The notes beneath the pieces were generated by a model. The model saw nothing but the letters and a program-made list of their open reading frames with translations. It did no database searches and was not told where the DNA came from. The position numbers and the translations under genes are program-made. A stretch of 64,000 bases of DNA from Opitutaceae bacterium (lineage in GTDB: Bacteria; Verrucomicrobiota; Verrucomicrobiia; Opitutales; Opitutaceae), in the NCBI GenBank assembly GCA_018402455.1, contig JAGYIG010000015.1, forward strand, positions 1-64,000. The letters are read 5' to 3'. Each line of letters starts with the position of its first letter. Positions within the stretch are counted from its first letter, which is position 1. Shown here piece by piece: positions 1-64,000 of the stretch.

Positions 1-26
1 TAACTTTGCTCTTCCGCGGGTCAGGA

Positions 27-2714
27 TCAGGAGGCGGACGCGGGGATTGCGACGGTGAACCCGTAGTGTCCGGAGGAGAGGAGAAAGGTCACGGCTTCGG
101 TGGATGCGGCGATTTCGGAGACTTGGCGAATATCGGGCAGGGGCTTCGCCTCGCTGGTGATTTTGGTGCTATCGGTGGCCGGCAGCGTCACGTGGGCGTG
201 GGTGTTGGGGGGGACGATTATGTCGATTTCGAATCCGCCCTCGTCGGCTCGCCAATGACTGGCGGCCAGCCCGTAGGGCGTTTCCACGCTGGCGCGGGCA
301 TGGGTCAGCCCTCCGCCGGGTTGCGGCGCGATGGCGAATTCCTTCCAGCCGGGATGTTCCGGCAAGGGGCACAACCCGGCGATGGTGTCGTAGAACCAAC
401 CCACCACGGATCCGTAGGCGTAGTGGTTGAAGGAATTCATGCCGGCCGAATTGAAGCCGCCTTCGGGCGTCCAGCTGTCCCAGCGTTCCCAGATGGTGGT
501 GGCCCCGTTTTTCACGCTGAAGAGCCAGCCCGGGTAGGTTACCTGTTGGAGCACCGTGTAGGCCAGGTCACTGCGGCCAATGGCGGTCAACGTGGGCACC
601 AACAGGGGAGTGCCGAGGAAGCCCGTGGCCAGGTGGTTGTCTTTTTCCGCTACCGCGCGTTGGAGGTGTTGTTCCATCCGGGGGCGCAATTCGGCGGTCA
701 CCAAGTCGAACGCCAAGGCCAGCAGGTAAGCGGTTTGTTCATCGCTGGTGATGCGACCATCCGCCGCCACAAACTCGCGGTTAAAGGCGGCTTTGACGCG
801 GGCGTGGAGCTCCCGATAACGCTGGGCGATCTCCGCCTCGCCCAGGACTTCCGCGGTGCGGGCGGTAAGCAGGGTGGATTGGGCGAAAAAAGCTGTGGCG
901 ATCAGGACGTAGGGCGTCGGGGCTTCGCGGGGGGCATGGCCCGGTGCCAGCCAATCACCCCAGCGGCGTTTACTGATCCGGATCCCGGCCGGCGCGGAGG
1001 CCTCCTGCAGGTCCACCCATCGGCACATGGCGTTGAAGTTGTCCTCCAAGATCCGGCGATCACCGGTGTGGACCCATGTGACCCAAGGCACGATCACGCC
1101 GGCATCCGCCCAACCGGCGGCGCCATAATCGATGCCGGTATCGGGAGCGACGTCCGGAAAGCCACCGTCCTTGAACCCATCGCGCACCGCGGCCATCCAC
1201 TGGCGGTAAAACCCGCCGCTTTTTAAGTTGAAGTGCGCCGTGTGGGCGAAGACCTGGGCGTCACCCGTCCAGCCGAGCCGCTCGTTGCGTTGGGGGCAAT
1301 CGGTGGGAAGTTCGAGGAAGTTGCCTTTCTGCCCCCACCGGGTGTTGGCGTAGAGTTGATTGAGCAGTGGATCGGAGCATTCGAAATCTCCGATGCGTTC
1401 GAGGTCGCTGTGCACCACCACGCCGGTCACGGCATCCTCGCGGGGCCGCTCGATGCCGGTGAGCTCGACATAGCGGAAACCGAAAAAGCTGAAGGAGGGC
1501 TCCCAGGTTTCCACGTCGCGGCCGGCTGCAACGTAGCGCCCGGTGGCTTGGGCGGTGCGCAGGTTGGCGGTGTGGAGGCGGCCGTCGGCTTCAAGCATCT
1601 CGGCGTGGCGAATGCGAATCTCCTGGCCGGCTGCGGCCTGCACTTTGAGCCGCACCCAACCCACCATGTTTTGACCGAGGTCGTAGATGAAGACCCCGGG
1701 CTCTATCTCGGTCACGCTCTGAGGAGTAAGCTCTTCGATGCGGCGCACCGGCGGGGAAAGCCGGGCTGCGATGGGCACGGTGACCGGCGGCAGGATGGCG
1801 ACACTCTGCCACGAGCCGGTGGCATGGCCGGGCTTCGCCCAAGTGGGCATTTCGCGTCGGGCGTCGTGGGTTTCGCCGAAGTAGATGCCTTGGGCGCGAA
1901 TCGGACCCTCGCTCCATTGCCAGGACGAGTCCGTGGCAATCGTGAGGGTTTGGTGGTCCACCGTGGTGATCTCGATCCAGCCGGAGACGCTGGCTATTTC
2001 GCCATACTGATGGTCCTGCATCAGCGAGCCGGAATACCATCCATCACCCAGGACGATACCGCAGGTGTTGTCGCCGGCCTGAAGCTGGTCGGTCACATCG
2101 TAGCTCACGTAGAAGTTGCGCTTTCGATAGTCCGGCCAACCGGGCAGAAAATAGTCCTCACTCACGCGCGAACCGTTGAGCCACGGCTCAGCCAAACCGA
2201 AGGCGGAGAGGTAGAGGCGCGCGCGAACCGGCGCGGCGGGCAGTGCGAAGTCCTTGCGCAGGTAGCGGGCGGGCGGAGCCTCGCGCTTGGCGACCGGTCG
2301 GTTGTCGCTGATCCATTCGGCCCGCCATGGCCCGCCGAGCAGACTGGTCTCGAATTCAGCAGGCTCACTCCAACCGCTGTCGCGGCCGAGGCGGTCCCAG
2401 ACGCGGACTTTCCAGGCGTAGCGGGTTTGCGGAGCAGCGGAAAAACCGGGCAGAGACACCCACTGGGATTGACTGGAGTGGACGGGTGACCCTTCCCAAG
2501 CCGAGCCGGTGGGTTGGCCGAAGGCATCCCGGGCGGTGACGTGGAGTTGGTAGGTGGTCTGGACGACACCACGCTCGTCGGACTCGAGTCGCCAGGAGAA
2601 CCGGGGATCGGGCGTGTCGACCCGTTGGGGCGCATCCGTGTCTTCGACGCGGAGTTGAGTCGCTCGCAGACCGACGGGCGGGGGGGCCGAGGAGGGAAGG
2701 GAGGAAAGCGTCAT
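27..2714 (-). CDS. GH78 alpha-L-rhamnosidase
   Basis: This 895-residue protein matches the full-length glycoside hydrolase family 78 layout. An N-terminal beta-sandwich region covers about residues 15-125. A rhamnosidase N domain follows with a carbohydrate-binding look (about 150-310, containing WLNG and GDGWYSG), then a concanavalin-like domain (about 320-435), an (alpha/alpha)6 catalytic barrel (about 440-780) and a C-terminal beta domain. Family catalytic-region signatures are visible: DCPQRNERLGWTGD at 472-485, GWADAG at 534-539 and TIWERWDSW at 740-748, where E743 fits the general base. Family enzymes release terminal alpha-L-rhamnose from plant or bacterial polysaccharides and glycosides. 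I see no clear signal peptide, so a cytoplasmic location acting on imported oligosaccharides is plausible. It is transcribed away from the DinB-like gene. Long open frames on the opposite strand are codon-bias shadows. The substrate cannot be told from sequence. Confidence 0.93.
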   Translation of the reverse strand: MTLSSLPSSAPPPVGLRATQLRVEDTDAPQRVDTPDPRFSWRLESDERGVVQTTYQLHVTARDAFGQPTGSAWEGSPVHSSQSQWVSLPGFSAAPQTRYAWKVRVWDRLGRDSGWSEPAEFETSLLGGPWRAEWISDNRPVAKREAPPARYLRKDFALPAAPVRARLYLSAFGLAEPWLNGSRVSEDYFLPGWPDYRKRNFYVSYDVTDQLQAGDNTCGIVLGDGWYSGSLMQDHQYGEIASVSGWIEITTVDHQTLTIATDSSWQWSEGPIRAQGIYFGETHDARREMPTWAKPGHATGSWQSVAILPPVTVPIAARLSPPVRRIEELTPQSVTEIEPGVFIYDLGQNMVGWVRLKVQAAAGQEIRIRHAEMLEADGRLHTANLRTAQATGRYVAAGRDVETWEPSFSFFGFRYVELTGIERPREDAVTGVVVHSDLERIGDFECSDPLLNQLYANTRWGQKGNFLELPTDCPQRNERLGWTGDAQVFAHTAHFNLKSGGFYRQWMAAVRDGFKDGGFPDVAPDTGIDYGAAGWADAGVIVPWVTWVHTGDRRILEDNFNAMCRWVDLQEASAPAGIRISKRRWGDWLAPGHAPREAPTPYVLIATAFFAQSTLLTARTAEVLGEAEIAQRYRELHARVKAAFNREFVAADGRITSDEQTAYLLALAFDLVTAELRPRMEQHLQRAVAEKDNHLATGFLGTPLLVPTLTAIGRSDLAYTVLQQVTYPGWLFSVKNGATTIWERWDSWTPEGGFNSAGMNSFNHYAYGSVVGWFYDTIAGLCPLPEHPGWKEFAIAPQPGGGLTHARASVETPYGLAASHWRADEGGFEIDIIVPPNTHAHVTLPATDSTKITSEAKPLPDIRQVSEIAASTEAVTFLLSSGHYGFTVAIPASAS

Positions 2715-2993
2715 GGCCTTGAATCCGATCTGAGGAAGGGGAGGAGGACGAGAACCGGCAGAGGGTCAGCTTCAGCCTGCGTCATGGTCGGAAGAGCGCC
2801 GAGCCCGAAAGAGGAATCCGCCCGCGGGACGATCCGGACGGGCCCGTTCGAAGGGACGCTCGGGGTTCATCGTTGCCGATCGCGGGGAATTTACGGGCGA
2901 CATCTTGATCCCACTCCGGGTTGACCGATTTTCGCAATGTCGATCCACTTTCCCGTTTTCCTCCAACCCCTTCCCTCGTCCCCTCCCTCTCCG

Positions 2994-3536
2994 ATGAAAT
3001 TCCTCTCTTCAACTCTTTTGGCCGTGGGCACGCTTGTCCTTCCCTTCACGGTTTTGGCGGACCCCTCGGCCAGCCGCGAAGTGCCGATGACGAATCAGCT
3101 CATCGTGATGAGTCTGGGCGCGGCGGAGGACAAAATGCTGCAGTTGGCGGAAGCCATTCCCGCCGACGCCTACGGTTACACTCCGATGGAGGGGGTGGCC
3201 AACGTGGGGGAGGTGCTCAAACACCTCGCCGGCGCCAACTACTACATCAGCAGTATGCTGGGCCGACCGATCCCCACCGGCATCACTCCACGCGAACTCG
3301 GGGAAGGGGCCGACAAGGCCACCCTGATTGAGATTTATCGAGCGTCGGTCACGCATGCCAAGCAGGCCTTGGAACAGGTCAGCGCAGAGGCGATGGCTGA
3401 AGAAATCGAGTTTTTTGGGATGACCGCACCCCGGGGTCGGCTTGCGTTGATGGTGGCTGATCACCAACACGAGCACCTCGGCCAGTTGATCGCCTACGCC
3501 CGGGCGAATCACATCGTGCCACCCTGGAGCCATTAG
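2994..3536 (+). CDS. Secreted DinB-like protein
   Basis: The frame opens upstream at 2937, but I place the start at the internal ATG at 2994. From there the product begins with a textbook signal peptide (MKFLSSTLLAVGTLVLPF, then TVLADPS), giving about 180 residues. The mature part looks like the DinB/YfiT four-helix superfamily: a histidine in VGEVLKHLAGANYY and a second cluster in ADHQHEHLGQL near the C-terminus fit the three-histidine metal site of these proteins. DinB-fold proteins are metal-binding, often thiol-dependent transferases or stress-induced proteins of unknown reaction. Export to the periplasm is a common twist in Verrucomicrobiota and Acidobacteria. The gene stands alone, convergent with the RNase E/G gene and separated from it by a strong palindrome. 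Substrate and role are not known. Confidence 0.8.
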   Translation: MKFLSSTLLAVGTLVLPFTVLADPSASREVPMTNQLIVMSLGAAEDKMLQLAEAIPADAYGYTPMEGVANVGEVLKHLAGANYYISSMLGRPIPTGITPRELGEGADKATLIEIYRASVTHAKQALEQVSAEAMAEEIEFFGMTAPRGRLALMVADHQHEHLGQLIAYARANHIVPPWSH

Positions 3537-3623
3537 GCCGTTGGATCCGAGGCCAGTCAGTTAACCCTTGCTCATCGGGCTGCAGGCTCGGGCCGGCGTC
3601 GCGCCCGTCATCCAATCGGCACC

Positions 3624-3660
3624 TCCGGCCTCCGGCCTCGTGGTGAGGCCGGAGGTCGGA
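3624..3660. terminator. Bidirectional hairpin between convergent genes
   Basis: A perfect 11-bp stem (CCTCCGGCCTC at 3629-3639 pairing with 3645-3655, loop GTGGT) extends outwards by four further pairs beyond one G.T wobble. It lies between the stops of the DinB-like gene and the RNase E/G gene. There is no strong T run on either side, so the function as an intrinsic terminator is inferred from position and stem strength. Confidence 0.55.
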
Positions 3661-3699
3661 TCTCCGGAAACCTATTTTGCCCGGCGCGGCAGTATCGTC

Positions 3700-5445
<1,746 letters not shown>

Positions 5446-5544
5446 TTCGGGTGGTGTCCTTGGGTTGGACGGTGGTCCCGGTAGCGGAAGTTGCGGCGCA
5501 AGGGGAGTCGAACCGGCGTGCGATATCGAAGGAAAGGTTCAGTT

Positions 5545-6774
5545 TCACGTGAAGTCCTTTCGAAATCGATAGACGCTCTGGACGAGTCCTTGCAGCAGAC
5601 AGCAACTGAGCAGGAAGGAACCACCGTAGCTAATGAAGGGAAGTGGTATGCCCGTGATGGGCACCAGCCCGATGGTCATGGCGATGTTAACGAATACGTG
5701 AACCGAGAACAGCACGGTGACGCCGAGGGCGATCAAGGTGCCGAAGCGGTCGCGAGCGAGGCCCGCGATACGGATGCCGTTAAACAACATCAAACCAAAC
5801 AGACTGAGAACCGTGAGGCTTCCCAAAAGTCCTTTCTCCTCGGCGATGACCGAGAAGATAAAGTCGTTGTGGGCCACCGCGCGCGGCAGGTATCCGAGTT
5901 GGGCTTGGGTGCCCTCGGTCCAGCCTTTGCCCAGCAGCCCGCCGCTCCCGACCGAGATGAGGGACTGGCGTTGATTCCAGCTGATGCCCATCGGGTCGAT
6001 TTTGTCGGGATTGGTAAAAGAGATGATGCGATTGCGCTGGTAGTCCTTGAAGGGCACCCAGCTGTGCGGCTCGTATTTGCCGCGATCGCGCACATAGGAG
6101 TAGTCGTTCTCCTCCATGAACTTAATGTAGCGGGAGGCGTCCCACGCCACCGTGCCCATGACCACCATGAAGGCCGCCAGTGCGCCCACGAAAAACCGCG
6201 TCGACAAGCGGGAAACGTAGAGCATTGAGAAAACCATGGGGGGCAGAACGATAACCGACTTCAAGTCGGGTTGGAGCAGGATAAGGACCATGGGAATTCC
6301 TACGGCAAGCGCCAACTTGCCGAGCACCCCGAGAGATTGCGCCACCGTGCCGACCTTCTCCCGCATCAGAATGGTCGCGGCCACCAACAACACCGCCGCT
6401 TTGGCGGGTTCGGAGGGTTGCAGGCTGAATCCGCCCAAGCTGAGCCACCGCTGGGCGCCGTAGCGCTCCACCCCGAAGAAGAGGACGAGGAGGAGCAGCA
6501 ATATGCAACCTCCGTAAAACCAATGGATTACTCTCAGCCAAAACCGATAATCGACCAAGCTGGTGGCCACGTAGATCAGAATCCCGGCCACCAGCCACAC
6601 GATCTGCATCTTCCAAGAGCTGGCTGCGACCGAGTATTGCGCACTGTAGATGAAAGCGACGCCGATGACACTGAGGGTCGCGATCACCAAGGGGGTGCCG
6701 ATGTCCCAGCGCTCCCGCGTCGTCAGTTTGAAGACGCTGAAAACTTCGAGGGGCGTGCGGAGGTTGACGGCCAT
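5545..6774 (-). CDS. rodA: Rod shape-determining protein RodA (SEDS glycosyltransferase)
   Basis: A polytopic membrane protein of about 409 residues with the SEDS family pattern of ten or so hydrophobic helices. Family landmarks are RYGAQRWLSLGGFSLQPSEPAK, the long extracytoplasmic loop containing WNQRQSLISVGSGGLLGKGW, and the C-terminal GLVPITGIPLPFISYGGS. SEDS proteins polymerise peptidoglycan glycan strands from lipid II. The RodA subtype works with a class B PBP in the elongasome, and it is chosen over FtsW from the short N-terminus and overall similarity. I choose the ATG at 6774. The frame extends to a TTG at 6828, but those extra residues are Arg/Pro-rich and not membrane-like. It is preceded on the same strand by an O-antigen ligase-like gene and followed by RNase E/G, so a shared transcript is possible. 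Confidence 0.9.
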   Translation of the reverse strand: MAVNLRTPLEVFSVFKLTTRERWDIGTPLVIATLSVIGVAFIYSAQYSVAASSWKMQIVWLVAGILIYVATSLVDYRFWLRVIHWFYGGCILLLLLVLFFGVERYGAQRWLSLGGFSLQPSEPAKAAVLLVAATILMREKVGTVAQSLGVLGKLALAVGIPMVLILLQPDLKSVIVLPPMVFSMLYVSRLSTRFFVGALAAFMVVMGTVAWDASRYIKFMEENDYSYVRDRGKYEPHSWVPFKDYQRNRIISFTNPDKIDPMGISWNQRQSLISVGSGGLLGKGWTEGTQAQLGYLPRAVAHNDFIFSVIAEEKGLLGSLTVLSLFGLMLFNGIRIAGLARDRFGTLIALGVTVLFSVHVFVNIAMTIGLVPITGIPLPFISYGGSFLLSCCLLQGLVQSVYRFRKDFT

Positions 6775-6844
6775 GGGTTCGCGAGCGGGGCGCGGGCGGA
6801 CAGGCTCCGTCGTGCCACAACGTCTCAAGTTGCCGGCATTCTGG

Positions 6845-8299
6845 TCAGGAGATCAAGCGCGGTTCTTTACTATCGCGCTGATCCCCCTGCGAAATTGCGG
6901 CTGCAGCTCCCAGCATCACCCAAAAGACCACCGCTCCCATCGGACCCTCCAACACCACCCCGAAGCACGCTCCGGTAAACACCATCGTGGCCATTAACGC
7001 CGGGCCCAGTTGTTCCAGATTATTCCGCCGCGCCGCCCGCCACACCCAGACGACCATCTGGGCGACGATCCCGAGGAAGAGCCCCAGTCCGATGGCCCCC
7101 ATGCGCGCGAAAACGGTGATGACGATGGAGTGAGGGCTCCGGGCGTTGAAGTCTTCGGGGAACACGCCGTAGTAGACGCGCTGAAACCGCGCGGCGAGGT
7201 CGTAGCCAAACCCGAGCCCGAAGACCGGGGACGTGTCGAGGGTTTCGTTGATCACCTCGGTCCACCAGACCAGCCGGAAGCGGTTGTTGTCCCCCTTGTT
7301 GGCGGTCTCTTCCCCTTGATAATTGCCGGTGCCCAAGGGGTCGACCAAAGAGACCACCCGTTCGTAGGCCTCGATCAGCGGAGTGTCGCGCCAATCGTCC
7401 CCGCGCCACGAGGCCACCGCCACCAGGAATACGGTGGCGACCACCGCGCCCCCCGCCAGCAGGGCGGGGAAACGCCATCGCCCGGCCAGCCCGAGTGCGG
7501 CGGCTCCCACCGTCAGCGCCAGCAGGGCGGAGCGGTTGTTGGTGGCCAGCACCACCCCTACCAACAGCAGGCTGAATCCCACCGAGTGCCACCGGCCGGT
7601 TTGTTCGAATCGGATAAAGTGTAGCAACGCCCCGATGCCCGCGAAGATCCCCACCAGATCGGCCTTGTAGAATATCACCGGCACCCCGCGGAGGGTGAGC
7701 GTCGACTCCAAGACGTTGGGCCATAGCAGGGTCATGAAAAACAGGATTCCCATGATCACGCTCGCAATCCTCAGGGTGTCCATCAGCACCGACAGTTTGC
7801 CGAAATCGCGGTGCACGATGTTGGCCGCCAGAAAGAAAAACACCGCATAATAGACCATGGCAAAGTCCCTCACCGCGACGAAACCAAACAACTTGGCATC
7901 GAAAAACATCCGAGCGATTCCGAATACCACCCAAGCTACGATCAGGGCATCGATCCAGTGAATCCGCCGTCTCAGCCCGCCCCGAATCCGCTCGAGGACC
8001 TGCAGGGCCACCAGGGTCGCCAACGCGGCCTCGGCGGGCAGCAGGGGAATTGAGGGCGCTGGCATGAGCTGCGCGAATCCGCGGTTGCCGATGAAATATC
8101 CGGCCAGCAAACCTGCCAGCACGAAGCTGCCCAAGGACTCGGCCTTGAGCCGATAGAGGGTGAACAGGACCACCCCGGCTCCCAGCAGGCCGGGCAGCAG
8201 CCAACCCCCTTGAGCGATCTGCACTCCGAGCACCACGGCGAGCACGACCGCGCCGCTGATCCATAATCGTTCTCGCCATGCCGGAGTCAGGGAATTCAT
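6845..8299 (-). CDS. O-antigen ligase/polymerase-like membrane protein
   Basis: A 484-residue, almost wholly hydrophobic protein with roughly 11-12 predicted membrane spans. A large soluble loop lies towards the C-terminal half (about residues 300-385, with NKGDNNRFRLVWWTEVINETLDTSPVFGLGFGYDL). This arrangement is that of the Wzy_C/WaaL superfamily, whose members ligate O-antigen to lipid A core or polymerise undecaprenyl-linked repeat units on the periplasmic face. The motif following the loop (ARSPHSIVITVFARMGAIGLGLFL) includes the conserved histidine region of these enzymes. It adjoins the glycosyltransferase and flippase block, which supports a surface-polysaccharide role. It is divergent from the GT2 gene at 8426, with a C10 tract between them. 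Ligase and polymerase cannot be separated from sequence alone. Confidence 0.82.
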   Translation of the reverse strand: MNSLTPAWRERLWISGAVVLAVVLGVQIAQGGWLLPGLLGAGVVLFTLYRLKAESLGSFVLAGLLAGYFIGNRGFAQLMPAPSIPLLPAEAALATLVALQVLERIRGGLRRRIHWIDALIVAWVVFGIARMFFDAKLFGFVAVRDFAMVYYAVFFFLAANIVHRDFGKLSVLMDTLRIASVIMGILFFMTLLWPNVLESTLTLRGVPVIFYKADLVGIFAGIGALLHFIRFEQTGRWHSVGFSLLLVGVVLATNNRSALLALTVGAAALGLAGRWRFPALLAGGAVVATVFLVAVASWRGDDWRDTPLIEAYERVVSLVDPLGTGNYQGEETANKGDNNRFRLVWWTEVINETLDTSPVFGLGFGYDLAARFQRVYYGVFPEDFNARSPHSIVITVFARMGAIGLGLFLGIVAQMVVWVWRAARRNNLEQLGPALMATMVFTGACFGVVLEGPMGAVVFWVMLGAAAAISQGDQRDSKEPRLIS

Positions 8300-8350
8300 G
8301 CGCCAGCCGGATTCAGCCGCAGGCCTTGGCGGGGTGCAATCTCAGGTTGT

Positions 8351-8360
8351 CCCCCCCCCC
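8351..8360. repeat. C10 homopolymer in a divergent promoter region
   Basis: Ten consecutive cytosines followed by GGGAGGGG lie between the divergent starts at 8299 (minus) and 8426 (plus). Tracts of this length are slippage-prone and, in promoters of surface-glycan genes, can tune expression. No promoter elements were recognised around it. Confidence 0.7.
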
Positions 8361-8425
8361 GGGAGGGGCCGACGGGAAGGGCATTGCCTCCCGCCCGCCG
8401 TCGTGGTGGTTTCACCCGATATCCC

Positions 8426-9313
8426 ATGACCATGGTCAGCGTCATCCTTCCCACCTGCGATCGACCCGACATGGTGCCCCGGGCCCTACGCAGTGTGTTG
8501 AGTCAGAAGGGAATCGAACTGGAGGTCCTGTTGGTGGACAGCAATCGCACCACCGGTCCGGTGCGGGAGAATCCGGCGCTGGCGGACCTACTCGCGGATG
8601 CCCGGTTGAAGGTGCTCGTGCCGGAACCGCGTCCGACTAACGCCTCGGAGGCCCGCAACGCGGGGTTGGATGCTGCGCGCGGGGGTTGGATCAGCTATCT
8701 GGACGACGACGACGTTTATCTGCCGGGGAAACTGGCCCGGCAATTGGCGCGGGCCGAGCAGGATGGGGCGGACTTGGTCATTTGTGGTTATGAAGTCGTG
8801 ATGCCGCAGCGCCGACGGGTGCGGCAGTGTCAACAATCCGTCTACCGGGGGGATGCGTGTTTGGTGGGGGCGGACTACCCGACCCCGGTGATGTTTCACC
8901 GGGCGGATGCCCAAGTGCGCTTTGACCCGACCGCGATTGCGGCGCAGGACCATCTGTTCGCCATCGCGTTTCTGGCCCGCCGACCGGAACGGTGGGTGGC
9001 TTGTGTGCCGGAAAAACTGCTGGTCATGTATACCCACGACGGTCCCCGCGTGAATTCCGGGAATCGGTTGGCGGTTTGGCAGGAATACCGGGTTTGTCTT
9101 CAGCGCCATGGGCACCTTTTTTCGCGGGAAGCCCGACGCGCTTTCCTCGCGATTGGTTTGTTGGCGAGGGCACAGGCTTTGGAGGTGGGTTGGGCCGAAT
9201 ACCTCCGCTGCCTGCGGCGCATCGTGGCCACGCAGGGGTGGGGGAATTGGCGCTTGCTGGTCAATGCGCTGGCCCGACGGTCCCCCCGGCTCAGCCGTTG
9301 GGTGGTCACCTAG
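8426..9313 (+). CDS. Family 2 glycosyltransferase
   Basis: A 295-residue GT-A fold enzyme. The N-terminus begins with the GT2 nucleotide-binding strand (VSVILPTCDRPDMVPRAL), and the metal-binding acidic motif is seen as ISYLDDDDVYLPGKL. I take the start as the ATG at 8426, two codons before another in-frame ATG. The longer frame from 8384 adds an arginine-rich stretch with no family similarity. GT2 enzymes transfer sugars from nucleotide donors to growing glycans on the cytoplasmic face. No membrane segment is visible. It overlaps tail to tail by four bases with the flippase gene on the opposite strand. The gene belongs to the polysaccharide block. Donor and acceptor are unknown. Confidence 0.87.
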   Translation: MTMVSVILPTCDRPDMVPRALRSVLSQKGIELEVLLVDSNRTTGPVRENPALADLLADARLKVLVPEPRPTNASEARNAGLDAARGGWISYLDDDDVYLPGKLARQLARAEQDGADLVICGYEVVMPQRRRVRQCQQSVYRGDACLVGADYPTPVMFHRADAQVRFDPTAIAAQDHLFAIAFLARRPERWVACVPEKLLVMYTHDGPRVNSGNRLAVWQEYRVCLQRHGHLFSREARRAFLAIGLLARAQALEVGWAEYLRCLRRIVATQGWGNWRLLVNALARRSPRLSRWVVT

Positions 9314-10605
9314 GCCGCTCGAGCGAGGGCTCGCCGGGCCAACCATCGGGTCAGCGTCCAGACCACGATCGGGCTGGCCGTCAACCAGAGTTTGAGGGCA
9401 TCGATGCTGACACTCGCCGCCACCAGTCCCCCGCCGATCAACACGGCGCTTGAGACCAGTTCGGGGGGCGCCGTCTCGCGCTCCCGCTTCGCCGCCAGTA
9501 GCAACAGGTTAAAGAAGTGCATCGTGTTGAGCGCGATCGCGAAACAACCGGCGGGCAACAGCCAGCGAAAGGCCGCCGTGTAGCGGGGATCAATCAGCCA
9601 GCCCAAGAGGGAGGGGGCGATTTGGATGATGACCACCAATGTGCCCGCGGCCACGAGGTTGTAAGCCAATGCGCTCCGGTCGGTGTGCCGGGAGAGCCGT
9701 TCGCGATCGCCGCCAGCGGTGTCCCCCATCGCGAATAATCCCGGTCGAAAATACTGCACCCAGGCATTGCTGATCATGGTCACCGCGACGACGGCCATGC
9801 TGCTGGCCAGGGTGAAAAATCCCGCCTCCTCCTCACCAAAGAACCCGGCCACAATCCAGCGGTTGACGCCGGTGAGAGCCCAAGTGGACAGGGCCAGAAC
9901 GATGAACAGCGAGCCTTGGTAGACCGGTGGAACCGGCGGGGCGCTGTTGCCGCTTTGCCCCCATCTCAGGTAGTGCCGCATCAGCCCCAACCCCAGAACG
10001 GCCGTGGCCAAGGCGTGGAGGCCGAATCCCCACCACAGCGTTGCCGCCACCCCACCGCTGACCGCGAACCAAAGGGGCGGCACCAGAGTGCGGGTGACCG
10101 AGCCGAAGCCACTGACCCAGAAATCCCGCCAGTGGGCCCGCTCGGCCTGCAAGGCGGAGTGGACCAGCGACAACAGGGCGAGGCTGGCGGTCGCCAAAAA
10201 CAGGGCGCCGGCCACCGTCGCGAATTGCCCCGGTAGCAGCGGCCGCAGCAAAGCGGCTCCAGCCCCCGCCCCAGCGATCAACCACGGTAGCCTGCGGGCC
10301 CAGATTTTTGAAACCAAGCGCATCATCCCGGGGCGGTCGGGGGTGCTCGCCCAGTAGCGCACCAAGTATTTTGCGATCCCCGCATGCACGACCCACGCGC
10401 CGATGGGAGCAAAGGTCAGAAACACGCCGTAGATTCCGAGCATGGCAGGCGGGAGCAGATGGGAGTTCAGCCGCAAGCCAATGATCCCGCAGGCCAAGCC
10501 CACCGCTTGAGCGGCAAGGATGGGGAGCAGGCGCAACGGAGTCGCAGAACGGGAGGCGGACACGTGGTTCGGAAAGGGCGGGTTGCAGCGGTGGCTTGAA
10601 GGCAT
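9310..10605 (-). CDS. Polysaccharide flippase-like membrane protein (MATE/MOP type)
   Basis: A polytopic protein of about 431 residues with some 12 hydrophobic segments, opening LLPILAAQAVGLACGIIGLRL. This is typical of the polysaccharide transporter (Wzx/PST) branch of the MOP flippase superfamily, which moves undecaprenyl-linked oligosaccharides across the inner membrane. I place the start at the ATG at 10605. The frame is open up to 11085, but that extension reads as His/Pro/Arg-rich antisense of the next gene and overlaps its coding region completely. It is divergent from the GT4 gene starting at 10630, leaving only 24 nt between starts, so promoters must lie inside the neighbouring gene or be very compact. 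The context supports a glycan-export role. A teichoic-acid or O-unit flippase cannot be distinguished. Confidence 0.8.
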   Translation of the reverse strand: MPSSHRCNPPFPNHVSASRSATPLRLLPILAAQAVGLACGIIGLRLNSHLLPPAMLGIYGVFLTFAPIGAWVVHAGIAKYLVRYWASTPDRPGMMRLVSKIWARRLPWLIAGAGAGAALLRPLLPGQFATVAGALFLATASLALLSLVHSALQAERAHWRDFWVSGFGSVTRTLVPPLWFAVSGGVAATLWWGFGLHALATAVLGLGLMRHYLRWGQSGNSAPPVPPVYQGSLFIVLALSTWALTGVNRWIVAGFFGEEEAGFFTLASSMAVVAVTMISNAWVQYFRPGLFAMGDTAGGDRERLSRHTDRSALAYNLVAAGTLVVIIQIAPSLLGWLIDPRYTAAFRWLLPAGCFAIALNTMHFFNLLLLAAKRERETAPPELVSSAVLIGGGLVAASVSIDALKLWLTASPIVVWTLTRWLARRALARAA

Positions 10606-10629
10606 CGCCAAAAAGGCGAACGATGCAGC

Positions 10630-11826
10630 GTGGTCTTGCCCCCGACTTCCGTCACCTCCAAATCGCTGCTTCGCTTGGTCCACGTTGCGGCGTGGATTCG
10701 AGGGAGGGGCGGAGTGGAAACCCTGTTGGCCCATCATCGGCGTTGGGACGCGACCGTCGGATTTCAGTCGGCCGAGATTGCGCTGTTCGACCAGTCGATC
10801 GCACCGACCGAATCCCGCTACCGCCCGCTCCGATTTGGTGGATGGGATACGCCAAGGCGCATGCGCCGGGAAGTTCGGACCGCCTTGGCCGGGTTCCCCG
10901 CGGCGGTGGTGCTTTGGCACAACGGCGGGGGCCTGCCGTGGTTTGCGGATACCGATGGGTCCCACCGTCGGATCGTGGCTTGGTGGGACAGCCGCACCCA
11001 TTTCGAAGCCGGGATGGCGGCGGTGAAGCCCTGGGTGGACGGGGTGATCTGCATGAGTGAAGCGGCTGCCGCCGATGTCGCCCAATTGTGGCCGGAGTTG
11101 CCGCCCGAGCGGTGCCAGATGCTGCCCGTGCCTGTGGAAATTTCGCCCGCGTTTTCCGCCTCGCGGCCGTCAGGAGCGGAATGGGTGATCGGTTGCGCCG
11201 GCCGGTTGGTCCGGCCGCAGAAACGAGCGGACCGATTGATCCCTTTCGTGGCCGCCTTGAGAACCCTCGGGGTGCGTTACCGCATCGAAGTGGTCAGTGA
11301 CGGTCCCCTGCGGGCTGAATTGCAGCGGGCGCTGGGCGACGACCCCGCCGTGCGTTTTCTGGGTTGGCAGTCGGCGGAGGCCTACGCGCAAAGCCTGCAA
11401 GGGTGGGACGCCATGGTATCGTTCACGGATCATGAAGGGGGCCCGATCGTGATGCTGGAGGCCATGGCGGCTGGCGTGCTGCCGGTGTTTCCCGCCATTG
11501 CCGGCAGCTTGATAACGGACTACCTGCCCGGGTTGAGCCCCCACTGCCTGTATCCCCCGGGTGACGTCACTACGGCAGCGGCCAGAATGCAGACGCTGAT
11601 GGCGCTGCCCGCCGCCGACGCCCGGCGATTGAGAGAGCAGGCGCAACGCATCGCGCTCAACCACACGGTGGAGCGCTACCACGGTGCGTTCACTTCCTTT
11701 GTGAAAAGGATCGACCAACTGCCCCGTATCTCCCGGGTGCCGCGCGGCCAGCGCGGTTCGAAGCTGGCGGACTATTTTCCGCTGGGGATATTGACGCGGT
11801 TTAGGCGCCAGGCCCTGTGGCGTTAG
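10630..11826 (+). CDS. Family 4 glycosyltransferase
   Basis: A 398-residue GT-B enzyme starting at a GTG. The N-terminal Rossmann domain opens LLRLVHVAAWIRGRGGVETLL, with the glycine-rich loop used for acceptor or donor binding. The C-terminal domain holds the GT4 signature: VIGCAGRLVRPQKRADRLI followed by the E-x7-E donor-site motif in DHEGGPIVMLEAMAAG. Such retaining transferases add hexoses or derivatives to lipid-linked glycans in the cytoplasm. The extreme N-terminus (first ten or so residues) is uncertain, since no convincing ribosome-binding site precedes the GTG. It is followed 85 nt later by a GT2 gene and then another GT4 on the same strand, probably one transcription unit. Confidence 0.87.
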   Translation: MVLPPTSVTSKSLLRLVHVAAWIRGRGGVETLLAHHRRWDATVGFQSAEIALFDQSIAPTESRYRPLRFGGWDTPRRMRREVRTALAGFPAAVVLWHNGGGLPWFADTDGSHRRIVAWWDSRTHFEAGMAAVKPWVDGVICMSEAAAADVAQLWPELPPERCQMLPVPVEISPAFSASRPSGAEWVIGCAGRLVRPQKRADRLIPFVAALRTLGVRYRIEVVSDGPLRAELQRALGDDPAVRFLGWQSAEAYAQSLQGWDAMVSFTDHEGGPIVMLEAMAAGVLPVFPAIAGSLITDYLPGLSPHCLYPPGDVTTAAARMQTLMALPAADARRLREQAQRIALNHTVERYHGAFTSFVKRIDQLPRISRVPRGQRGSKLADYFPLGILTRFRRQALWR

Positions 11827-11911
11827 CGGCGATTTGACCCCATTTGGGTCGGGGGTGCCGATCACCCGTTGGGGCTTGCCTCGCGGCTGATCGACTCTCT
11901 GTTGTCCGGCC

Positions 11912-12892
11912 ATGAAACGGGTCTCAGTCGTCATGGCGGTGCACCAAAAAATCGCGCCCCTGCGCGAAGCGGTCGCGGCGATCCTCAGCCAGCAGGACGT
12001 GGAGTTTGAACTGGTGCTGGTCGACAACGGCGCCGGCCTCTCGGCGGCTGATCTGGGGGTCGCTGATTCGGACCGTCGCCTCCGGTGGGTGAGGTTTTCC
12101 GCCAATCAAGGCATCCCGGCCGCGCATAACGCCGCCGTCGCCCAAGCCCGCGGGGAGTTGGTCGCGTTGGCGGACTACGACGACCGGAGCCGTCCCTGGA
12201 GATTGGCGACTCAGGCCGCCGCATTGGCGGACGATCCCACCCTCGATTTGGTTTCGGGTCGAACCGAGTGCATGGATCAATCCGGTCGATCCTTGGGCTA
12301 TCCGTTGTTCATGCTGACGGAAAGCGCCCAGCAAAAGGTTTACTCCGGGGTTGCGGCTGCGGTGGTCACTCCGGCGAGCATGATCCGCCGTTCGGTTTTG
12401 GCGGCGCTGCCCTATCGCGAGGCGTTCGCCGTCGCCGCCGATCTGGATTTTCAGGCGCGTTTTTTCGAAACCCATCGCGCCGCCGTCTTGCCCCAGACCG
12501 TGCTGGATTACCGCTGCTATGAAAAACAAACAACCAATCGTCGGCGGGCGGAAATCTGGGGATCCCAAGCCATCATTCAATTGCTGGCCGCTCGTCGCCG
12601 CCGCTCCCAACCGGAAAACTTTGCGTCAGCGATCGCGCTATTGGATCCGCGGGATTCCGGCCATACGCGCCAGAGGGTGGCCCGAGTTGCGGCGTGGGAA
12701 CAGCAATGGACCGTGGTCGCGTTGCAAGCGCGTCGACTGCTGGTCGAAAGCCGCCGGCCGTCGGGGTGGGCGCAGGCACTGCGGTGGGGATATGTTGCGA
12801 TAGCCCAGTCGCCACCGGGCGAGAGAAAAGCGAATGCCCGCTTGTTTTGGCGGGGACCGGTCAAGGCCTGGGGGCTTAAACCGCAGACCTAG
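11912..12892 (+). CDS. Family 2 glycosyltransferase
   Basis: A 326-residue GT-A enzyme. The start ATG at 11912 leads directly into the family strand RVSVVMAVHQKIAPLREAV. The acidic metal-binding motif appears as ALADYDDRSRP near residue 90, and a WGSQAIIQLL helix follows the catalytic domain. The C-terminal 100 residues are basic and lack a membrane segment. GT2 members of this size usually add single sugars to repeat units or decorate glycans. It is the middle gene of three same-strand glycosyltransferases (10630-14049), with short spacers of 85 and 77 nt. The specific sugar is not predictable. Confidence 0.86.
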   Translation: MKRVSVVMAVHQKIAPLREAVAAILSQQDVEFELVLVDNGAGLSAADLGVADSDRRLRWVRFSANQGIPAAHNAAVAQARGELVALADYDDRSRPWRLATQAAALADDPTLDLVSGRTECMDQSGRSLGYPLFMLTESAQQKVYSGVAAAVVTPASMIRRSVLAALPYREAFAVAADLDFQARFFETHRAAVLPQTVLDYRCYEKQTTNRRRAEIWGSQAIIQLLAARRRRSQPENFASAIALLDPRDSGHTRQRVARVAAWEQQWTVVALQARRLLVESRRPSGWAQALRWGYVAIAQSPPGERKANARLFWRGPVKAWGLKPQT

Positions 12893-12969
12893 GGTCCGCC
12901 GGCGGACGACCGCGGGCGAGCGGGCGGGGATTTGGTTGGGGGCGGAGTTACGGCTTTAACTGGTGCGCA

Positions 12970-14049
12970 ATGCGTAGTTGGTTCACCGGGGTGAAAGACG
13001 TGTTGCACTACGTGGGTTACGATTCCGACGCGGGCGGTATCGTTTCGGTCGTGCACAACGTGGCGGCCACCGGGCGTTTTGGAGTCTGGCTGGGCCTTAA
13101 CCCCGGGGCCCGGCAGCAGCGCCAGCCCGCCCTGCCGCAACTCGAGTTTACCGCCCTGGCCGGGGAGTTGTTGAACCTCCGCACGTTCTGGCGATCGCGG
13201 CAGGTCGCCCGGGAGGTTCAAGTCTGGCTGGCCGGGGGCAACGAGCGGGTCTTTCACGGTCATTCGCGGGCGGGCATGGCGGTGGGCTACTGGCTTCACC
13301 AATGGGGCGAGCGTCGGGTGGTGGTGAGTGTGCACTGCTACGCCCGCCACCGGTGGTTCTATCGACAGATGGCGACGCGGCTGGGACGGCGGCTGTTTTG
13401 GCTGAGCCCGGCCATGAAGCAATACTACGAAATCGTCGCGCCGAACACGTGGGAGCAGTGTATGCCGGGTGGGGTGTCCTTAAGTCGTCCGGCGATATCG
13501 AGAGGTGAGTCGCCATCGAAGCTCCCGGGTTTCTGTTTGGTCGGTATTGGCGACTGCGTGACGCGCAAACGATGGGACCTCGTGCTCACGGCGCTGCGTG
13601 ATATGCCGCGGGAAGTGACCTTTGAGCATATAGGGGGAGGGTGCGATGCCGCCGTCGCGGAATTGGCGCGGCAAACGGCTGGGCTCGGCTTGGCGGATCG
13701 GGTGACTTGGCATGGTCGTCAGCCGGACTCCCAGCGGATTCTGGCGAAGGCGGATGCTTTGGTGGTCGCCTCAGAGAATGAACCGTTCGCGATGGCCATC
13801 CTGGAGGCGATCGCGGCAGGGGTGCCGGTGATCACCGCTGATTCGGGGGGCACGGTGGACGTCGTGGAACCAGGAAAAAACGGAGAGCTGTTTAAAAGCG
13901 GCGACGCTGGTGATCTGGTTTTGGCGGTTAAACGCTGGCGAGACCGCAAAGAGGATTGTCGGTTAGCCCCTCCGGACGAGTCGTGGAGATTCGCCGCCTG
14001 CAACATCGCGAAGCACTGGGCTGATATTTACGAGTCCCTGGCCGACTGA
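12970..14049 (+). CDS. Family 4 glycosyltransferase
   Basis: A 359-residue GT-B protein. The N-terminal half opens with DVLHYVGYDSDAGGIVSVVHN, the usual start of GT4 acceptor domains. It continues through GRFGVWLGLNPGARQQ and a region where a histidine-serine motif (VFHGHSRAGMAV) forms part of the acceptor cleft. The C-terminal half carries the donor-site signature SENEPFAMAILEAIAAGVPV followed by TADSGGTVDVVEPGKNG. It is the last gene of the three-transferase run. A 54-bp palindromic repeat begins about 70 nt after the stop. It is cytoplasmic or membrane-associated by family habit, and substrate is unknown. Confidence 0.86.
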   Translation: MRSWFTGVKDVLHYVGYDSDAGGIVSVVHNVAATGRFGVWLGLNPGARQQRQPALPQLEFTALAGELLNLRTFWRSRQVAREVQVWLAGGNERVFHGHSRAGMAVGYWLHQWGERRVVVSVHCYARHRWFYRQMATRLGRRLFWLSPAMKQYYEIVAPNTWEQCMPGGVSLSRPAISRGESPSKLPGFCLVGIGDCVTRKRWDLVLTALRDMPREVTFEHIGGGCDAAVAELARQTAGLGLADRVTWHGRQPDSQRILAKADALVVASENEPFAMAILEAIAAGVPVITADSGGTVDVVEPGKNGELFKSGDAGDLVLAVKRWRDRKEDCRLAPPDESWRFAACNIAKHWADIYESLAD

Positions 14050-14122
14050 TCGAGCCGATGAGAATGTCGGGGATAGCATGGTGGGCGACGTGACAGATGG
14101 CGCAGCACGCTTTGGATAGAAT

Positions 14123-14176
14123 GTAGCGCCGAGCTTTAGCCGGCGTTTCTGAGTGCCGGCTGAAGCACGGCACTAC
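14123..14176. repeat. 54-bp palindromic repeat, family B copy 1
   Basis: A 54-bp hairpin element: left arm GTAGCGCCGAGCT...AGCCGGC, loop GTTTCTGAGT, right arm GCCGGCT...GCACGGCACTAC. The same element occurs at 53390-53443 in the same orientation with only two differences. The arms pair with three mismatches. It sits between convergent genes. This copy number and structure resemble REP-like elements. Confidence 0.85.
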
Positions 14177-14225
14177 GCCCAATCCGCACATCGATTCCCA
14201 TGCCTGACAGCTCACCACGTCCGAC

Positions 14226-15311
14226 CTACAAATCGCGGAGCACCTGCGCAAGGTGACGGCCGAAGTGTTCGCTGGTGTAGTGCTCAAGAAAATACGCTCG
14301 GTGGCGTCCTTGCGGGGGATGGGCGACTGCGGCCGCGATGGACGCGGCAAGATCGGCGGGAGCATCAGGCTCGATGAATCCGCGGTGATCTTCGGGAAGC
14401 AGGTCCGGAATGGCGCGCCAGCGGGTGGTGACGATGGGTAGATCAGCGGCGAGTGCTTCGATAAGCACCAAGGGAAACCCTTCGTGGGCGTAAGTGGTGG
14501 GCAAGGCTAACACGTCGCTTGCGCTTAGCAGTTGTCGGCGGCCGGTCGCGTTAACAAACCCCGCCTGTTGCAGGCGATCGCCGTAGCGTGATTTGGCGGC
14601 GGCAAAACGTCGCGCCGACGCTGCGTCGGGAAAGCCCCCGGCAAACGTAAGCCGGAAGGTTTGAGGCAAATGCGCGAGCGCATCGATGGTCCGGAAGAGT
14701 CCTTTGTCTCGGCTTCCTATTCCGAGAAACAGAATTTGGCGTGGATCCGTCTCACCGAGGATGCGGCGTGGGGGAACTCCGGTTTCGGCAAACGGATCGG
14801 GGATGCCGTTGGCGACGATCGCGGTCTGTCGTGGCGCAAGCTTTTGGGTGTCGGGCAACAGGGAGGGCGCGAGCGCGATCGAAAGGTCGGCCTGACCTAG
14901 CGCGCGCGTCGCCGCCCGCTGCTCCCAACCCATGGCCTGCGTTTCCAACCACTGCCCCAGCCCACTGGCGTGCCAATGCAACACGAGGCGTGATACCCGG
15001 GGGCGCAGGGACCCCAGCAACAGGATGTCCCGCCACAGCGCGATGCGTTTTCCGGGGGCCGGCACGTAGTAGAGCGTATCGCAGCCCGTCCGGCTGATGG
15101 CCGCATGGGCGGCGCGAAGCGCGCGTCGCGCCGCCAAAAGTTTGGTGGGTTGCCAGCGCCCGATGGCCGCGTCGGTGGAGGAGAGGGCGAGGTTGACGTG
15201 GTGGAGTTCGATTGCGGGAGCCGCCCGCGGCAACTCCTCCAGCAGCAGCTGCACCATGGCGCTTTGGCCGTGATGGGGCGGGGGAGTTTGGGCGAGGACC
15301 AGGAGCTTCAT
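14226..15311 (-). CDS. Family 4 glycosyltransferase
   Basis: A 361-residue GT-B enzyme beginning at the ATG at 15311 with [22 protein letters not shown], a family-typical N-terminal strand and glycine/serine loop. The 28 extra residues available upstream (to 15395) overlap the exosortase coding region and are not family-like. The C-terminal domain has the donor-site motif [18 protein letters not shown] and the preceding [20 protein letters not shown] strand. It lies on the strand opposite the rest of the glycosyltransferase run and is divergent from the exosortase. Their proposed starts are only seven bases apart, so one of the two starts, more likely the exosortase's, may be further downstream. 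Role: addition of a sugar in surface-polysaccharide synthesis. Confidence 0.86.
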
Positions 15312-15318
15312 CGCGGGC

Positions 15319-17016
15319 TTGGAAAACCGTGCGGAGAACGGAACACTGCCGGTCATCGTGAACGCTGCGGACTCGCCAAACCAGTCTGGAATCAAATGGA
15401 CGTCGCCCTGGGTGGTTGCCGCGGGGTGTGCCTTGGTGGGCTTCGTGGTCTTTCAGTTCTGGGGCAACGCCGTGCGGGGCTACATCGACACATCCTCGGT
15501 GTTTTGGTGGTGGGGCTGGCAATGGTTTAACCCCGCCTCGGAGGCGCAACACGGACTGTTGGTGTTGGGGGTCGCCCTTTGGCTGGGCTGGCGAAACCTG
15601 CGGCAAATCAAAGGCGCAACGTCGAAGGTCGGAGGTTCCGGGGCCGATCCGGCTGCGTGGTGGCCCGCGGTGGTGGCCATGCTGGCGGGCCTGGCGTTGC
15701 ACCTGTTGGGCTACGCCGTGCAGCAGACCCGGTTTTCCATCATCGCGGTTTTGATTTTCACCTGGGGGGTCGTGCGGCTGGGAGGTGGGGCGCGGTGGGG
15801 CGCTGCCCTGATGTTTCCGCTCGGGCTGTTGGTCTTTGCGATCCCGATGGGCGTGCTCGATGCGGTGGGCTTCCATTTACGCCTCGGGGTCATCGCCACG
15901 ACGGAGGTCCTCGCCCAGCAGGCCGGCATCGAGGTGGTGCGCAACGGCACCCAACTCTTCTCGCCCGACGGCTCCTACCAATACGATGTCGCCGCCGCGT
16001 GCTCCGGCATGCGCTCGCTCATGGCGATGCTCGCCCTCGCGGCCATCGTGGGATACCTCGGACCGCGATCGCCCGGCCGGCGGCTGATCGTCTTCCTGCT
16101 GGCGTTTCCGCTGACCTTTGTGGGCAACGTGGTGCGAATCAGCACCATCGTATTCGCCGGCGAGTGGTGGGGGCAGCGCGCCGGCGAGATCGTCCATGAT
16201 TGGGCGGGATTCATTGTCTTCGTCATCGTCCTCGGCGGGGTGCAGTGGGCGGCCGGTCTGCTGGCCGAAAAAAGCCCGCCCCGCCCGACGACTCGCCGGA
16301 ATGAAAGTAACCTAATAGGTGACTTGGCGTCCGCCCGGCGGGCGCGGGTGGTCCTGTTGGTGGTGGGGTTGGCGGGGATGGGCACGGTGGCGATGATCGA
16401 ACGGTTGGACGCGTTGGGGCGCACGGCGGTGGCAGGGGTGGCGCTGGCGGCGGACGCCCTCAACCCGGCTCCGCTGCCGCAATTCATCGGCACGGACTGG
16501 ATCGGTCAGGCGGTGGCGGTGACCGCGGTGGAGCGGGAGATGTTGCCCGCGGACACCGGCTACGCCCGGAAGCTCTACGTCTCGCTCGACGACCGGCGCC
16601 ATGAGGTTTTCGTGTCCGTGGTGCTGAGTGGGCAGGACCGCTCCTCGATCCACCGTCCGGAGCTCTGTTTGGTCGGGCAAGGGTGGTCAATCATGGGGCA
16701 GGAGCGGCGACGGTTTGGCGACGCGGTGCCCGCGACGGTGTTGCAGTTGGAACAAGCCGGGGTGACCGCGGCGGGTGAGCGGTGGCGGGTGCCCGCGTTG
16801 TTTGCGTATTGGTTTGTAGGCCGCGACCAGGTGGTCGCATCCACGGCGGAACGGATGGGGCACGCGGCGCTGAATCGGCTCCGCTTACGACCTGACCGCT
16901 GGGCTTATGTGGTGGTGCAGGCGGTGGTGCTGGACGGCGAGACCAAGGACGAAACGTTGCGCCGGATGGAGGCCGTCGCCCGGCCGCTTTTGGATCAACT
17001 GACGCCGCCGGATTAA
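15319..17016 (+). CDS. Exosortase with C-terminal EpsI-type domain
   Basis: A 565-residue inner-membrane protein. The N-terminal two thirds is an eight-or-so-helix exosortase carrying the catalytic triad region: cysteine in [16 protein letters not shown], arginine in [17 protein letters not shown] and histidine in [13 protein letters not shown]. Exosortases are transpeptidase-like enzymes that recognise and cleave the PEP-CTERM tail of exported proteins and are linked with exopolysaccharide loci. The C-terminal 200 residues resemble the EpsI domain ([41 protein letters not shown]), which is fused to some exosortases. The frame's first start is a TTG at 15319 without a visible ribosome-binding site. 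GTG codons at 15358 and 15409 are alternatives. A PEP-CTERM target candidate lies at 18653-19674, and the glycan cluster immediately upstream fits the usual context. Confidence 0.9.
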
Positions 17017-17033
17017 GTCGCGGCGGAGAAAGA

Positions 17034-18650
17034 TTGAGTTTTATGGGGGGCGTCTCACCATCCCGCCTCTTGGAGTCAACCAGCGCTGCCGACTACGTTC
17101 TGTTGATTGCCGCCAGCGACCTGAACATGTGGTCGCCGGCGGTAGCTTTGGTCGTGGGCCTGTTGCTCGGCGTGGTGTTGCTCAAAAACCTGTCCCGCCG
17201 CCAGCGCAATCAGGCGCAGGAGCAGGCGGACCAGATCATTGCGGTGGCCAAGCGGGAGGCGGCGGTCGCGGCGCGGGAGCAAAAGCAGGTCGCGGAAAAG
17301 GCGCTGGCGGCGCGGGAGGCGGAGTTGGCGCGGGATCGGGATCGGCATCAGATCGAAACGGACGTGCAGTTGCGCGAAATTCGTTCGCACGAGGAATCGT
17401 TGGGGGCCCTTGATTTTGAGCTGCAGCAGAAGCGCGAACGGTTGAATCGGGAGGCCGATGCGGTGAAGCAGGCGCGGGAAGCCTTGCGGGAGAAATCGCG
17501 CAACCTGCGGCGGAAACTGGAGAAACTCGCGGGAATGGATGCGGAGGAGATTGCGTCCGCCCTGCGGGAGGAAGTGCAGATTGAGTGTCAGGACGAGCTG
17601 CGGGCCTTGCGGCGGCAGTTTTTGGAGCGGTCCGAACAAGACCTGCAGAACGAGGCTCGCCGGATGTTGATCGCGGCGATGCAGCGACTTTCCTCCCGCC
17701 CGAACAACGATCTGACGGCCACCATCGTCCAGCTTCCGTCGGAGGAAATGAAGGGCCGGATCATCGGCCGCGAGGGCCGTAACATTAAATCCTTTGAGGC
17801 GTCCACGGGGGTCACGCTGCTGATCGATGAATCGCCGCAGATGGTGCTCATTTCATCGTTTGATCCCGTGCGGCGGGAAGTGGCCCGAGTGGCGTTGGAG
17901 GGGCTGATTCAGGATGGTCGGATCCATCCGGCCAACATCGAAGAGTTTGTGCAAACCGCGCAGGAGGAGATCGAGCTGAAGGTGGAACAATCCGGGGAAG
18001 AGGCGGTGGCGCAGTTGAGCATCAATGGATTGCACCCGGAGGTGATCAAATTGCTGGGGCGCATGAAATACCGGTTCTCCTACGCGCAAAATGCCCTCGA
18101 TCACTCGGTGGAGGTGGGTTTCCTGTGTTCCATGTTGGCCAGCGAATTGGGGCTCGATCCCATGATCGCAAAACGGGCCGGCTTGTTGCACGACATCGGC
18201 AAGGCCATCGAAAGCGATTACGAGGGCAGTCATGCTGCGATGGGCGCGGACTTCATCAAACGCCACGGTGAAACGCCGACGGTGGTGAATGCCGTCGCGG
18301 CCCATCACGAGGAAGTCCCCCCCGAGTCGGTGTATGCGGGATTGGTCATTCTGGCGGACACCGTTTCAGCCGTGCGGCCAGGCGCGCGAGCCGAGTCCAT
18401 GTCCAGTTACATTCAGCGGTTGGACCGGCTGGAGAGTCTGGCCAAATCAGTGGATGGGGTGCGCCAGGCCTACGCCATTCAGGCGGGTCGCGAAGTGCGG
18501 GTGGTGGTGAATCCCAACGTGGTGTCCGATGACCGGGCGAGCGAGATTGCGAAGGAGCTGCGTCAACGGGTTGAAGAAGAGCTGCAGTATCCGAGCACGA
18601 TTCGGATCACCGTGATTCGCGAGAACCGCTACACGGAAACTGCGACCTGA
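17034..18650 (+). CDS. rny: Ribonuclease Y
   Basis: About 535 residues in the canonical RNase Y order: an N-terminal membrane anchor (about 33-50, AVALVVGLLLGVVLL), a long charged coiled coil (about 55-200), a KH RNA-binding domain with GRIIGREGRNIKSFE at 241-255, and an HD phosphohydrolase domain whose metal-binding HD pair is H386-D387 in GLLHDIGKAIESDYEGSHAA. RNase Y is a membrane-bound endoribonuclease that starts mRNA turnover. A TTG at 17034 has a GGAG five bases upstream. An ATG three codons later (17043) and an ATG at 17127 just before the anchor are alternatives. It begins 17 nt after the exosortase stop, so the two may be co-transcribed, though functions are unrelated. Confidence 0.95.
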   Translation: MSFMGGVSPSRLLESTSAADYVLLIAASDLNMWSPAVALVVGLLLGVVLLKNLSRRQRNQAQEQADQIIAVAKREAAVAAREQKQVAEKALAAREAELARDRDRHQIETDVQLREIRSHEESLGALDFELQQKRERLNREADAVKQAREALREKSRNLRRKLEKLAGMDAEEIASALREEVQIECQDELRALRRQFLERSEQDLQNEARRMLIAAMQRLSSRPNNDLTATIVQLPSEEMKGRIIGREGRNIKSFEASTGVTLLIDESPQMVLISSFDPVRREVARVALEGLIQDGRIHPANIEEFVQTAQEEIELKVEQSGEEAVAQLSINGLHPEVIKLLGRMKYRFSYAQNALDHSVEVGFLCSMLASELGLDPMIAKRAGLLHDIGKAIESDYEGSHAAMGADFIKRHGETPTVVNAVAAHHEEVPPESVYAGLVILADTVSAVRPGARAESMSSYIQRLDRLESLAKSVDGVRQAYAIQAGREVRVVVNPNVVSDDRASEIAKELRQRVEEELQYPSTIRITVIRENRYTETAT

Positions 18651-18652
18651 GA

Positions 18653-19674
18653 TTACTGCGACCGGATCGCCCAAGGCGCGCGTCGGCGCCGTCGCAACAA
18701 CGCGAGCGCCAGCACCGCGGTCCCGCCCAGGCCGAAGAAGGAGGGCTCCGGGATGACGGCGAACGCCACGTCCTGAAAGAAAATCCCGTTGACGCCGGCG
18801 AAGTCGAAGCCGCCGGCGGTGCCCTCGCCATCCGGGGTTCCACCCGGGAAATAGGTGCTGTTGGTCCAGTCCACCAGGTTGGCACTGTTGCCGCCCGTGC
18901 TGACGTCGTAGCCGAAGAGCGAGTAGCCGTAGATGGTTGAGCCGGCGGAGACGCCGAAGTCGCCGAGGGTGAAGATCACCCCGCCGGGCCCTTGATCGTT
19001 GGTGGTGTTGAAAATCGTGTAAGGGGTGCCCGAGGTATCGTCGCCGGCGCTGAATCGTTCGATGGCGAAACTATCGTGGTTGTGGATATTGGGGCGTGAA
19101 CGGGGCGGTGCTGGTCGCTGTAGCCAGTGGGATTCCCGGCGCCGTCGACGGAAGTCACCAAGGCGATGGAGAAGGACTCGTGCTGGGGGTTGATCCCAAA
19201 GTCGAATACGGGGATGGCAAAGCCGGTGTCGGCCGTCATGCCGCCGCTGACGATGAGGTCGACGCGTTCGATGTTGGCGGAGGAGGCGTTGACGTTGGCA
19301 AAAAGGTTATGGACCCCGACGTTGAGGTTGTTGCCCAGAATCGCATCCTCGATGTTGGTGATGTAGGGACCGAGTCGGTCGCCTTGGTTGCTGGCGGTTT
19401 CATACCAGATGTGGGATCGGGCGGCGCCGCTGGAACCGCGGCGCACAAAGACCAAGTCAGCCTGGCCAGTGACCGCGTAGGTATCCCCTCCAGCGGTGAA
19501 AGTATCGAGAGCCAACCGTTGGTTACGGTAGGTGAAGCCGTTCGCCACCGTGTCGGCGCCATCGGTGAGGCTGGTGGTGGCGGAAGTGATCGCGATTTGG
19601 GCTCGAACGGGAGTCCCCCCGGCCCCCCAGAGGGCCGCGGTAAGCACCACAGCATTAGCCCAACGACGAACCAT
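18653..19674 (-). pseudogene. PEP-CTERM protein with a single-base frameshift
   Basis: Two overlapping frames join into one exported protein of about 340 residues. The first (19674 to 18976) starts with a signal peptide (RRWANAVVLTAALWGAGGTPVRAQ) and has beta-rich, Asn/Gly-rich sequence. The second (open to 18653) continues with GDDTSGTPYTIFNTTNDQG and GYSLFGYDVSTGGNS, and ends with an archetypal PEP-CTERM sorting signal: VIPEPSFFGLGG, a hydrophobic helix and RRRRR. Reading passes smoothly from one frame to the other if one C is added to the C4 run at 19102-19105. PEP-CTERM proteins are exported, processed by exosortase and often extracellular; the exosortase gene is 1.6 kb away. Whether the shift is real or a sequencing deletion cannot be decided here. 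The passenger domain is not recognised. Confidence 0.82.
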
Positions 19675-19894
19675 ATCTAGGGGTTTAACCCTATTCTCGT
19701 AAAAAACACAACCCGGGATTAATGCCGTCGTGTTTGAGGATCAATCCGGTGGTTTGGCCGGTCGTCGACGCAGCGGGAACCTTGAAAGGAGTCGGGCAAG
19801 TTGCGGGAAAACCAGGCCGAAGAGCTGAGAGGAATCCACCCTGGGGCGGGTAACCGGGCGTCACGACCGGCCTCCTCCGGCTTAGCGCTCGGGA

Positions 19895-20485
19895 TCAGGG
19901 TAGGGATGCGACGGCTGCGATGAGGGCATCGACTGTCGGACGATCGCGGTAACCCGGTTCGCCGAGTTTGGCCGCGATTCGCCCCTCGGCGTTGACGACG
20001 AAGATGACGGGATGAGGGGTGCCCTTGGCCCGTCCGCCGGACTGCTGGTTGAGGATGCCGTAGGCGTCGATGGTCTTGCTGCCGACATCGGCCAACAGCG
20101 GGAAGGTGATGCCGTTGGCTTGGGAAAATTGATGCAGGATTTGGGGGGAATCGTAGCTGATTCCCACGACGGTGATTCCGGCGGCGTCCAATCGGGCCAG
20201 ATTTTTCTGAAGATCGTCCAGTTGGCGCTGGCAAAACGGACACCACTCGGCCGATCGATAAAACACCAGGGCGACGGGCGCCGCGGAGGTGAGATCGGAC
20301 AGGTTGACGGTCTGGTTCGATGCATTCGGCAGCTCGAAGGCGGGGGCCGGTTCTCCTGGTGCGAGACCGAGAATGTCCGGTTCCGCCGCGAGGGGGGGCA
20401 CCGCGGGCAGGAAAACAAGGAGGGCAGCGACCAGCCCACCCCGGAACGCGGGTCGGATCGGACGGAAAAAGGAATCGATGGTCAT
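19895..20485 (-). CDS. Exported peroxiredoxin-like (AhpC/TSA) protein
   Basis: About 196 residues from the ATG at 20485. The N-terminus has a basic stretch and hydrophobic core ending PAVPPLAAEP, a signal peptide. The mature protein is a thioredoxin fold of the AhpC/TSA family: LGLAPGEPAPAFELPNASNQTVNLSDL, then the redox site FYRSAEWCPFCQRQLDDL with a CxxC pair, then GITVVGISYDSPQ and an HPVIFVVNAEGRI strand. Members reduce peroxides or act as thiol-disulfide oxidoreductases. The CxxC in place of the single peroxidatic cysteine of typical 2-Cys enzymes leans towards a BCP/TlpA-like role. The location would be periplasmic. The open frame continues to 20857, but this is antisense of the next gene. 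It stands alone downstream of a strong hairpin at 20604-20632. Confidence 0.85.
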   Translation of the reverse strand: MTIDSFFRPIRPAFRGGLVAALLVFLPAVPPLAAEPDILGLAPGEPAPAFELPNASNQTVNLSDLTSAAPVALVFYRSAEWCPFCQRQLDDLQKNLARLDAAGITVVGISYDSPQILHQFSQANGITFPLLADVGSKTIDAYGILNQQSGGRAKGTPHPVIFVVNAEGRIAAKLGEPGYRDRPTVDALIAAVASLP

Positions 20486-20603
20486 GGCCTGGTAGGAGCG
20501 CCATCCGGCAGCATATATTCCCGGCAAGCCGGCCGGAATGGCGCTGGATTTTGAAACCGGTGCGATGCCGGTTTCATCGTCCACATAAGAGAGCAGGTTC
20601 AAG

Positions 20604-20632
20604 AAAGCCTTCCGACGGGGAGGCTTTTTTAT
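20604..20632. terminator. Intrinsic terminator overlapping a stop codon
   Basis: AAGCCTTCCGACGGGGAGGCTT forms a short GC stem, with T6 on the plus-strand side and TTTCTT on the minus-strand side. It overlaps the TAA of the inositol-monophosphatase-family gene ending at 20629, so it should terminate that transcript before the peroxiredoxin gene. Confidence 0.7.
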
Positions 20633-21447
20633 GGGGAGCGCAGAGTTTGCAGAACGGCCTGATGCAGTTCGGTGGTCGCTGCGGCGATGGTGGATTCGGC
20701 GGGGTAGGGGGCGTTGCCCTGCCAATCGGTGATCATGCCGCCAGCTCCGCGCACGACCGGGATGAGGGCGGCGATGTCCCAGGGGTTCACGATGGGGTCC
20801 ACCGCGATGTCGATGAACCCGGCCGCCAGCATGAGGTAGCCGTAACCATCGGCCCACGTGCGGTAGAGGCGGCAGGCATCAATGAGGGCGTCCGTTTGGG
20901 CATCGGGTTGGTAGCGGGCCAGGTTGCGGTGATCGCTGGTGACCAGGGTGGCCGCGTCCAGGGTGGTGGTGCGGCGGCAGCGGACAGGGCTGCCGTTCAG
21001 GGTGGTGAGGGCGTTGTCGCCGATGGCCAGTTGCCCCAGCGTGGGCTGATGGATGGCGCCGAGGACCGGTTGGCCGTGGTGGAGCAGTCCGATCAGGGTC
21101 GTCCACAGCGGCACCCCGGTGATAAAGCTTTTGGTCCCGTCGATGGGGTCGAGCACCCAAACCCACTCCGCGTCCTCCCGCACACTGCCAAACTCCTCGC
21201 CGATGATGCCGTGGTCGGGAAAGCGGGCGGTGATCATTTCCCGCATGACCTTTTCGGCGCCCCGGTCCGCGGCGGTGACGGGGGAGTCATCGGCCTTGAG
21301 CTCTACGGCGGTGCCGGGGTTGCCAAAGTAGGGGGCGATGAACTCGGCGCTGGCACGGGCGAGTTCAAGGAGCAGATCGCGTTGGGAAGTCAGGTCCACG
21401 GGAAAAGTAAGGCCGCGGAATTCACGAAATGACACGAAATTCTGCAA
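20629..21447 (-). CDS. Inositol-monophosphatase family phosphatase (HisN-like)
   Basis: Up to 272 residues with the Li+-sensitive phosphatase motifs: GEEFG near residue 87, the metal-binding WVLDPIDGTKSFITG near 98, and the C-terminal NPWDIAALIPVVRGAGG. The PIDGTKSFI form and length are those of the branch that includes histidinol-phosphatase HisN as well as inositol-1-phosphatases and CysQ-like enzymes, so the substrate is open. The family hydrolyses phosphate monoesters with Mg2+, in the cytoplasm. The start is uncertain. The longest frame begins with a TTG at 21447, while the GTG at 21399 (VDLTSQRDLLLELARAS) begins closer to where family similarity starts. No histidine biosynthesis neighbours are present. 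A terminator overlaps the stop. Confidence 0.86.
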   Translation of the reverse strand: MQNFVSFREFRGLTFPVDLTSQRDLLLELARASAEFIAPYFGNPGTAVELKADDSPVTAADRGAEKVMREMITARFPDHGIIGEEFGSVREDAEWVWVLDPIDGTKSFITGVPLWTTLIGLLHHGQPVLGAIHQPTLGQLAIGDNALTTLNGSPVRCRRTTTLDAATLVTSDHRNLARYQPDAQTDALIDACRLYRTWADGYGYLMLAAGFIDIAVDPIVNPWDIAALIPVVRGAGGMITDWQGNAPYPAESTIAAATTELHQAVLQTLRSP

Positions 21448-21525
21448 GCCCCGGGAAGACCCGATGGCGGCCCCGAGTGGGGCTGGTCCCTGCAGGCGGG
21501 TTGAATCTGGAGCGGCGGGCTTGTC

Positions 21526-22224
21526 ATGTCCGAAGCAATCTCAAGGCTTTCGGCGACGATGCCTTGGACCGAGCACTTGATTCATTTCCTGGATTTTGAA
21601 GGGAGCACGGTGTCGGGGGTGTTGGAGTATGGGGTCGTGACGATGCGGGGGCCGGAGATTTTGGCGACGTCGACGCGGCTGTGTCGGCCGTCGGGCCGTG
21701 TGCGGGCTGAGGAGGTGGCGGTGCATGGGATCGAAGCCGCGGCGGCGGCCGCGACTCCGCCGCTGGCGGATGATTTTGAGCGGTTCGTGGCCTGGCGGGC
21801 TGCGGGACCGTGGGCGGCGCATTTCGCGCAGGCCGAAAACACGCTGATCAAATCGGTATGGGCCTATGGCCGTCGGGCGCCGGATTTTGGGCGGGATCAG
21901 GGCGTGACCAACGAGTGGGGACCGTGGGTGGATACGGGCCGGCTCTATCCACAGCTCTATCCGGCGCTGAAGTCGGCCAAGCTGGGCGACGTGATCGCGG
22001 CGATGGGGTTGCAAGAGGAACTCAACGCCGCCGCCAAGGAGCACTGCCCAACGGATCGCTGCCACTATCATGCGGCCCTATACGACGCGTTGGCGGGGGC
22101 GGTGCTGCTGCGGCGTTTGGCGTGGGAACCGGAAGTGGCGAAGCAGTCACTCGCATGGCTCCTGCGGATGAGCACCTTGGATCTGCAGAAACGCGAAGCC
22201 ATGACCCAAGGCGATTTGTTTTAG
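21526..22224 (+). CDS. DEDDh-type 3'-5' exonuclease
   Basis: A 232-residue exonuclease-domain protein. The first acidic motif (DEDD: D-x-E) is in HLIHFLDFEGSTVSGVLEYG. The middle motif lies around AAHFAQAENTLIKSVW. The final HxAxxD-type motif is in RCHYHAALYDALAGAVLL, so the DEDDh subclass fits. Such domains trim single-stranded DNA or RNA 3' ends (DnaQ, RNase T, Oligo-RNase relatives). The sequence is shorter than a polymerase subunit and has no extra domain. The start is ATG at 21526, with an in-frame ATG 11 codons later. Seven bases separate its stop from the next gene, which is therefore probably co-expressed. Confidence 0.83.
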   Translation: MSEAISRLSATMPWTEHLIHFLDFEGSTVSGVLEYGVVTMRGPEILATSTRLCRPSGRVRAEEVAVHGIEAAAAAATPPLADDFERFVAWRAAGPWAAHFAQAENTLIKSVWAYGRRAPDFGRDQGVTNEWGPWVDTGRLYPQLYPALKSAKLGDVIAAMGLQEELNAAAKEHCPTDRCHYHAALYDALAGAVLLRRLAWEPEVAKQSLAWLLRMSTLDLQKREAMTQGDLF

Positions 22225-22231
22225 GCGGATC

Positions 22232-22765
22232 ATGGAGGTTGAAGAGCCCGTCACCGCGTTGGAGCGCATCCTGGTAGAGGCCTACAAGGAAGAGATGGTC
22301 GACTACCTGAATGCCCATCCGGAGGACTTCCCGGCGGCGATCGCGTTGGCGGTCGGAGATCGTCCGCGGTATGCTTGGCGGGCGGCGTGGCTGGTGGGCA
22401 ATGGGATGGAGGCGCATGATCCGCACCTCCGGGATCACGTGGATCGGCTCATCACTGCGATGCTGGGCAAACCCGACGGTCACTGGCGGGAGTTGATGAA
22501 AATCGTCATGCGGATGCGGCTGAACGACGAACAGGAAGGACGACTTTTTGAAATGGCGCTGCAACATTGGCAGGATCCGAAAAAGCAGTCCTCCGGGCGG
22601 TGGATGTCGTTTCGGTTCATGGCCGACATGGTGAAAAAATACCCGGAATTGGCGGCCGAGGTGCAGCTGGTGCTGCGTCCGGACTTGGTGGATGGGCTGT
22701 CGCCCGGGATTCGCCGCTCGGTATCGCGCGAGGCCAAGCGGATCTTGGGGATGGAGGTGGAGTAG
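22232..22765 (+). CDS. Conserved-looking hypothetical protein (alpha-helical)
   Basis: A 177-residue protein I do not recognise. It is helix-rich with regularly spaced short helices (AAIALAVGDRPRYAWRAAWLVGNG, HLRDHVDRLITAML, WRELMKIVMRM), a HEAT-repeat-like look. There is no signal peptide or membrane segment. The start ATG lies seven bases after the exonuclease stop, so translation coupling is likely and the two products may work together. Codon use matches neighbours. In some Bacteroidota and Verrucomicrobiota, small helical repeat proteins sit beside housekeeping genes; no function is claimed. A structure prediction could test the HEAT idea. Confidence 0.6.
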   Translation: MEVEEPVTALERILVEAYKEEMVDYLNAHPEDFPAAIALAVGDRPRYAWRAAWLVGNGMEAHDPHLRDHVDRLITAMLGKPDGHWRELMKIVMRMRLNDEQEGRLFEMALQHWQDPKKQSSGRWMSFRFMADMVKKYPELAAEVQLVLRPDLVDGLSPGIRRSVSREAKRILGMEVE

Positions 22766-22908
22766 TTCGGGCGGAGTTTGAGGAAGGGCTCGACCGCCCG
22801 ACCTCCGCCAAGGCATCGGTGGGCAGGCTGGGCGAGCTGTGCAGTGGAGTGGGGGCGTGCGCGGATGGTTGGCCTGCTGAAGACCTTGGGGGTGAGCGCG
22901 CGGGGAAA

Positions 22909-22972
22909 GGGTCACGTCGGAAAATGCGAACTACGGCTACGCCTTCGTTGCACATTTTAACGACATGACCCC
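22909..22972. repeat. Palindromic element, family A copy 1
   Basis: A roughly 64-bp imperfect palindrome with left end GGGTCACGTCGG and right end TTTTAACGACATGACCCC. The inner arms pair AAAATG with CATTTT. Two further copies are at 24534-24596 and 31644-31710 with the same ends but different inner arms. It lies in the gap between the helical hypothetical gene and the convergent WecG-like gene. Confidence 0.85.
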
Positions 22973-23033
22973 GTGGGCGGCGGACCTGTCATAGTTGCCG
23001 ACCCACCTGAGAGGCAAAACGGGGAGATCCGGG

Positions 23034-23795
23034 TTACTCGATGGGGTAGCGGATCAGACCGAAACGCTGAGCCAGCATTCGTGCGGCAAAGGACGGCACG
23101 GTCACGCAATAGCGGGGGAGGAGTCGTCGTGGTTCCCGGCTCAACCGCCACAGCCACTCCAGCCCCGACCGTTGCCATGGCAGGGGGGCTTGCTGAACCC
23201 GGCCGCTCAAAAAATCGAAGGCGGCGCCCACGCCCAAGGTGATTCCGGGGTGGTCCGATTCCTGATGGTAGTGGGCCATGAAGGCCTCCTGTTTGGGGGT
23301 GCTGAGACCGATCCAAACGAAATCGGCGCGTGTTTGCCGGATGCTTTGGGTCGAAAGCTCCCGGATGTCATCCGACCAATCCGGGGTCTCGGTGCCAGCG
23401 ATGTTCAATCCCGGAAACTTCGCGGATAGTTTTTGGGCGAGTTCTTCGGCCACGCCGGTTGATCCGCCATAGAGGTAGTGAGTCAGTTCAGTATCGGCCG
23501 TGGCGGCACACAGCGCCTCCATCAAGTCGGGACCATAGGTGCGTCTGACTTGGGCAAAGCCTTGCCGTTTTCCGGCCCATACAAGTGGCATGCCGTCGGG
23601 GGTCGCCAGCAGGGCGCGATTGAGGACGTGGCGGTGGCGGGGGTGACGGCGCGCTTGCGTAATCGAGTGGGCATCGCAGCAACACACGTAGCCGTTGGTG
23701 CCTGCTCGCGCCGCCGATACGAGATGTTCGGTCGCCGCAGAAAGATTCACGGCGTGAACGCCCACTCCCAGAACATTGTAGCGTGGCAGCTCCAC
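23034..23795 (-). CDS. WecG/TagA/CpsF family glycosyltransferase
   Basis: A 253-residue protein with the GT26 family signature: NVLGVGVHAVNL at the start, TPDGMPLVWAGK near residue 67, HYLYGGSTGVAEEL near 107, DFVWIGLSTPKQEAFM near 170 and the ITLGVGAAFDFLSGR glycine-rich run near 195. It ends with WLWRLSREPRRLLPRY. The family transfers N-acetylmannosamine (uronic acid) or another sugar onto lipid-linked GlcNAc in ECA, wall teichoic acid or exopolysaccharide synthesis, peripheral to the inner membrane. The upstream HAD gene ends 16 nt before it on the same strand, so the two form an operon. It is separated from the main glycan cluster by several kilobases. Confidence 0.92.
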   Translation of the reverse strand: MELPRYNVLGVGVHAVNLSAATEHLVSAARAGTNGYVCCCDAHSITQARRHPRHRHVLNRALLATPDGMPLVWAGKRQGFAQVRRTYGPDLMEALCAATADTELTHYLYGGSTGVAEELAQKLSAKFPGLNIAGTETPDWSDDIRELSTQSIRQTRADFVWIGLSTPKQEAFMAHYHQESDHPGITLGVGAAFDFLSGRVQQAPLPWQRSGLEWLWRLSREPRRLLPRYCVTVPSFAARMLAQRFGLIRYPIE

Positions 23796-23811
23796 GCTGT
23801 GACTCTCGGGT

Positions 23812-24450
23812 TCAGGCCGGGGTTGGCAAGACGAAGTCCGCCAACGACGCCAGCACTTGGCGAGCGTAAGGGAAATCGACGTGACGCGTGCTGGGATTGG
23901 GGACGACCACCACGGTCAATCCCGCCCGATGCGCGGCCAGATGGCCGGGGGCCGAATCTTCGAAAGCGATGGCGTCGGCTGGATCAACCCCGAGTTGACG
24001 GCACACCTCCACATAGACGTCCGGGGCGGGTTTGGCGTGAGGCACGTCTTCCCGGCAGACCACGGCGCCGAAGTTCGGCCGCAACCCGAGGCGCTCCAGA
24101 TGCCCGTCGACGTGGGGGTGGGTGGAGTTCGACGCCACGCCCACCGGGATGCCGGTCTCCCTGGCTTGATCGAGCAGGGTCTTCACGCCGGACAGAACGG
24201 GTTGTTGCACGATGATGGCTGATTTTATCGCTTCGAATTGCGACTCGAGGGCGGCTCGGTCGGCATCATCGGGGAATGCTTCCCACGGGTCGTAATACAC
24301 GCCGCTGTGGCCGATAATGGTGTGCCCCTTGGCCCGGTCGTAGGTCAGACCATGCTGACGATGAACTTGATCCCAAGCGTCCAGCAAGGGGGTCTCGGTA
24401 TCCAGAATGAGTCCGTCAAAATCAAATATCAGCGCAGCGGGCCCGGGCAT
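23812..24450 (-). CDS. HAD-superfamily phosphatase (beta-phosphoglucomutase-like)
   Basis: About 212 residues from the ATG at 24450. HAD motif I is ALIFDFDGLILDTET with nucleophile D and acid/base D. The cap helices follow (WDQVHRQHGLTYDRA). Motif II is GVASNSTHPHVDGHL, with the lysine of motif III near CREDVPHAKPAPDVYVEV, and motif IV reads ADAIAFEDSAPGHLAAHRAG. This combination is that of the subfamily I beta-PGM/YcjU-type phosphatases. Twelve extra residues upstream are available but add no family similarity. The product is a cytoplasmic phosphatase or mutase for small sugar phosphates, and substrate is unknown. It lies immediately upstream of the WecG-like gene in the same direction, hinting at a sugar-phosphate role in glycan synthesis. 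Confidence 0.88.
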   Translation of the reverse strand: MPGPAALIFDFDGLILDTETPLLDAWDQVHRQHGLTYDRAKGHTIIGHSGVYYDPWEAFPDDADRAALESQFEAIKSAIIVQQPVLSGVKTLLDQARETGIPVGVASNSTHPHVDGHLERLGLRPNFGAVVCREDVPHAKPAPDVYVEVCRQLGVDPADAIAFEDSAPGHLAAHRAGLTVVVVPNPSTRHVDFPYARQVLASLADFVLPTPA

Positions 24451-24533
24451 GTGAAAATAAAGGGAATATCGACGGCGGTGGCGCAAGCGGCGCGCGCGAT
24501 ACGTGGGAAGTTATGGGGACTCGAACGCGCCAA

Positions 24534-24596
24534 GGGGTCGGGTCGGCAAAAGTGAATTACGTTTCACTGCATTCACTTTTTAACGACGCCGACCCC
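24534..24596. repeat. Palindromic element, family A copy 2
   Basis: A 63-bp palindrome with ends GGGGTCGGGTCGG and AACGACGCCGACCCC. The inner arms AAAAGTGAAT and ATTCACTTTT are perfectly complementary yet differ in sequence from the other two copies, a sign that the stem is conserved. It lies 17 nt downstream of the gyrA stop. Confidence 0.85.
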
Positions 24597-24612
24597 GTGG
24601 GCTTCGATCGGG

Positions 24613-27240
24613 TCAGGCCTCGGGCTTGGGATCTTCGGTTGGGTCCGGTTCCGGCGTGTCGGCGGAGGTGTCGACATCGTCAGAAGTATCCGTGGATTCA
24701 CCGGTGGGAGTCTCGACCGGTATCGCTTCCGCATCGTCCGATGGTGTTTCCCCGGTTTCCCCGGCGGCGGCGGCATCGAGTTCCTCGTCGGATTCGACCA
24801 CCTTGGCCAGGGAGAGCAAGGTGTCGCCCTTTTTGCCCAGCGTGAGGAGTTTGACGCCCTTGGCGCCGCGGTTGGTTTCGCGGACGGTGTTGATGGGGCA
24901 GCGCACGCTTTGGCCCTTGGAAGTGAGCAGCATGATCTCGTCGGTATCTTTGACCCCCAGGGCGCCGACCAACGCGACCGAACCATCGTCGGGCAGGTTG
25001 ATGGCGGTGACGCCGGTGCCGCCGCGGTTGATGAGGCGGTAGTCTTCGAAGCGGGTGCGCACGCCGAGGCCGGCTTCACTCGCGACCAGAAACTTCTTCT
25101 CGTGGTCGACGACCTCGATGGCTTGGAGGTAGTCGCCTTCCCGTTTGAAGCGCATGCCGGTGACTCCGCTGGTGGCGCGACCGGTGGGGCGGAAGAGCAC
25201 CTCGCCGGTATCGGGATTTTTTTCGCGGAAGCGCACGGCCAGGCCCTGGTGGGAAACCAGAATGATCTCGTTGGAGCCATCGGTGAGCACACAACCGATG
25301 ACATCGTCGCCCTCGGCCAGGTTGATGCCGATGAGGCCGCTTTCCCGGGTGGCGTTGGTGTAGGCGGCGAGGGCGGTCTTTTTGATCTGGCCGGACTTGG
25401 TGGCCATGACGAGGTAGTGTTCTTCGTCGAAATCGGTGTGGGTGAGCATGGCGGCGATCTTTTCGCCCTCGTCGAGAGCGAGGAACGATTTGACCGACTT
25501 GCCCTTGGAGACCCGGGACCCCTCCGGAATCTGGTAAACCTTTTTGGCCAGGCACTGGCCATCGGTGGTGATGAACAGGATGTAGTCGTGCGTCTGGGCG
25601 GTGAAGAGATGCTCCACGAAGTCTTCCTCGTAGGTTTCGGTGCCGATGACGCCCTTGCCGCCGCGTTTTTGGGACCGGTAGTCGGCGACGCGGGTGCGTT
25701 TGATGAAGCCCAGGTGCGAAATGGTGATGACCATACCCTCGTTGGGGATGACGTCCTCCATGCGGAAGTCGCCGATGGCGTGGCTGATTTCGGATTTGCG
25801 GGGGGAGGCGTATTTCTCCCCGGCGGCAACCAACTCCTCCTTGATCACATCGAGCAAGAGGCGCTCGGAGGCGAGGATGGCGCGCAGGCCCTCAATGATC
25901 TCCATCAACTGGCGGTATTCCTCCTCGATTTTTTCGCGTTCGAGGCCGGTGAGTTGGTAGAGGCGCAGTTCGAGGATGGCATCGGTCTGTTTTTCCGACA
26001 GCGGATATTTCGCCATCAATTTTTCCTTGGCCTCGAGCCGGTTGGCGGATGCCCGGATGATTTTCACGAAGTCGTCCAGGTTATCGAGGGCGATCATGTA
26101 GCCCTCGAGGATGTGGGCGCGGGCTTCGGCCTTGCGCAGGCGGAACTGGGTGCGGCGGGTGACGACCTCGCGGCGATGCTCGATGTAGCAGTCGAGCAGC
26201 TCGCGGATGTTCATCTGCTTGGGCCGCTTCTGGTCGAGGGCCAGCAAAGTGACGCCGAAGGACGACTCCAAGGCCGTCTTCTTGTAGAGTTGATTGAGGA
26301 TGGGCTCGGCCTGTTCACCGCGCTTGAGCTCGATGACGATGCGGGTGTTTTCGTCGGACTCGTCCCGCAGGTCCCGGATTCCCTCGATGGATTTTTCCCC
26401 CACCAGCTCCGCGATCTTCAACACCAGATTGGCGCGGTTCACATTGTAGGGCAGTTCGGTGATGATGATCTGTTCGCCCCCGTTTTTCATTTCCTCGGCG
26501 TGGGCGCGGCCCCGGGTGCGGACGATGCCCTTGCCGGTGCGCAGGTAGGAGTCGATGCCGGCGGGGCCGCCGATCAGGCCGCCGGTGGGGAAGTCGGGTC
26601 CCCGGATGTGGGAGCACACCTCATCGAGGGAAATCTCCGGGTTGTCGATGATGGCGCAGGTGGCGGCGATGAGTTCGCCGAGATTGTGCGGGGGGATGTT
26701 GGTGGCCATGCCCACGGCGATACCGGTGGAGCCGTTCATCAAAAGGTTGGGCAGGGCGGACGGGAGCACGGTGGGCTCCGTGGTGGATTCCTTGTAGTTG
26801 GGGGCGAAGTCGACGGTGTCTTCCTCGATATCGGCGAGCAGGGTCTCGGCCAGGGCGGTGAGGCGGGCCTCGGTGTAACGGTAAGCCGCGGGCGGGTCCC
26901 CATCGACCGAGCCGAAGTTGCCCTGCGGGTCGATCATGGGGTAACGCATCACCCAGTTCTGGGCCATGCGCACGAGGGTGTCGTAGACGGACGAGTCACC
27001 ATGCGGGTGGTAGTTTTTGAGCACCTCGCCGACCACGCCGGCGCACTTGTCGAACGGGCGGTTGTGGAGGAGGCCCTCCCGCAGCATGGCATAAAGGATG
27101 CGGCGCTGGACGGGCTTGAGGCCGTCGCGGGCATCGGGTAGGGCCCGGGATACGATGACGGACATCGAATAGTCGATGTAGGCCGTCTGCATGATATCGG
27201 TGATATTGGCCGTAGTGAGTTTTTCGTTGGCAGTGAACAC
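24613..27240 (-). CDS. gyrA: DNA gyrase subunit A
   Basis: A full-length 875-residue GyrA. The N-terminal winged-helix/topoisomerase domain carries the catalytic tyrosine Y122 in AAYRYTEARL. The quinolone-determining region HPHGDSSVYD keeps S83 and D87 in E. coli numbering, so no classical resistance change is seen. The C-terminal beta-pinwheel contains a GyrA box, QKRGGKG near residue 530, which separates gyrase from topoisomerase IV. The tail is acidic and Thr/Pro/Asp-rich, as in many gyrases. With GyrB it introduces negative supercoils using ATP. It is the last gene of a minus-strand run gyrB, GxxExxY, gyrA, where the GxxExxY gene interrupts the common pair. A palindromic element follows the stop and may act as 3' end. 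Confidence 0.97.
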   Translation of the reverse strand: MFTANEKLTTANITDIMQTAYIDYSMSVIVSRALPDARDGLKPVQRRILYAMLREGLLHNRPFDKCAGVVGEVLKNYHPHGDSSVYDTLVRMAQNWVMRYPMIDPQGNFGSVDGDPPAAYRYTEARLTALAETLLADIEEDTVDFAPNYKESTTEPTVLPSALPNLLMNGSTGIAVGMATNIPPHNLGELIAATCAIIDNPEISLDEVCSHIRGPDFPTGGLIGGPAGIDSYLRTGKGIVRTRGRAHAEEMKNGGEQIIITELPYNVNRANLVLKIAELVGEKSIEGIRDLRDESDENTRIVIELKRGEQAEPILNQLYKKTALESSFGVTLLALDQKRPKQMNIRELLDCYIEHRREVVTRRTQFRLRKAEARAHILEGYMIALDNLDDFVKIIRASANRLEAKEKLMAKYPLSEKQTDAILELRLYQLTGLEREKIEEEYRQLMEIIEGLRAILASERLLLDVIKEELVAAGEKYASPRKSEISHAIGDFRMEDVIPNEGMVITISHLGFIKRTRVADYRSQKRGGKGVIGTETYEEDFVEHLFTAQTHDYILFITTDGQCLAKKVYQIPEGSRVSKGKSVKSFLALDEGEKIAAMLTHTDFDEEHYLVMATKSGQIKKTALAAYTNATRESGLIGINLAEGDDVIGCVLTDGSNEIILVSHQGLAVRFREKNPDTGEVLFRPTGRATSGVTGMRFKREGDYLQAIEVVDHEKKFLVASEAGLGVRTRFEDYRLINRGGTGVTAINLPDDGSVALVGALGVKDTDEIMLLTSKGQSVRCPINTVRETNRGAKGVKLLTLGKKGDTLLSLAKVVESDEELDAAAAGETGETPSDDAEAIPVETPTGESTDTSDDVDTSADTPEPDPTEDPKPEA

Positions 27241-27275
27241 GAGTAGGAAAAGTAGCGGGTAGGAAAGGGTTTTAA

Positions 27276-27314
27276 GCGCGAAGTCGCAAAGACGGCGAAG
27301 CGGACGCGAAGAGG
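27276..27314. repeat. GCGAAG/GCAAAG repeat flank, downstream side of GxxExxY
   Basis: A run of short degenerate repeats on the plus strand: GCGCGAAG, TCGCAAAG, ACGGCGAAG, then CGGACGCGAAGAGG. A similar run in the opposite orientation lies on the other side of the GxxExxY gene (27734-27764), so the gene sits between inverted flanks. Confidence 0.65.
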
Positions 27315-27315
27315 T

Positions 27316-27726
27316 TTAGGAACGGAGGTCGAGGTTCAGGACGCGGCTGATTCCGTTTTTAATAAGGGGAACATTAAAGTTGATGAGCAGCCCGAGCGGC
27401 AGCTGCAGAAGCTTGAGGTAGGTGGCGAGCTGAACCCGGTGAATGGGCTCGATTTGAGTGACTGCTTTGAGCTCAACGAGGAGCTTCGTATCCACGAGCA
27501 AGTCGATCCGATAGGCGTGGGGAATCTCGGTGTCCCGATAGACGAGCGGTAGCGATTTTTCGCGTTCAATCTGATGCCCCCGGGCCGAGAGTTCGATCGC
27601 CAGGCAATCCCGATAGGTGCTCTCCAGCATGCCGGGACCGAGGGCGCGATGAACGGCCAAAGCCGCATCCACCACCACTCCGGACAGGGTTTCCGTCTGG
27701 ACGGGAATGGCTACGGTTCCAGGCAT
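27316..27726 (-). CDS. GxxExxY protein (PD-(D/E)XK-like small protein)
   Basis: About 136 residues from the ATG at 27726, preceded by an AAGGTG ribosome-binding site. An alternative ATG at 27783 immediately follows the gyrB stop. The naming motif is GPGMLESTYRDCL (G-P-G-x-x-E-x-x-Y), and the continuing IELSARGHQIEREKSLPLVY, the YRIDLLVDTKLLVELKAV strand pair (acid and lysine placed as in a nuclease-like core), and the C-terminal GLLINFNVPLIKNGISRVL are all standard. Function is unknown; the fold is related to restriction-like nucleases. The gene is often found in many scattered copies in Verrucomicrobiota and Planctomycetota. Here it is placed within the gyrB-gyrA run and between inverted GCGAAG-type flanks, which suggests an inserted cassette. 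Confidence 0.9.
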   Translation of the reverse strand: MPGTVAIPVQTETLSGVVVDAALAVHRALGPGMLESTYRDCLAIELSARGHQIEREKSLPLVYRDTEIPHAYRIDLLVDTKLLVELKAVTQIEPIHRVQLATYLKLLQLPLGLLINFNVPLIKNGISRVLNLDLRS

Positions 27727-27733
27727 CTTGGCG

Positions 27734-27764
27734 TCACCTTTGCCCCCTTCGCGGCTTTGCGCTT
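27734..27764. repeat. GCGAAG/GCAAAG repeat flank, upstream side of GxxExxY
   Basis: On the minus strand this reads GAAGCGCAAAGC, CGCGAAGG, GGGCAAAGGTG. It is the inverted partner of the run at 27276-27314 and lies in the gap between the gyrB stop and the GxxExxY start codon, where it also supplies part of the ribosome-binding region. Confidence 0.6.
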
Positions 27765-27784
27765 CTACGGAGTCGACCACCATT

Positions 27785-29088
27785 TCAGATGTCGAGGTTG
27801 GAGACGTTGAGGGCGTTGTCTTCGATGAACTGACGGCGGGGCGGGACTTCGTCGCCCATGAGCAGGGTGAAGAGCTCGTCGGCCTTGGCGGCATCGGCGA
27901 TATCGACCTTGAGCAGCGCCGCTTGTTCGGGTCCACAGGTTTCTGAAAAAGCCGCTTGGGGTCATCACCAAGCCCAGCTGGATGGAAAAAGGCTCCTTGC
28001 GTCCGAGGGTGCGGATGTGGGTCGAGGATCCCATGGCGCCGAGCCCGCGGTGCTTTCCGTCTTTGGCCGGCGCGCTTGGTGACGACATAACGGGCCTCAT
28101 CCGTCGCGTGGAAGCGGTTGATTTCGAGCCCGGAGTCGGTTGATGGCGCGGAGGAGCTTGGTCATCCTGGTGGACTCAAAGATCTCATGGTGTGACGTGG
28201 CGGGGATAGCAAAGCGCCATTGGGTGGAAGGACGATGCCGGAGGAGGGGAAATGTTCTCTGGGCTGTCCCCAAGATCGGCGTCCACGCCCCGAAACCACG
28301 GGAAAACCCGCTCCGGGCGTGTTCCGTCGCGCAGGAAGACATGGACTCCCCGTTGCCCCCGCGAACTGGGCGATGTAGCGCGGCAGGTGATCAGGCTGTC
28401 CTTCTCAGGTTGGTCAAGGTATTCGGTGAGGGAGGCGCTGTAGTAAAGTCACCCTGGTAATCAGCCTTGAGGCGCCAGGCTTTCAATAATGCGATCGATC
28501 TGGGCCGAGGCGAAATGTGCGGTTGTCGCGCAGGCGGGGGGTGAGGGTGACGTCCCCGGAACCGAGTTCGAGCAGGCTACGGTTCAGCTGTTCGTCGCTG
28601 TCGACATACCGTTCGCGGCGCTTGCGTTTGATTTTGTAGAGGGGCGACAAGGATGTAGCACGCAGCTGCGCTTCGATCAGGCCCTCATCCGATTTGCATG
28701 GTAGAGAAAGGTCAGCAGCAGGGTGTGGATGTGGAGCCATCGACGTCCGCATCGGCCATGATGATGGGATCTTGTGGTAGCGGGCCTTGTCGATTCGCTG
28801 GAAGTCGCCGAGCGCTGTCGCCCCCGCCGATCCTGCGCCGATGGCGGTGATGAGGGTGCGGATTTCCTCGTTGGAGAGCAACTGTCGAGACGCAGCCCCG
28901 GAGCTGATGAGCTTACCGCGCAGGGGGTGGGAGGGCATGGCCTGAAGGGCGGTCCCACCGGTTTGGATGGAGCGCCGGCGGAACTTCGCCCTCCACGATG
29001 TAGGGATTCGTGACTGACGGTCGCGTTCGGAAGAAGTCAAGAGTTTGCCCGGCAGACCGCCGCTGGTGAGGGCGCCCTTGCGGATGGT
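27785..29088 (-). pseudogene. gyrB: Damaged 3' half of gyrB
   Basis: This stretch encodes recognisable GyrB sequence in a mixture of frames. Directly after the stop at 29089 the same frame reads TIRKGALTSGGLPGKL, the normal continuation. Then LSNEEIRTLITAIGAG, DKARYHKI, LLLTFLYH and SPLYKIKRK follow as islands of TOPRIM-domain sequence, with frame changes between them. The true C-terminus FTLLMGDEVPPRRQFIEDN appears near the end and reaches a TGA at 27785-27787. Bases are mostly missing, not replaced, relative to what the family requires, for example around the EGDSAGG motif. Gyrase is essential, so either the assembled sequence is wrong here or a second intact copy exists. See the companion entry for the N-terminal part. 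Confidence 0.85.
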
Positions 29089-30330
29089 TTACCGAGCCTT
29101 GCGGGCGGCCTCCCGGGCGCGGGCGGCGTTGAGGGCTTTGTCGACGATGCGTTTGGCCACCCGAGGGTTGGTCTCGAAGTATTGCATCAAGCCCTCGTAG
29201 GCCGAGGAGCTGACGATGCCCTCAACCTCGGGGGAGAGCAGTTTGACCTTGGTCTGCGACTCGAATTTGGGGTCCGAGTGTTTGATTGAGATGACGGCGG
29301 AAAGCCCCTCCCGCACATCGTCGCCGGTGATTTGCGGATCCTTGTCCTTGAGCAGTTTGTTGGCGCGGGAGAACTGATTGATCGCGCGCGTCAGGGCCCC
29401 CCGGAAGCCGGACAAGTGGGTGCCGCCGTCGGGGTTATGGATGGTATTGGTGTAGCAGAGGACCTGGTCGTTGTAGGACTCGTTATACTGCAGCACCAAT
29501 TCGAGGTGCACCTCGTTGGGCTTATCGTCGATCAACACCTCGGTGACTTTGGAAACGCGGACGGGATCGGGGTGCAGCGGTTGTTTGCCGGTGTTGATCT
29601 GGCGCACAAACTCCACCACGCCGTCCTGATAGTAGTAGGAGATGGGTTTGGGCGCGGCCGGGCGTTCGTCGACGAAATTGATTTCCAAGCCGGAGTTGAG
29701 GAAAGCGAGTTCGCGCAGCCGTTGGGCGATGCGGTCCGCCACGAACACGGTGGTTTCGCGGAAAATCTCGGAGTCGGGTTTGAAGGTGACGTAGGTGCCG
29801 GTGCCTCGGGCGTTACCGATGACTTCGAGCTGCTTGATGGTCTTGCCCTGTTCAAATTTCATGTGGTGGACCTTCCCGTCGCGGGACACCTCCACTTCGA
29901 ACCATTCGGAAACGGCGTTCACACACTTGGCGCCGACCCCGTGGGTGCCGCCGGAGAATTTGTAGCCTCCCTGACCGTATTTACCACCGGAGTGAAGCGT
30001 GGTGAGCACCATCTCGACCCCGGGGATGCCATACTTGGGGTGGACGTCCACGGGAATGCCGCGACCGTCGTCCCGGATGGAGATCGAACCATCGACATGG
30101 ATGGCGACATCAATCTTTTGGCAATGGCCGGCAAGATGCTCATCGACGGAGTTGTCGAGCACCTCGGATACGCAGTGATGGAGGGCCCGTTCGTCGGTGC
30201 CACCGATATACATGCCCGGCTTTTTCCGGACGGCCTCAAGGCCTTCGAGTTTGCCGAGCTGGGAGGCATCGTAGTCGCCCAGAATGGCTTTATTGAGAGG
30301 AGGAGGAACCGGATCAGGTAGGTCGGACAT
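29089..30330 (-). CDS. gyrB: DNA gyrase subunit B, N-terminal part
   Basis: The intact first 413 residues of GyrB. The GHKL ATPase domain is complete: EAVRKKPGMYIGG, VSEVLDNSVDEHLAGH (Asn/Glu of the ATP site), IRDDGRGIPVDVHPKYG, LHSGGKYGQGGYKFSGGTHGVG. The transducer domain follows with the QTKVKLLSPEVEG lysine loop. The frame then ends at a TAA (29089-29091), where the family continues with R-x-T-x-R-K; a single base change from a sense codon such as GAA would give this stop. The start ATG at 30330 leads to MSDLPDPVPPPLNKA, then AILGDYDASQLGKLEGLEAV. It is divergent from the Rrf2 gene. A truncated product would bind ATP but lack the TOPRIM DNA-cleavage metal site, so it would not be a working gyrase subunit. 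Confidence 0.93.
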   Translation of the reverse strand: MSDLPDPVPPPLNKAILGDYDASQLGKLEGLEAVRKKPGMYIGGTDERALHHCVSEVLDNSVDEHLAGHCQKIDVAIHVDGSISIRDDGRGIPVDVHPKYGIPGVEMVLTTLHSGGKYGQGGYKFSGGTHGVGAKCVNAVSEWFEVEVSRDGKVHHMKFEQGKTIKQLEVIGNARGTGTYVTFKPDSEIFRETTVFVADRIAQRLRELAFLNSGLEINFVDERPAAPKPISYYYQDGVVEFVRQINTGKQPLHPDPVRVSKVTEVLIDDKPNEVHLELVLQYNESYNDQVLCYTNTIHNPDGGTHLSGFRGALTRAINQFSRANKLLKDKDPQITGDDVREGLSAVISIKHSDPKFESQTKVKLLSPEVEGIVSSSAYEGLMQYFETNPRVAKRIVDKALNAARAREAARKAR

Positions 30331-30381
30331 GCAGAAAGTGGGCAGTAATGGATTCTAAGAGGAAAAGAGCATAGACAAATA

Positions 30382-30390
30382 CCCCCCCCC
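30382..30390. repeat. C9 homopolymer upstream of gyrB
   Basis: Nine cytosines in the 155-bp gap between gyrB and the Rrf2 gene, about 50 nt upstream of the gyrB start. Possibly slippage-prone. No promoter was assigned. Confidence 0.6.
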
Positions 30391-30442
30391 ACAACCGAAA
30401 TTTCACCGAAACGAGACCTGTTTTGCGTCTATCGGGGGTATT

Positions 30443-30459
30443 TTAGGTTGCCGACCTAA
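30443..30459. promoter_or_regulatory. Inverted repeat TTAGGT-N5-ACCTAA, candidate operator
   Basis: A perfect 6-bp inverted repeat with five-base spacer (TGCCG), 27 nt before the Rrf2 start codon and about 110 nt from the gyrB start. Position suggests an autoregulatory operator for the adjacent Rrf2-family regulator. This is inferred from location only. Confidence 0.4.
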
Positions 30460-30485
30460 GATTCGACTCTAGCGTCCGCTCTTAA

Positions 30486-30899
30486 GTGAAATTGTCGGTT
30501 AAAGTAGACTACGCGTGCCGGGTATTGGCCCAATTGGCGCGCAGCTATGGGTCCGACCGGCTGGCCCACATCGAAGATTTGGCAAAATCCGAGGCGGTGC
30601 CGGCCAACTATCTTGTTCAGATCCTGTCGGAGCTGCGCAATGGCGGGCTGATTTCCAGCAAGCGAGGCAAGCAAGGGGGCTATGCCTTGGCCCGCGCCCC
30701 GGGGGACGTCACCCTTTATGACATTGTGCGGCTGATCGAAGGCGACGTGCTGGAGCTGAGCGCGTCGGGCGATGGCTTCAGCGGCCCGCAAGTCGATGCC
30801 GTCTGGCGGGGGGTGAAACACGCGCTCGAGGACTATTGTCGGCAGCAGACACTCGATCAGATGACCAATCTAAGCGGCGAAGAGATGTATTATATTTAG
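30486..30899 (+). CDS. Rrf2 family transcriptional regulator
   Basis: A 137-residue winged-helix protein starting at GTG, opening KLSVKVDYACRVLAQLARSY, the family hallmark. The recognition region IEDLAKSEAVPANYLVQILSELRNGGLISSKRGKQGGY and the wing LARAPGDVTLYDIVRLIEG follow. IscR, NsrR and RirA use three clustered cysteines after this point to hold an Fe-S cluster. Here I see only one (DYCRQQ), so a cluster-free or non-canonical sensor is more likely. The dimerisation helix VDAVWRGVKHALEDYC is present. It is divergent from gyrB and 22 nt upstream of the zinc-ribbon gene on the same strand, so a shared transcript is possible. Regulated genes are unknown. sufU/sufS lie 33 kb away. Confidence 0.88.
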   Translation: MKLSVKVDYACRVLAQLARSYGSDRLAHIEDLAKSEAVPANYLVQILSELRNGGLISSKRGKQGGYALARAPGDVTLYDIVRLIEGDVLELSASGDGFSGPQVDAVWRGVKHALEDYCRQQTLDQMTNLSGEEMYYI

Positions 30900-30921
30900 T
30901 CGTCCCGATTCCCTTACTGCC

Positions 30922-31629
30922 ATGCGACATCCCGCCATCGAGTCCCTCCTGATTCTTCAAGACCGCGAACAGACGCGTCGCGCGCTGGGGCAAAATCTCG
31001 GGATGATTCCGGCGGACAAGGCCCGGGTGGAGCAGAAAATTGCGGCGGAGCGGGCGGCGATTGAGACCGCCAAGGCGGAATGGCGGGGACTGGAGTCCCG
31101 CAAGAAGCTGTTGGAGACCGAAATCGGCGGGGCGGAGGATCGGTTGGCCAAGTATAGAACCCAGCAGTCACTCGTGAAGAAGAACGATGAGTATCAGGCG
31201 TTGGGTCACGAGATCGAGACGACCGAAGCTAAGATCGGCGAGCTGGAGGAGCAGGAGTTGGAGATCATGTTTGCCATCGACCAGGCCAAGGAGCGATTTG
31301 CCGCGGCCGAGCAGGAATTAAACGACAACATTGCCGACCATACGGACCGGCTCAAGGTGCTGGACGATCGCGATGCGAGCCTGCGTGCCGATTTGGGCGC
31401 CGCAGAAACGGCCTGCGAACAAGCCAAAATCGGCATCGAGGCCCGGGCGCTGCGGTTGTTTGAACAAGTGGCTTCACGGACTTTCCCCGCCTGTGTTGCA
31501 GTGGAGGGGGGGAAGTGTGGGGGGTGTCACCTGCGGGTTTCGGGCGAAGCCGAAGGGGTGGCTCGAAAAGGCGAAGAGCTGGCGCGCTGCGATCAATGTG
31601 GCCGCATCATCTGGTGGGAGTCGTCGTAG
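30922..31629 (+). CDS. C4 zinc-ribbon coiled-coil protein (CdsZ-like)
   Basis: A 235-residue protein made of a long amphipathic coiled coil (about 10-175, heptad-rich with EIETTEAKIGELEEQELEI) and a C-terminal zinc ribbon. The ribbon has cysteine pairs in GGKCGGCHLRV and ARCDQCGRIIWW, a CxxC...CxxC arrangement. This is the zf-RING_7/CdsZ family found in chlamydiae, where it was first linked to type III secretion, and across many phyla without a settled role. It is not exported. The motif LVKKNDEYQALGHEIE in the middle is characteristic of the family. It starts 22 nt after the Rrf2 gene. A palindromic element begins 14 nt after its stop. Confidence 0.9.
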   Translation: MRHPAIESLLILQDREQTRRALGQNLGMIPADKARVEQKIAAERAAIETAKAEWRGLESRKKLLETEIGGAEDRLAKYRTQQSLVKKNDEYQALGHEIETTEAKIGELEEQELEIMFAIDQAKERFAAAEQELNDNIADHTDRLKVLDDRDASLRADLGAAETACEQAKIGIEARALRLFEQVASRTFPACVAVEGGKCGGCHLRVSGEAEGVARKGEELARCDQCGRIIWWESS

Positions 31630-31643
31630 GGTTGCTGGGCCAG

Positions 31644-31710
31644 GGGGTCACGTCGGAAAATGGTAATTCCGTCCTGGCGGACTCCATTGCCATTTTAACG
31701 ACATGACTCC
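31644..31710. repeat. Palindromic element, family A copy 3
   Basis: A 67-bp element with ends GGGGTCACGTCGG and TTTTAACGACATGACTCC and inner arms AAAATGGTAAT and ATTGCCATTTT. It begins 14 nt after the zinc-ribbon gene stop and ends about 46 nt before RNase P RNA, so it may act as a terminator or 3' stabiliser. Confidence 0.85.
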
Positions 31711-31756
31711 GCGTTGGCGGGCTTGCTTTCAACGCCGCGGTGGGAGAATTTGGTCC

Positions 31757-32245
31757 TCTTGGTTCCGGGGCCTGATCGTCGCTCCGGGGTTCTTTGATCC
31801 CAAGGCTCAGGTAACGCTGAGCCCGTTAAGTTAAATCCTCGGAGAGGAAAGTCCGGACACCATCGGGCAGGATGCCGTGCGAGCTTCACCGCAAGCACGG
31901 GCGGCCTGCGTCAAGGCAGGTCGACGGATAGTGCCACAGAAAACAGGTAGCCTGGCCGCGCTCGGTTTCGCCGAGTCACGCCGGGTCATAGTGAAAAGGT
32001 GGGGTAAGAGCCCACCGCGCCGGCTGTGAAGTCGGTGGCAGGGTAAACCCCTTCCGGTGCAAGGCAAAATAGGCGACTGGCCGGCCCGGCCTTAAGTCGC
32101 GGGTATGTCGCATCCGCCGCCGTGCCAGCTGCTTCGCAGTTGACGCGGCGACGGGCAGGTCCTCCTCGGAGGGCTTGAGATAAATGACGATCGAAGCGCC
32201 CTCGGGCGTGGAACAGAATCCGGCTTATCGGTCCCGGAACCAAGA
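31757..32245 (+). ncRNA. rnpB: RNase P RNA (bacterial class A)
   Basis: The catalytic RNA of tRNA 5'-end processing. Universal core segments are visible in order: GAGAGGAAAGTCCGG (P4 5' strand region) at about 31841, GTGCCACAGAAAAC at about 31932, GGGTAAGAGCCCACCGC at about 32004 and ACAGAATCCGGCTTA near the 3' end (32213 onward). The ends are set by the P1 helix: TCTTGGTTCCGGGGCC (31757-31772) pairs with GGTCCCGGAACCAAGA (32230-32245) with one mismatch. About 489 nt is longer than the 350-420 nt usual for class A, the extra length lying in the middle and 3' peripheral helices. A P-protein gene is not in this window. Confidence 0.93.
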
Positions 32246-32357
32246 TCTCTCCGCGGCACGCCCCGCCGGGCGCGAGCGACACCCGGTTTCATCCGGTGGG
32301 TCGCTCCTGCGCCCCTCCACGCGACGGCCGCAGCCGCTGATCTTCGATCCCACCCCT

Positions 32358-32386
32358 GTTGGCCCCGTTTCGTTTTGGGGCCCAAA
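32358..32386. terminator. Hairpin between rnpB and a convergent gene
   Basis: TTGGCCCCGTTTCGTTTTGG followed by GGCCCAA forms a stem with one bulged base. It precedes the stop of the convergent pilin-assembly gene (32393) and may end transcription in both directions. Another GC hairpin lies at about 32276-32304. Confidence 0.45.
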
Positions 32387-32392
32387 CCCACG

Positions 32393-33802
32393 CTAGAAAT
32401 TCAGCAGGGAGGCGTAGGTTGCGCGTTGGGCGGACGTGCTCAGCTCAGACCAGGTGGCGACGCCAAACGGGTTGCCGGTCGACAGGGCGGCCAGGGCCTC
32501 GTCGTAGTGAAATTCGCTGCCCCCGGTCACGGTGATGGAATCGGCGACCACCGCCCCCATCACCTGTCCGCTGCTGCCGCCGCCATTCATGGTGACATCG
32601 GCATTGGGGGCGTAGACCACGGCGCTGAGTTGGCCGTTCCCGGAAACGCTGATGGATTGGGTGCCCGCCGCGCCGCTCGGTCGGGTGCTGTAGAGCATGA
32701 AGGCGGCCGGATCGTTGGAGTTGGCGATGCCATTGCCGCCGATGGACACATCCGATTCGGCATACAACTCCAGCGACGAACCGGCGAGAACCTGCATCGA
32801 GGCATTGCCTGACACGCTCACGCCGGTGGTTCCGCCGGGGGCGGTGATGCGGATCACCACGTCATTTCCCGGCGCGATGCTCAGGACTTTGGAGGGCGCA
32901 CCACTCAGGGAGATACTGGGCACATCGTAATAAAACTTACCATCCGCGGCGGCGACATGGCCGCCCAGCGGCAAAGTGGTGGCACCCCCGATGGCGGGGA
33001 TGGTGTTCCCGATGACGGCCGGGGCGACGGCATCATCAAAATTGGTGGTAAAATCCGTGGTCACCCGGCTGTAGTCGACCGTGCCGGAGGCGGTGCCGAA
33101 GTCTCCGACCAGGCCATTGGGTCCCACGCTCAAACCCGAGTAGTCCGAGGTGCCGATGGAGACATTGCCGTAGATGGAAGAGTTGCTGAGGGTGAAGCTG
33201 TTGACCTGCACGGAGGCACTGCCCGCGCTGCCGTTGTCGTTGCGGTTGAAGACGCCGCCGCCCAAGTTGGCGTTGTAGGCGCCTTGGCGGGAATCGTAGC
33301 TGTCCACCACGGCGTTGCCGCCGCTGAAGGTCAGGGTGTCCTTTGCCACCAATCCGTTGGCGAAGAGGGAGCGCTGGAAAAGGGTGACCCTGATCCACTT
33401 TTCGATCGGAGCCCCACTGGCGGGGGTGATGGTGGCCCGGGCGATGATCTCGGGGGCGGCGCCGAGAGCGTAGTTGTTGACGTGGACGCGCACGAAGCCG
33501 GTGGTGTTGGCGTCGTAGGTGAACCCGCTGAACCGGCGTTGAGCGTTGGCGCCCGAGGTGGTCCAGCTTTGCCAGGCCGCGGCGTCGCCCTCCACGGCCT
33601 TGCCGATCGACCACATGGCCTGTTCCAAGCCGGATTCGGCCAGATTTACGGCGGCATTGGCGTGGAAGGCCCGGTTGGAAATGCGCAGGTTGGTTTGGCC
33701 CAGCTTGAGAAAGGACACCAGCGAGATGCCGATGGCCAGGGTGAGGATCATGGCGGCGATCAAGAGGGATCCCCGATCCCGGGGGGAGGAGGAGAGGTTC
33801 AT
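32393..33802 (-). CDS. PilX-like pilus assembly protein
   Basis: A 469-residue protein with a class III signal-like N-terminus: short basic leader, then RGSLLIAAMILTLAIGISLVSFLKLG, a hydrophobic helix that in PilX-family minor pilins anchors the protein. The next segment (NLAESGLEQAMWSIGKA) is typical of pilin helix continuations. The remaining 350 residues are Gly/Ser/Asn/Thr-rich beta sequence with repeated GN-x-x-V and SGN-G patterns (GNASMQVLAG, GNGIANSND, SVSGNGQLSAV). I do not assign a function beyond a probable surface-exposed pilus or pseudopilus component. It overlaps the preceding gene by four bases (ATGA), so it is translated coupled. It is the last gene of the run 34825 to 32393. 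Confidence 0.72.
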   Translation of the reverse strand: MNLSSSPRDRGSLLIAAMILTLAIGISLVSFLKLGQTNLRISNRAFHANAAVNLAESGLEQAMWSIGKAVEGDAAAWQSWTTSGANAQRRFSGFTYDANTTGFVRVHVNNYALGAAPEIIARATITPASGAPIEKWIRVTLFQRSLFANGLVAKDTLTFSGGNAVVDSYDSRQGAYNANLGGGVFNRNDNGSAGSASVQVNSFTLSNSSIYGNVSIGTSDYSGLSVGPNGLVGDFGTASGTVDYSRVTTDFTTNFDDAVAPAVIGNTIPAIGGATTLPLGGHVAAADGKFYYDVPSISLSGAPSKVLSIAPGNDVVIRITAPGGTTGVSVSGNASMQVLAGSSLELYAESDVSIGGNGIANSNDPAAFMLYSTRPSGAAGTQSISVSGNGQLSAVVYAPNADVTMNGGGSSGQVMGAVVADSITVTGGSEFHYDEALAALSTGNPFGVATWSELSTSAQRATYASLLNF

Positions 33803-34380
33803 GCGGAGACCCTTTTGTTGCGGAGGATGTAGCGGGCTGACAGGACGGTGTTGGTGGCCGTGGTGACGGTGGTGGACTGGCGGGAGGCGAGCACATAGAG
33901 CTGGACCTGTTTGGTCACGGTGCTGGCCGCGGTGCGGTGGCTGGCGGTGGACAGGTCACTCAAATCCACGGCTTCCCCCGTCACCTTGTAGCCGGAGAAG
34001 GTGAAGGAATTGATGCCCTCGATCAAGGTGACGGTGGTGGCTCCCGTGGTGCGGGTAAAGGTGCCGGTGGTCGAAGAAAAGGCGTAGGTGATGGCGTTTG
34101 CTCCCACCGTGAGGGTGATGCTGTCGGCCGAGTTCCAGACCAAATCGGCGGCCTGGCGGGTGTCCTGCGCGAAGTATTCCAACCCATTGCGGGCCTCCGC
34201 TTCCATCTCGGAGTAGTTGATGATGTTGGCGCTGCTGCGGCCGAGAAACAGGAACATGGTCAGCACCCCGGTCAGGATGAAGGCGGCGAGGGTTGAGCTC
34301 ACCATGAGCTCGACCAGCGTCATGCCGCGCACGGCTGGGCTAGGAGCGGGCAAGGGTGTAGTAGTAGTCATAGAGGCCAT
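33799..34380 (-). CDS. Prepilin-like minor pilin (PilW type)
   Basis: A 193-residue protein with a type IV prepilin leader: a leader up to RGMTLVELMVSSTLAAFIL, where the G before MTLVEL is the likely processing site and the conserved Glu at mature position 5 is present. The head domain has PilW-like spacing (NGLEYFAQDTRQAADLVW, then ARYILRNKRVSA at the end). Minor pilins of this type initiate or prime pilus or pseudopilus fibres in the inner membrane. Its start overlaps the end of the upstream PilV-like gene by 41 bases, and its stop overlaps the PilX-like start by four. Confidence 0.82.
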   Translation of the reverse strand: MASMTTTTPLPAPSPAVRGMTLVELMVSSTLAAFILTGVLTMFLFLGRSSANIINYSEMEAEARNGLEYFAQDTRQAADLVWNSADSITLTVGANAITYAFSSTTGTFTRTTGATTVTLIEGINSFTFSGYKVTGEAVDLSDLSTASHRTAASTVTKQVQLYVLASRQSTTVTTATNTVLSARYILRNKRVSA

Positions 34381-34825
34381 CCTTCGCGTAGTAGGTGGTG
34401 AACTGGCGGGAGAGGGAGCGTCCGGTGGCGTTGGTCCAGCTCACGGCCAAAGTGATCTGTTTCATTTCGCCGACCTTGCCCGAAACATCGCCGATCTGGC
34501 GCACCAAGGTGAAGCGAGCGGCGAGTTGCGAATCCGAGGTGAAGACGGTGCCCAGATCCACGGTTTCGGTGGGGGAGAGGCTGGCGATCTCGGTCCAGCT
34601 CATGAGCCGCAGCCGCTCCATTTCGCTCTGAAGGACCTGCGACGACAGGGTCAAATTGCGGGCGACATCGATCGATTTGAAGCCGCTCATCAGGGTCAGA
34701 ATCGAGGTCGACATGGCCATCGCCATGATGAAGGTCGTCATGGTCACCTCGATGATGGTGAACCCACGTTGGCTGCGGCGACGGCAGGGCAGGGAGGCAG
34801 GCGTGGTGGTCATGGGGAAGATCAT
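34340..34825 (-). CDS. Prepilin-like minor pilin (PilV type)
   Basis: About 161 residues with a class III leader: SQRGFTIIEVTMTTFIMAMAM carries the G/F processing site and Glu5, followed by a PilV/GspI-like helix. The following sequence (SQVLQSEMERLRLMSWTEIASLSP) is typical of minor pilins, and the C-terminus ends FTTYYAKDGLYDYYYTLARS. I prefer the ATG at 34825 because GGGGAAAG lies about eight bases upstream. ATGs at 34840 and 34813 are alternatives. It is the first of three overlapping pilin-related genes on the minus strand. Confidence 0.8.
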   Translation of the reverse strand: MIFPMTTTPASLPCRRRSQRGFTIIEVTMTTFIMAMAMSTSILTLMSGFKSIDVARNLTLSSQVLQSEMERLRLMSWTEIASLSPTETVDLGTVFTSDSQLAARFTLVRQIGDVSGKVGEMKQITLAVSWTNATGRSLSRQFTTYYAKDGLYDYYYTLARS

Positions 34826-34973
34826 AGCCGCTTTCCCCATTGGCCGTTAGTGGTGAACGGGCCAAAAATAGGCCCTAGTCCCCAGGGGCCCGAACGGGCC
34901 TAGGCCCGACCCGCCACCGTGCGCTCACCGGCGCATCCCCTCCACCGCATTCGGCGGGCTGGGCCCGCGCGGC

Positions 34974-35666
34974 CTATGGCCCCCGTCGGTGTTCCGTCCA
35001 GATGGCGGCGGCTTGTGATCGCCGCCGAATCTTCAGTTTATCGAACACACTGCCGAGGTAGTTCTTCACCGTGTTGTCGCTCAGGTTCAGGGCCGCCGCG
35101 ACTTCCTTGTTCGTGTGACCCTCGGCGACGAGCTGCAACACCCGGGTCTCCTGCACCGACAGTGAAGCCAGTTTTGAGCTGGAGTTTTCCGGGCCTCCCC
35201 GGCGCATCATGTGCATGACCTTGTCGGTGATCTGTTCCGAAAGGACGGATTTTCCCGCCAGGGCATCCCGGATCGAAGTGATCAAACCCTCCGGTTCGAT
35301 TTCCTTCATCAGGTAGCCCTGGGCTCCCGCGGTGATGCTCGCGTAGATAAAACTATCGTTGGTAAACGCCGTCAGCATGATGACCCGGGTTTCGGGAAAA
35401 TCCGCGAGGATGGCCCGGCAGACATCATAGCCTTGTCCGTCCGGCAGCCTCACATCGAGGAGCACCAAATCCGGGCGCAGCAGCCGCACCTGATCCAAGG
35501 CCTCACTGCCGGTGCCGGCTTCTCCGCAGATCGAAAACTCATTGGAGGAGTCGGCCGATTCCAGCACGGACCGCAGTCCGGTTCGGACCAGGACACTGTC
35601 GTCAACCAAGAGAATGCGTTTCGAAACGGTGGGGGTGGGGCTAGCGGGCATTGGCAGGACGGTCAT
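34974..35666 (-). CDS. NarL/FixJ-type response regulator
   Basis: A 230-residue two-domain regulator. The receiver has phosphoacceptor D in LVLLDVRLPDGQGYDV, preceded by the acidic pair in RILLVDDS, and the switch residues VIMLTAF and the lysine in GYLMKEIE. The C-terminal LuxR-type HTH is LSVQETRVLQLVAEGHTNKEVAAALNLSDNTVKNYLGSVFDKL. It should bind DNA as a phosphorylated dimer. It overlaps the histidine kinase gene by 26 bases, so the pair is translated coupled and almost certainly cognate. The pilin genes downstream on the same strand are possible targets or co-transcribed genes, but a GC-rich hairpin region separates them. Confidence 0.93.
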   Translation of the reverse strand: MTVLPMPASPTPTVSKRILLVDDSVLVRTGLRSVLESADSSNEFSICGEAGTGSEALDQVRLLRPDLVLLDVRLPDGQGYDVCRAILADFPETRVIMLTAFTNDSFIYASITAGAQGYLMKEIEPEGLITSIRDALAGKSVLSEQITDKVMHMMRRGGPENSSSKLASLSVQETRVLQLVAEGHTNKEVAAALNLSDNTVKNYLGSVFDKLKIRRRSQAAAIWTEHRRGP

Positions 35667-37338
35667 GGGGGCGAAAGTCTAGGTCAATCCGGGTGCCTCC
35701 CCCGGGTCGAGATTTGATTTTTAGTTCGGCGGCGGCAAGTTCAGCCCGCCGGTGGATGTTGTGCAGGCCCCGGGAGGAGGATTCCGGAGCCGCGCGAGGC
35801 AGGCCCACACCATCATCCTCCACCCGCAGGCGCACCAGTCCCGGGCGCACGTGCAGGTGCACGGTGATGGTCTGCGCCTGGGCGTGCCGCAGGGCGTTGG
35901 TGACGGACTCCCGCAGGATCTGGAGGAGGTGGATTTTTTGTTCGGGATCGAGCAAGTCGTTGGGCACCTCGTCGATGTCAGCCTGAATTTGGACCTGCGA
36001 AGTGTTTCGCAGAAACGCCAGCATGGTGGTGATCGAATCGGACAGGGAGTTATCGGACAGCGTTGTTTCGGTCTGGCCGATAAAGGAACGCAGCTCGTCA
36101 ATGGTGGTTTGCAGGTTGCGCCGCACCTCGCGGATGGCGGATCGGGTCTCGGCCGGCAGATCCGGGTTCCGGTTTTCCACGGCGATCAGGCTCATGCCCG
36201 AGGCGTAGAGGGTCTGGATGGTGCTGTCATGGAGGTTGAGGCCCAGTTGAGACCAATCCTGCAAGGTGCGGCGGAGGGCCTCCTCGCTTTCCCGCAATGC
36301 GCTTTCGGTATCGCGCCGTTGTTGGGTCTCTGAACGCAGACGATCGGCCTGCGTGAAGGAGTCGATGATCAGCCGGGAAATCTCGCCGAATTCGTCGCCC
36401 GCTCGGCTGAGCCCGAGAATGGGGGTGGGCGTTCCCGACCGCAACGCCCGGTCGATTTCGCGGATGGGGCGAAACACCCAGAGCCCCAGACAACCCAGCA
36501 GCAAAACGATCGATCCGAGGGCGTAGACCAGCATCACGGTGGTTTCGTCGAGCCCCGAGTTCTTCCAGTGTAAAATTTCGTTTTTATCGAGCCGGGCCTG
36601 CAGGTGAGCCACGAGGCGCTCGCTTTCGTCGCGCAGGGGTAACCGCGCCTCCAGATGGGTGGGATCGGACGCGGTTTCGCCGTCGGCAGTGGGCGGCACG
36701 ATCTGCAGCATTACCCCGGTGTCCGCCGGAACGAGCTTTTGGAAAAGGCGCTCGTCCCACCGGCGTGCCACCAGAAACCATCCCTTGGGTTCGGAGGTCC
36801 GCTCCGCGTCTTCGCCGGGTTGGATGGGGGCGCCCCGCAGTTCGAGCATCCCTTCAGGGGTGGAGCGAAAAAAGTGAGGAAAGGGGTCGGCCTGACAGGT
36901 TTCCCAGAGGGCCGTTTGATCCAAGGGGAACGCGAGTCCCGCGGGGCCGAGGTCGGAGTGAGCGTAGACCAACTCAGCCGAAGGGTCGAAGACCCAAAGC
37001 CCGGCAACCTGCCAAAACTCCAAGGCATCCTCGAAATTGACCTCGGCCCACGTGGGGTCGGGGTCGGAGACAAATTCGACCATCTCGTCCCACCAACTGT
37101 AGTCTTCCACAAACGTGCGCATCCCCTCGCTCGTCAGCTGAACCGCGTGCTCGAGGTTCTGCCCCAGGGCGGTTTCCCCCGATTCGACCAACACCGCCTG
37201 CTCGATCTGTTCGGTGCGGTGGATGACGAAGGTTGCCGCCAAGGCTAAACCCAGCAGGGTCGCGGCGAGCAGGACGAGTCGGGAACTTAGCTTCAAGGCC
37301 CTGAGACTGAGAGAGAAAGGGGGGTCTTGGCAATTCAC
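35641..37338 (-). CDS. Sensor histidine kinase (CHASE4-like, HisKA_3)
   Basis: A 565-residue sensor kinase starting at a GTG. A first membrane helix (VLLAATLLGLALAATFVI) is followed by a periplasmic domain resembling CHASE4 (about 40-265, with SWWDEMVEFVSDPDPTWAEVNF, a typical CHASE4 start). A second helix (VMLVYALGSIVLLLGCLGLW) leads to a HAMP linker. The HisKA_3 phosphoacceptor histidine lies in LGLNLHDSTIQTLYASG. The GHKL ATPase box follows with ILRESVTNALRHAQA, VEDDGVGLP and GLHNIHRRAEL. This is the NarX/DegS-type architecture, paired with a NarL-type regulator, as found immediately downstream. Signal unknown. Confidence 0.92.
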   Translation of the reverse strand: MNCQDPPFSLSLRALKLSSRLVLLAATLLGLALAATFVIHRTEQIEQAVLVESGETALGQNLEHAVQLTSEGMRTFVEDYSWWDEMVEFVSDPDPTWAEVNFEDALEFWQVAGLWVFDPSAELVYAHSDLGPAGLAFPLDQTALWETCQADPFPHFFRSTPEGMLELRGAPIQPGEDAERTSEPKGWFLVARRWDERLFQKLVPADTGVMLQIVPPTADGETASDPTHLEARLPLRDESERLVAHLQARLDKNEILHWKNSGLDETTVMLVYALGSIVLLLGCLGLWVFRPIREIDRALRSGTPTPILGLSRAGDEFGEISRLIIDSFTQADRLRSETQQRRDTESALRESEEALRRTLQDWSQLGLNLHDSTIQTLYASGMSLIAVENRNPDLPAETRSAIREVRRNLQTTIDELRSFIGQTETTLSDNSLSDSITTMLAFLRNTSQVQIQADIDEVPNDLLDPEQKIHLLQILRESVTNALRHAQAQTITVHLHVRPGLVRLRVEDDGVGLPRAAPESSSRGLHNIHRRAELAAAELKIKSRPGGGTRIDLDFRPHDRPANAR

Positions 37339-37395
37339 CCTTGACTCTCGAGCGCGGGTTTGAGTGTTTCGGCCCTTTCCCTTTTAACCATCGTC

Positions 37396-37650
37396 ATGGC
37401 CAACACCTCCTCCGCACTCAAGGCAGCCCGTCAAACCGAGCGCCGCACCCTCCGCAACAAGGCGGAAAAAACCCGTCTCAAAACCCTGCGCAAGCAGTTC
37501 AACGCTGCGGTGGCAGCGGACGACAAGGAAGCGGTCAAACAGGCGGGCCCCGCCTTCGCCTCCGCCATGGACAAGGCTTCCAAGACCGGCGTGGTGCACA
37601 AAAACGCCGCGGCCCGCACGAAGTCTCACGTCGCCAAGGCGCTCGCCTAA
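37396..37650 (+). CDS. rpsT: 30S ribosomal protein S20
   Basis: An 84-residue basic protein from the ATG at 37396 (MANTSSALKAARQTERRTLR). It shows the S20 helical pattern with AEKTRLKTLRKQF, a central DKEAVKQAGPAFASAMDKA and the C-terminal KASKTGVVHKNAAARTKSHV. S20 binds 16S rRNA helices in the lower body of the small subunit early in assembly. The frame continues upstream to 37360, but the first 12 residues are not part of the family. It is a single gene followed by a strong intrinsic terminator, and is divergent from the histidine kinase. Confidence 0.97.
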   Translation: MANTSSALKAARQTERRTLRNKAEKTRLKTLRKQFNAAVAADDKEAVKQAGPAFASAMDKASKTGVVHKNAAARTKSHVAKALA

Positions 37651-37681
37651 GGCCCGCGGCACCCCGCATAATTTTCCTCAG

Positions 37682-37715
37682 CCCCGCTGAACCTTCGGGT
37701 CGGCGGGGTTTTTGT
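37682..37715 (+). terminator. rpsT intrinsic terminator
   Basis: CCCCGCTGAACC, a TTCG loop and GGTCGGCGGGG form a long GC stem with one bulged A, followed by TTTTTGTTTT. It lies 31 nt after the rpsT stop, a classic Rho-independent terminator. Confidence 0.9.
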
Positions 37716-37757
37716 TTTGGCCCCGCGCCCGCGGGCCGCTAGAGGAACGGGTTCGTG

Positions 37758-38690
37758 ATGCCCGTCCTCCCCCCGTCGCCTCAAATTTCCGTGTTACCGT
37801 GGCAACAACCGTTGCCCGAACAGGTGGCGGCGTGGCTCATCGAGCAGGCGGGCTGGGCCGGGGACGCGCCCCTCGATCTCGGCCACTGGTTGATCTTGGT
37901 GCCGACCCGGCAGTCGGGTCGACGCCTCCGCGAGGCCCTTGCCGTCGCGGCCGCCGCCCGGGCGCAGGCGGTCTTCGCCCCGCGGGTGGTGGTGCCCGAA
38001 GCGCTGCCCGCCGAGGTTGTCCGGCGACCGGACCCGGCCTCACGCGAACAGGTGCTGGTGGCCTGGATGCGGGTGTTGTTGGCCGCGCGGCCGGCCGCCT
38101 ACCGGGCGGTCTTTCCCGTCGATCCGCCGCGCCGGGACGAGGCCTGGGCCCGGGGATTGGCGGGGCGGTTGCAGCATGTGCAACAGGAACTGGCCGCGGG
38201 TGGCCTGCGCATGGCGGACGTGCTCCGGGTCGAGGATCTGCCCGAAACCAAGCGCTGGGAGGAACTGGCCCAGCTCGAAGCGCAGTTCGATGAGGCCTTG
38301 GCCAGCCAGAACGTCGTTTCGCCGGTCGAGGCAAATGCGGTCGGGCTGGCGTCGGTGCAGCCGCCTATCGGGGTGACCGCCGTGGTGCTGGCGGGTTGTC
38401 CGGATCCCAATCCGGTGGCCCTGCGGTATCTTGAAGCGTTGGCGCCATCCGTCGCGATTCACGTGTTGGTGTTTGGGCCGGAGGAGCCGGCGGTCCATCA
38501 GGTTTTCGACGGGTGGGGCAAACCCCGGCCGGAGGGTGGACGGGCAGGCTTTGCCCTCCCGGATTTTTTATCGTCAGGTCGAGTTGGCGGCGGACCCCTC
38601 TCCCAACAAGCCATCAAGGTGGCGGAGCGGGCTTTGGCCGAGCCTCACCCGGACATTGGCTGGCGCTGGCGATCGTGGACCCGGAGGTGA
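37758..38690 (+). CDS. addB: AddB-type helicase-nuclease subunit, N-terminal part
   Basis: The intact first 311 residues of an AddB-like protein; the start ATG at 37758 has a GTG just before it. The region LILVPTRQSGRRLREALAVAA holds the nucleotide-binding-like strand typical of AddB/RexB (an inactivated helicase), followed by helical segments and VVLAGCPDPNPVALRYLEAL. The frame is correct to about 38655 (SQQAIKVAERALAEPHPDI), after which a shift moves it to another frame and the ORF ends at 38690. In the complete protein, AddB carries a C-terminal nuclease and iron-sulphur or scaffold function, and with AddA processes double-strand ends for RecA loading. It ends with a stop two bases inside addA. 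See the following two entries. Confidence 0.85.
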   Translation: MPVLPPSPQISVLPWQQPLPEQVAAWLIEQAGWAGDAPLDLGHWLILVPTRQSGRRLREALAVAAAARAQAVFAPRVVVPEALPAEVVRRPDPASREQVLVAWMRVLLAARPAAYRAVFPVDPPRRDEAWARGLAGRLQHVQQELAAGGLRMADVLRVEDLPETKRWEELAQLEAQFDEALASQNVVSPVEANAVGLASVQPPIGVTAVVLAGCPDPNPVALRYLEALAPSVAIHVLVFGPEEPAVHQVFDGWGKPRPEGGRAGFALPDFLSSGRVGGGPLSQQAIKVAERALAEPHPDIGWRWRSWTRR

Positions 38691-39943
38691 CCGCGCCGCT
38701 GGCCCGGGAACTCGCGGAACAGGGGCACCAGGTCTTTCTGCCGGAAGGCGAGCCGTGGCGCCAAGGCCCCCTGTATGGCCTGCTGCAGGCGCTGGCGAAT
38801 CTGGTCGAGTCGAGCGACTGCCGGGCGGTGGGAAACCTCTGCGCTGTCCGGATGTGATGGATGCCCTATCCGCCCAGCTGTCGGGCGGGATCGCGGCCTC
38901 CACGCTTTTGCGGCATTGGGATCGGTTGCTGGAAAACCACCTGGTGGCGGACCTGACCGAAGCTCCTGACGCGGGGGCCATCACCCCAGTTGCGTCGGAC
39001 TCTTGTTGCTCGTGACCGGATGGATCGAGCGCCTGCGGGGGGAGGCCTTTGGCGAGGTGGCGATCCGGCTACCGGCCGAGATTTTGGGGAGCGCCGGGAG
39101 GCCGGCGATGGGATCGTCGCGCAGGGGGCCCAGCGTTGGGTGGACGTGGTTTCCCGGGTGGAAAAGGCGGGGGCGATGCTGCCCGGATTGTCCGCGGCGG
39201 AATCGTGGCGACTGGCCCTGGAGGGATTTGCTGAAGGCACGCGGTTTGGGTCCCGGATCGCAGGGGCAATTGAACTGGGCGGCTGGCTGGAGGTGCTGTG
39301 GGCGGATGCGCCCCGACTGATCCTCGCGGGCGCCAACGAGGGTCGGCTGCCGGAGTCGGTGAGCGGGGATGCGTTCCTGCCCGAAGCCCTTCGCGAGCGC
39401 CTCGGGTTGAAGACCAATGCCCAACGGCTCGCCGTGGATGCCTACCTCTGGCGGCGGCGGTGGCCTGCCGCCCGGATCCGGATGACGTGTTGATTCTGGT
39501 CGGCAAAACCGCCGCTTCCGGCGACCGCTCCGACCATCCGGTTACGCCGCGGCGACGACGCGACGCTGGCGCGGCGGAGTCGTTTACCTCTTCCGCCCCT
39601 TGCGCACGGCGGTCGACAATCTGCCCTGGCGTCGGGCTTGGAAACTGCGGCCCCTGCGCGGTTTCCACTGCCCGCCTGTCGGTGACCGGTCTCGGGACTG
39701 GCTCGAGTGTCCCTTCCGCTTTTATCTCTCCCGCGGGCTCAGTGCAGGCCGTCCGAACTGCCCAAGACGGAACTGAACGCCATGGATTTTGGCACTCTGG
39801 TGCGCGGGTTTTGGAAGAGATGGGCCGGGACCCCCTGCTGCGTGAAGCCAGAGTGTCTGGCAGGCCACTGAAGCGGGGATGTTGGCTGATCTGGAGCGCA
39901 GGATCAGGCGCACCTATGGCGGCCAGCAAAGCGCGCTGCCACA
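38660..39943 (+). pseudogene. addB: Damaged central part of addB
   Basis: AddB sequence persists here as islands in changing frames. They include IVDPEVTAPLARELAEQGHQ with GPLYGLLQALANLVESSD, then RCPDVMDALSAQLSGGIAAS with LRHWDRLLENHLVADLTEAP. Next come LLVTGWIERLRGEAFGEVAI, and AGAMLPGLSAAESWRLALEG with LILAGANEGRLPESVSGDAF, the conserved GANEGRLP region. The block ends with DWLECPFRFYLSRGL, the iron-sulphur or nuclease-adjacent CPF/FY region of AddB. At least five frame changes occur between 38655 and 39940, mostly explained by lost bases. The damage stops abruptly before 39944. It is likely an assembly artefact, though gene decay is possible. Confidence 0.8.
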
Positions 39944-40567
39944 TTGATTCAATTTGAATCTGCGCGGCAACAACTGCGGCGGGTGGCGGCGTTGGAAATC
40001 GAACAGCGTCTCGAGGGCTGGCGGACCGAGCGGGTCGAGTGGGAGTTCACCGTGCCGTTGGGGGAGCTGACGGTCCGCGGCAAAATCGACCGCATCGACC
40101 GTCACGAGGACGGTCGCATCCGGGTGATCGACTACAAAACCTCGGACGAGGCCGCCGATCCGTTGGCCAAGCACCTCGTGCTCTGGCGGGCGGACGATGC
40201 GGACCGGCCGGACTGGTTGCAGGTCACCCATCAAGGCAAGGCCCGGCGTTGGGTGGACCTGCAGCTGCCCTTGTATCGCTGGGCGGCGACGGCGGAGTTC
40301 GGGCGGGAATTGACCTGCGCTTATTTCAACCTGCCCAAGGCGATCAGCGAGACGGGCATCGTGGATTGGGTCGATGCCGACGGCGCGTTGCAGGCGGCGG
40401 CGGAGGCGTGCGCGCACGGCGTGGCGGCCGCGATTTTGGCGGGGGAATTCTGGCCCCCCGTTGAACAGCTCTCCCGGCACGATGACGCGTGGCGGACCCT
40501 GTTTCATCACGGCCTGGCCGCCAGTGTAGATGAAAAATGGATACAACAGGAGGTGGTCGGTGAGTGA
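39944..40567 (+). CDS. addB: AddB C-terminal nuclease part (PD-(D/E)XK)
   Basis: An undamaged 207-residue frame that is the C-terminal end of the AddB-like protein. It is not an independent gene, since its first codon is a TTG inside the reading continuum. The PD-(D/E)XK nuclease core is visible: RGKIDRIDRHEDGRIRVIDYKTSDE, with the acid in the DYK motif and the lysine next to it, then the QLPLYRWAATAEFG helix used in RecB-like nucleases. The domain cleaves the single strand produced by unwinding. The stop TGA overlaps the addA GTG start (GGTGAGTGAG), and AGGAGG in its last codons is the addA ribosome-binding site, so the two proteins are coupled. Confidence 0.88.
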   Translation: MIQFESARQQLRRVAALEIEQRLEGWRTERVEWEFTVPLGELTVRGKIDRIDRHEDGRIRVIDYKTSDEAADPLAKHLVLWRADDADRPDWLQVTHQGKARRWVDLQLPLYRWAATAEFGRELTCAYFNLPKAISETGIVDWVDADGALQAAAEACAHGVAAAILAGEFWPPVEQLSRHDDAWRTLFHHGLAASVDEKWIQQEVVGE

Positions 40568-43500
40568 GTTGGGCCACCTGATGATTCTGGCCTCCGCCGG
40601 GTCGGGCAAAACCTACGCGCTGACGACCCGTTTTGTGCGGTTGCTGGCGGGCGGCGCTTCCCCGGAGCGGGTGGTGGCGCTCACCTTCACCCGCAAGGCG
40701 GCCGGGGAGTTTTTTGACGAGATCCTCAACCGATTGGCCGGCGCGGCGATGGACGCGGAGCGGGCCGCGCGGTTGGCGGCGGAAGTCGGCCGGCCGGAGC
40801 TGACGGCGCACTCGTTCCGGGCCCTGTTGCGCGTGATGGTGGATGCGATGCCCCGACTCAATCTGGGCACTCTCGATGGGTTTTTTTCCCGGATGGTGCA
40901 GGCGTTTCCGCTGGAACTGGGACTGGGCGGGGACTTCCAGTTGTTGGAGGACGCCGTGGGGCAGCAGGAGCGTCAGCGGGTGCTGGCGCTGCTGTTTCAG
41001 GCGGGGGTGGCGCAGCGGGAGGCGCGACAGGATTTCATGGAGGCCTTCAAGCGGGCGACCTACGGCGTGGAGGAAAAGGCGCTGCAACGGCGGCTGGATG
41101 GGTTTTTGGATGAGCACGGGGAGACCTATCTGGCGGCGCCGGATCCGGCTGCGTGGGGCAATGTTGCCCGCATCTGGCCGCAGGGGAACGCGTGGTTGGA
41201 GCAGGCGGACACGATGGAGCACGCGGTGGAGCGCTGCCGCACCCTGCTCCCGTGGGGTGATTGCAACGACCGGCAACGCGGGGTGTTGGCAGGGTGGCTG
41301 GATGCGATGCTCGTCTGGGAAGTGGGCTCGTCCTTGCCGGCGGCGGCGAACACCCCGGTCAAGAACATCCTGGCCCATTGGGCGGCGTTGTCGGCGGGAA
41401 CGGCCGAAATGCCGGTGGGCGGCAAGCGGATGGCCTTTGGGCCGGAGGCGGGACGGGCTCTGGTGGGCGTGGTGCAGGCCCTGCTCGCGGCGGAATTCAA
41501 CCGCAAGCTGGAGATCACCCGGGGAATTCACGCCGTGGTGCGATTGTATGAAGAAAGGTATGACAAAGAGGTGAGACGGGCCGGACGCCTCACCTTCGCG
41601 GATGTGCAGCGTCTGCTGCAGCCGGTGGCCGATGACCCGGGGGCCGCGCTGCGGCGCCAGTGGCTGGATTGGCGTTTGGACGCGCGATTTGATCACTGGC
41701 TGTTGGATGAGTTTCAGGACACCAGCCGCGAGCAGTGGCGGATCCTGCAACCCCTGATTGATGAAGCGGTGCAGGACCCGGAGGGGGCGCGCAGTTTCTT
41801 TTACGTGGGGGACGTCAAGCAGGCCATCTACGGTTGGCGGGGAGGGGATGCCCGGCTCTTCCGGGAAATCTTCGATCATTACAACCGCGGTGCCACGCCG
41901 GTCATTGCGGAGCAGCATCTGGCAAAGTCCTGGCGCTCGGCGCCTCCGGTCATAGCTCTGGTCAACGCGGTCTGCGGCGCCGAGGCCGCGCTGGGGGAGA
42001 TCGTGCCGGCGCCGGTGGTATCGCGCTGGATGCAGGAGTGGCAGGATCATGAGTCCGCCCATGCCGATCTGTCCGGCCATGCCGCCCTGCATTGGGCCGA
42101 CGATGAGGAGGCGCGTTGGGCCAAGACGCTGGAGATCCTGACCACCGTGGATGCTGCCAATCGTGGGCTCACCGTGGCGGTGTTGGTGCAAACCAATCGC
42201 CGCGGCGCCGAGTTGGCGGAATACCTGCGCGCCGAGGGCGGCTTGGCGGCGGTGGCGGAGAGCGACCTCCACGTCGCCTACGACAACCCCTTCACCGCGG
42301 CCCTGTTGGCGTTGATTCGGTGGGCGGCTCACCCCGGGGATACCTTTGCCGCCGAGACGGTGGCCATGACCCCTCTGGCGGCGCTACGGGCCGAGCTCGG
42401 CGGGGACGGCGGCGCGGAGGTTTCCCGCGGGGTGCTCCGCGAGGTGCACGCGGAGGGATTTGCCGGGGCCTTGGCGAATTGGGTTCGGCGGTTGACCCCC
42501 GGATTGGCGGCCGATGACGCCTTCAGCCGGATGCGGGCCCGGCAGTTGGTGGACGCGGCGCGGGCCTTTGATGAAACCGGTTCGCGCGACGTGGACGAGT
42601 TTCTGACCTGGATGGAGCGCCACACGCTGCGGGAGGCGGAGTCGCCGGGAGTGGTGCGGGTGATGACGGTGCACAAAGCCAAAGGGTTGGGTTTTGATGT
42701 CGTGGTGCTGCCGGATCTGCAGGGCAACAGCGTGGCCCAGCGACGCCAAGGTCTGGCGGTGCATCGCGATGCGAATCAAGTGGTGGATTGGGTCCTGGAT
42801 TTGCCGAACAAGGCGATGGCGGAAATCGATCCGGTCCTGCGGGCGCAGATGGAGGAGGAGGTGGCAGATTCGAGTTACGAAGCCCTGTGCAAACTCTACG
42901 TGGCGCTCACCCGGGCGAAGCGCGCGCTGCACGTGGTGATTGAGCCGGTGGGGAAAAGCCGATCCCGCAACTATCCGCGGCTGCTCACGGCGGCGCTGGG
43001 AGAAGAATGGGAGCAGGGCGATGCGCGATGGTTTGAATCGGTGGAGGCGGAGATCGGGCCGGATGCGGCGGCGGTCGCCCCCAGCCCCCCGGTTGATCCC
43101 GGGCGGCGCAAGGTTCGCCGGCAGTCGAAAACGCCCACGGGTGACGCTTCGATGCGTCTGGCGGCCCACCGATGGTTTGCCCCGACGGATGCGGGGGCCG
43201 CGCAGCATGGCCTGGCGATCCACGCCCTGTTGGCGCAAGTGACGTGGTTGGAAGACATGGATCCGGACACGCTGCGGGCAAAGCTGACGGCGGTCTCGAC
43301 GGATGCGGGGTTGGTCGAGGAAGCGCTGGCCGTGGTGCGGTCGCCGGCGCTGCGTTCGGTCTTCAGTCGGTCAGACCGCGGCGAGGTTGAGTTGTGGCGG
43401 GAACGGGCTTTTGAAGTCGCCGAGGAGGACAGCTGGATCACCGGGGTGTTCGATCGGGTGGTGGTTGAGCGCGATCCCCAAGGGCGGGCGTTGCGGGCGA

Positions 43501-43685
43501 CGGTTTGGGATTTCAAAACCGATCGGGTGGAAGGGGAGAAAGGGCGCGATGACGTGGTCAGAAGGCATCGAGCCCAACTGGAAACCTACCACCGGGTGGT
43601 TGCCCGGATGACGCGTTTGTCTCCGCAAGCAGTTGATGCACAATTGGTTCTAACGGATGTGGCTCAGTTGGTTGGTGGGGAGTGA
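40560..43685 (+). CDS. addA: AddA-type helicase-nuclease (UvrD superfamily)
   Basis: A 1041-residue SF1A helicase. I choose the GTG at 40560, which has AGGAGG six bases upstream and overlaps the addB stop, over the ATG at 40530. Walker A is [18 protein letters not shown], Walker B/motif II is [15 protein letters not shown], and the later motifs include [16 protein letters not shown] and [20 protein letters not shown]. The C-terminal nuclease domain carries [13 protein letters not shown] and [12 protein letters not shown], with the PD-(D/E)XK acid and lysine. AddAB/RecBCD enzymes process double-strand DNA ends to give 3' tails for RecA loading and degrade foreign linear DNA. The helicase itself is intact here, though its partner AddB is damaged in the sequence. 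Confidence 0.92.
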
Positions 43686-43759
43686 ATTCGCGCTTTACAG
43701 GGCTCCTCCCGGTCGGCACGTTGGCGGGCTCTTTACTTCAAATCGTCCAATTTTCAGTC

Positions 43760-43855
43760 ATGGGTAATCTCAAAAAGAAACGTCGTCTTCAGATGAACAA
43801 GCACAAGCGCCGCAAGCGCTTGAAGTCGAACCGCCACAAAAAGCGGGTTCGTTAA
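43760..43855 (+). CDS. bS22/mS38-like small ribosomal protein (AURKAIP1/COX24 domain)
   Basis: A 31-residue, extremely basic protein (about half Lys/Arg/His), below the length at which most gene finders report. It begins [20 protein letters not shown] and ends with a RHKKRVR run. The K-x-R-R-x-x-M-x-K-H-K-x-R-K-x-x-K spacing is that of the AURKAIP1/COX24 domain: the mitochondrial small-subunit protein mS38 and the mycobacterial bS22 share it. These bind rRNA at the decoding side of the 30S subunit. It follows addA by 74 nt on the same strand and has a textbook terminator about 56 nt downstream. No clear ribosome-binding site is visible before the ATG. Confidence 0.78.
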
Positions 43856-43910
43856 CGGGCTGGCGACACGCCCGGCCCGCCCCCCCGTCTGCCCGGTCAG
43901 AAGGAAAATC

Positions 43911-43934
43911 ACCCGCCGTCCCGGCGGGTTTTTT
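43911..43934 (+). terminator. Intrinsic terminator after the bS22-like gene
   Basis: ACCCGCCG, loop TCC, CGGCGGGT is a perfect 8-bp stem running into TTTTTT. It lies about 56 nt after the stop of the 31-residue ribosomal protein gene, ending that transcription unit before the pil genes. Confidence 0.9.
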
Positions 43935-44153
43935 GTGGACGGAGCGACCCGGCTCACGCTGGCTCCGGCCACCGGCGGATTTTGGTGAAATGCTAAGCGA
44001 TGGTAAATACCGCCGGCGGAGGATGTAAGGGGCGGGTTTAGCCTTGTGTTGCGACAGTCAGATGAAGAGTTTTACCTAGCAGCCGCCGCTGGATTACCCG
44101 AGCCTCTCGGGTCATGCCATCGACAGCCGCAGTTTTCTAATCAACCGAGCTGC

Positions 44154-45203
44154 ATGCTTTTTGCCTCTAAACCCAAAGGTGTTTTTATCGAGTTTACGGA
44201 CCACTCTCGACGGGTGATGCGGGCAAACTCTCATAAAGCCCCCATGGTCATCGAAGCCTTCGCGGAATGCGAGGTGGATGACGACGAAGGCTGGGACCAG
44301 ATCGTGGAGCACTTTTTACCGAAGAATGCGCCCAATGGTCTGCTTCAGGCCTGCTGCGGGGTGTATCCGGTGAAGCGGTTGGTGCGCCAAGCCGAGATCG
44401 ATGCCCGCAAAATCGGTTCCGATGGTTACATCGCCGAGTTCGCTTCGAGCCAGTTTCGCATCGACCCGAGCACCTACGCCCTCTCGCTGCTGAACGCGAA
44501 GGACGGCTCTGATTACTTGCTCGCCGGGGCCTCGGAAAACCGGGTGATCTTCGCGGGGATGCCTCGCGACACGATCGCCAAAGTGCAGGACAATCTTATC
44601 GAACAGAACGTCTACCCGGAGCGCTTGGAGATTGGCACCTTGTCCTGCCTCGGGGCGTTGGTCGATTACCTCAAGTTCGCGAAGATCAAGCATCCGGTGG
44701 TCGTGCTCGAACTCGATCTCGACATCGCCTACTCATTCATCGTTTCCGAAGAAGGGCTCCTGGCCTCGCGGTTGCTGCCGCAGGGGCTCAAATCCATGAT
44801 TCCGGTGGTGCAAAAGGAACTGGGCCTGAAGGATGAGGAGTCCGCCCGGAAGCTCTTTTTCTCCAACACCTTCGATTTCACCGGCATGGGGTCCAAACTG
44901 GTGGCTCGACTGGCCAATGAGCTCCAGTCCTCGATTGGATTTTTCGAGGTCCAGACCGGGCAGTCGATTGGCAACGTGATCTGCCCCAACCTGTCCTCCA
45001 AATTGGAGTGGTTGGAGGGAGTGATTGTGACCCAGATGGGCTTGAGCCCGATCGAAATGAATCTCAAACCATGGCTGGAATCCCGGGGCATTACGTTCTC
45101 CGCGGATACGGCTGATATGGAAATCACCCGCGAATGGCTGGGGGTTCTCAGCCTGATGCCTCGATACGATGCCGCCCAAAACGACCAAACCGAAGAAGCC
45201 TGA
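44154..45203 (+). CDS. PilM-like pilus assembly ATPase-fold protein
   Basis: A 349-residue protein with the PilM/FtsA-like actin-fold pattern. I take the ATG at 44154 (MLFASKPKGVFIEFTDHSRR); the frame is open to 44046, but that extension has no family look. The conserved region covers KPKGVFIEFTDHSRRVMRAN, the alternating beta strands of the nucleotide fold and a VVLELDLDIAYSFIVSEEGL strand pair. In type IV pilus systems PilM is a cytoplasmic actin-like protein that binds PilN's N-terminus. The genes that follow (pilN, O, P and secretin-like) confirm the operon. It overlaps pilN by 35 bases. The weak conservation makes the call depend partly on context. Confidence 0.78.
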   Translation: MLFASKPKGVFIEFTDHSRRVMRANSHKAPMVIEAFAECEVDDDEGWDQIVEHFLPKNAPNGLLQACCGVYPVKRLVRQAEIDARKIGSDGYIAEFASSQFRIDPSTYALSLLNAKDGSDYLLAGASENRVIFAGMPRDTIAKVQDNLIEQNVYPERLEIGTLSCLGALVDYLKFAKIKHPVVVLELDLDIAYSFIVSEEGLLASRLLPQGLKSMIPVVQKELGLKDEESARKLFFSNTFDFTGMGSKLVARLANELQSSIGFFEVQTGQSIGNVICPNLSSKLEWLEGVIVTQMGLSPIEMNLKPWLESRGITFSADTADMEITREWLGVLSLMPRYDAAQNDQTEEA

Positions 45204-45789
45204 GTCCAAAGGTGCGGTCGTGCCGGCCTGGCACGTCGACTTCCGGAACGCCGATGGCTTGCCGGACGTGAAGCCGATCCGGACTTCGTTCTTCATCAAC
45301 GGCATTGCCGCCCTGGTGGCGGCGGGCATCGCGCTGTATTTCGCCAATCAGGAGTTGCAGTTGTATTCCCTGCGGAGTCAGGTCGCCCAATTGGATGCCC
45401 AGATTGAGGCCGATCGGCGACCCAGTGCGGAGGCGGTTCAACAGTTCCAAAAATTCCGGGCCGAGGAGAAGAAGCTCAAAGAGGTGGCGGCGTTTGTGGA
45501 CCGGCGTATCCACCCCTCCGATTTCCTCCTCCGGCTCGGGGAGATTTTACCGGAGAACATCATCATCGAAGTCGTTGATCTGCGGGATGGGACCTTCACC
45601 CTGCGGGGATCCGTTTCCGGCACCCCGGATGAAGCCAGTGGCTACGCGTCGGGTTTGGTGGAGATCCTGAATGAAGACGAGACCCTCGGCCCCCTGTTCG
45701 ATGATGCGGCACTAACCAGCCTGGTGCGTAACCCGGCGACCGGGATGCTGAACATGGAAATCCAACTTCCCATCACCCCCAAGGAGTAA
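45169..45789 (+). CDS. PilN-like inner-membrane protein
   Basis: A 206-residue single-pass protein: a 40-residue cytoplasmic N-terminus (PKTTKPKKPESKGAVVPAWHVDFRNADG) that in PilN proteins docks into PilM, a membrane helix (SFFINGIAALVAAGIALYFA), then a helical/beta periplasmic domain (LRSQVAQLDAQIEADRRPSA, EILPENIIIEVVDLRDGTFTL, RGSVSGTPDEASGYASGLV). PilN and PilO form a heterodimer bridging cytoplasmic PilM and the outer-membrane secretin complex. It overlaps pilM by 35 bases, and pilO starts seven bases after its stop, so translation is coupled. Confidence 0.8.
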   Translation: MPPKTTKPKKPESKGAVVPAWHVDFRNADGLPDVKPIRTSFFINGIAALVAAGIALYFANQELQLYSLRSQVAQLDAQIEADRRPSAEAVQQFQKFRAEEKKLKEVAAFVDRRIHPSDFLLRLGEILPENIIIEVVDLRDGTFTLRGSVSGTPDEASGYASGLVEILNEDETLGPLFDDAALTSLVRNPATGMLNMEIQLPITPKE

Positions 45790-45795
45790 CCCGCG

Positions 45796-46368
45796 GTGAA
45801 CTTACAAGGACTCATTCTCTTCGTCAAAAAACACCCGGTGGGGGTGGGGTGTGCGATCTTGGCGGTGGTGCTGGGGGGGCTCACCTTCGTGCGCGGGGGC
45901 AGCGTTTCCGAATTGGAAACGATGCTCCAGGAACGCACGGACCAAGGCGACCGGTTGAAAAACAACCTGCGCTACTCCGCCCAATTGGGTGAGCACCTCG
46001 CCCTGGTGGAGCAAGCGGTCAGCACGGTGGAACGCAAGGCGATCAACCCCGGAGCGCTGGCCATCAACCTGCAGTTTTTCTATCGGCTGGAACAGGAACT
46101 GGGCCTGACTTTGGTGGACCTGCGCCAAGGCGTGGTCACCGAAAGCAAGGAGCCGCGGGAATACCTCAGCGTGCCCTATCTGGTGTCTGTGCAGGGAACC
46201 TACCTGCAGATCCTCGACTTTGTTCAACGCCTTGAGCAGGGGGAACGCATCGTGCAATTCGCGACCGCGAACATCTCCCCCGCCCGGGGGCTGTCCGCCC
46301 AACGCGCGGACCCCACTGACCCGCTGCTGGTGCTCACCCTCGACCTCGTATTACTCGGTAAATCATGA
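45796..46368 (+). CDS. PilO-like inner-membrane protein
   Basis: A 190-residue single-pass protein starting at a GTG. A short cytoplasmic lead, a helix (GVGCAILAVVLGGLTFVRGG), then a coiled stretch (SELETMLQERTDQGDRLKNNLR) and an alpha/beta fold with QFFYRLEQELGLTLVDLRQG and SVPYLVSVQGTYLQILDFVQRLEQGE, the ferredoxin-like domain of PilO. It partners PilN in the periplasm, aligning the motor with the secretin. It overlaps the next gene by four bases (ATGA), so the operon is tightly packed. Confidence 0.82.
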   Translation: MNLQGLILFVKKHPVGVGCAILAVVLGGLTFVRGGSVSELETMLQERTDQGDRLKNNLRYSAQLGEHLALVEQAVSTVERKAINPGALAINLQFFYRLEQELGLTLVDLRQGVVTESKEPREYLSVPYLVSVQGTYLQILDFVQRLEQGERIVQFATANISPARGLSAQRADPTDPLLVLTLDLVLLGKS

Positions 46369-46880
46369 AGTCGTTCCTTCTCCGTTTTGTTATGGTGGTG
46401 ATCTCGCTGACCGGTTCGGCCGTCCTCGCGCATGCCCAACGGTCTGACATCCTGCCCCCCCAGCGACGCCAACCCGTGGTGGAGCAAGCGGAGACCTTCA
46501 TCTCACCGCCCGCCCAGCCGGAGATCCACTCCCGGCTCAATAACCCGTTTTTCCCCAACAGCCTCAAACCGGACGATGAGCTCCTGACCGCCCCGATTCC
46601 GCAAGACACCAGTGCGGCGGTGCCGGTGGCCCCCGCCAGCGTCTACGAACTGTTGGAGACCATCGCCCCCCAAATCAATCCCACCGGATCGATCAGCCTG
46701 GGCGGGGAACCCCTCCTCCTGTTTGGCCAGAAAAAGGTCCGCGTGGGGGATGAACTTCCCGTCATTTACGATGGCGAGCGCTACACCCTCGTCATCAGTC
46801 GCATCGAACCTTCGAGTTTCACCCTTCGCCTCGGCGCCGCCGAGGTCACCCGTCCGATTAATTCCAATTCATCGCCATGA
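46365..46880 (+). CDS. PilP-like exported protein
   Basis: A 171-residue exported protein with a signal peptide (LLRFVMVVISLTGSAVLAHAQ). The mature part is proline-rich then beta-rich (YELLETIAPQINPTGSISLG, LLLFGQKKVRVGDELPVIYD). This is a short HR-type domain like that of PilP/GspC, which docks on the secretin N-terminal domains. I do not see a lipobox, so unlike many PilP proteins it is not an obvious lipoprotein. The position between pilO and the secretin gene is where pilP belongs. It overlaps both neighbours by four bases. Confidence 0.7.
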   Translation: MKSFLLRFVMVVISLTGSAVLAHAQRSDILPPQRRQPVVEQAETFISPPAQPEIHSRLNNPFFPNSLKPDDELLTAPIPQDTSAAVPVAPASVYELLETIAPQINPTGSISLGGEPLLLFGQKKVRVGDELPVIYDGERYTLVISRIEPSSFTLRLGAAEVTRPINSNSSP

Positions 46881-48676
46881 GGACTTCCATCATCGCTTTC
46901 ACCCTGACCACTGTTTTGGTGGCGGCTCCCCTCCACGCTCAAGTTCCCGCCGATCCGTCGGACCCCATCACGCCGACGGGCGAGCCGATGGCGGAGATGC
47001 CGACCGCCCCGGTGGCCCCGATCGACGCCGAGCCGCCGGAGCCCGCTCCGACCGCCCCGACCGTCGTCATCGCCGAATTGGACACGGCCTCCAGCATGGC
47101 CCGGGCGACGGACACCCTGTCGGTGGACTTCCCGGACGAAGAGATTCGCAACATCCTGCGCAACGTCGCCGACCTCTTCGAGCTCAACCTCGTGATTCCC
47201 GACACCCTGCAGGGCAACACCTCGATCAAGCTGCGGGACGTCACGTGGCGGCAGATCTTTGAGGTGGTGCTGGCCCCGGTGGGCTACACCTTTGTTGAAG
47301 AGGGCAACATCATCAAAATCGTGAGCCAGGAGTCGCTCCTGCAGGAGCCGGTCACGACCGATGTGTTCATCATCAATTACGCCCTGGCCGAAGACATTCG
47401 AGGCTCCGTCGAGCCGCTGATCGAAGCCGCAGTGGGGGGTCGCATCGTGGTCAACACCCGGAGCAACGCCCTCATCATCACCGAACGCCCCTCCCGCCTG
47501 AGCAAAATCCGCCCCATCATTGAGGCCCTCGACAAGGCCACGGATCAGGTGATGATCGAATCGAAGTTCATCGAGGTCACCGACCGCAATGTGAAGAACA
47601 TCGGGGTCAACTGGGCCTCCCTCAGCGGTTACGAACTCGGCGTCGGCTCGATCAATCGAGCCTACGATTCCACCAGCGGCAATTCCTACAACAACGACCG
47701 CACCAACGAGATCATCAACGGGTCCGGTCGGCTGGGCGAGCGGCTCTCGGAAGATGAACGCATCAACGGCCGCACCAACAGTTCGGACACCGGATTGACC
47801 TCCACCGTCTCCAATAACAACGGTGCCACCACCTCCGAAAGCGAAAGCAGCCTGGCCTCCTCGATCGCCAACTCGATTGAAGACACCTTGACGGTGACCG
47901 ATACCATCACCGACACCAGCGAAGTCAGCAACACCCTGACCCAGCTCAACAACCTGATCGGTCTGGGGGGGACCACCCGCACCGACTCCGCGGTGTTCTC
48001 CGCCAGCCAGTTCAACCTGATCCTGAGCGCGCTCCAGACCCAGAACGACAGCAAGCTCGTTTCCAATCCGACGGTGGTGACCCTCAATAACACCGAGGCG
48101 CAGATCAACGTGGGTTCCGAGTTCCCGATCCCCAACTACACTTACAACGCGGAGCGGGGCACCTTTGAAGTCAGTGGCTTCGAGTATCGTCCGATCGGCA
48201 TCATCCTCCGGGTCACCCCGCAGGTGAACGCCCAGGGGTTCATCAAGCTGCAGGTGGCCCCCGAGGTCAGCAGCCAGAATGGCTTCACCAGCTTTGGTGG
48301 CGCCGGGGGCGCGGAGATTCCGATTATCGCCACGCGCAGAGCGGTGACCCAAGTCTCGCTGCGCGACGGCTACACCATGGGCATCGGCGGGTTGGTCGAG
48401 ACCGACTCCCTGGTGGGCAACACCAAGGTTCCGGTCCTGGGATCGATTCCGGGCCTGGGCCGACTCTTTCGCTCGGACAGCAAAAACGAGACCAAGCGCA
48501 ATCTGTTGATCTTCATCACGGCCAAGACCGTATCGGCGGACGGAGCTCCTCCCGAGGTGCTGTTCGATCCTCGCCAGATCAAGAGCATGAACCTGCAACG
48601 TTCCGATCTACCGGGATACCGCGAACCGGGTGCAGATCCGTTCCTGCCTGAAACGACCCCCTCTACCACCCGGTGA
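46877..48676 (+). CDS. PilQ/GspD-type secretin
   Basis: A 599-residue outer-membrane secretin with a signal peptide ([20 protein letters not shown]) and a proline/alanine-rich linker (about 25-75). The N-terminal ring domains follow ([20 protein letters not shown] and [20 protein letters not shown]). Next is a secretin_N domain with [20 protein letters not shown], an Asn/Ser/Thr-rich low-complexity insertion around 250-350 (repeated T/S/N, with [15 protein letters not shown] at its end) and the beta-barrel domain. The barrel's family end is [28 protein letters not shown]. It forms the pore through which the pilus or effector passes. The next gene starts 34 nt downstream and encodes the giant Ig protein, suggesting an export partner. 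Confidence 0.93.
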
Positions 48677-48710
48677 GAATGAACCCACTTCAACCCAAGG
48701 GGATATCATC

Positions 48711-51260
48711 ATGAAAACGGGAAATCTTACGTTAAGGGCCTTCGCCCTCGTCGGCCTCTGGGCCGTTCTCCCTCTCTTCTCTGCCGCGCAGGAATCCCCG
48801 GTCATTCGGGTGGATGTCACCCAGATCGCGGTGAGCTCAGGCGGCGTGGCCTCCATTGCGGTGCAAGCCGGTGGCACGGGCTACACTGCACCCACGGTGA
48901 CGATCAGCGGCGGCGGAGGGGCCGGGGCAACCGCCACCGCGAACCTGACTGGAGCGGTATCTAATATAAGCCTATCCAGCGGGGGATCGGGATACACCTC
49001 AGCTCCAACGGTGACACTTAGCGGCGGGGGCGGGACGGGTGCGACGGCCACGGCGACCCTCACTGCCGACGCTGTTACAGCAGTGACTATAAACAATGCG
49101 GGTTCGGGCTACACCTCAGCTCCAACGGTTACGTTTACTGGTGGAGGTGGAGGTTCGGGCGCAGCGGCGACTGCCAGTATTGCCGTTGCCGGACAAATTT
49201 CTAGCATCACGGTGAACGGACCCGGTTCGGGTTACACGTCGATCCCCACCGTCACGATCTCGGATGCGGCGGGAACGGGGGCGACGGCCACGGCGACCCT
49301 GACGGCGACGGTCCAGAATCCCCCTAACGAAGCCTCAGGGCCAACCAATAACACCATCTTCATCACGGCTTTTGCGCAGGGCACCTTCACCACCGAGAGC
49401 TTCACCTATAGTTTTTTTGTCAACGGCCAGCCCATCGGTGAGAGTCCTGAAGCCACGACGGCACCCTTCACCGCTCCGTGGTCACCGCCCCGCCCAGGCG
49501 TGTATTTCATCACGGTGGAAGCCACCGACGGCTCCAACACCGCGACCTCCCCGACCATTCGTTATTTCGCCACCGGGGCTACCATCACCAGTCCGTTGCC
49601 GGGAACTCGTGTGCCGGTCGGGTCCTCGGTGACCATCAAGGCGGACGCCACCGCGGCTCAGGCCTCCATCGCCTCCATGGAATTCTTTGCCGATGGCGTT
49701 TCAATCGGCACGGATTCCACCGCTCCCTACTCGTTCAACTACACGCCGTCGGCCGCGGCGGGAGTGACGGTCAACGTAACGGCCACCGCGACCGACAGCA
49801 ACGGCGCGACCTTGTCGAGTGTGGTCACCCCACTCACCATGATCGCCCCGGTGGGGTTGCCGCCTACCGCCAGTATCGCGGCCCCGGCGGACAACTCGAT
49901 CATCGCGGTGCCCACTTCGCCCATCGGTATTACGGTGACCGCCAATGACTCCGATGGTCGCATTGAGCGGGTGGAGATCTATGTTGATGGGGTCTTGTTT
50001 GCGACGGACCTCACCTTCCCCTACACGGCGGAATGGACGCCGGTGGCGGTGGGCAGCTACGGGATCAGCGCCTTGGTTTACGACGACAAAAACAACGTGG
50101 TGGCGTCAGAGGTAAACACCGTCCTGATCTCGGCGCCCCCCGCGGTGTCGATCACCTCTCCCGCCAACGGCGTTTCGGTCTCGGCCGGGTCGTCGGTGAA
50201 CATCGTGGCCTCGGCGTCCGACAGTGACGGCACGGTGACCTCCGTGCAGTTCTTCGCGGCCGGCGAGTTCGTGGCGGAGGACTTTACGGCCCCGTATACG
50301 GCGACGTGGACTCCGGTTGAGCCCAGTGATGATCCCACCGTGGCACTCGTGGCGATAGCGATCGACAATCTGGGCCTCTCCACCGCCTCGGCCGGGGTGT
50401 CAGTATCGGTGCAAGGCTCCGGGGGCACCGGGGGTGGGGCTCCCGTGGGGCAAGTCCCGACGGTTTCGCTGACCACCCCGACCGGGGGCACGACCTTGGG
50501 GGTGAACACGCCGGTGTTGTTGCAGGCGCAGGCGGCCGACACCGATGGTAACATCACCAAGGTACAATTTTATGCCAATGGCCTGTTGGTCGCCTCTGAT
50601 GAGGTCTATCCTTACTCAACGGAATGGACCCCCACCAGTCCCGCGGATTACGAACTGGAAGCCCGGGCCACCGACAACGACGGCAATGTCGAATCCAGTA
50701 CCCCGGTGGTCGTGACCGTGGCTGACCTCAGTGGCGGCTTGCCGGTGGTCTCGATCACCTCGCCGGCCAACGGGTCCACGCTGCAAACGGGAACGGCTTC
50801 ATCCATCATCGTTTCGGCTCAGGACCTCGACGGTTCGGTGGCGAATGTGGCGGTGTTCGTCGATGGCCAGCCCTTGGGGACCGACTCCACGGCGCCTTAT
50901 GTTGTTATCTGGGAGCCGGCGTCTCCCGGTTCTTACTCCCTCACCGCGCGGGCGACCGATAATTCCGGCAACATTGCCATCAGTGCGGCGGTGACCGTCG
51001 CGGTGGCGGATGCGAGCTCGGCTCCGCCGCAGGTGTCGATTGCCGCGCCGCTGGCCAGCGACTCATTGGTCGCGGGAACCTCCACCTCCATCATTGCCAC
51101 GGCGATGGACCCCGATGGGCAGGTGGCATCTGTGCAGTTCTTTGTGGATGGCCGGCCGCAGGGCCCCCCCCGACTTGGTGGAACCGTTTGTGGTTCCGTG
51201 GACGCCCACTTCGTCGGGCACCTACTCCCTGCAGGCGGTGGCTGTGGACGGCTCGGGTAA
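48711..51260 (+). CDS. Giant Ig-repeat surface protein, N-terminal part
   Basis: From the ATG at 48711, preceded by AAGGGG and leading to a signal peptide ([20 protein letters not shown], then PLFSAAQ). After it come four tandem repeats of about 35 residues built on [11 protein letters not shown], then [14 protein letters not shown] (roughly residues 30-205). Then about six Ig-like domains of the Big_9 type follow, each starting like [20 protein letters not shown] and holding a [15 protein letters not shown] core and Y-x-x-x-W-x-P-x-x-x-G-x-Y. The correct frame is lost in the C8 run at 51164-51171, and this frame ends at 51260. Without the shift the protein continues to 53265, about 1518 residues in all. 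Ig-repeat proteins serve as adhesins or surface stalks. The position just after the secretin gene suggests it is exported by or coupled to that system. Confidence 0.85.
51164..51171. repeat. C8 tract at the frame break
   Basis: Eight cytosines in GGGCCCCCCCCGACTTGG inside the Ig-repeat gene. Seven cytosines would join the two frames ([18 protein letters not shown]). Either a miscounted homopolymer or a contingency locus switching the C-terminal half on and off. Confidence 0.85.
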
Positions 51261-53265
51261 TCAGACGACCAGCGGCACTGTTTCGATTCAGGTGGTGGGC
51301 AACAACCCGCCGCAAGTGGTGCTCACCTCTCCAACCAATGGCGCCACGGTTTCAGCAGGATCGATTGTGAGTTTGGTCGCTCAGGCCTCTGACACCGATG
51401 GCACCGTGGCGACGGTCAGCTTCCTCGCCAACGGTGTGATCGTGGGCTCCGATGCGACGGCTCCCTTCTCTTTTGATTGGATACCGGGCGCCGCCACGAC
51501 CTACACGATCCGGGCGCGGGCCACCGACAATTCCGGCAACGTCACGGATTCCGCCCCTGTCACCCTGACGGCTTCCAACAACCAGTCGCCGACTGTGACC
51601 ATGCTCACGCCCACCAACGGAGGCTCGGCCTCGCTGGGCAATGTGGTGGAGATCATCGCCGATGCGACCGACCCGGATGGCACGATCGCCTCCGTGGAGT
51701 TTTACGCCAACGGAGTCCCCATTGATACGGTCACCGCTTCTCCGTTCCGGGCCGAATGGAAGCCCTCGGTGGAGGGGGTATATGCCCTGACCGCCCGAGC
51801 CATCGACAACGGCGGCAATATCGCCACGACGCCGGACGTGTTCTTCGCCATCGTCAACGTCGCTTCCGGCGACGTCGAAACGATCTACGGCGGCACCTAC
51901 ATAGACGCGCTGGCCAACGAACAAGGTGAATTCTCCATGGTGCGCCGCGGTTCGACTTCGGCCAGTTTTCTGGCCCGCAGCAAAGACGGCGCCCAGACGT
52001 ATTCCTTCAACAACATCCCCGTTGATTCGGCGGGTAATTTCAGCCTCATTCAGGGCGGAAAAACCCTCATCTCCGGTCAGTTCGCCGGCACCAGTGCGGT
52101 GGGCACGTTCAAAGAGGGTGCAGCTCTGATGGTGGGCACGGCTCGCCAAGCGTCACCCAGCTACACCGGTCCCTCCGGCACCGTTTACGGCAGCATGACG
52201 GGTAACAGTGACAGCGAGGTGGTGGTGGTCAGTGCTCCGAATGGCCAAGTCACCGTCTACCTCAACGACGGCGCCTCGACCGATGTCGGATTCGGCAACT
52301 TTGGCAACGGGGGTAACTTCACCGTGCTGACGGCCGGGGGTCGCACGGTCACCGGTCAACTTGAGTCCTCGACCGGGTTCCTGGCGGGTTCGGTTTCCGG
52401 CATGGGCGGATTCACCGGGGCCGTCAGTTCCAGTGCCTCGGTCAGCGATGGCTTCCTCCGCAACCTTTCGACCCGAGGCAGCGTTGGGGCGGGCGAGGAT
52501 GCGCTGACCGTTGGCTTCGTGGTGAATGGCCAAAATCCCAAACAGGTGTTGATCCGGGCGGTTGGTCCAACCTTGGCCGACAACGAAGTCACCGGCGCCC
52601 TTTCTGATCCCACCCTTGCGGTCTTCAACTCCACCGGCATCAGCGTCGGCGGCAACGACAATTGGTCCAACGATGCCGCCGTTCTCAGCGCGGCGAACAC
52701 CGTGGGCGCCTTCCCGCTACCGGCCGCGAGTTTGGACGCGGCGGTGGTCCTCACGTTGGGGCCGGGACCCTACACCGCCCAAGTGACGGGAGTCGGGGGA
52801 GCCACGGGTGTGGGTCTGGTGGAAATTTACGACGTGGACACCCTCACGCCCTTCTCGTCGCAAAAGGTGCTCAACGTTTCCACCCGGGGCCGGGTGGGCA
52901 CGGGCGATCAACGGCTGATTGCCGGCGTCGTCATCAATGGCACCACGCCGAAGCGGGTCTTGATCCGCGCCGTTGGACCCACCCTCTCGAACCTCGGGGT
53001 CAACGGCAGTCTGGCCGATCCCACCCTGCGACTGATCCGTCAGGATACGGGAGCGAGCGTGCGAGAGAACGACGATTGGGGCCGGGGCAACGACGCGGCG
53101 CTGGTGACAGCGGTCGCTGCCCAAGTGGGGGCGTTTGCCCTGCCATCGGGCAGTAAGGATGCTGCTCTCCTCATCACCCTGCCGCCAGGGGTGTATACCG
53201 CGATCGTCGGCACCGCGACCGGGGCCTCGGGTATCGCCTTGGTCGAAGTTTACGAAGTGCCGTAG
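51172..53265 (+). CDS. Giant Ig-repeat surface protein, C-terminal part
   Basis: This frame is the continuation of the preceding entry after the C8 tract; it has no separate start of its own. It holds two further Ig-like domains ([20 protein letters not shown] and [20 protein letters not shown]). A beta-rich spacer with [20 protein letters not shown] and [14 protein letters not shown] follows. Two copies of a domain of about 130 residues end it: each starts [20 protein letters not shown] or [20 protein letters not shown], has [12 protein letters not shown] or [12 protein letters not shown], then DPTLAVF or DPTLRLI, then NDNWS or NDDWG, VGAF and [11 protein letters not shown] or [11 protein letters not shown]. 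This twin module is frequent at the ends of large secreted proteins of Verrucomicrobiota. The gene ends at 53265 and an inverted repeat follows. Confidence 0.83.
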
Positions 53266-53320
53266 AGAGGCGCCCGCTCGGCCGGCCCGACCGGGGGCGA
53301 ATCATCTTCTGGCTGTGGTT

Positions 53321-53351
53321 GGCCTCCCTCGATTGAAAAGAGAGGGAGGCC
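53321..53351. terminator. Inverted repeat after the Ig-repeat gene
   Basis: GGCCTCCCTC and GAGGGAGGCC form a perfect 10-bp stem with an 11-base loop, 55 nt after the stop. There is no T run, so intrinsic termination is only probable. Confidence 0.5.
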
Positions 53352-53389
53352 GGCTCCTCCGGAGCTAAGGGAAACAGACGACCGGCAAC

Positions 53390-53443
53390 GTAGCGCCGAG
53401 CTGTAGCCGGCGTTTCTGAGTGCCGGCTAAAGCACGGCACTAC
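53390..53443. repeat. 54-bp palindromic repeat, family B copy 2
   Basis: The second copy of the element at 14123-14176, in the same orientation, with two base differences in 54. It lies just before the CPBP gene's stop, between convergent genes, as the first copy does. Confidence 0.85.
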
Positions 53444-53457
53444 GCCCGACGGGGGAG

Positions 53458-54069
53458 TTACCAGAACCCGACCACGAAGCCTTGCATGGCCTTGATCACA
53501 AAGACGCCCAGGTTCTTGGTGAAGTGGGCGGCGAAGCAGGGCAGCAACGAATGGGTGGGGTTGGAAGGCATGAAGCGCACGGTGTAGAACCACAGGGAGC
53601 CGAGAAAAATGGCGCCGGTGCTGAACCACCCCTTGGCGTTGAACTGCCAGCTCCATTCCCCGTCGTCCCACTCCCAGAGGAAAGGATGGAAAGCGGCGAA
53701 CAGCACGGAAGCACCGAGGATGCCCAGCCACCGCACGGCGACGCCGTGGCGTTCGATCACGAGAAAACCGCGAAACAGGACCTCTTCGATAATCGCTGCC
53801 GCGAGGGTGTAGATTCCAAACAGCACCGTCATTTCCGACTGTTGCTGGTCCAACCCGAGGGCGATCTCTCCCGCGGTCTCCGCCAGCAACAGGACGAGTG
53901 CCCCGATGACCGCGATGATGATGGGTTTGCGGCCCGCCCATGTCGCGCCGGGCAGTCCCCCCATAATGGGATTTCCCCGCTCCGCCGACCGCATATCGAG
54001 GAACCACATCCGGGCGATATACCCCCCTGCCACGATCATCAACAGAGTAAGGAAAGGGGAATCGTTCAT
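53458..54069 (-). CDS. CPBP family intramembrane metalloprotease
   Basis: A 203-residue polytopic protein with the CAAX-processing and bacteriocin-processing (CPBP/ABI) motifs. EExxxR appears as AAAIIEEVLFRGFLVI, a second motif FxxxH as SVLFAAFHPFLW, and HxxxN/D-type as FAAHFTKNLGVFVI; the two glutamates and histidines are the catalytic residues. Family members cleave prenylated proteins or bacteriocin precursors, or have unknown membrane roles. About four to five helices are visible. It is transcribed alone and is divergent from the polyprenyl synthetase, with a large palindrome in the gap. Target unknown. Confidence 0.88.
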   Translation of the reverse strand: MNDSPFLTLLMIVAGGYIARMWFLDMRSAERGNPIMGGLPGATWAGRKPIIIAVIGALVLLLAETAGEIALGLDQQQSEMTVLFGIYTLAAAIIEEVLFRGFLVIERHGVAVRWLGILGASVLFAAFHPFLWEWDDGEWSWQFNAKGWFSTGAIFLGSLWFYTVRFMPSNPTHSLLPCFAAHFTKNLGVFVIKAMQGFVVGFW

Positions 54070-54083
54070 CGTCAGAGCGGCAG

Positions 54084-54127
54084 ATTAGCACTTAAGGGTT
54101 TTAGTCAAAACCCTAAGGTGTGCTAAT
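54084..54127. promoter_or_regulatory. Large inverted repeat between divergent genes
   Basis: ATTAGCACTTAAGGGTTTT and AAAACCCTAAGGTGTGCTAAT pair over about 19 bp with a two-base bulge and an AGTC loop. It is AT-rich compared with surroundings. On the minus strand the sequence TTGACT, 15 bases, TAATCT resembles a promoter for the CPBP gene. It might be an operator or a small mobile palindrome. Confidence 0.5.
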
Positions 54128-54181
54128 TCCGGTCATATTGAATAGCCAGAATCGACGACCTGCGCATGGTGTCCTTTTTTC

Positions 54182-55207
54182 ATGAATCCACCTGAGTCCC
54201 CTCCTGCCACGGACGCTGCTCCGCTCGATTTCGAAGCGGTCTTTGCGGGTCTGGGTCCGCATGTGGAGGCGTTGGATGCCTGTCTCCGGGAGCAGGTGGC
54301 CTCCTTTGAGCCCGAGATTCGGGCCATGGCCGATTATTGCATCGATACCTCGGGCAAGCGGATTCGGCCCTCGCTGGTGTTTCTCAGCGGGTGGCGCGAT
54401 GAGCGGATCAACCCGGATCTGGTGCGGGTGGCGGCGGTGATCGAATTGGTCCATCTGGCGACCCTGGTGCACGACGACATCATGGACGAAGCCGACCTGC
54501 GGCGGGGCCGCGATTCCGCGGCCCGTTCCTACGGGCCCGAGGCGGCGGTATTGCTGGGCGATGCATTGTTTGCCCATGCCCTGCACCTGGCCGCCCAATT
54601 CCCCACCACCCTGGTGTGCTCGGCGGTCGCGGAGAGCACTCGCAGAGTGTGCGCGGGAGAAATCATTCAAACCCTGCGTCGGGGCACCACCGCGATTTCC
54701 CGGGAGGACTACCAGCGGGTGATCGACTTGAAGACCGCGGAGCTTTTCCGGGTGTCGTGTCGTTTGGGCAGCCACCTGGCGGGGTATGCGGAAAACTTTG
54801 TCGCAGCGGCGGCGACCTTTGGCCGTCATCTGGGCATCGCCTACCAGATCTACGACGATCTGGCCGATTTCTTTGGGGAGGAGTCCAAGATCGGAAAGAC
54901 GCTGGGCACGGATTTGGGGAGCGGCAAATTGACCTTGCCCCTGATGGAATTGGCGGAAGTCCTGCCCCTGGCTGAACAAGCCACCGTCATCGGTGAAATC
55001 ACCGGGAAGCAGCCCCCCCAAGCCGAGCTCCGATTGGACCAGATGCGCGAGTTGGGGATTTTTGGCCGGGTAGAAGCGGCTTTGGAGAAGGAATTGGAGG
55101 AGGCGGAGCGGGCTCTGCGGCCCCATGGAGGGCAGCCCGCCACCCCCCGCTTGCTCGCCTTGACCCAGGTTTTGCGCAACCAAGTGGCCCGCTTGCGATC
55201 CGGGTAA
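54182..55207 (+). CDS. Polyprenyl diphosphate synthase
   Basis: A 341-residue trans-isoprenyl diphosphate synthase. The first aspartate-rich motif is LVHDDIMDEADLRRG, and the second is AYQIYDDLADFFGEESKIGKTLGTDL, with the KxT-type lysines and GSGKLTLPL after it. The residues before the first motif (EL, AT) determine chain length, which I do not predict; octaprenyl or heptaprenyl chains are usual for quinones. The family condenses IPP units onto FPP or GGPP in the cytoplasm, supplying quinone side chains. The start ATG at 54182 leads to ESPPATDAAPLDFEAVFAGL, and the N-terminal extension is normal. Neighbours are unrelated. Confidence 0.92.
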   Translation: MNPPESPPATDAAPLDFEAVFAGLGPHVEALDACLREQVASFEPEIRAMADYCIDTSGKRIRPSLVFLSGWRDERINPDLVRVAAVIELVHLATLVHDDIMDEADLRRGRDSAARSYGPEAAVLLGDALFAHALHLAAQFPTTLVCSAVAESTRRVCAGEIIQTLRRGTTAISREDYQRVIDLKTAELFRVSCRLGSHLAGYAENFVAAAATFGRHLGIAYQIYDDLADFFGEESKIGKTLGTDLGSGKLTLPLMELAEVLPLAEQATVIGEITGKQPPQAELRLDQMRELGIFGRVEAALEKELEEAERALRPHGGQPATPRLLALTQVLRNQVARLRSG

Positions 55208-55279
55208 ACGGGATCAGGGCGCCCCGATTGGTGATTTGCGGTTGCAGCGCTCCCCAGATTGCGCCAAATCTTTCCTCCC

Positions 55280-55915
55280 ATGTCGGTCCTCGCTAAAGTT
55301 CTCGGTAAGTCGCTGGTGAGCTCGGAAGAGCGCCGTCGCGAAGCCGACAGCGACTGGGCCATCGTGCAACGGGTGCAGGAAGGCGAGGTGGCCGCATTCG
55401 ATCAGCTGGTCCTGCGCTACCGCGAGCGGGTTTATGGGGTGGTTTACAATATGACCTCGAATCGGGAAGATGCGGCAGATCTTACCCAAGATGCTTTTAT
55501 CAAGGCGTTTAGATCCATAAATCGATTTCAGGGCCAATCCTCGTTTTTTACCTGGCTGTACCGAATCGCGGTCAATTCGGCTCTCAGCCACCTGCGGAAG
55601 TCGAGATTACGCACCTTTTTCAGCTTCGAGAAAATCAACGAAGATGACAAAACCACCGAAATTTTGGCCCAGTTGACGGACAAACATGGGGCGGATCGGG
55701 AGGTTTACGTGCGTGAACTTCAGGAAAAATTGAACGAGGCGATGCAGAAACTGTCTATCAAGCATCGTACCGTAGTGACTCTTTTCGAAATAGATGGGCT
55801 GAGCCATGAGCAGATTGCCGAAGTGGTGGGCTGCTCCGTTGGCACGGTCCGTTCCCGCTTGCATTACGCAAAACAAATTCTCCAAGCCGAATTGCAGTCC
55901 TATTTGAATGCATGA
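55280..55915 (+). CDS. ECF-type RNA polymerase sigma factor
   Basis: A 211-residue sigma-70 family factor from the ATG at 55280 (the open frame begins at a TTG a few codons earlier). Region 2 carries DLTQDAFIKAFRSINRFQGQ, and region 4 carries LSHEQIAEVVGCSVGTVRSRLHYAK, the DNA-recognition helix. The FQGQSSFFTWLYRIAVNSAL segment between them is the region 2.4/linker of RpoE-like ECF factors. Such factors are normally held by an anti-sigma factor and released by envelope or oxidative stress. The gene overlaps the next by four bases (ATGA), so the neighbour at 55912 is the obvious partner. Confidence 0.93.
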   Translation: MSVLAKVLGKSLVSSEERRREADSDWAIVQRVQEGEVAAFDQLVLRYRERVYGVVYNMTSNREDAADLTQDAFIKAFRSINRFQGQSSFFTWLYRIAVNSALSHLRKSRLRTFFSFEKINEDDKTTEILAQLTDKHGADREVYVRELQEKLNEAMQKLSIKHRTVVTLFEIDGLSHEQIAEVVGCSVGTVRSRLHYAKQILQAELQSYLNA

Positions 55916-56763
55916 AATCCGATAACAAAAATCAAAAGCAAGTATCTCTCGACGACCTATTTGCGTTGAAACGGGCCGAGCGGCCCGGCGATGATTTTTG
56001 GGCCGATTTTGAGCGCAATCTTCATGTCCGTCAGCGGGCCGAGGCGATTGAGCCCAAACGGTGGTGGTTCGCGTTGCCGCGGGTTTTTGCCGGATTTGTC
56101 CGCTACCAGATGCCAATCGGCGCCACCGCGGTGCTCGCGGTCACCTTTTTGTCCTTTCGCGATTACAGTGAGCCGGGATTCGAGGTCGCCTATCTCGAAC
56201 CGTCCGTGACGGCGGTGGAGCAACCGCTCCCCTCATTCGAGGAGACGACGGAATCCTTCCCTGCGCCCGAGGCGCCTGCCCTCGCCGTTACGGCGTCCGA
56301 AGCGGTGACTGAGGTCATCGAAGCGCAAGTCGTGGCGGCGACGACTGCCCTCTCCAATTCTCCGGTGGAGCTGGCTCCCATGGTCATCTGGGCCGGTCCC
56401 TCGATTTCGGCCGAGGACATGGTTCCTCCGACGCCTTCGCCCTCTGAGCGCTCGATTGCGGCCAACCTGGCCAAGGTGCAGGCCGAGCAACTCCAAGTTG
56501 GCCGCTTGCTCGGTGAGCCCCAAGTGGATCTGGCGGCCGCCGTGACGCGTTCTGAATCGTTGGGTCAAGTCACGGTGTCCGAGCCGACCCGTGAGCGTCT
56601 CTTCGTCTATCAGGCACCCACCGAAGGTTTTGCGATGACCGCGGAGGGGATGTCCGGCCGCGACACGCCCAGCTTGATCGCCCGCCGGATCAGCCAAGAC
56701 GAACTGTATGGCTCGGTCAGGCGCGTCACCGCCGATGGGGATCGACTGACCCTCAAATTCTGA
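55912..56763 (+). CDS. Putative anti-sigma factor or sigma-linked membrane protein
   Basis: A 283-residue protein, overlapping the sigma gene by four bases. The N-terminus (SLDDLFALKRAERPGDDFWA) is acidic and helical, as in the sigma-binding part of many anti-sigma factors, but the HxxxCxxC zinc motif of the ZAS family is absent. A weak membrane segment (MPIGATAVLAVTFLSF) follows at about residue 65-80. The rest (about 85-283) is Ala/Pro/Glu/Thr-rich, low-complexity, then a globular-looking end (RRISQDELYGSVRRVTADGD). The role is inferred only from gene order; this is not a recognised family. It is followed by an intrinsic terminator. Confidence 0.6.
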   Translation: MKSDNKNQKQVSLDDLFALKRAERPGDDFWADFERNLHVRQRAEAIEPKRWWFALPRVFAGFVRYQMPIGATAVLAVTFLSFRDYSEPGFEVAYLEPSVTAVEQPLPSFEETTESFPAPEAPALAVTASEAVTEVIEAQVVAATTALSNSPVELAPMVIWAGPSISAEDMVPPTPSPSERSIAANLAKVQAEQLQVGRLLGEPQVDLAAAVTRSESLGQVTVSEPTRERLFVYQAPTEGFAMTAEGMSGRDTPSLIARRISQDELYGSVRRVTADGDRLTLKF

Positions 56764-56788
56764 GTCAGCCACGCTCCTGATTTTATCA

Positions 56789-56817
56789 CCCCGACCGCAA
56801 ACGATCGGGGTTTTTTT
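56789..56817 (+). terminator. Intrinsic terminator of the sigma operon
   Basis: CCCCGACCG and CGATCGGGG pair (one G.T) around a CAAA loop, followed by TTTTTTT. It lies 26 nt after the stop of the sigma-linked gene. Confidence 0.92.
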
Positions 56818-56958
56818 ATGTTTAAAATTCGCCCGGCAAGCCGCACCCGGGGGTGTTTCGTTCCCGTGCTTCCGCGCAATGATTCAAATGGCCCCTCTGG
56901 CGGGCCGCCCAACCCGACCCTTATTTTCGAAAAAGCCCTCGTTTAACACACCGTTCTC

Positions 56959-57378
56959 ATGGCCGTCTTTCAGGATACAATCACGATACCCACCGGTGGC
57001 GCAGGGATGCGGGAGATCACCCGTGAGATCGGACAAGTGGTCGCGCAAAGCGAGCTCCAGGTCGGCACGGTCACGGTGTTTTGCCAGCACACCAGTTGCA
57101 GTCTGGTTATCATGGAAAATGCCGATCCCACCGCGCGACGGGATCTGGAGCGGTGGATGGATCGGTTGGTGCCGGAGAATGACCCTGATTTTCGGCACAC
57201 CTTGGAGGGCCCGGACGATATGCCCAGCCACATCAAGATGGCACTCACGCGGACCAGTGAGGCCGTCCCGATCGAGGCGGGTCGCCTGGCGCTGGGGACC
57301 TGGCAGGGGATTTTTCTGTGGGAGCATCGGGCCCGGGGCCACCCGCGCAGCATCGTGGTGACGGTGGTGGGGGAGTAG
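56959..57378 (+). CDS. YjbQ family protein (UPF0047)
   Basis: A 139-residue protein of the YjbQ/UPF0047 fold. Family marks are the GxGMREITREI start, HTSCSLVIMENADP with the conserved metal-site histidine and glutamate/asparagine region, ALTRTSEAVPIEAGRLALGTWQGIF and WEHRARGHPRSIVVTVVG. Such proteins have thiamine-phosphate synthase-like secondary activity in vitro, but their physiological role is unsettled. The ATG at 56959 is the family start. It is upstream of the MarC gene on the same strand, about 60 nt apart. Confidence 0.9.
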   Translation: MAVFQDTITIPTGGAGMREITREIGQVVAQSELQVGTVTVFCQHTSCSLVIMENADPTARRDLERWMDRLVPENDPDFRHTLEGPDDMPSHIKMALTRTSEAVPIEAGRLALGTWQGIFLWEHRARGHPRSIVVTVVGE

Positions 57379-57438
57379 GGGCCGAGCGGGGCTTTCACTG
57401 GGCTTGGCCCCGTCACCAAATTGGTCCACTGTGCGGTT

Positions 57439-58053
57439 ATGACCCTGTTTTCCGCGGCCGCCACGCTCCTGCTGATCCTCGATCCCTTCGGCAATATCGT
57501 GATGTTCAATGCGATTCTGTCGAAAGTGCCAGCCGAGCGGCGGCGGAAGGTCCTGCTGCGGGAGGTGCTGATCGCGTTCGGCATTCTGATGACCTTTTTA
57601 TTGGTGGGAGCGCAGCTGCTCACCTTCCTGGGATTGGAGCAATCGTCGCTGAGTCTCGCCGGAGGTATTCTGCTGTTCCTCATTGCCATCGGCATGGTGT
57701 TTCCAAACCGGGCGGTGCAATTGGGTGTGCCGGGGGATGACGAGCCGTTTATCGTGCCCCTGGCCACGCCGATGATTGCGGGTCCCAGTGGGATCGCGTT
57801 TCTGCTGCTGCTGGCCAGCAAAGAGCCGGATCGGATTTGGGAGTGGATGATTGCGTTGGTGGCGGCTTCGGCGATCTCCGCGGGGATTTTGATCATGGGT
57901 GAACGGGTGGCCCGTATTCTGGGCACCCGGGGCATGCGGGCGGCTGAGCGGTTGATGGGCATGTTGCTCATCCTCATCGCCGTGCAGATGATCACCGACG
58001 GCATCAGCCTGTATTGGCTGGCGCTGCAGGAGACGCAGGCGGCGATCAACTGA
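57439..58053 (+). CDS. MarC family integral membrane protein
   Basis: About 204 residues with six predicted membrane helices and the MarC/UPF0056 signatures: LLLILDPFGNIVMFNAIL near the start, LLFLIAIGMVFPN, and PLATPMIAGPSGIAFLLLLAS in the middle, the doubled N-x-x/P-G pattern of the family. The ATG at 57439 is used; an in-frame TTG lies six codons earlier. The function is unknown: the name arose from the E. coli mar locus, but a role in multidrug resistance was not upheld. It is an inner-membrane protein by prediction. Confidence 0.9.
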   Translation: MTLFSAAATLLLILDPFGNIVMFNAILSKVPAERRRKVLLREVLIAFGILMTFLLVGAQLLTFLGLEQSSLSLAGGILLFLIAIGMVFPNRAVQLGVPGDDEPFIVPLATPMIAGPSGIAFLLLLASKEPDRIWEWMIALVAASAISAGILIMGERVARILGTRGMRAAERLMGMLLILIAVQMITDGISLYWLALQETQAAIN

Positions 58054-58086
58054 GCGCCACCCGGGTGATGGGGCCGGAGGAGGGGA

Positions 58087-59727
58087 CTACTTTGCCGGCG
58101 CGCAGGCGGAGCAGCCGTTGACGAAGAAGTCGTTGCCCTTATCATCCACCAGAATGAAGGCGGGAAAGTTTTCCACCTCGATTTTCCAAACGGCCTCCAT
58201 ACCCAGCTCCGGGTATTCGAGGACCTCGACTTTTCGGATGCTTTCCTTGGCCAGAATCGCGGCGGGGCCGCCGATGGAACCGAGATAAAACCCACCGTGC
58301 TGGTGGCAGGCATCCGTCACCGCCTTGGAGCGATTGCCCTTGGCGAGCATGATCATGGAGCCACCCTGCTGCTGGAAAAGATCCACGTAACTGTCCATGC
58401 GCCCAGCGGTGGTCGGGCCGAAACTGCCGGAGGCGTAGCCCGCGGGGGTCTTGGCCGGGCCGGCGTAATAAACCGGGTGGTTTTTGAGATAGTCGGGGAG
58501 CCCCTCGCCCGCATCGATGCGTTCCTTGAGTTTGGCGTGAGCGATGTCGCGAGCGACGATCATGGGACCATTCAGCAGGACGCGGGTCGTCACGGGGTGG
58601 CGGGAGAGCTCGGCGAGGATGGCCGGCATCGGCTGCGAGAGATCAATCTTCACCACCTTTTCCTGTTTGAGGGTGCGCATCGCTTCCGGAATCAGTCGGC
58701 CGGGGTTGGTCTCCATTTTTTCGAGCCAGATCCCATCGCGGTTGATCTTGGCCTTGATGTTGCGGTCGGCACTGCAGGAGACGCCGATCCCCACGGGACA
58801 AGAGGCGCCATGACGGGGCAGCCGCACGATGCGCACATCGAGGGCAAAGTACTTACCACCGAATTGAGCGCCGATGCCGGTGCTTTGGGCGAGCTTGAGA
58901 ACCTTGGCTTCGAGCTCGATATCGCGGAAAGCGCGCCCGTGTTCGTTGCCGGAGGTCGGCAGGGTATCGAGGTATTTCGTCGATGCCAGTTTGACGGTCT
59001 TCAGGCAGGTTTCGGCGCTGGTGCCACCGATCACAAAGGTCAGGTGGTAAGGCGGGCAGGCGGCCGTTCCCAGGGTTTGCATTTTCTCGAGCATGAATTT
59101 CTCGAGACTGGCGGGGTTGAGCAGGGCGCGGGTTTCCTGGTAAAGAAAGGTCTTGTTGGCGGATCCGCCGCCCTTGGCCACGAAGAGGAATTTGTAGTCA
59201 TCGCCATCGGTCGCAAGCAGGTCGATCTGGGCGGGCAGGTTGGTGCGAGTGTTTTGCTCCTCGAACAGGGTGAGCGGCGCCGTCTGGGAATAGCGGAGGT
59301 TCTCCCGGGTGTAGCAGTCGTAGACGCCGCGGGAAAGGGCGGCGGCATCGCCGCCCCCGGTCCAGACGTGCTGGCCCTTCTTGCCCATAATGATGGCCGT
59401 GCCGGTATCCTGGCAGAAGGGCAGGATGCCCTCGGCGGCAATTTCCGCGTTTTTCAGCAGGGTCGTGGCGACATAGCGATCGTTGTCGGAGGCCTCGGGG
59501 TCATCCAGAATCGCCGCGACCTGTTCGAGGTGCTTCGTGCGCAGCATGAACGAGCAGTCGTGGAACGCCTGATCCGCCAGATAGGCGAGGGCGTCAGGCG
59601 TCACCTTCAACAGGGTCTGACCCTCGAACTCGGCCGTGCTGACTCCCTCGGTGGAGAGGAGGCGGTAGTCGGTGTCATCCTCCCCCAGCGGGAAGGGTTC
59701 CTGGTAAAAGAATGGAGGCGTGGCCAT
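58087..59727 (-). CDS. Class I (Fe-S) fumarate hydratase
   Basis: A 546-residue class I fumarase in the single-polypeptide FumA/FumB form. Cluster-binding cysteines are in [33 protein letters not shown] and [13 protein letters not shown], and the signature [19 protein letters not shown] is present. The C-terminal beta subunit region has the [14 protein letters not shown] motif of the family. It interconverts fumarate and malate in the TCA cycle, and the [4Fe-4S] cluster is oxygen-sensitive. The product is cytoplasmic. It is divergent from the MarC gene's strand (its 3' end lies 33 bases from the MarC stop). No other TCA gene is nearby. Confidence 0.94.
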
Positions 59728-59823
59728 GGCGGGGATTATTGAACGATCTCTGGGAAAACGGGGATGAAATTCCGTGATTTGCGCAAGGAATGGCAGCGAA
59801 TGCGCACCGTGCCATGCGGGTCC

Positions 59824-60813
59824 TTACACGATTTTAAGTTTGGGCAGGTCCTGGCCGTCGACCAAACCCACCGGCTTGCCGGCCGAGTTCACCACAATCA
59901 GGTCGTCGATTTTGTGGAGTTCAAAGATCCGCAGGGCCTCCACTCCAAGCGCGTCCTCTCGAATGGTTTTGGGCTGACGGGTCATGAAGGTTTTGACCGG
60001 TTGTTCCAGAAATCCATCACCGGTCAGGGCGGCCCGCCGAAAGTCGCCGTCGGTCAGGATACCGGTCAGCTTGCCCGTGCGGGCACTTACCAGCGCAATG
60101 CTGCCGCTCTTGGCCTTGGTCAGGCCCAGAATGGCTTCCTGCGTTGTGACCGTGTCCGGCGCAATCGCGAGCCGGTCGCCGGTGCGCATGATATCGCCCA
60201 CACGGAGCAGCAACACCCTCCCCAGATTGCCCGCGGGGTGGTATTTGGCGAAATCGTGGCGGGTCAGTCCCCGGGATTTGAGCAGCACCATGGCCAACGC
60301 GTCGCCGAGGGCGAGGGCGGCCGTCGTGCTGGCGGTCGGGGCCAGTTCGAGTGGGCAGGCCTCCCGCGGCACTTCGTAAATAAGTTGGTGGTCGGCTTCC
60401 CGCGCCAGATCGGAATCCGGGTGGGAGGTGCACGCGATCACGGTCACATCGAATCGCTTCAACATCGTGAGCAGGCGGAGGATCTCTTCGGTCTGGCCGC
60501 TGTTGCTGAACAAGATGGCCACGTCGCCCGGAGCGCAGAGCCCCAGATCCCCGTGGAGAGCTTGGGTCGCGTCCAGAAAACAGGTCACCACGCCGGTGCT
60601 GTTGAAGGTGCCGACCAACTTTTGCGCAATGTGGGCGGACTTGCCGACCCCGCTGCAGATGAGTTTCGACCGGCCGGTGGTCGCCGTTTCGATTGCGCGG
60701 GCGACCGCCACGAACCGATGGTCCAGTCCGGCGGCGGTTGCCGCGATGGCGTCCTGTTCGATCTGGAGGCAAGCGCGGGCGCGTTGCAGGGCGGATTTGG
60801 GTGTAAGGGCCAT
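59824..60813 (-). CDS. KpsF/GutQ family arabinose-5-phosphate isomerase
   Basis: A 329-residue protein: an N-terminal SIS sugar-isomerase domain (KLICSGVGKSAHIAQKLVGT, LFSNSGQTEEILRLLTML, the phosphosugar-binding S-x-S-G loop) and a C-terminal pair of CBS domains (IMRTGDRLAIAPDTVTTQEA, LTGILTDGDFRRA). This is the KdsD/KpsF/GutQ arrangement. It converts ribulose-5-phosphate to arabinose-5-phosphate, the first step of Kdo synthesis for lipopolysaccharide, in the cytoplasm. That fits with a Gram-negative envelope and the glycan genes elsewhere in the window. No kdsC or kdsA gene lies next to it here. The start ATG at 60813 fits the family start. Confidence 0.93.
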   Translation of the reverse strand: MALTPKSALQRARACLQIEQDAIAATAAGLDHRFVAVARAIETATTGRSKLICSGVGKSAHIAQKLVGTFNSTGVVTCFLDATQALHGDLGLCAPGDVAILFSNSGQTEEILRLLTMLKRFDVTVIACTSHPDSDLAREADHQLIYEVPREACPLELAPTASTTAALALGDALAMVLLKSRGLTRHDFAKYHPAGNLGRVLLLRVGDIMRTGDRLAIAPDTVTTQEAILGLTKAKSGSIALVSARTGKLTGILTDGDFRRAALTGDGFLEQPVKTFMTRQPKTIREDALGVEALRIFELHKIDDLIVVNSAGKPVGLVDGQDLPKLKIV

Positions 60814-60837
60814 TTAGGGTTTGAGTCGGCGCGACCA

Positions 60838-61722
60838 ATGGCAGACTTAGAATTCAGCTTGCTGGCATTCAATTCCTTTTCCCTCTCGTCTTTTCAGCGG
60901 CGTGGCCTGATCGGCGCCGTCCTGCTCTCCATGGTCGGTTTTGTCGGGTGCAATCGGTTGCCCGACGGCGAATCCATCGCGGAAGTCAACGAGCCGGCCT
61001 ACGAAGAGGGGAAACGACTGCTCAGACAGGGGCGGGAGCAGGCTGCCTTGGCGGAGTTTAACTCCGTCATCCAGACCCGCCGGGAGGGCGCGCCCGAGTC
61101 GCACCTCGAGGTGGGCTTGCTTTATCAGTTGGAGATCAAGGATCCGATCGCCGCGATTTACCATTTCCGCAAATATCTCGAATACAAACCCAATGCTCCC
61201 CAGGCGGATCTCGTGCGGCAGCGGATCGACGCGGCCACCCGGGAGTTTGCGCGCACGCTGCCGGCTCAACCGCTCGAAAATCAAGCTTTGCGTAATGATC
61301 TGCTCGATGTCGTCGATCAACTGCAGCGCGAAAATACCCGATTGAAAGACGAGTTGGCCCAGCTTCATGGCAGCCGCGCGACCAGCCGGGGCACGGTGGC
61401 GACCTTGACCGATCCGACGCCGTCCGGGTCGCGCAGCGGCCTCGCCGCGCCATCGCCGGTCCCCTCCCGTTTCAGCCGGGCTCCGATCACGCTGGACCCG
61501 GAACCGGTCAAGACCGAGCCCACCCGCCCCGATGCCCCGGGAATCGGCACCGCCGAACCGACCCGCACGCACACGGTGGTCAAGGGTGACACTCTCTACG
61601 GATTGGCCCGCAGCTATTATCAGGACCCCTCCCGTGCGAGGGACATTTACGCGGCCAATCGCAACAAGATGCGCTCCGAGAATGATCTCCAAGTGGGCAT
61701 GGTGCTGGTCATTCCCCGCTAG
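60838..61722 (+). CDS. LysM-domain lipoprotein with TPR-like region
   Basis: About 294 residues from the ATG at 60838 (the frame is open to 59764, but that part is antisense of the isomerase gene). A lipoprotein signal is likely: RRGLIGAVLLSMVGFVGC, with the lipobox cysteine followed by NRLPDGES. A TPR-like helical section (GREQAALAEFNSVIQTRREG, HLEVGLLYQLEIKDPIAAIY) and a coiled stretch (LDVVDQLQRENTRLKDELAQ) are followed by a linker and a C-terminal LysM domain (THTVVKGDTLYGLARSYYQD, then AANRNKMRSENDLQVGMVLV). LysM binds peptidoglycan, so this may be a periplasmic or outer-membrane cell-wall-binding lipoprotein. The start is uncertain, since a shorter start would leave a cleaner lipoprotein leader. 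Confidence 0.82.
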   Translation: MADLEFSLLAFNSFSLSSFQRRGLIGAVLLSMVGFVGCNRLPDGESIAEVNEPAYEEGKRLLRQGREQAALAEFNSVIQTRREGAPESHLEVGLLYQLEIKDPIAAIYHFRKYLEYKPNAPQADLVRQRIDAATREFARTLPAQPLENQALRNDLLDVVDQLQRENTRLKDELAQLHGSRATSRGTVATLTDPTPSGSRSGLAAPSPVPSRFSRAPITLDPEPVKTEPTRPDAPGIGTAEPTRTHTVVKGDTLYGLARSYYQDPSRARDIYAANRNKMRSENDLQVGMVLVIPR

Positions 61723-61824
61723 CTTTGACCCCGCCGCCGGGCAAGAACCGCTCATGGGCCCGCAATCCGTGCGGAGCTAATCAGGGCGGGATGTGAGATT
61801 GTGACGGCGTAAATTCCGCCTTTC

Positions 61825-63228
61825 ATGATTCTGCCGCACGACCCACCCACCGGCGATGACGCTGCCTTGGACCTCGATCTCATTCGTAAGTATGCGATCC
61901 CCGGTCCCCGCTACACGTCCTATCCTCCGGCCAACAAATTTCACGACCGCCTGGTCGACCTCGATCTGACCGGGGCGATCGCCGCCGACAACGCTGATCC
62001 GTCTCGACCGCTTTCCCTTTATTTTCACCTGCCGTTCTGCCAGTCGCGCTGCTGGTATTGCGGTTGCACCACCATCATCACCCGCCGACAGGATTGGGCG
62101 ACGACCTATTTGGCGGAGCTCAAAAAGGAAATCGCTCTGGTGGCGGCGCAGCTCGATCTGAATCGTCCGGTGGAGCAACTCCATTTCGGCGGCGGCACCC
62201 CCACCTTCTTCTCGGCCGAGTTGCTCGAGGACCTCGGCCAGGTTTTGCGCCGGACCTTCCGGTTCGCCCCGGAGGCGGAGTGCAGCATCGAGATCGATCC
62301 CCGGGTGGTCTCGCCGGAGCAGGTGCAGGTGCTGGCGGCGATGGGCATCAATCGGGCCTCCCTGGGTATCCAGGACACCAATACGGACGTGCAGCAGGCC
62401 ATCCACCGCCGGCAGTCGGCTGAGCTCAATCAACGTGCGGTGGACCTGTTGCGGGCGGCCGGGATTCAGGACATCAACCTCGACCTCATCTACGGCCTGC
62501 CGCTGCAAACTGAAGCGACGGTGGCCCAAACGGTGCAGGAGGTGCTGGCGCTGGCGCCCGACCGCTTGTCGGTGTTCAGCTACGCGCACGTGCCCTGGAT
62601 CAAACCCGCGCAGCGCATCTTTGATCAACGCGGGCAGATGCCGGAGCCGGAGCAGAAGCTGGCGATGTTTGGCGTGATCCGTCGGGGGTTGAGGGACGCA
62701 GGATTTGTGGACATCGGCCTGGACCATTTCGCCCGACCGGATGACCCCTTGGCCATCGCCCGGCGGGAAGGCACCTTGCACCGTAATTTTCAGGGCTACA
62801 GCACGCGCGCGGGGGCCTCGCTGTATGGGTTTGGCATCTCGTCGATTTCGTCCTCCCCGGATGCCTATTGGCAAAACCCGAAGTCTCTGGCCGCCTATCG
62901 ACAGGCCTTGGCGGAGGGCCGACTGCCGACGGAGAAGGGGTATCGACTCTCCGCGGAGGACAAATGTCGGCGTCGACTCATCATGGGCATCATGTGTGAT
63001 CGGCGACTTGATTTCGAGGCGCTGGGGCGGGAGTGGGGGTGCGACCTCACGCAACGCTACCGGGCGGAGCTGGCTTCGCTCGCCCCCCTGGTGGCGGAAG
63101 AGCTGGTGCAGTGGGATGACTCCGGGCTGACGGTGACCCCCCGGGGAGAGCCTCTGCTTCGAGTCGTGGCCATGGCCTTTGATCAGACCTTAGCCCGCAC
63201 GGGCCGCGCTCATGCGCTGACCGTCTAG
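61825..63228 (+). CDS. hemN: Oxygen-independent coproporphyrinogen III oxidase HemN
   Basis: A 467-residue radical SAM enzyme. The N-terminal region has the family start YAIPGPRYTSYPPANKFH, and the cluster motif is FCQSRCWYCGC with C72, C76 and C79 (CxxxCxxC). The barrel then shows QLHFGGGTPTFFSAELLEDL, ASLGIQDTNTDVQQAI, INLDLIYGLPLQTEATVAQT, and LDHFARPDDPLA, then the FQGYSTRAGASLYGFGISSI segment that separates HemN from HemW. The CGC cysteine (C81) and the full C-terminal domain are kept, so this is the true coproporphyrinogen oxidase and not the chaperone HemW. It makes protoporphyrinogen IX without oxygen. The start ATG at 61825 fits. Confidence 0.95.
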   Translation: MILPHDPPTGDDAALDLDLIRKYAIPGPRYTSYPPANKFHDRLVDLDLTGAIAADNADPSRPLSLYFHLPFCQSRCWYCGCTTIITRRQDWATTYLAELKKEIALVAAQLDLNRPVEQLHFGGGTPTFFSAELLEDLGQVLRRTFRFAPEAECSIEIDPRVVSPEQVQVLAAMGINRASLGIQDTNTDVQQAIHRRQSAELNQRAVDLLRAAGIQDINLDLIYGLPLQTEATVAQTVQEVLALAPDRLSVFSYAHVPWIKPAQRIFDQRGQMPEPEQKLAMFGVIRRGLRDAGFVDIGLDHFARPDDPLAIARREGTLHRNFQGYSTRAGASLYGFGISSISSSPDAYWQNPKSLAAYRQALAEGRLPTEKGYRLSAEDKCRRRLIMGIMCDRRLDFEALGREWGCDLTQRYRAELASLAPLVAEELVQWDDSGLTVTPRGEPLLRVVAMAFDQTLARTGRAHALTV

Positions 63229-63298
63229 CGCCGGCCGGCGGATGGGATTGTGCTTGGGGGGTTGCCAAACTTCCCAAATCGGAGAGATTACCGGCTGC

Positions 63299-63742
63299 AT
63301 GTCTGATCTCACGGACCTTTATCAAGCGGTCATCCTCGACCACAACAAGCGACCGCGCAATCGCGGCAAATTGCCGCGAGCCACCCGCGTGGCGTCGGGG
63401 GACAATCCGACCTGCGGAGACAGTTGCACGGTTTATCTCCAAATGAAGGGGGATCGCATCGACGAGATCCGCTTCGACGGATCCGGTTGTGCGATCTCTC
63501 AAGCCAGTGCCTCGCTGATGACCACGCAGCTGCAGGGCAAGACCTTGACCGAGGCCGAAGCCGAGTTCGACGCGTTCAAGGAGATTGTGACCACGGGCAA
63601 GGAGCCGACCGAGTTCAGTGAGGTCGCCGCCTTCGCGGGGGTGCATGCCTTCCCCGCCCGGATCAAGTGTGCCACGCTCTCATGGCACGCCGCCATCGAA
63701 GCCCTCAACAAGCCGGATCAACCGGTCGAAGAAAGCGCCTGA
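63299..63742 (+). CDS. sufU: Iron-sulphur cluster assembly scaffold/zinc sulfurtransferase SufU
   Basis: A 147-residue SufU from the ATG at 63299 with GGAGAG about 12 bases upstream (the frame starts earlier at 63242). Zinc ligands are placed as in the Bacillus protein: C39 and D41 in NPTCGDSCTVYLQ, C64 in SGCAISQASASLM, and C124 in ARIKCATLSWHA, with the SufU-specific extension FKEIVTTGKEPTEFSEVAAF between them. In SufU systems this protein accepts sulphur from SufS. Its TGA overlaps the ATG of the next gene (cysteine desulfurase), so the pair is translationally coupled. Confidence 0.93.
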   Translation: MSDLTDLYQAVILDHNKRPRNRGKLPRATRVASGDNPTCGDSCTVYLQMKGDRIDEIRFDGSGCAISQASASLMTTQLQGKTLTEAEAEFDAFKEIVTTGKEPTEFSEVAAFAGVHAFPARIKCATLSWHAAIEALNKPDQPVEESA

Positions 63743-64000
63743 TGCGAGCCGACCTAGCAAACTTGCGGGTGGATTTTCCGGTGCTCGACCAACACGTCGG
63801 AGGGCATCCCTTGGTCTATCTGGACAACGCCGCCACGACGCACAAGCCGCGATCGGTGATTGATGCGGTCGCCCGTTTTTACGAGCGGGACAACAGCAAC
63901 GTGCATCGCGGGCTGCATGCCCTGTCGATGCGCGCCACCGACAGTTATGAAGCGGCCCGGAATCGCACGGCTCAGTTCATCAAGGCGGCGGATTCCGCCG
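63742..64000 (+). CDS. sufS: Cysteine desulfurase SufS, N-terminal fragment
   Basis: The beginning of a SufS/CsdA-type cysteine desulfurase, cut by the window end after about 86 residues. The start ATG overlaps the sufU stop (TGATG). The family N-terminus is LRVDFPVLDQHVGGHPLVYL, then DNAATTHKPRSVIDAV (substrate and PLP-phosphate region), then NVHRGLHALSMRATDSYEAA. The PLP lysine and the catalytic cysteine lie beyond the window and are not confirmed. It supplies persulfide to SufU for Fe-S cluster synthesis. No earlier suf genes (sufB/C/D) are visible upstream. Confidence 0.93.
   Translation, partial: MRADLANLRVDFPVLDQHVGGHPLVYLDNAATTHKPRSVIDAVARFYERDNSNVHRGLHALSMRATDSYEAARNRTAQFIKAADSA

Follow-up and report, generated by a model that had tools for sequence, protein, structure and literature searches.

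The described systems closest to the locus reported here are the REP/RAYT elements (REPtrons, REPINs), the intervening sequences of 23S rRNA genes, and the MITEs with their autonomous partners. In REPtrons, a single gene coding for a Y1 HUH transposase is framed by inverted short repeats built on one palindrome; many gene-less inverted doublets occur, and the elements are intergenic with no clear target duplication. The 23S rRNA intervening sequences carry a short ORF between inverted ends, in a transcribed region that tolerates a hairpin; the S23/four-helix-bundle family occurs in them, and RNase III cuts their stem (PMC4990558). MITEs and their partners possess inverted ends in ORF-bearing and ORF-less versions. 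In addition, arrays of the TAACTGA heptamer were described in Beggiatoaceae and cyanobacteria, where they are intergenic, lie mostly just upstream of start codons and consist of direct repeats with one inverted case (MacGregor 2015, PMC4679880).

The present locus, a small gene framed by inverted repeat arrays between gyrB and gyrA, shares some of the above features of the first three systems, which serve as works-like comparisons; each of them fails at least one defining feature. As in REPtrons, inverted repeats were found that frame a gene and also occur gene-less, but the protein is nuclease-like (PD-(D/E)XK) and each side carries several degenerate 7-nt units. Furthermore, unlike in REPtrons, the unit changes with the protein subfamily and the sites lie directly behind operon stop codons. 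In contrast to the 23S rRNA intervening sequences, the cassette is located between protein genes of an operon (here gyrB-gyrA) and not in a 23S rRNA gene, its ORF belongs to the unrelated nuclease family PF13366 and not to S23/four-helix-bundle (sister family TIGR02436), its ends are repeat arrays, and a signature of RNA pairing is absent. Terminal inverted repeats are present as in MITEs and DDE transposons, but no target duplication was found, the ORF-less copies vary in their loop and even in their unit, and no known transposase is involved. The TAACTGA arrays are likewise intergenic arrays of a 7-nt unit scattered over distant phyla; they are not linked in PMC4679880 to GxxExxY or four-helix-bundle genes.

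The initial annotation had supposed that the cassette was undescribed, and a description of GxxExxY-array cassettes was indeed absent from the open-access full text, searched by family name, accessions and array sequences, subscription papers being outside this coverage. The GxxExxY family is common among bacteria, occurs in some archaea, and has no known role.

The gyrB-gyrA cassette and its protein

The window, i.e. the whole stretch of 64,000 nucleotides that was analysed, carries the GxxExxY gene between the gyrB stop codon and the gyrA start codon, transcribed in the same direction as both (Table 1). The interruption of gyrB-gyrA on one strand, which had been noted from the letters alone, was thus found as described.

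Table 1. Features of the gyrB-gyrA junction in the window (arm boundaries are accurate to within a few bases)
Feature	Position	Strand	Remarks
gyrB stop codon	27785-27787	-	read from sequence; 20 nt before the upstream arm
Upstream arm	27726-27764	-	39 nt; sense AAGCGCAAAGCCGCGAAGGGGGCAAAGGTGACGCCAAGA; four degenerate units GCGCAAAG / CCGCGAAG / GGGGCAAAG / GTGACGCCAAG
Ribosome-binding stretch AAAGGTG of the GxxExxY gene	27735-27741	-	within the upstream arm; read from sequence
GxxExxY / PDDEXK_3 gene	27316-27726	-	136 aa; start ATG 27726-27724; stop TAA 27318-27316
Downstream arm	27274-27312	+	39 nt; inverted units GCGCGAAG TCGCAAAG ACGGCGAAG CGGACGCGAAG
Possible remnant of an earlier arm of AGTAGCG type (four-helix-bundle class)	27241-27263	+	GAGTAGGAAAAGTAGCGGGTAGG; between cassette and gyrA
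gyrA start codon GTG	27238-27240	-	

When analysed by profile search, the window ORF was assigned to PF13366 (PDDEXK_3; E=2.8e-39, 134.6 bits against a cut-off of 22), the sole family over cut-off, so that a Y1 HUH transposase of the REPtron kind was not found; the corresponding GxxExxY profile is TIGR04256 (E=4.4e-40, 136.7 bits against a cut-off of 35). An AlphaFold2 model of the protein (pLDDT 93.9, pTM 0.84) showed a minimal PD-(D/E)XK domain. In a 36-sequence alignment, the core residues E35, D75, E85 and K87 and the RecB-type Q99xxxY103 motif were invariant or nearly so. The top structural match of the model was the Cas4-family nuclease SSO0001 (4ic1; Z 9.4, rmsd 4.4, 100 residues), a match that stands little above the level that the alignment tool rates as middling. 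The Holliday-junction resolvase Hjc was also matched (Z 7.4); as the tool itself warns that Z values below 8 are common, only the superfamily assignment is safe. Judged from the model, its PDB matches and the conserved residues, the protein belongs to the PD-(D/E)XK superfamily, with a restriction-endonuclease-like fold and a D + ExK core, which agrees with the nuclease-like fold that had been expected. It shares with Cas4/RecB-type nucleases the fold and the catalytic order E...D...ExK...QxxxY, but it is much smaller, no cas genes are adjacent to it in the operon, and it possesses a single cysteine in place of the four of the Cas4 Fe-S cluster, and hence no such cluster.

The arms are composed of GCRAAG-type units (GCGAAG/GCAAAG; for example GCGCAAAG, CCGCGAAG, GGGGCAAAG and GACGCCAAG), and the reverse complement of the downstream arm, AAGCGCGAAGTCGCAAAGACGGCGAAGCGGACGCGAAGA on the strand of the gene, contains units of like kind. 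The arm-to-arm score was 33, whereas 20,000 windows of identical geometry taken from the genome gave at most 32. With the flanks trimmed to 100 nt, the arm score was 31 and three control windows scored at least 30. Degenerate GCGAAG/GCAAAG runs in opposite orientation had been proposed to flank the gene, one of them supplying the ribosome-binding region; both proposals hold at the level of these controls and of the AAAGGTG stretch.

The terminal sequence TTTAAGCGCGAAGTCGCAAAG of the downstream arm was found in 16 copies in the genome (at most 2 mismatches), against 0 for the reversed control pattern, and some of these copies reside within dispersed composite repeats that also contain AGTAGCG arrays. 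Such multi-copy composite repeats (L005-L011; G000 contigs C16, C24 and C66, G000 being the genome of the window) join a GCGAAG array with an AGTAGCG array and with a stretch of GCCGTCAGCCTG type, the spacing being 113-147 nt in places. Separately, near-identical REP-like palindromes GTCGGGCGTAAAGCCCGACCCAC were seen in several copies in a 400-kb sample of G003 (L357, L362, L369 and L371).

The possible AGTAGCG-type relic next to gyrA is so read for its likeness to arms found at gyrB-gyrA in the congeners G002, G004 and G005. A threshold scan of the whole 64-kb window (36 points) gave no second element of this kind.

The 3' half of gyrB (27910-29090) showed about 80 small indels over 1.4 kb relative to a close relative, against 8 in gyrA over an equal length. 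These are most likely sequencing or assembly errors of the draft genome, and the cassette is intact despite the broken gyrB nearby.

Inverted arrays at other loci and their match with the protein

The genome of the window contains three PF13366 genes, and all of them are framed by inverted arrays, of GCGAAG/GCAAAG type at gyrB-gyrA, of CACAGAG type at gatA-gatB and of CACGAAT type between two aldehyde dehydrogenase genes. As the unit differs from cassette to cassette, a search for a single fixed flank would have overlooked the generality of the arrangement. In the set from the taxonomic family of the window, made of best family hits of which some are orthologous and hence not independent, 54 of 69 GxxExxY loci had arms that scored above the 99th percentile of control windows drawn within the respective locus (median 41 against 16); cassettes that share one site, such as gatA-gatB and leuB-alaS, are partly inherited and inflate the counts.

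The same arm test was passed by 54 of the 77 GxxExxY loci usable among 80 from named genomes of other taxa, archaea included (Verrucomicrobiota, Chloroflexota, Planctomycetota, Acidobacteriota, Pseudomonadota, Bacteroidota, Cyanobacteriota, Chlamydiota, Methanosarcinales and others). These cross-phylum loci were found with a profile built on a five-member alignment, and the set is thus biased towards the GPGLL subfamily. Many of the genomes are metagenome-assembled, and individual assignments may therefore be in error, but the overall pattern does not hang on any one of them. Genome-wide counts rest on searches and on 400-kb samples. About a quarter of the GxxExxY loci lack detectable arms. 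The framing of GxxExxY genes by inverted arrays, for which a comparison of loci had been proposed as a check, was confirmed as real and general.

Three results go beyond the initial annotation: the unit differs from cassette to cassette, it follows the protein subfamily, and an unrelated second family shares the layout. For pairs of GxxExxY cassettes, unit similarity correlated with protein similarity (r=0.60 for all pairs, 0.54 below 70% identity, 0.46 below 55%), and none of 2000 permutations gave as high a value; below 45% protein identity the correlation was weak (r=0.11). The seventh base of the unit is G in the case of GPGLL-type proteins and A or T in the case of GxGF/Y-type proteins. 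Within the family, the counts of G against A/T were 34:0 for the former and 1:18 for the latter (p=3e-13), and in other phyla 45:2 and 0:6 (p=1e-6), the last figure covering the only six GxGF/Y cases with arrays from other phyla. In agreement with the rule, CACGAAA-like units flank the gene of a Planctomycetaceae protein that shares 64% identity with a CACGAAA-type protein.

A part of this match is due to arms and gene being inherited together. Its persistence across phyla suggests, at the level of sequence comparison, that the array is recognized by the protein; the match could also reflect joint inheritance instead of recognition.

At gyrB-gyrA, some relatives hold a four-helix-bundle gene (S23/IVP-like, TIGR02436) in place of GxxExxY. 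Inverted arrays above the 99th percentile frame 42 of 67 such genes in the family, 16 of 24 in the rest of the phylum and 15 of 26 in other phyla, and here also unit and protein are correlated (r=0.52 below 70% identity). The two array classes are distinct and unmixed. At least two C[AG]C..A motifs per arm were present in 50 of 57 GxxExxY cassettes and in none of 42 four-helix-bundle cassettes, and the dominant array period was 8-10 nt in the former against 7 nt in the latter (39 of 42). Furthermore, a 4-mer classifier assigned 92 of 99 cases to the correct class when near-identical training items were excluded. In the genome of the window itself, a four-helix-bundle gene with AGTAGCG arrays was seen at pheS-pheT (L163, G000:C13:19466-21174). 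Since the four-helix-bundle cassettes have the same layout without a nuclease, the nuclease cannot be the shared motor.

Insertion sites, empty sites and ORF-less hairpins

In order to describe the sites, the strand of the neighbouring genes was called by codon usage. Both neighbours were co-directional with the cassette in 45 of 57 GxxExxY and 40 of 42 four-helix-bundle cases, against 772 of 2400 random windows (32%). In most cassettes, no more than about 23 nt separate the upstream stop codon from the start of the left arm. The host junctions, named by the encoded proteins, include gyrB-gyrA, gatA-gatB, pheS-pheT and leuB-alaS.

If the gene were a constant part of gyrB-gyrA, it should be found there in relatives. 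Among 29 readable junctions in 30 genomes, GxxExxY was present only at that of the window; one further genome, G014 (L141), also has GxxExxY there. The other junctions include four-helix-bundle cassettes in five genomes (G002, G008, G024, G034 and G036), ORF-less inverted arrays (for example in G004, G005, G010, G020 and G028) and short empty gaps (for example in G006, G022, G025 and G035). As a separate observation, the gyrB-gyrA junctions of G001, G003 and G012 (L016, L017 and L036) carry toxin-antitoxin-like gene pairs, by eye of AbrB/PIN and HicAB type.

Within the genus of the window, the gatA-gatB junction is occupied by the CACAGAG cassette in G000, by AGTAGCG hairpins in G002-G006 and by a CACGAAA hairpin in G001. 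In G014 only 29 nt separate the gatA stop codon from the first conserved gatB motif. Clean empty sites, the search for which had been suggested as a check, were found in congeners. When the flanks of the cassettes of G096 and G122 were joined, they matched uninterrupted sequence in congeners (G063 and G117, and G100), and the match in G104 spans gatA-gatB likewise without interruption. At these cassette places, G117, G120, G070 and G066 show short ORF-less insertions, several of which are hairpins. In several AGTAGCG hairpins, the start region of the four-helix-bundle ORF, GAGCAT(G), is still present.

Direct matches outside the arms were found in 1 of 43 cases, which is the background level, the arm boundaries being uncertain by a few bases; the target-site duplication of MITEs and DDE transposons was thus rejected. 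Neither polymorphism between strains nor an excision product was seen; as the genomes represent one per species, recent movement is invisible at this sampling. The repeated gain and loss could also stem from horizontal exchange through homologous recombination.

Cassette, RNA element or regulated gene

The reading that we prefer, with our confidence evenly poised, is that the locus is one of a widespread group of small intercistronic cassettes, made of a protein and its cognate ends and gained or lost as one piece, which would probably be selfish mobile elements. Each cassette has a short array on its left, a single ORF coding for a minimal PD-(D/E)XK (Cas4/RecB-like) nuclease and an inverted array on its right, and array and protein are a matched pair. 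The protein would bind or cut its own array, probably in the form of a hairpin or cruciform made by the inverted arms, and the nick or cut would start repair or replication by which the cassette is copied into new operon junctions. Expression would depend on read-through of the host operon and on the ribosome-binding site of the left arm; because the cassette would have no promoter of its own and would bring its own ribosome-binding site, operon junctions would be tolerated as sites. The homogeneity of the arrays may be kept through slippage and arm-to-arm correction, and the ORF-less hairpins may be internally deleted, MITE-like relics.

Of the earlier suggestion of a mobile cassette with recognizable ends, the ends stand, in view of the arrays at most loci and the clean empty sites; mobility is putative. 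We infer recognition, cleavage and transposition, the cassettes shown comprising no near-identical copies at different sites.

The main rival, which we regard as unlikely, is an element acting at the level of RNA. By pairing in the transcript, the inverted arms would enclose the ORF in a stem, in the manner of 23S rRNA intervening sequences; this stem would tune processing or stability between the operon genes, the protein would autoregulate its translation through the arm that holds the ribosome-binding site, and spread would be secondary. The sense-strand position of the cassettes between co-directional genes, the ribosome-binding site within the arm and the prevailing single orientation of the ORF-less hairpins at operon junctions (18 against 2) all point in this direction, as does the four-helix-bundle sister family, which is that of the 23S rRNA intervening sequences (PMC4990558). 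However, arm mismatches in the family were not biased towards G.U, neither for GxxExxY (87 G.U against 129 A.C) nor for four-helix-bundle cassettes (45 against 73), and the same was true of ORF-less hairpins (13 against 37) and of other phyla (44 against 52). Selection for an RNA hairpin was rejected because G.U did not exceed A.C in any set. Furthermore, the RNA fold of the whole element was not unusually stable (z -1.5), although the arms pair in the predicted structure, and the protein core is of DNA-nuclease type. A search of six loci against Rfam gave no match over the gathering score. An excess of A.C mismatches, as counted on the sense strand (G.T on the opposite one), was seen in the home family; in other phyla this bias is weak and falls short of significance.

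We consider it improbable that the gene is a non-mobile autoregulated one, whose arrays would be operators (iterons) of its protein and whose presence or absence would result from ordinary horizontal transfer by flanking homology and from gene loss. The agreement of unit and subfamily is what is expected of a regulator and its sites, and several cassettes stay at one site across genera. Nevertheless, arrays without an ORF persist both at the same junctions and at other places, operators need neither strictly inverted arms flanking the gene nor a position behind the upstream stop codon, and the protein has the conserved core of a nuclease.

A Cas4-like defence nuclease amid incidental repeats is very improbable in spite of the Cas4-like fold and weak PADLOC matches to Cas4 (E 4.5e-4 and 1.5e-3), as the arrays are anything but incidental, the cassettes occupy junctions of housekeeping operons and not defence islands, the protein family gave zero matches in PHROGs and in a phage collection, and plasmids rarely carry the gene (8 of 72,556 records). 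A phage origin was rejected on the same absence of matches in both collections.

Beyond the cassette itself, we tentatively put forward a mobile element of a new kind that Bacteria and Archaea would share. Its ends would be inverted iteron-like arrays written in a protein-specific code; two small unrelated proteins, a Cas4-like nuclease and an S23/Avd-like four-helix bundle, would each have given rise to such elements with their own repeat class. The elements would enter transcribed operon junctions and leave no target duplication, possibly via a folded single strand, and the 23S rRNA intervening sequences would be their best-known special case.

The operon junction right behind a stop codon emerges as a place where such cassettes land repeatedly. 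Through the parallel with the S23 four-helix bundle, rRNA intervening sequences would come under one heading with a large family of orphan nucleases and with many intergenic repeats of heptamers and nonamers that lack an explanation. As the gene and its cognate arrays can be read from the sequence alone, this orphan family becomes a testable protein-DNA pair.
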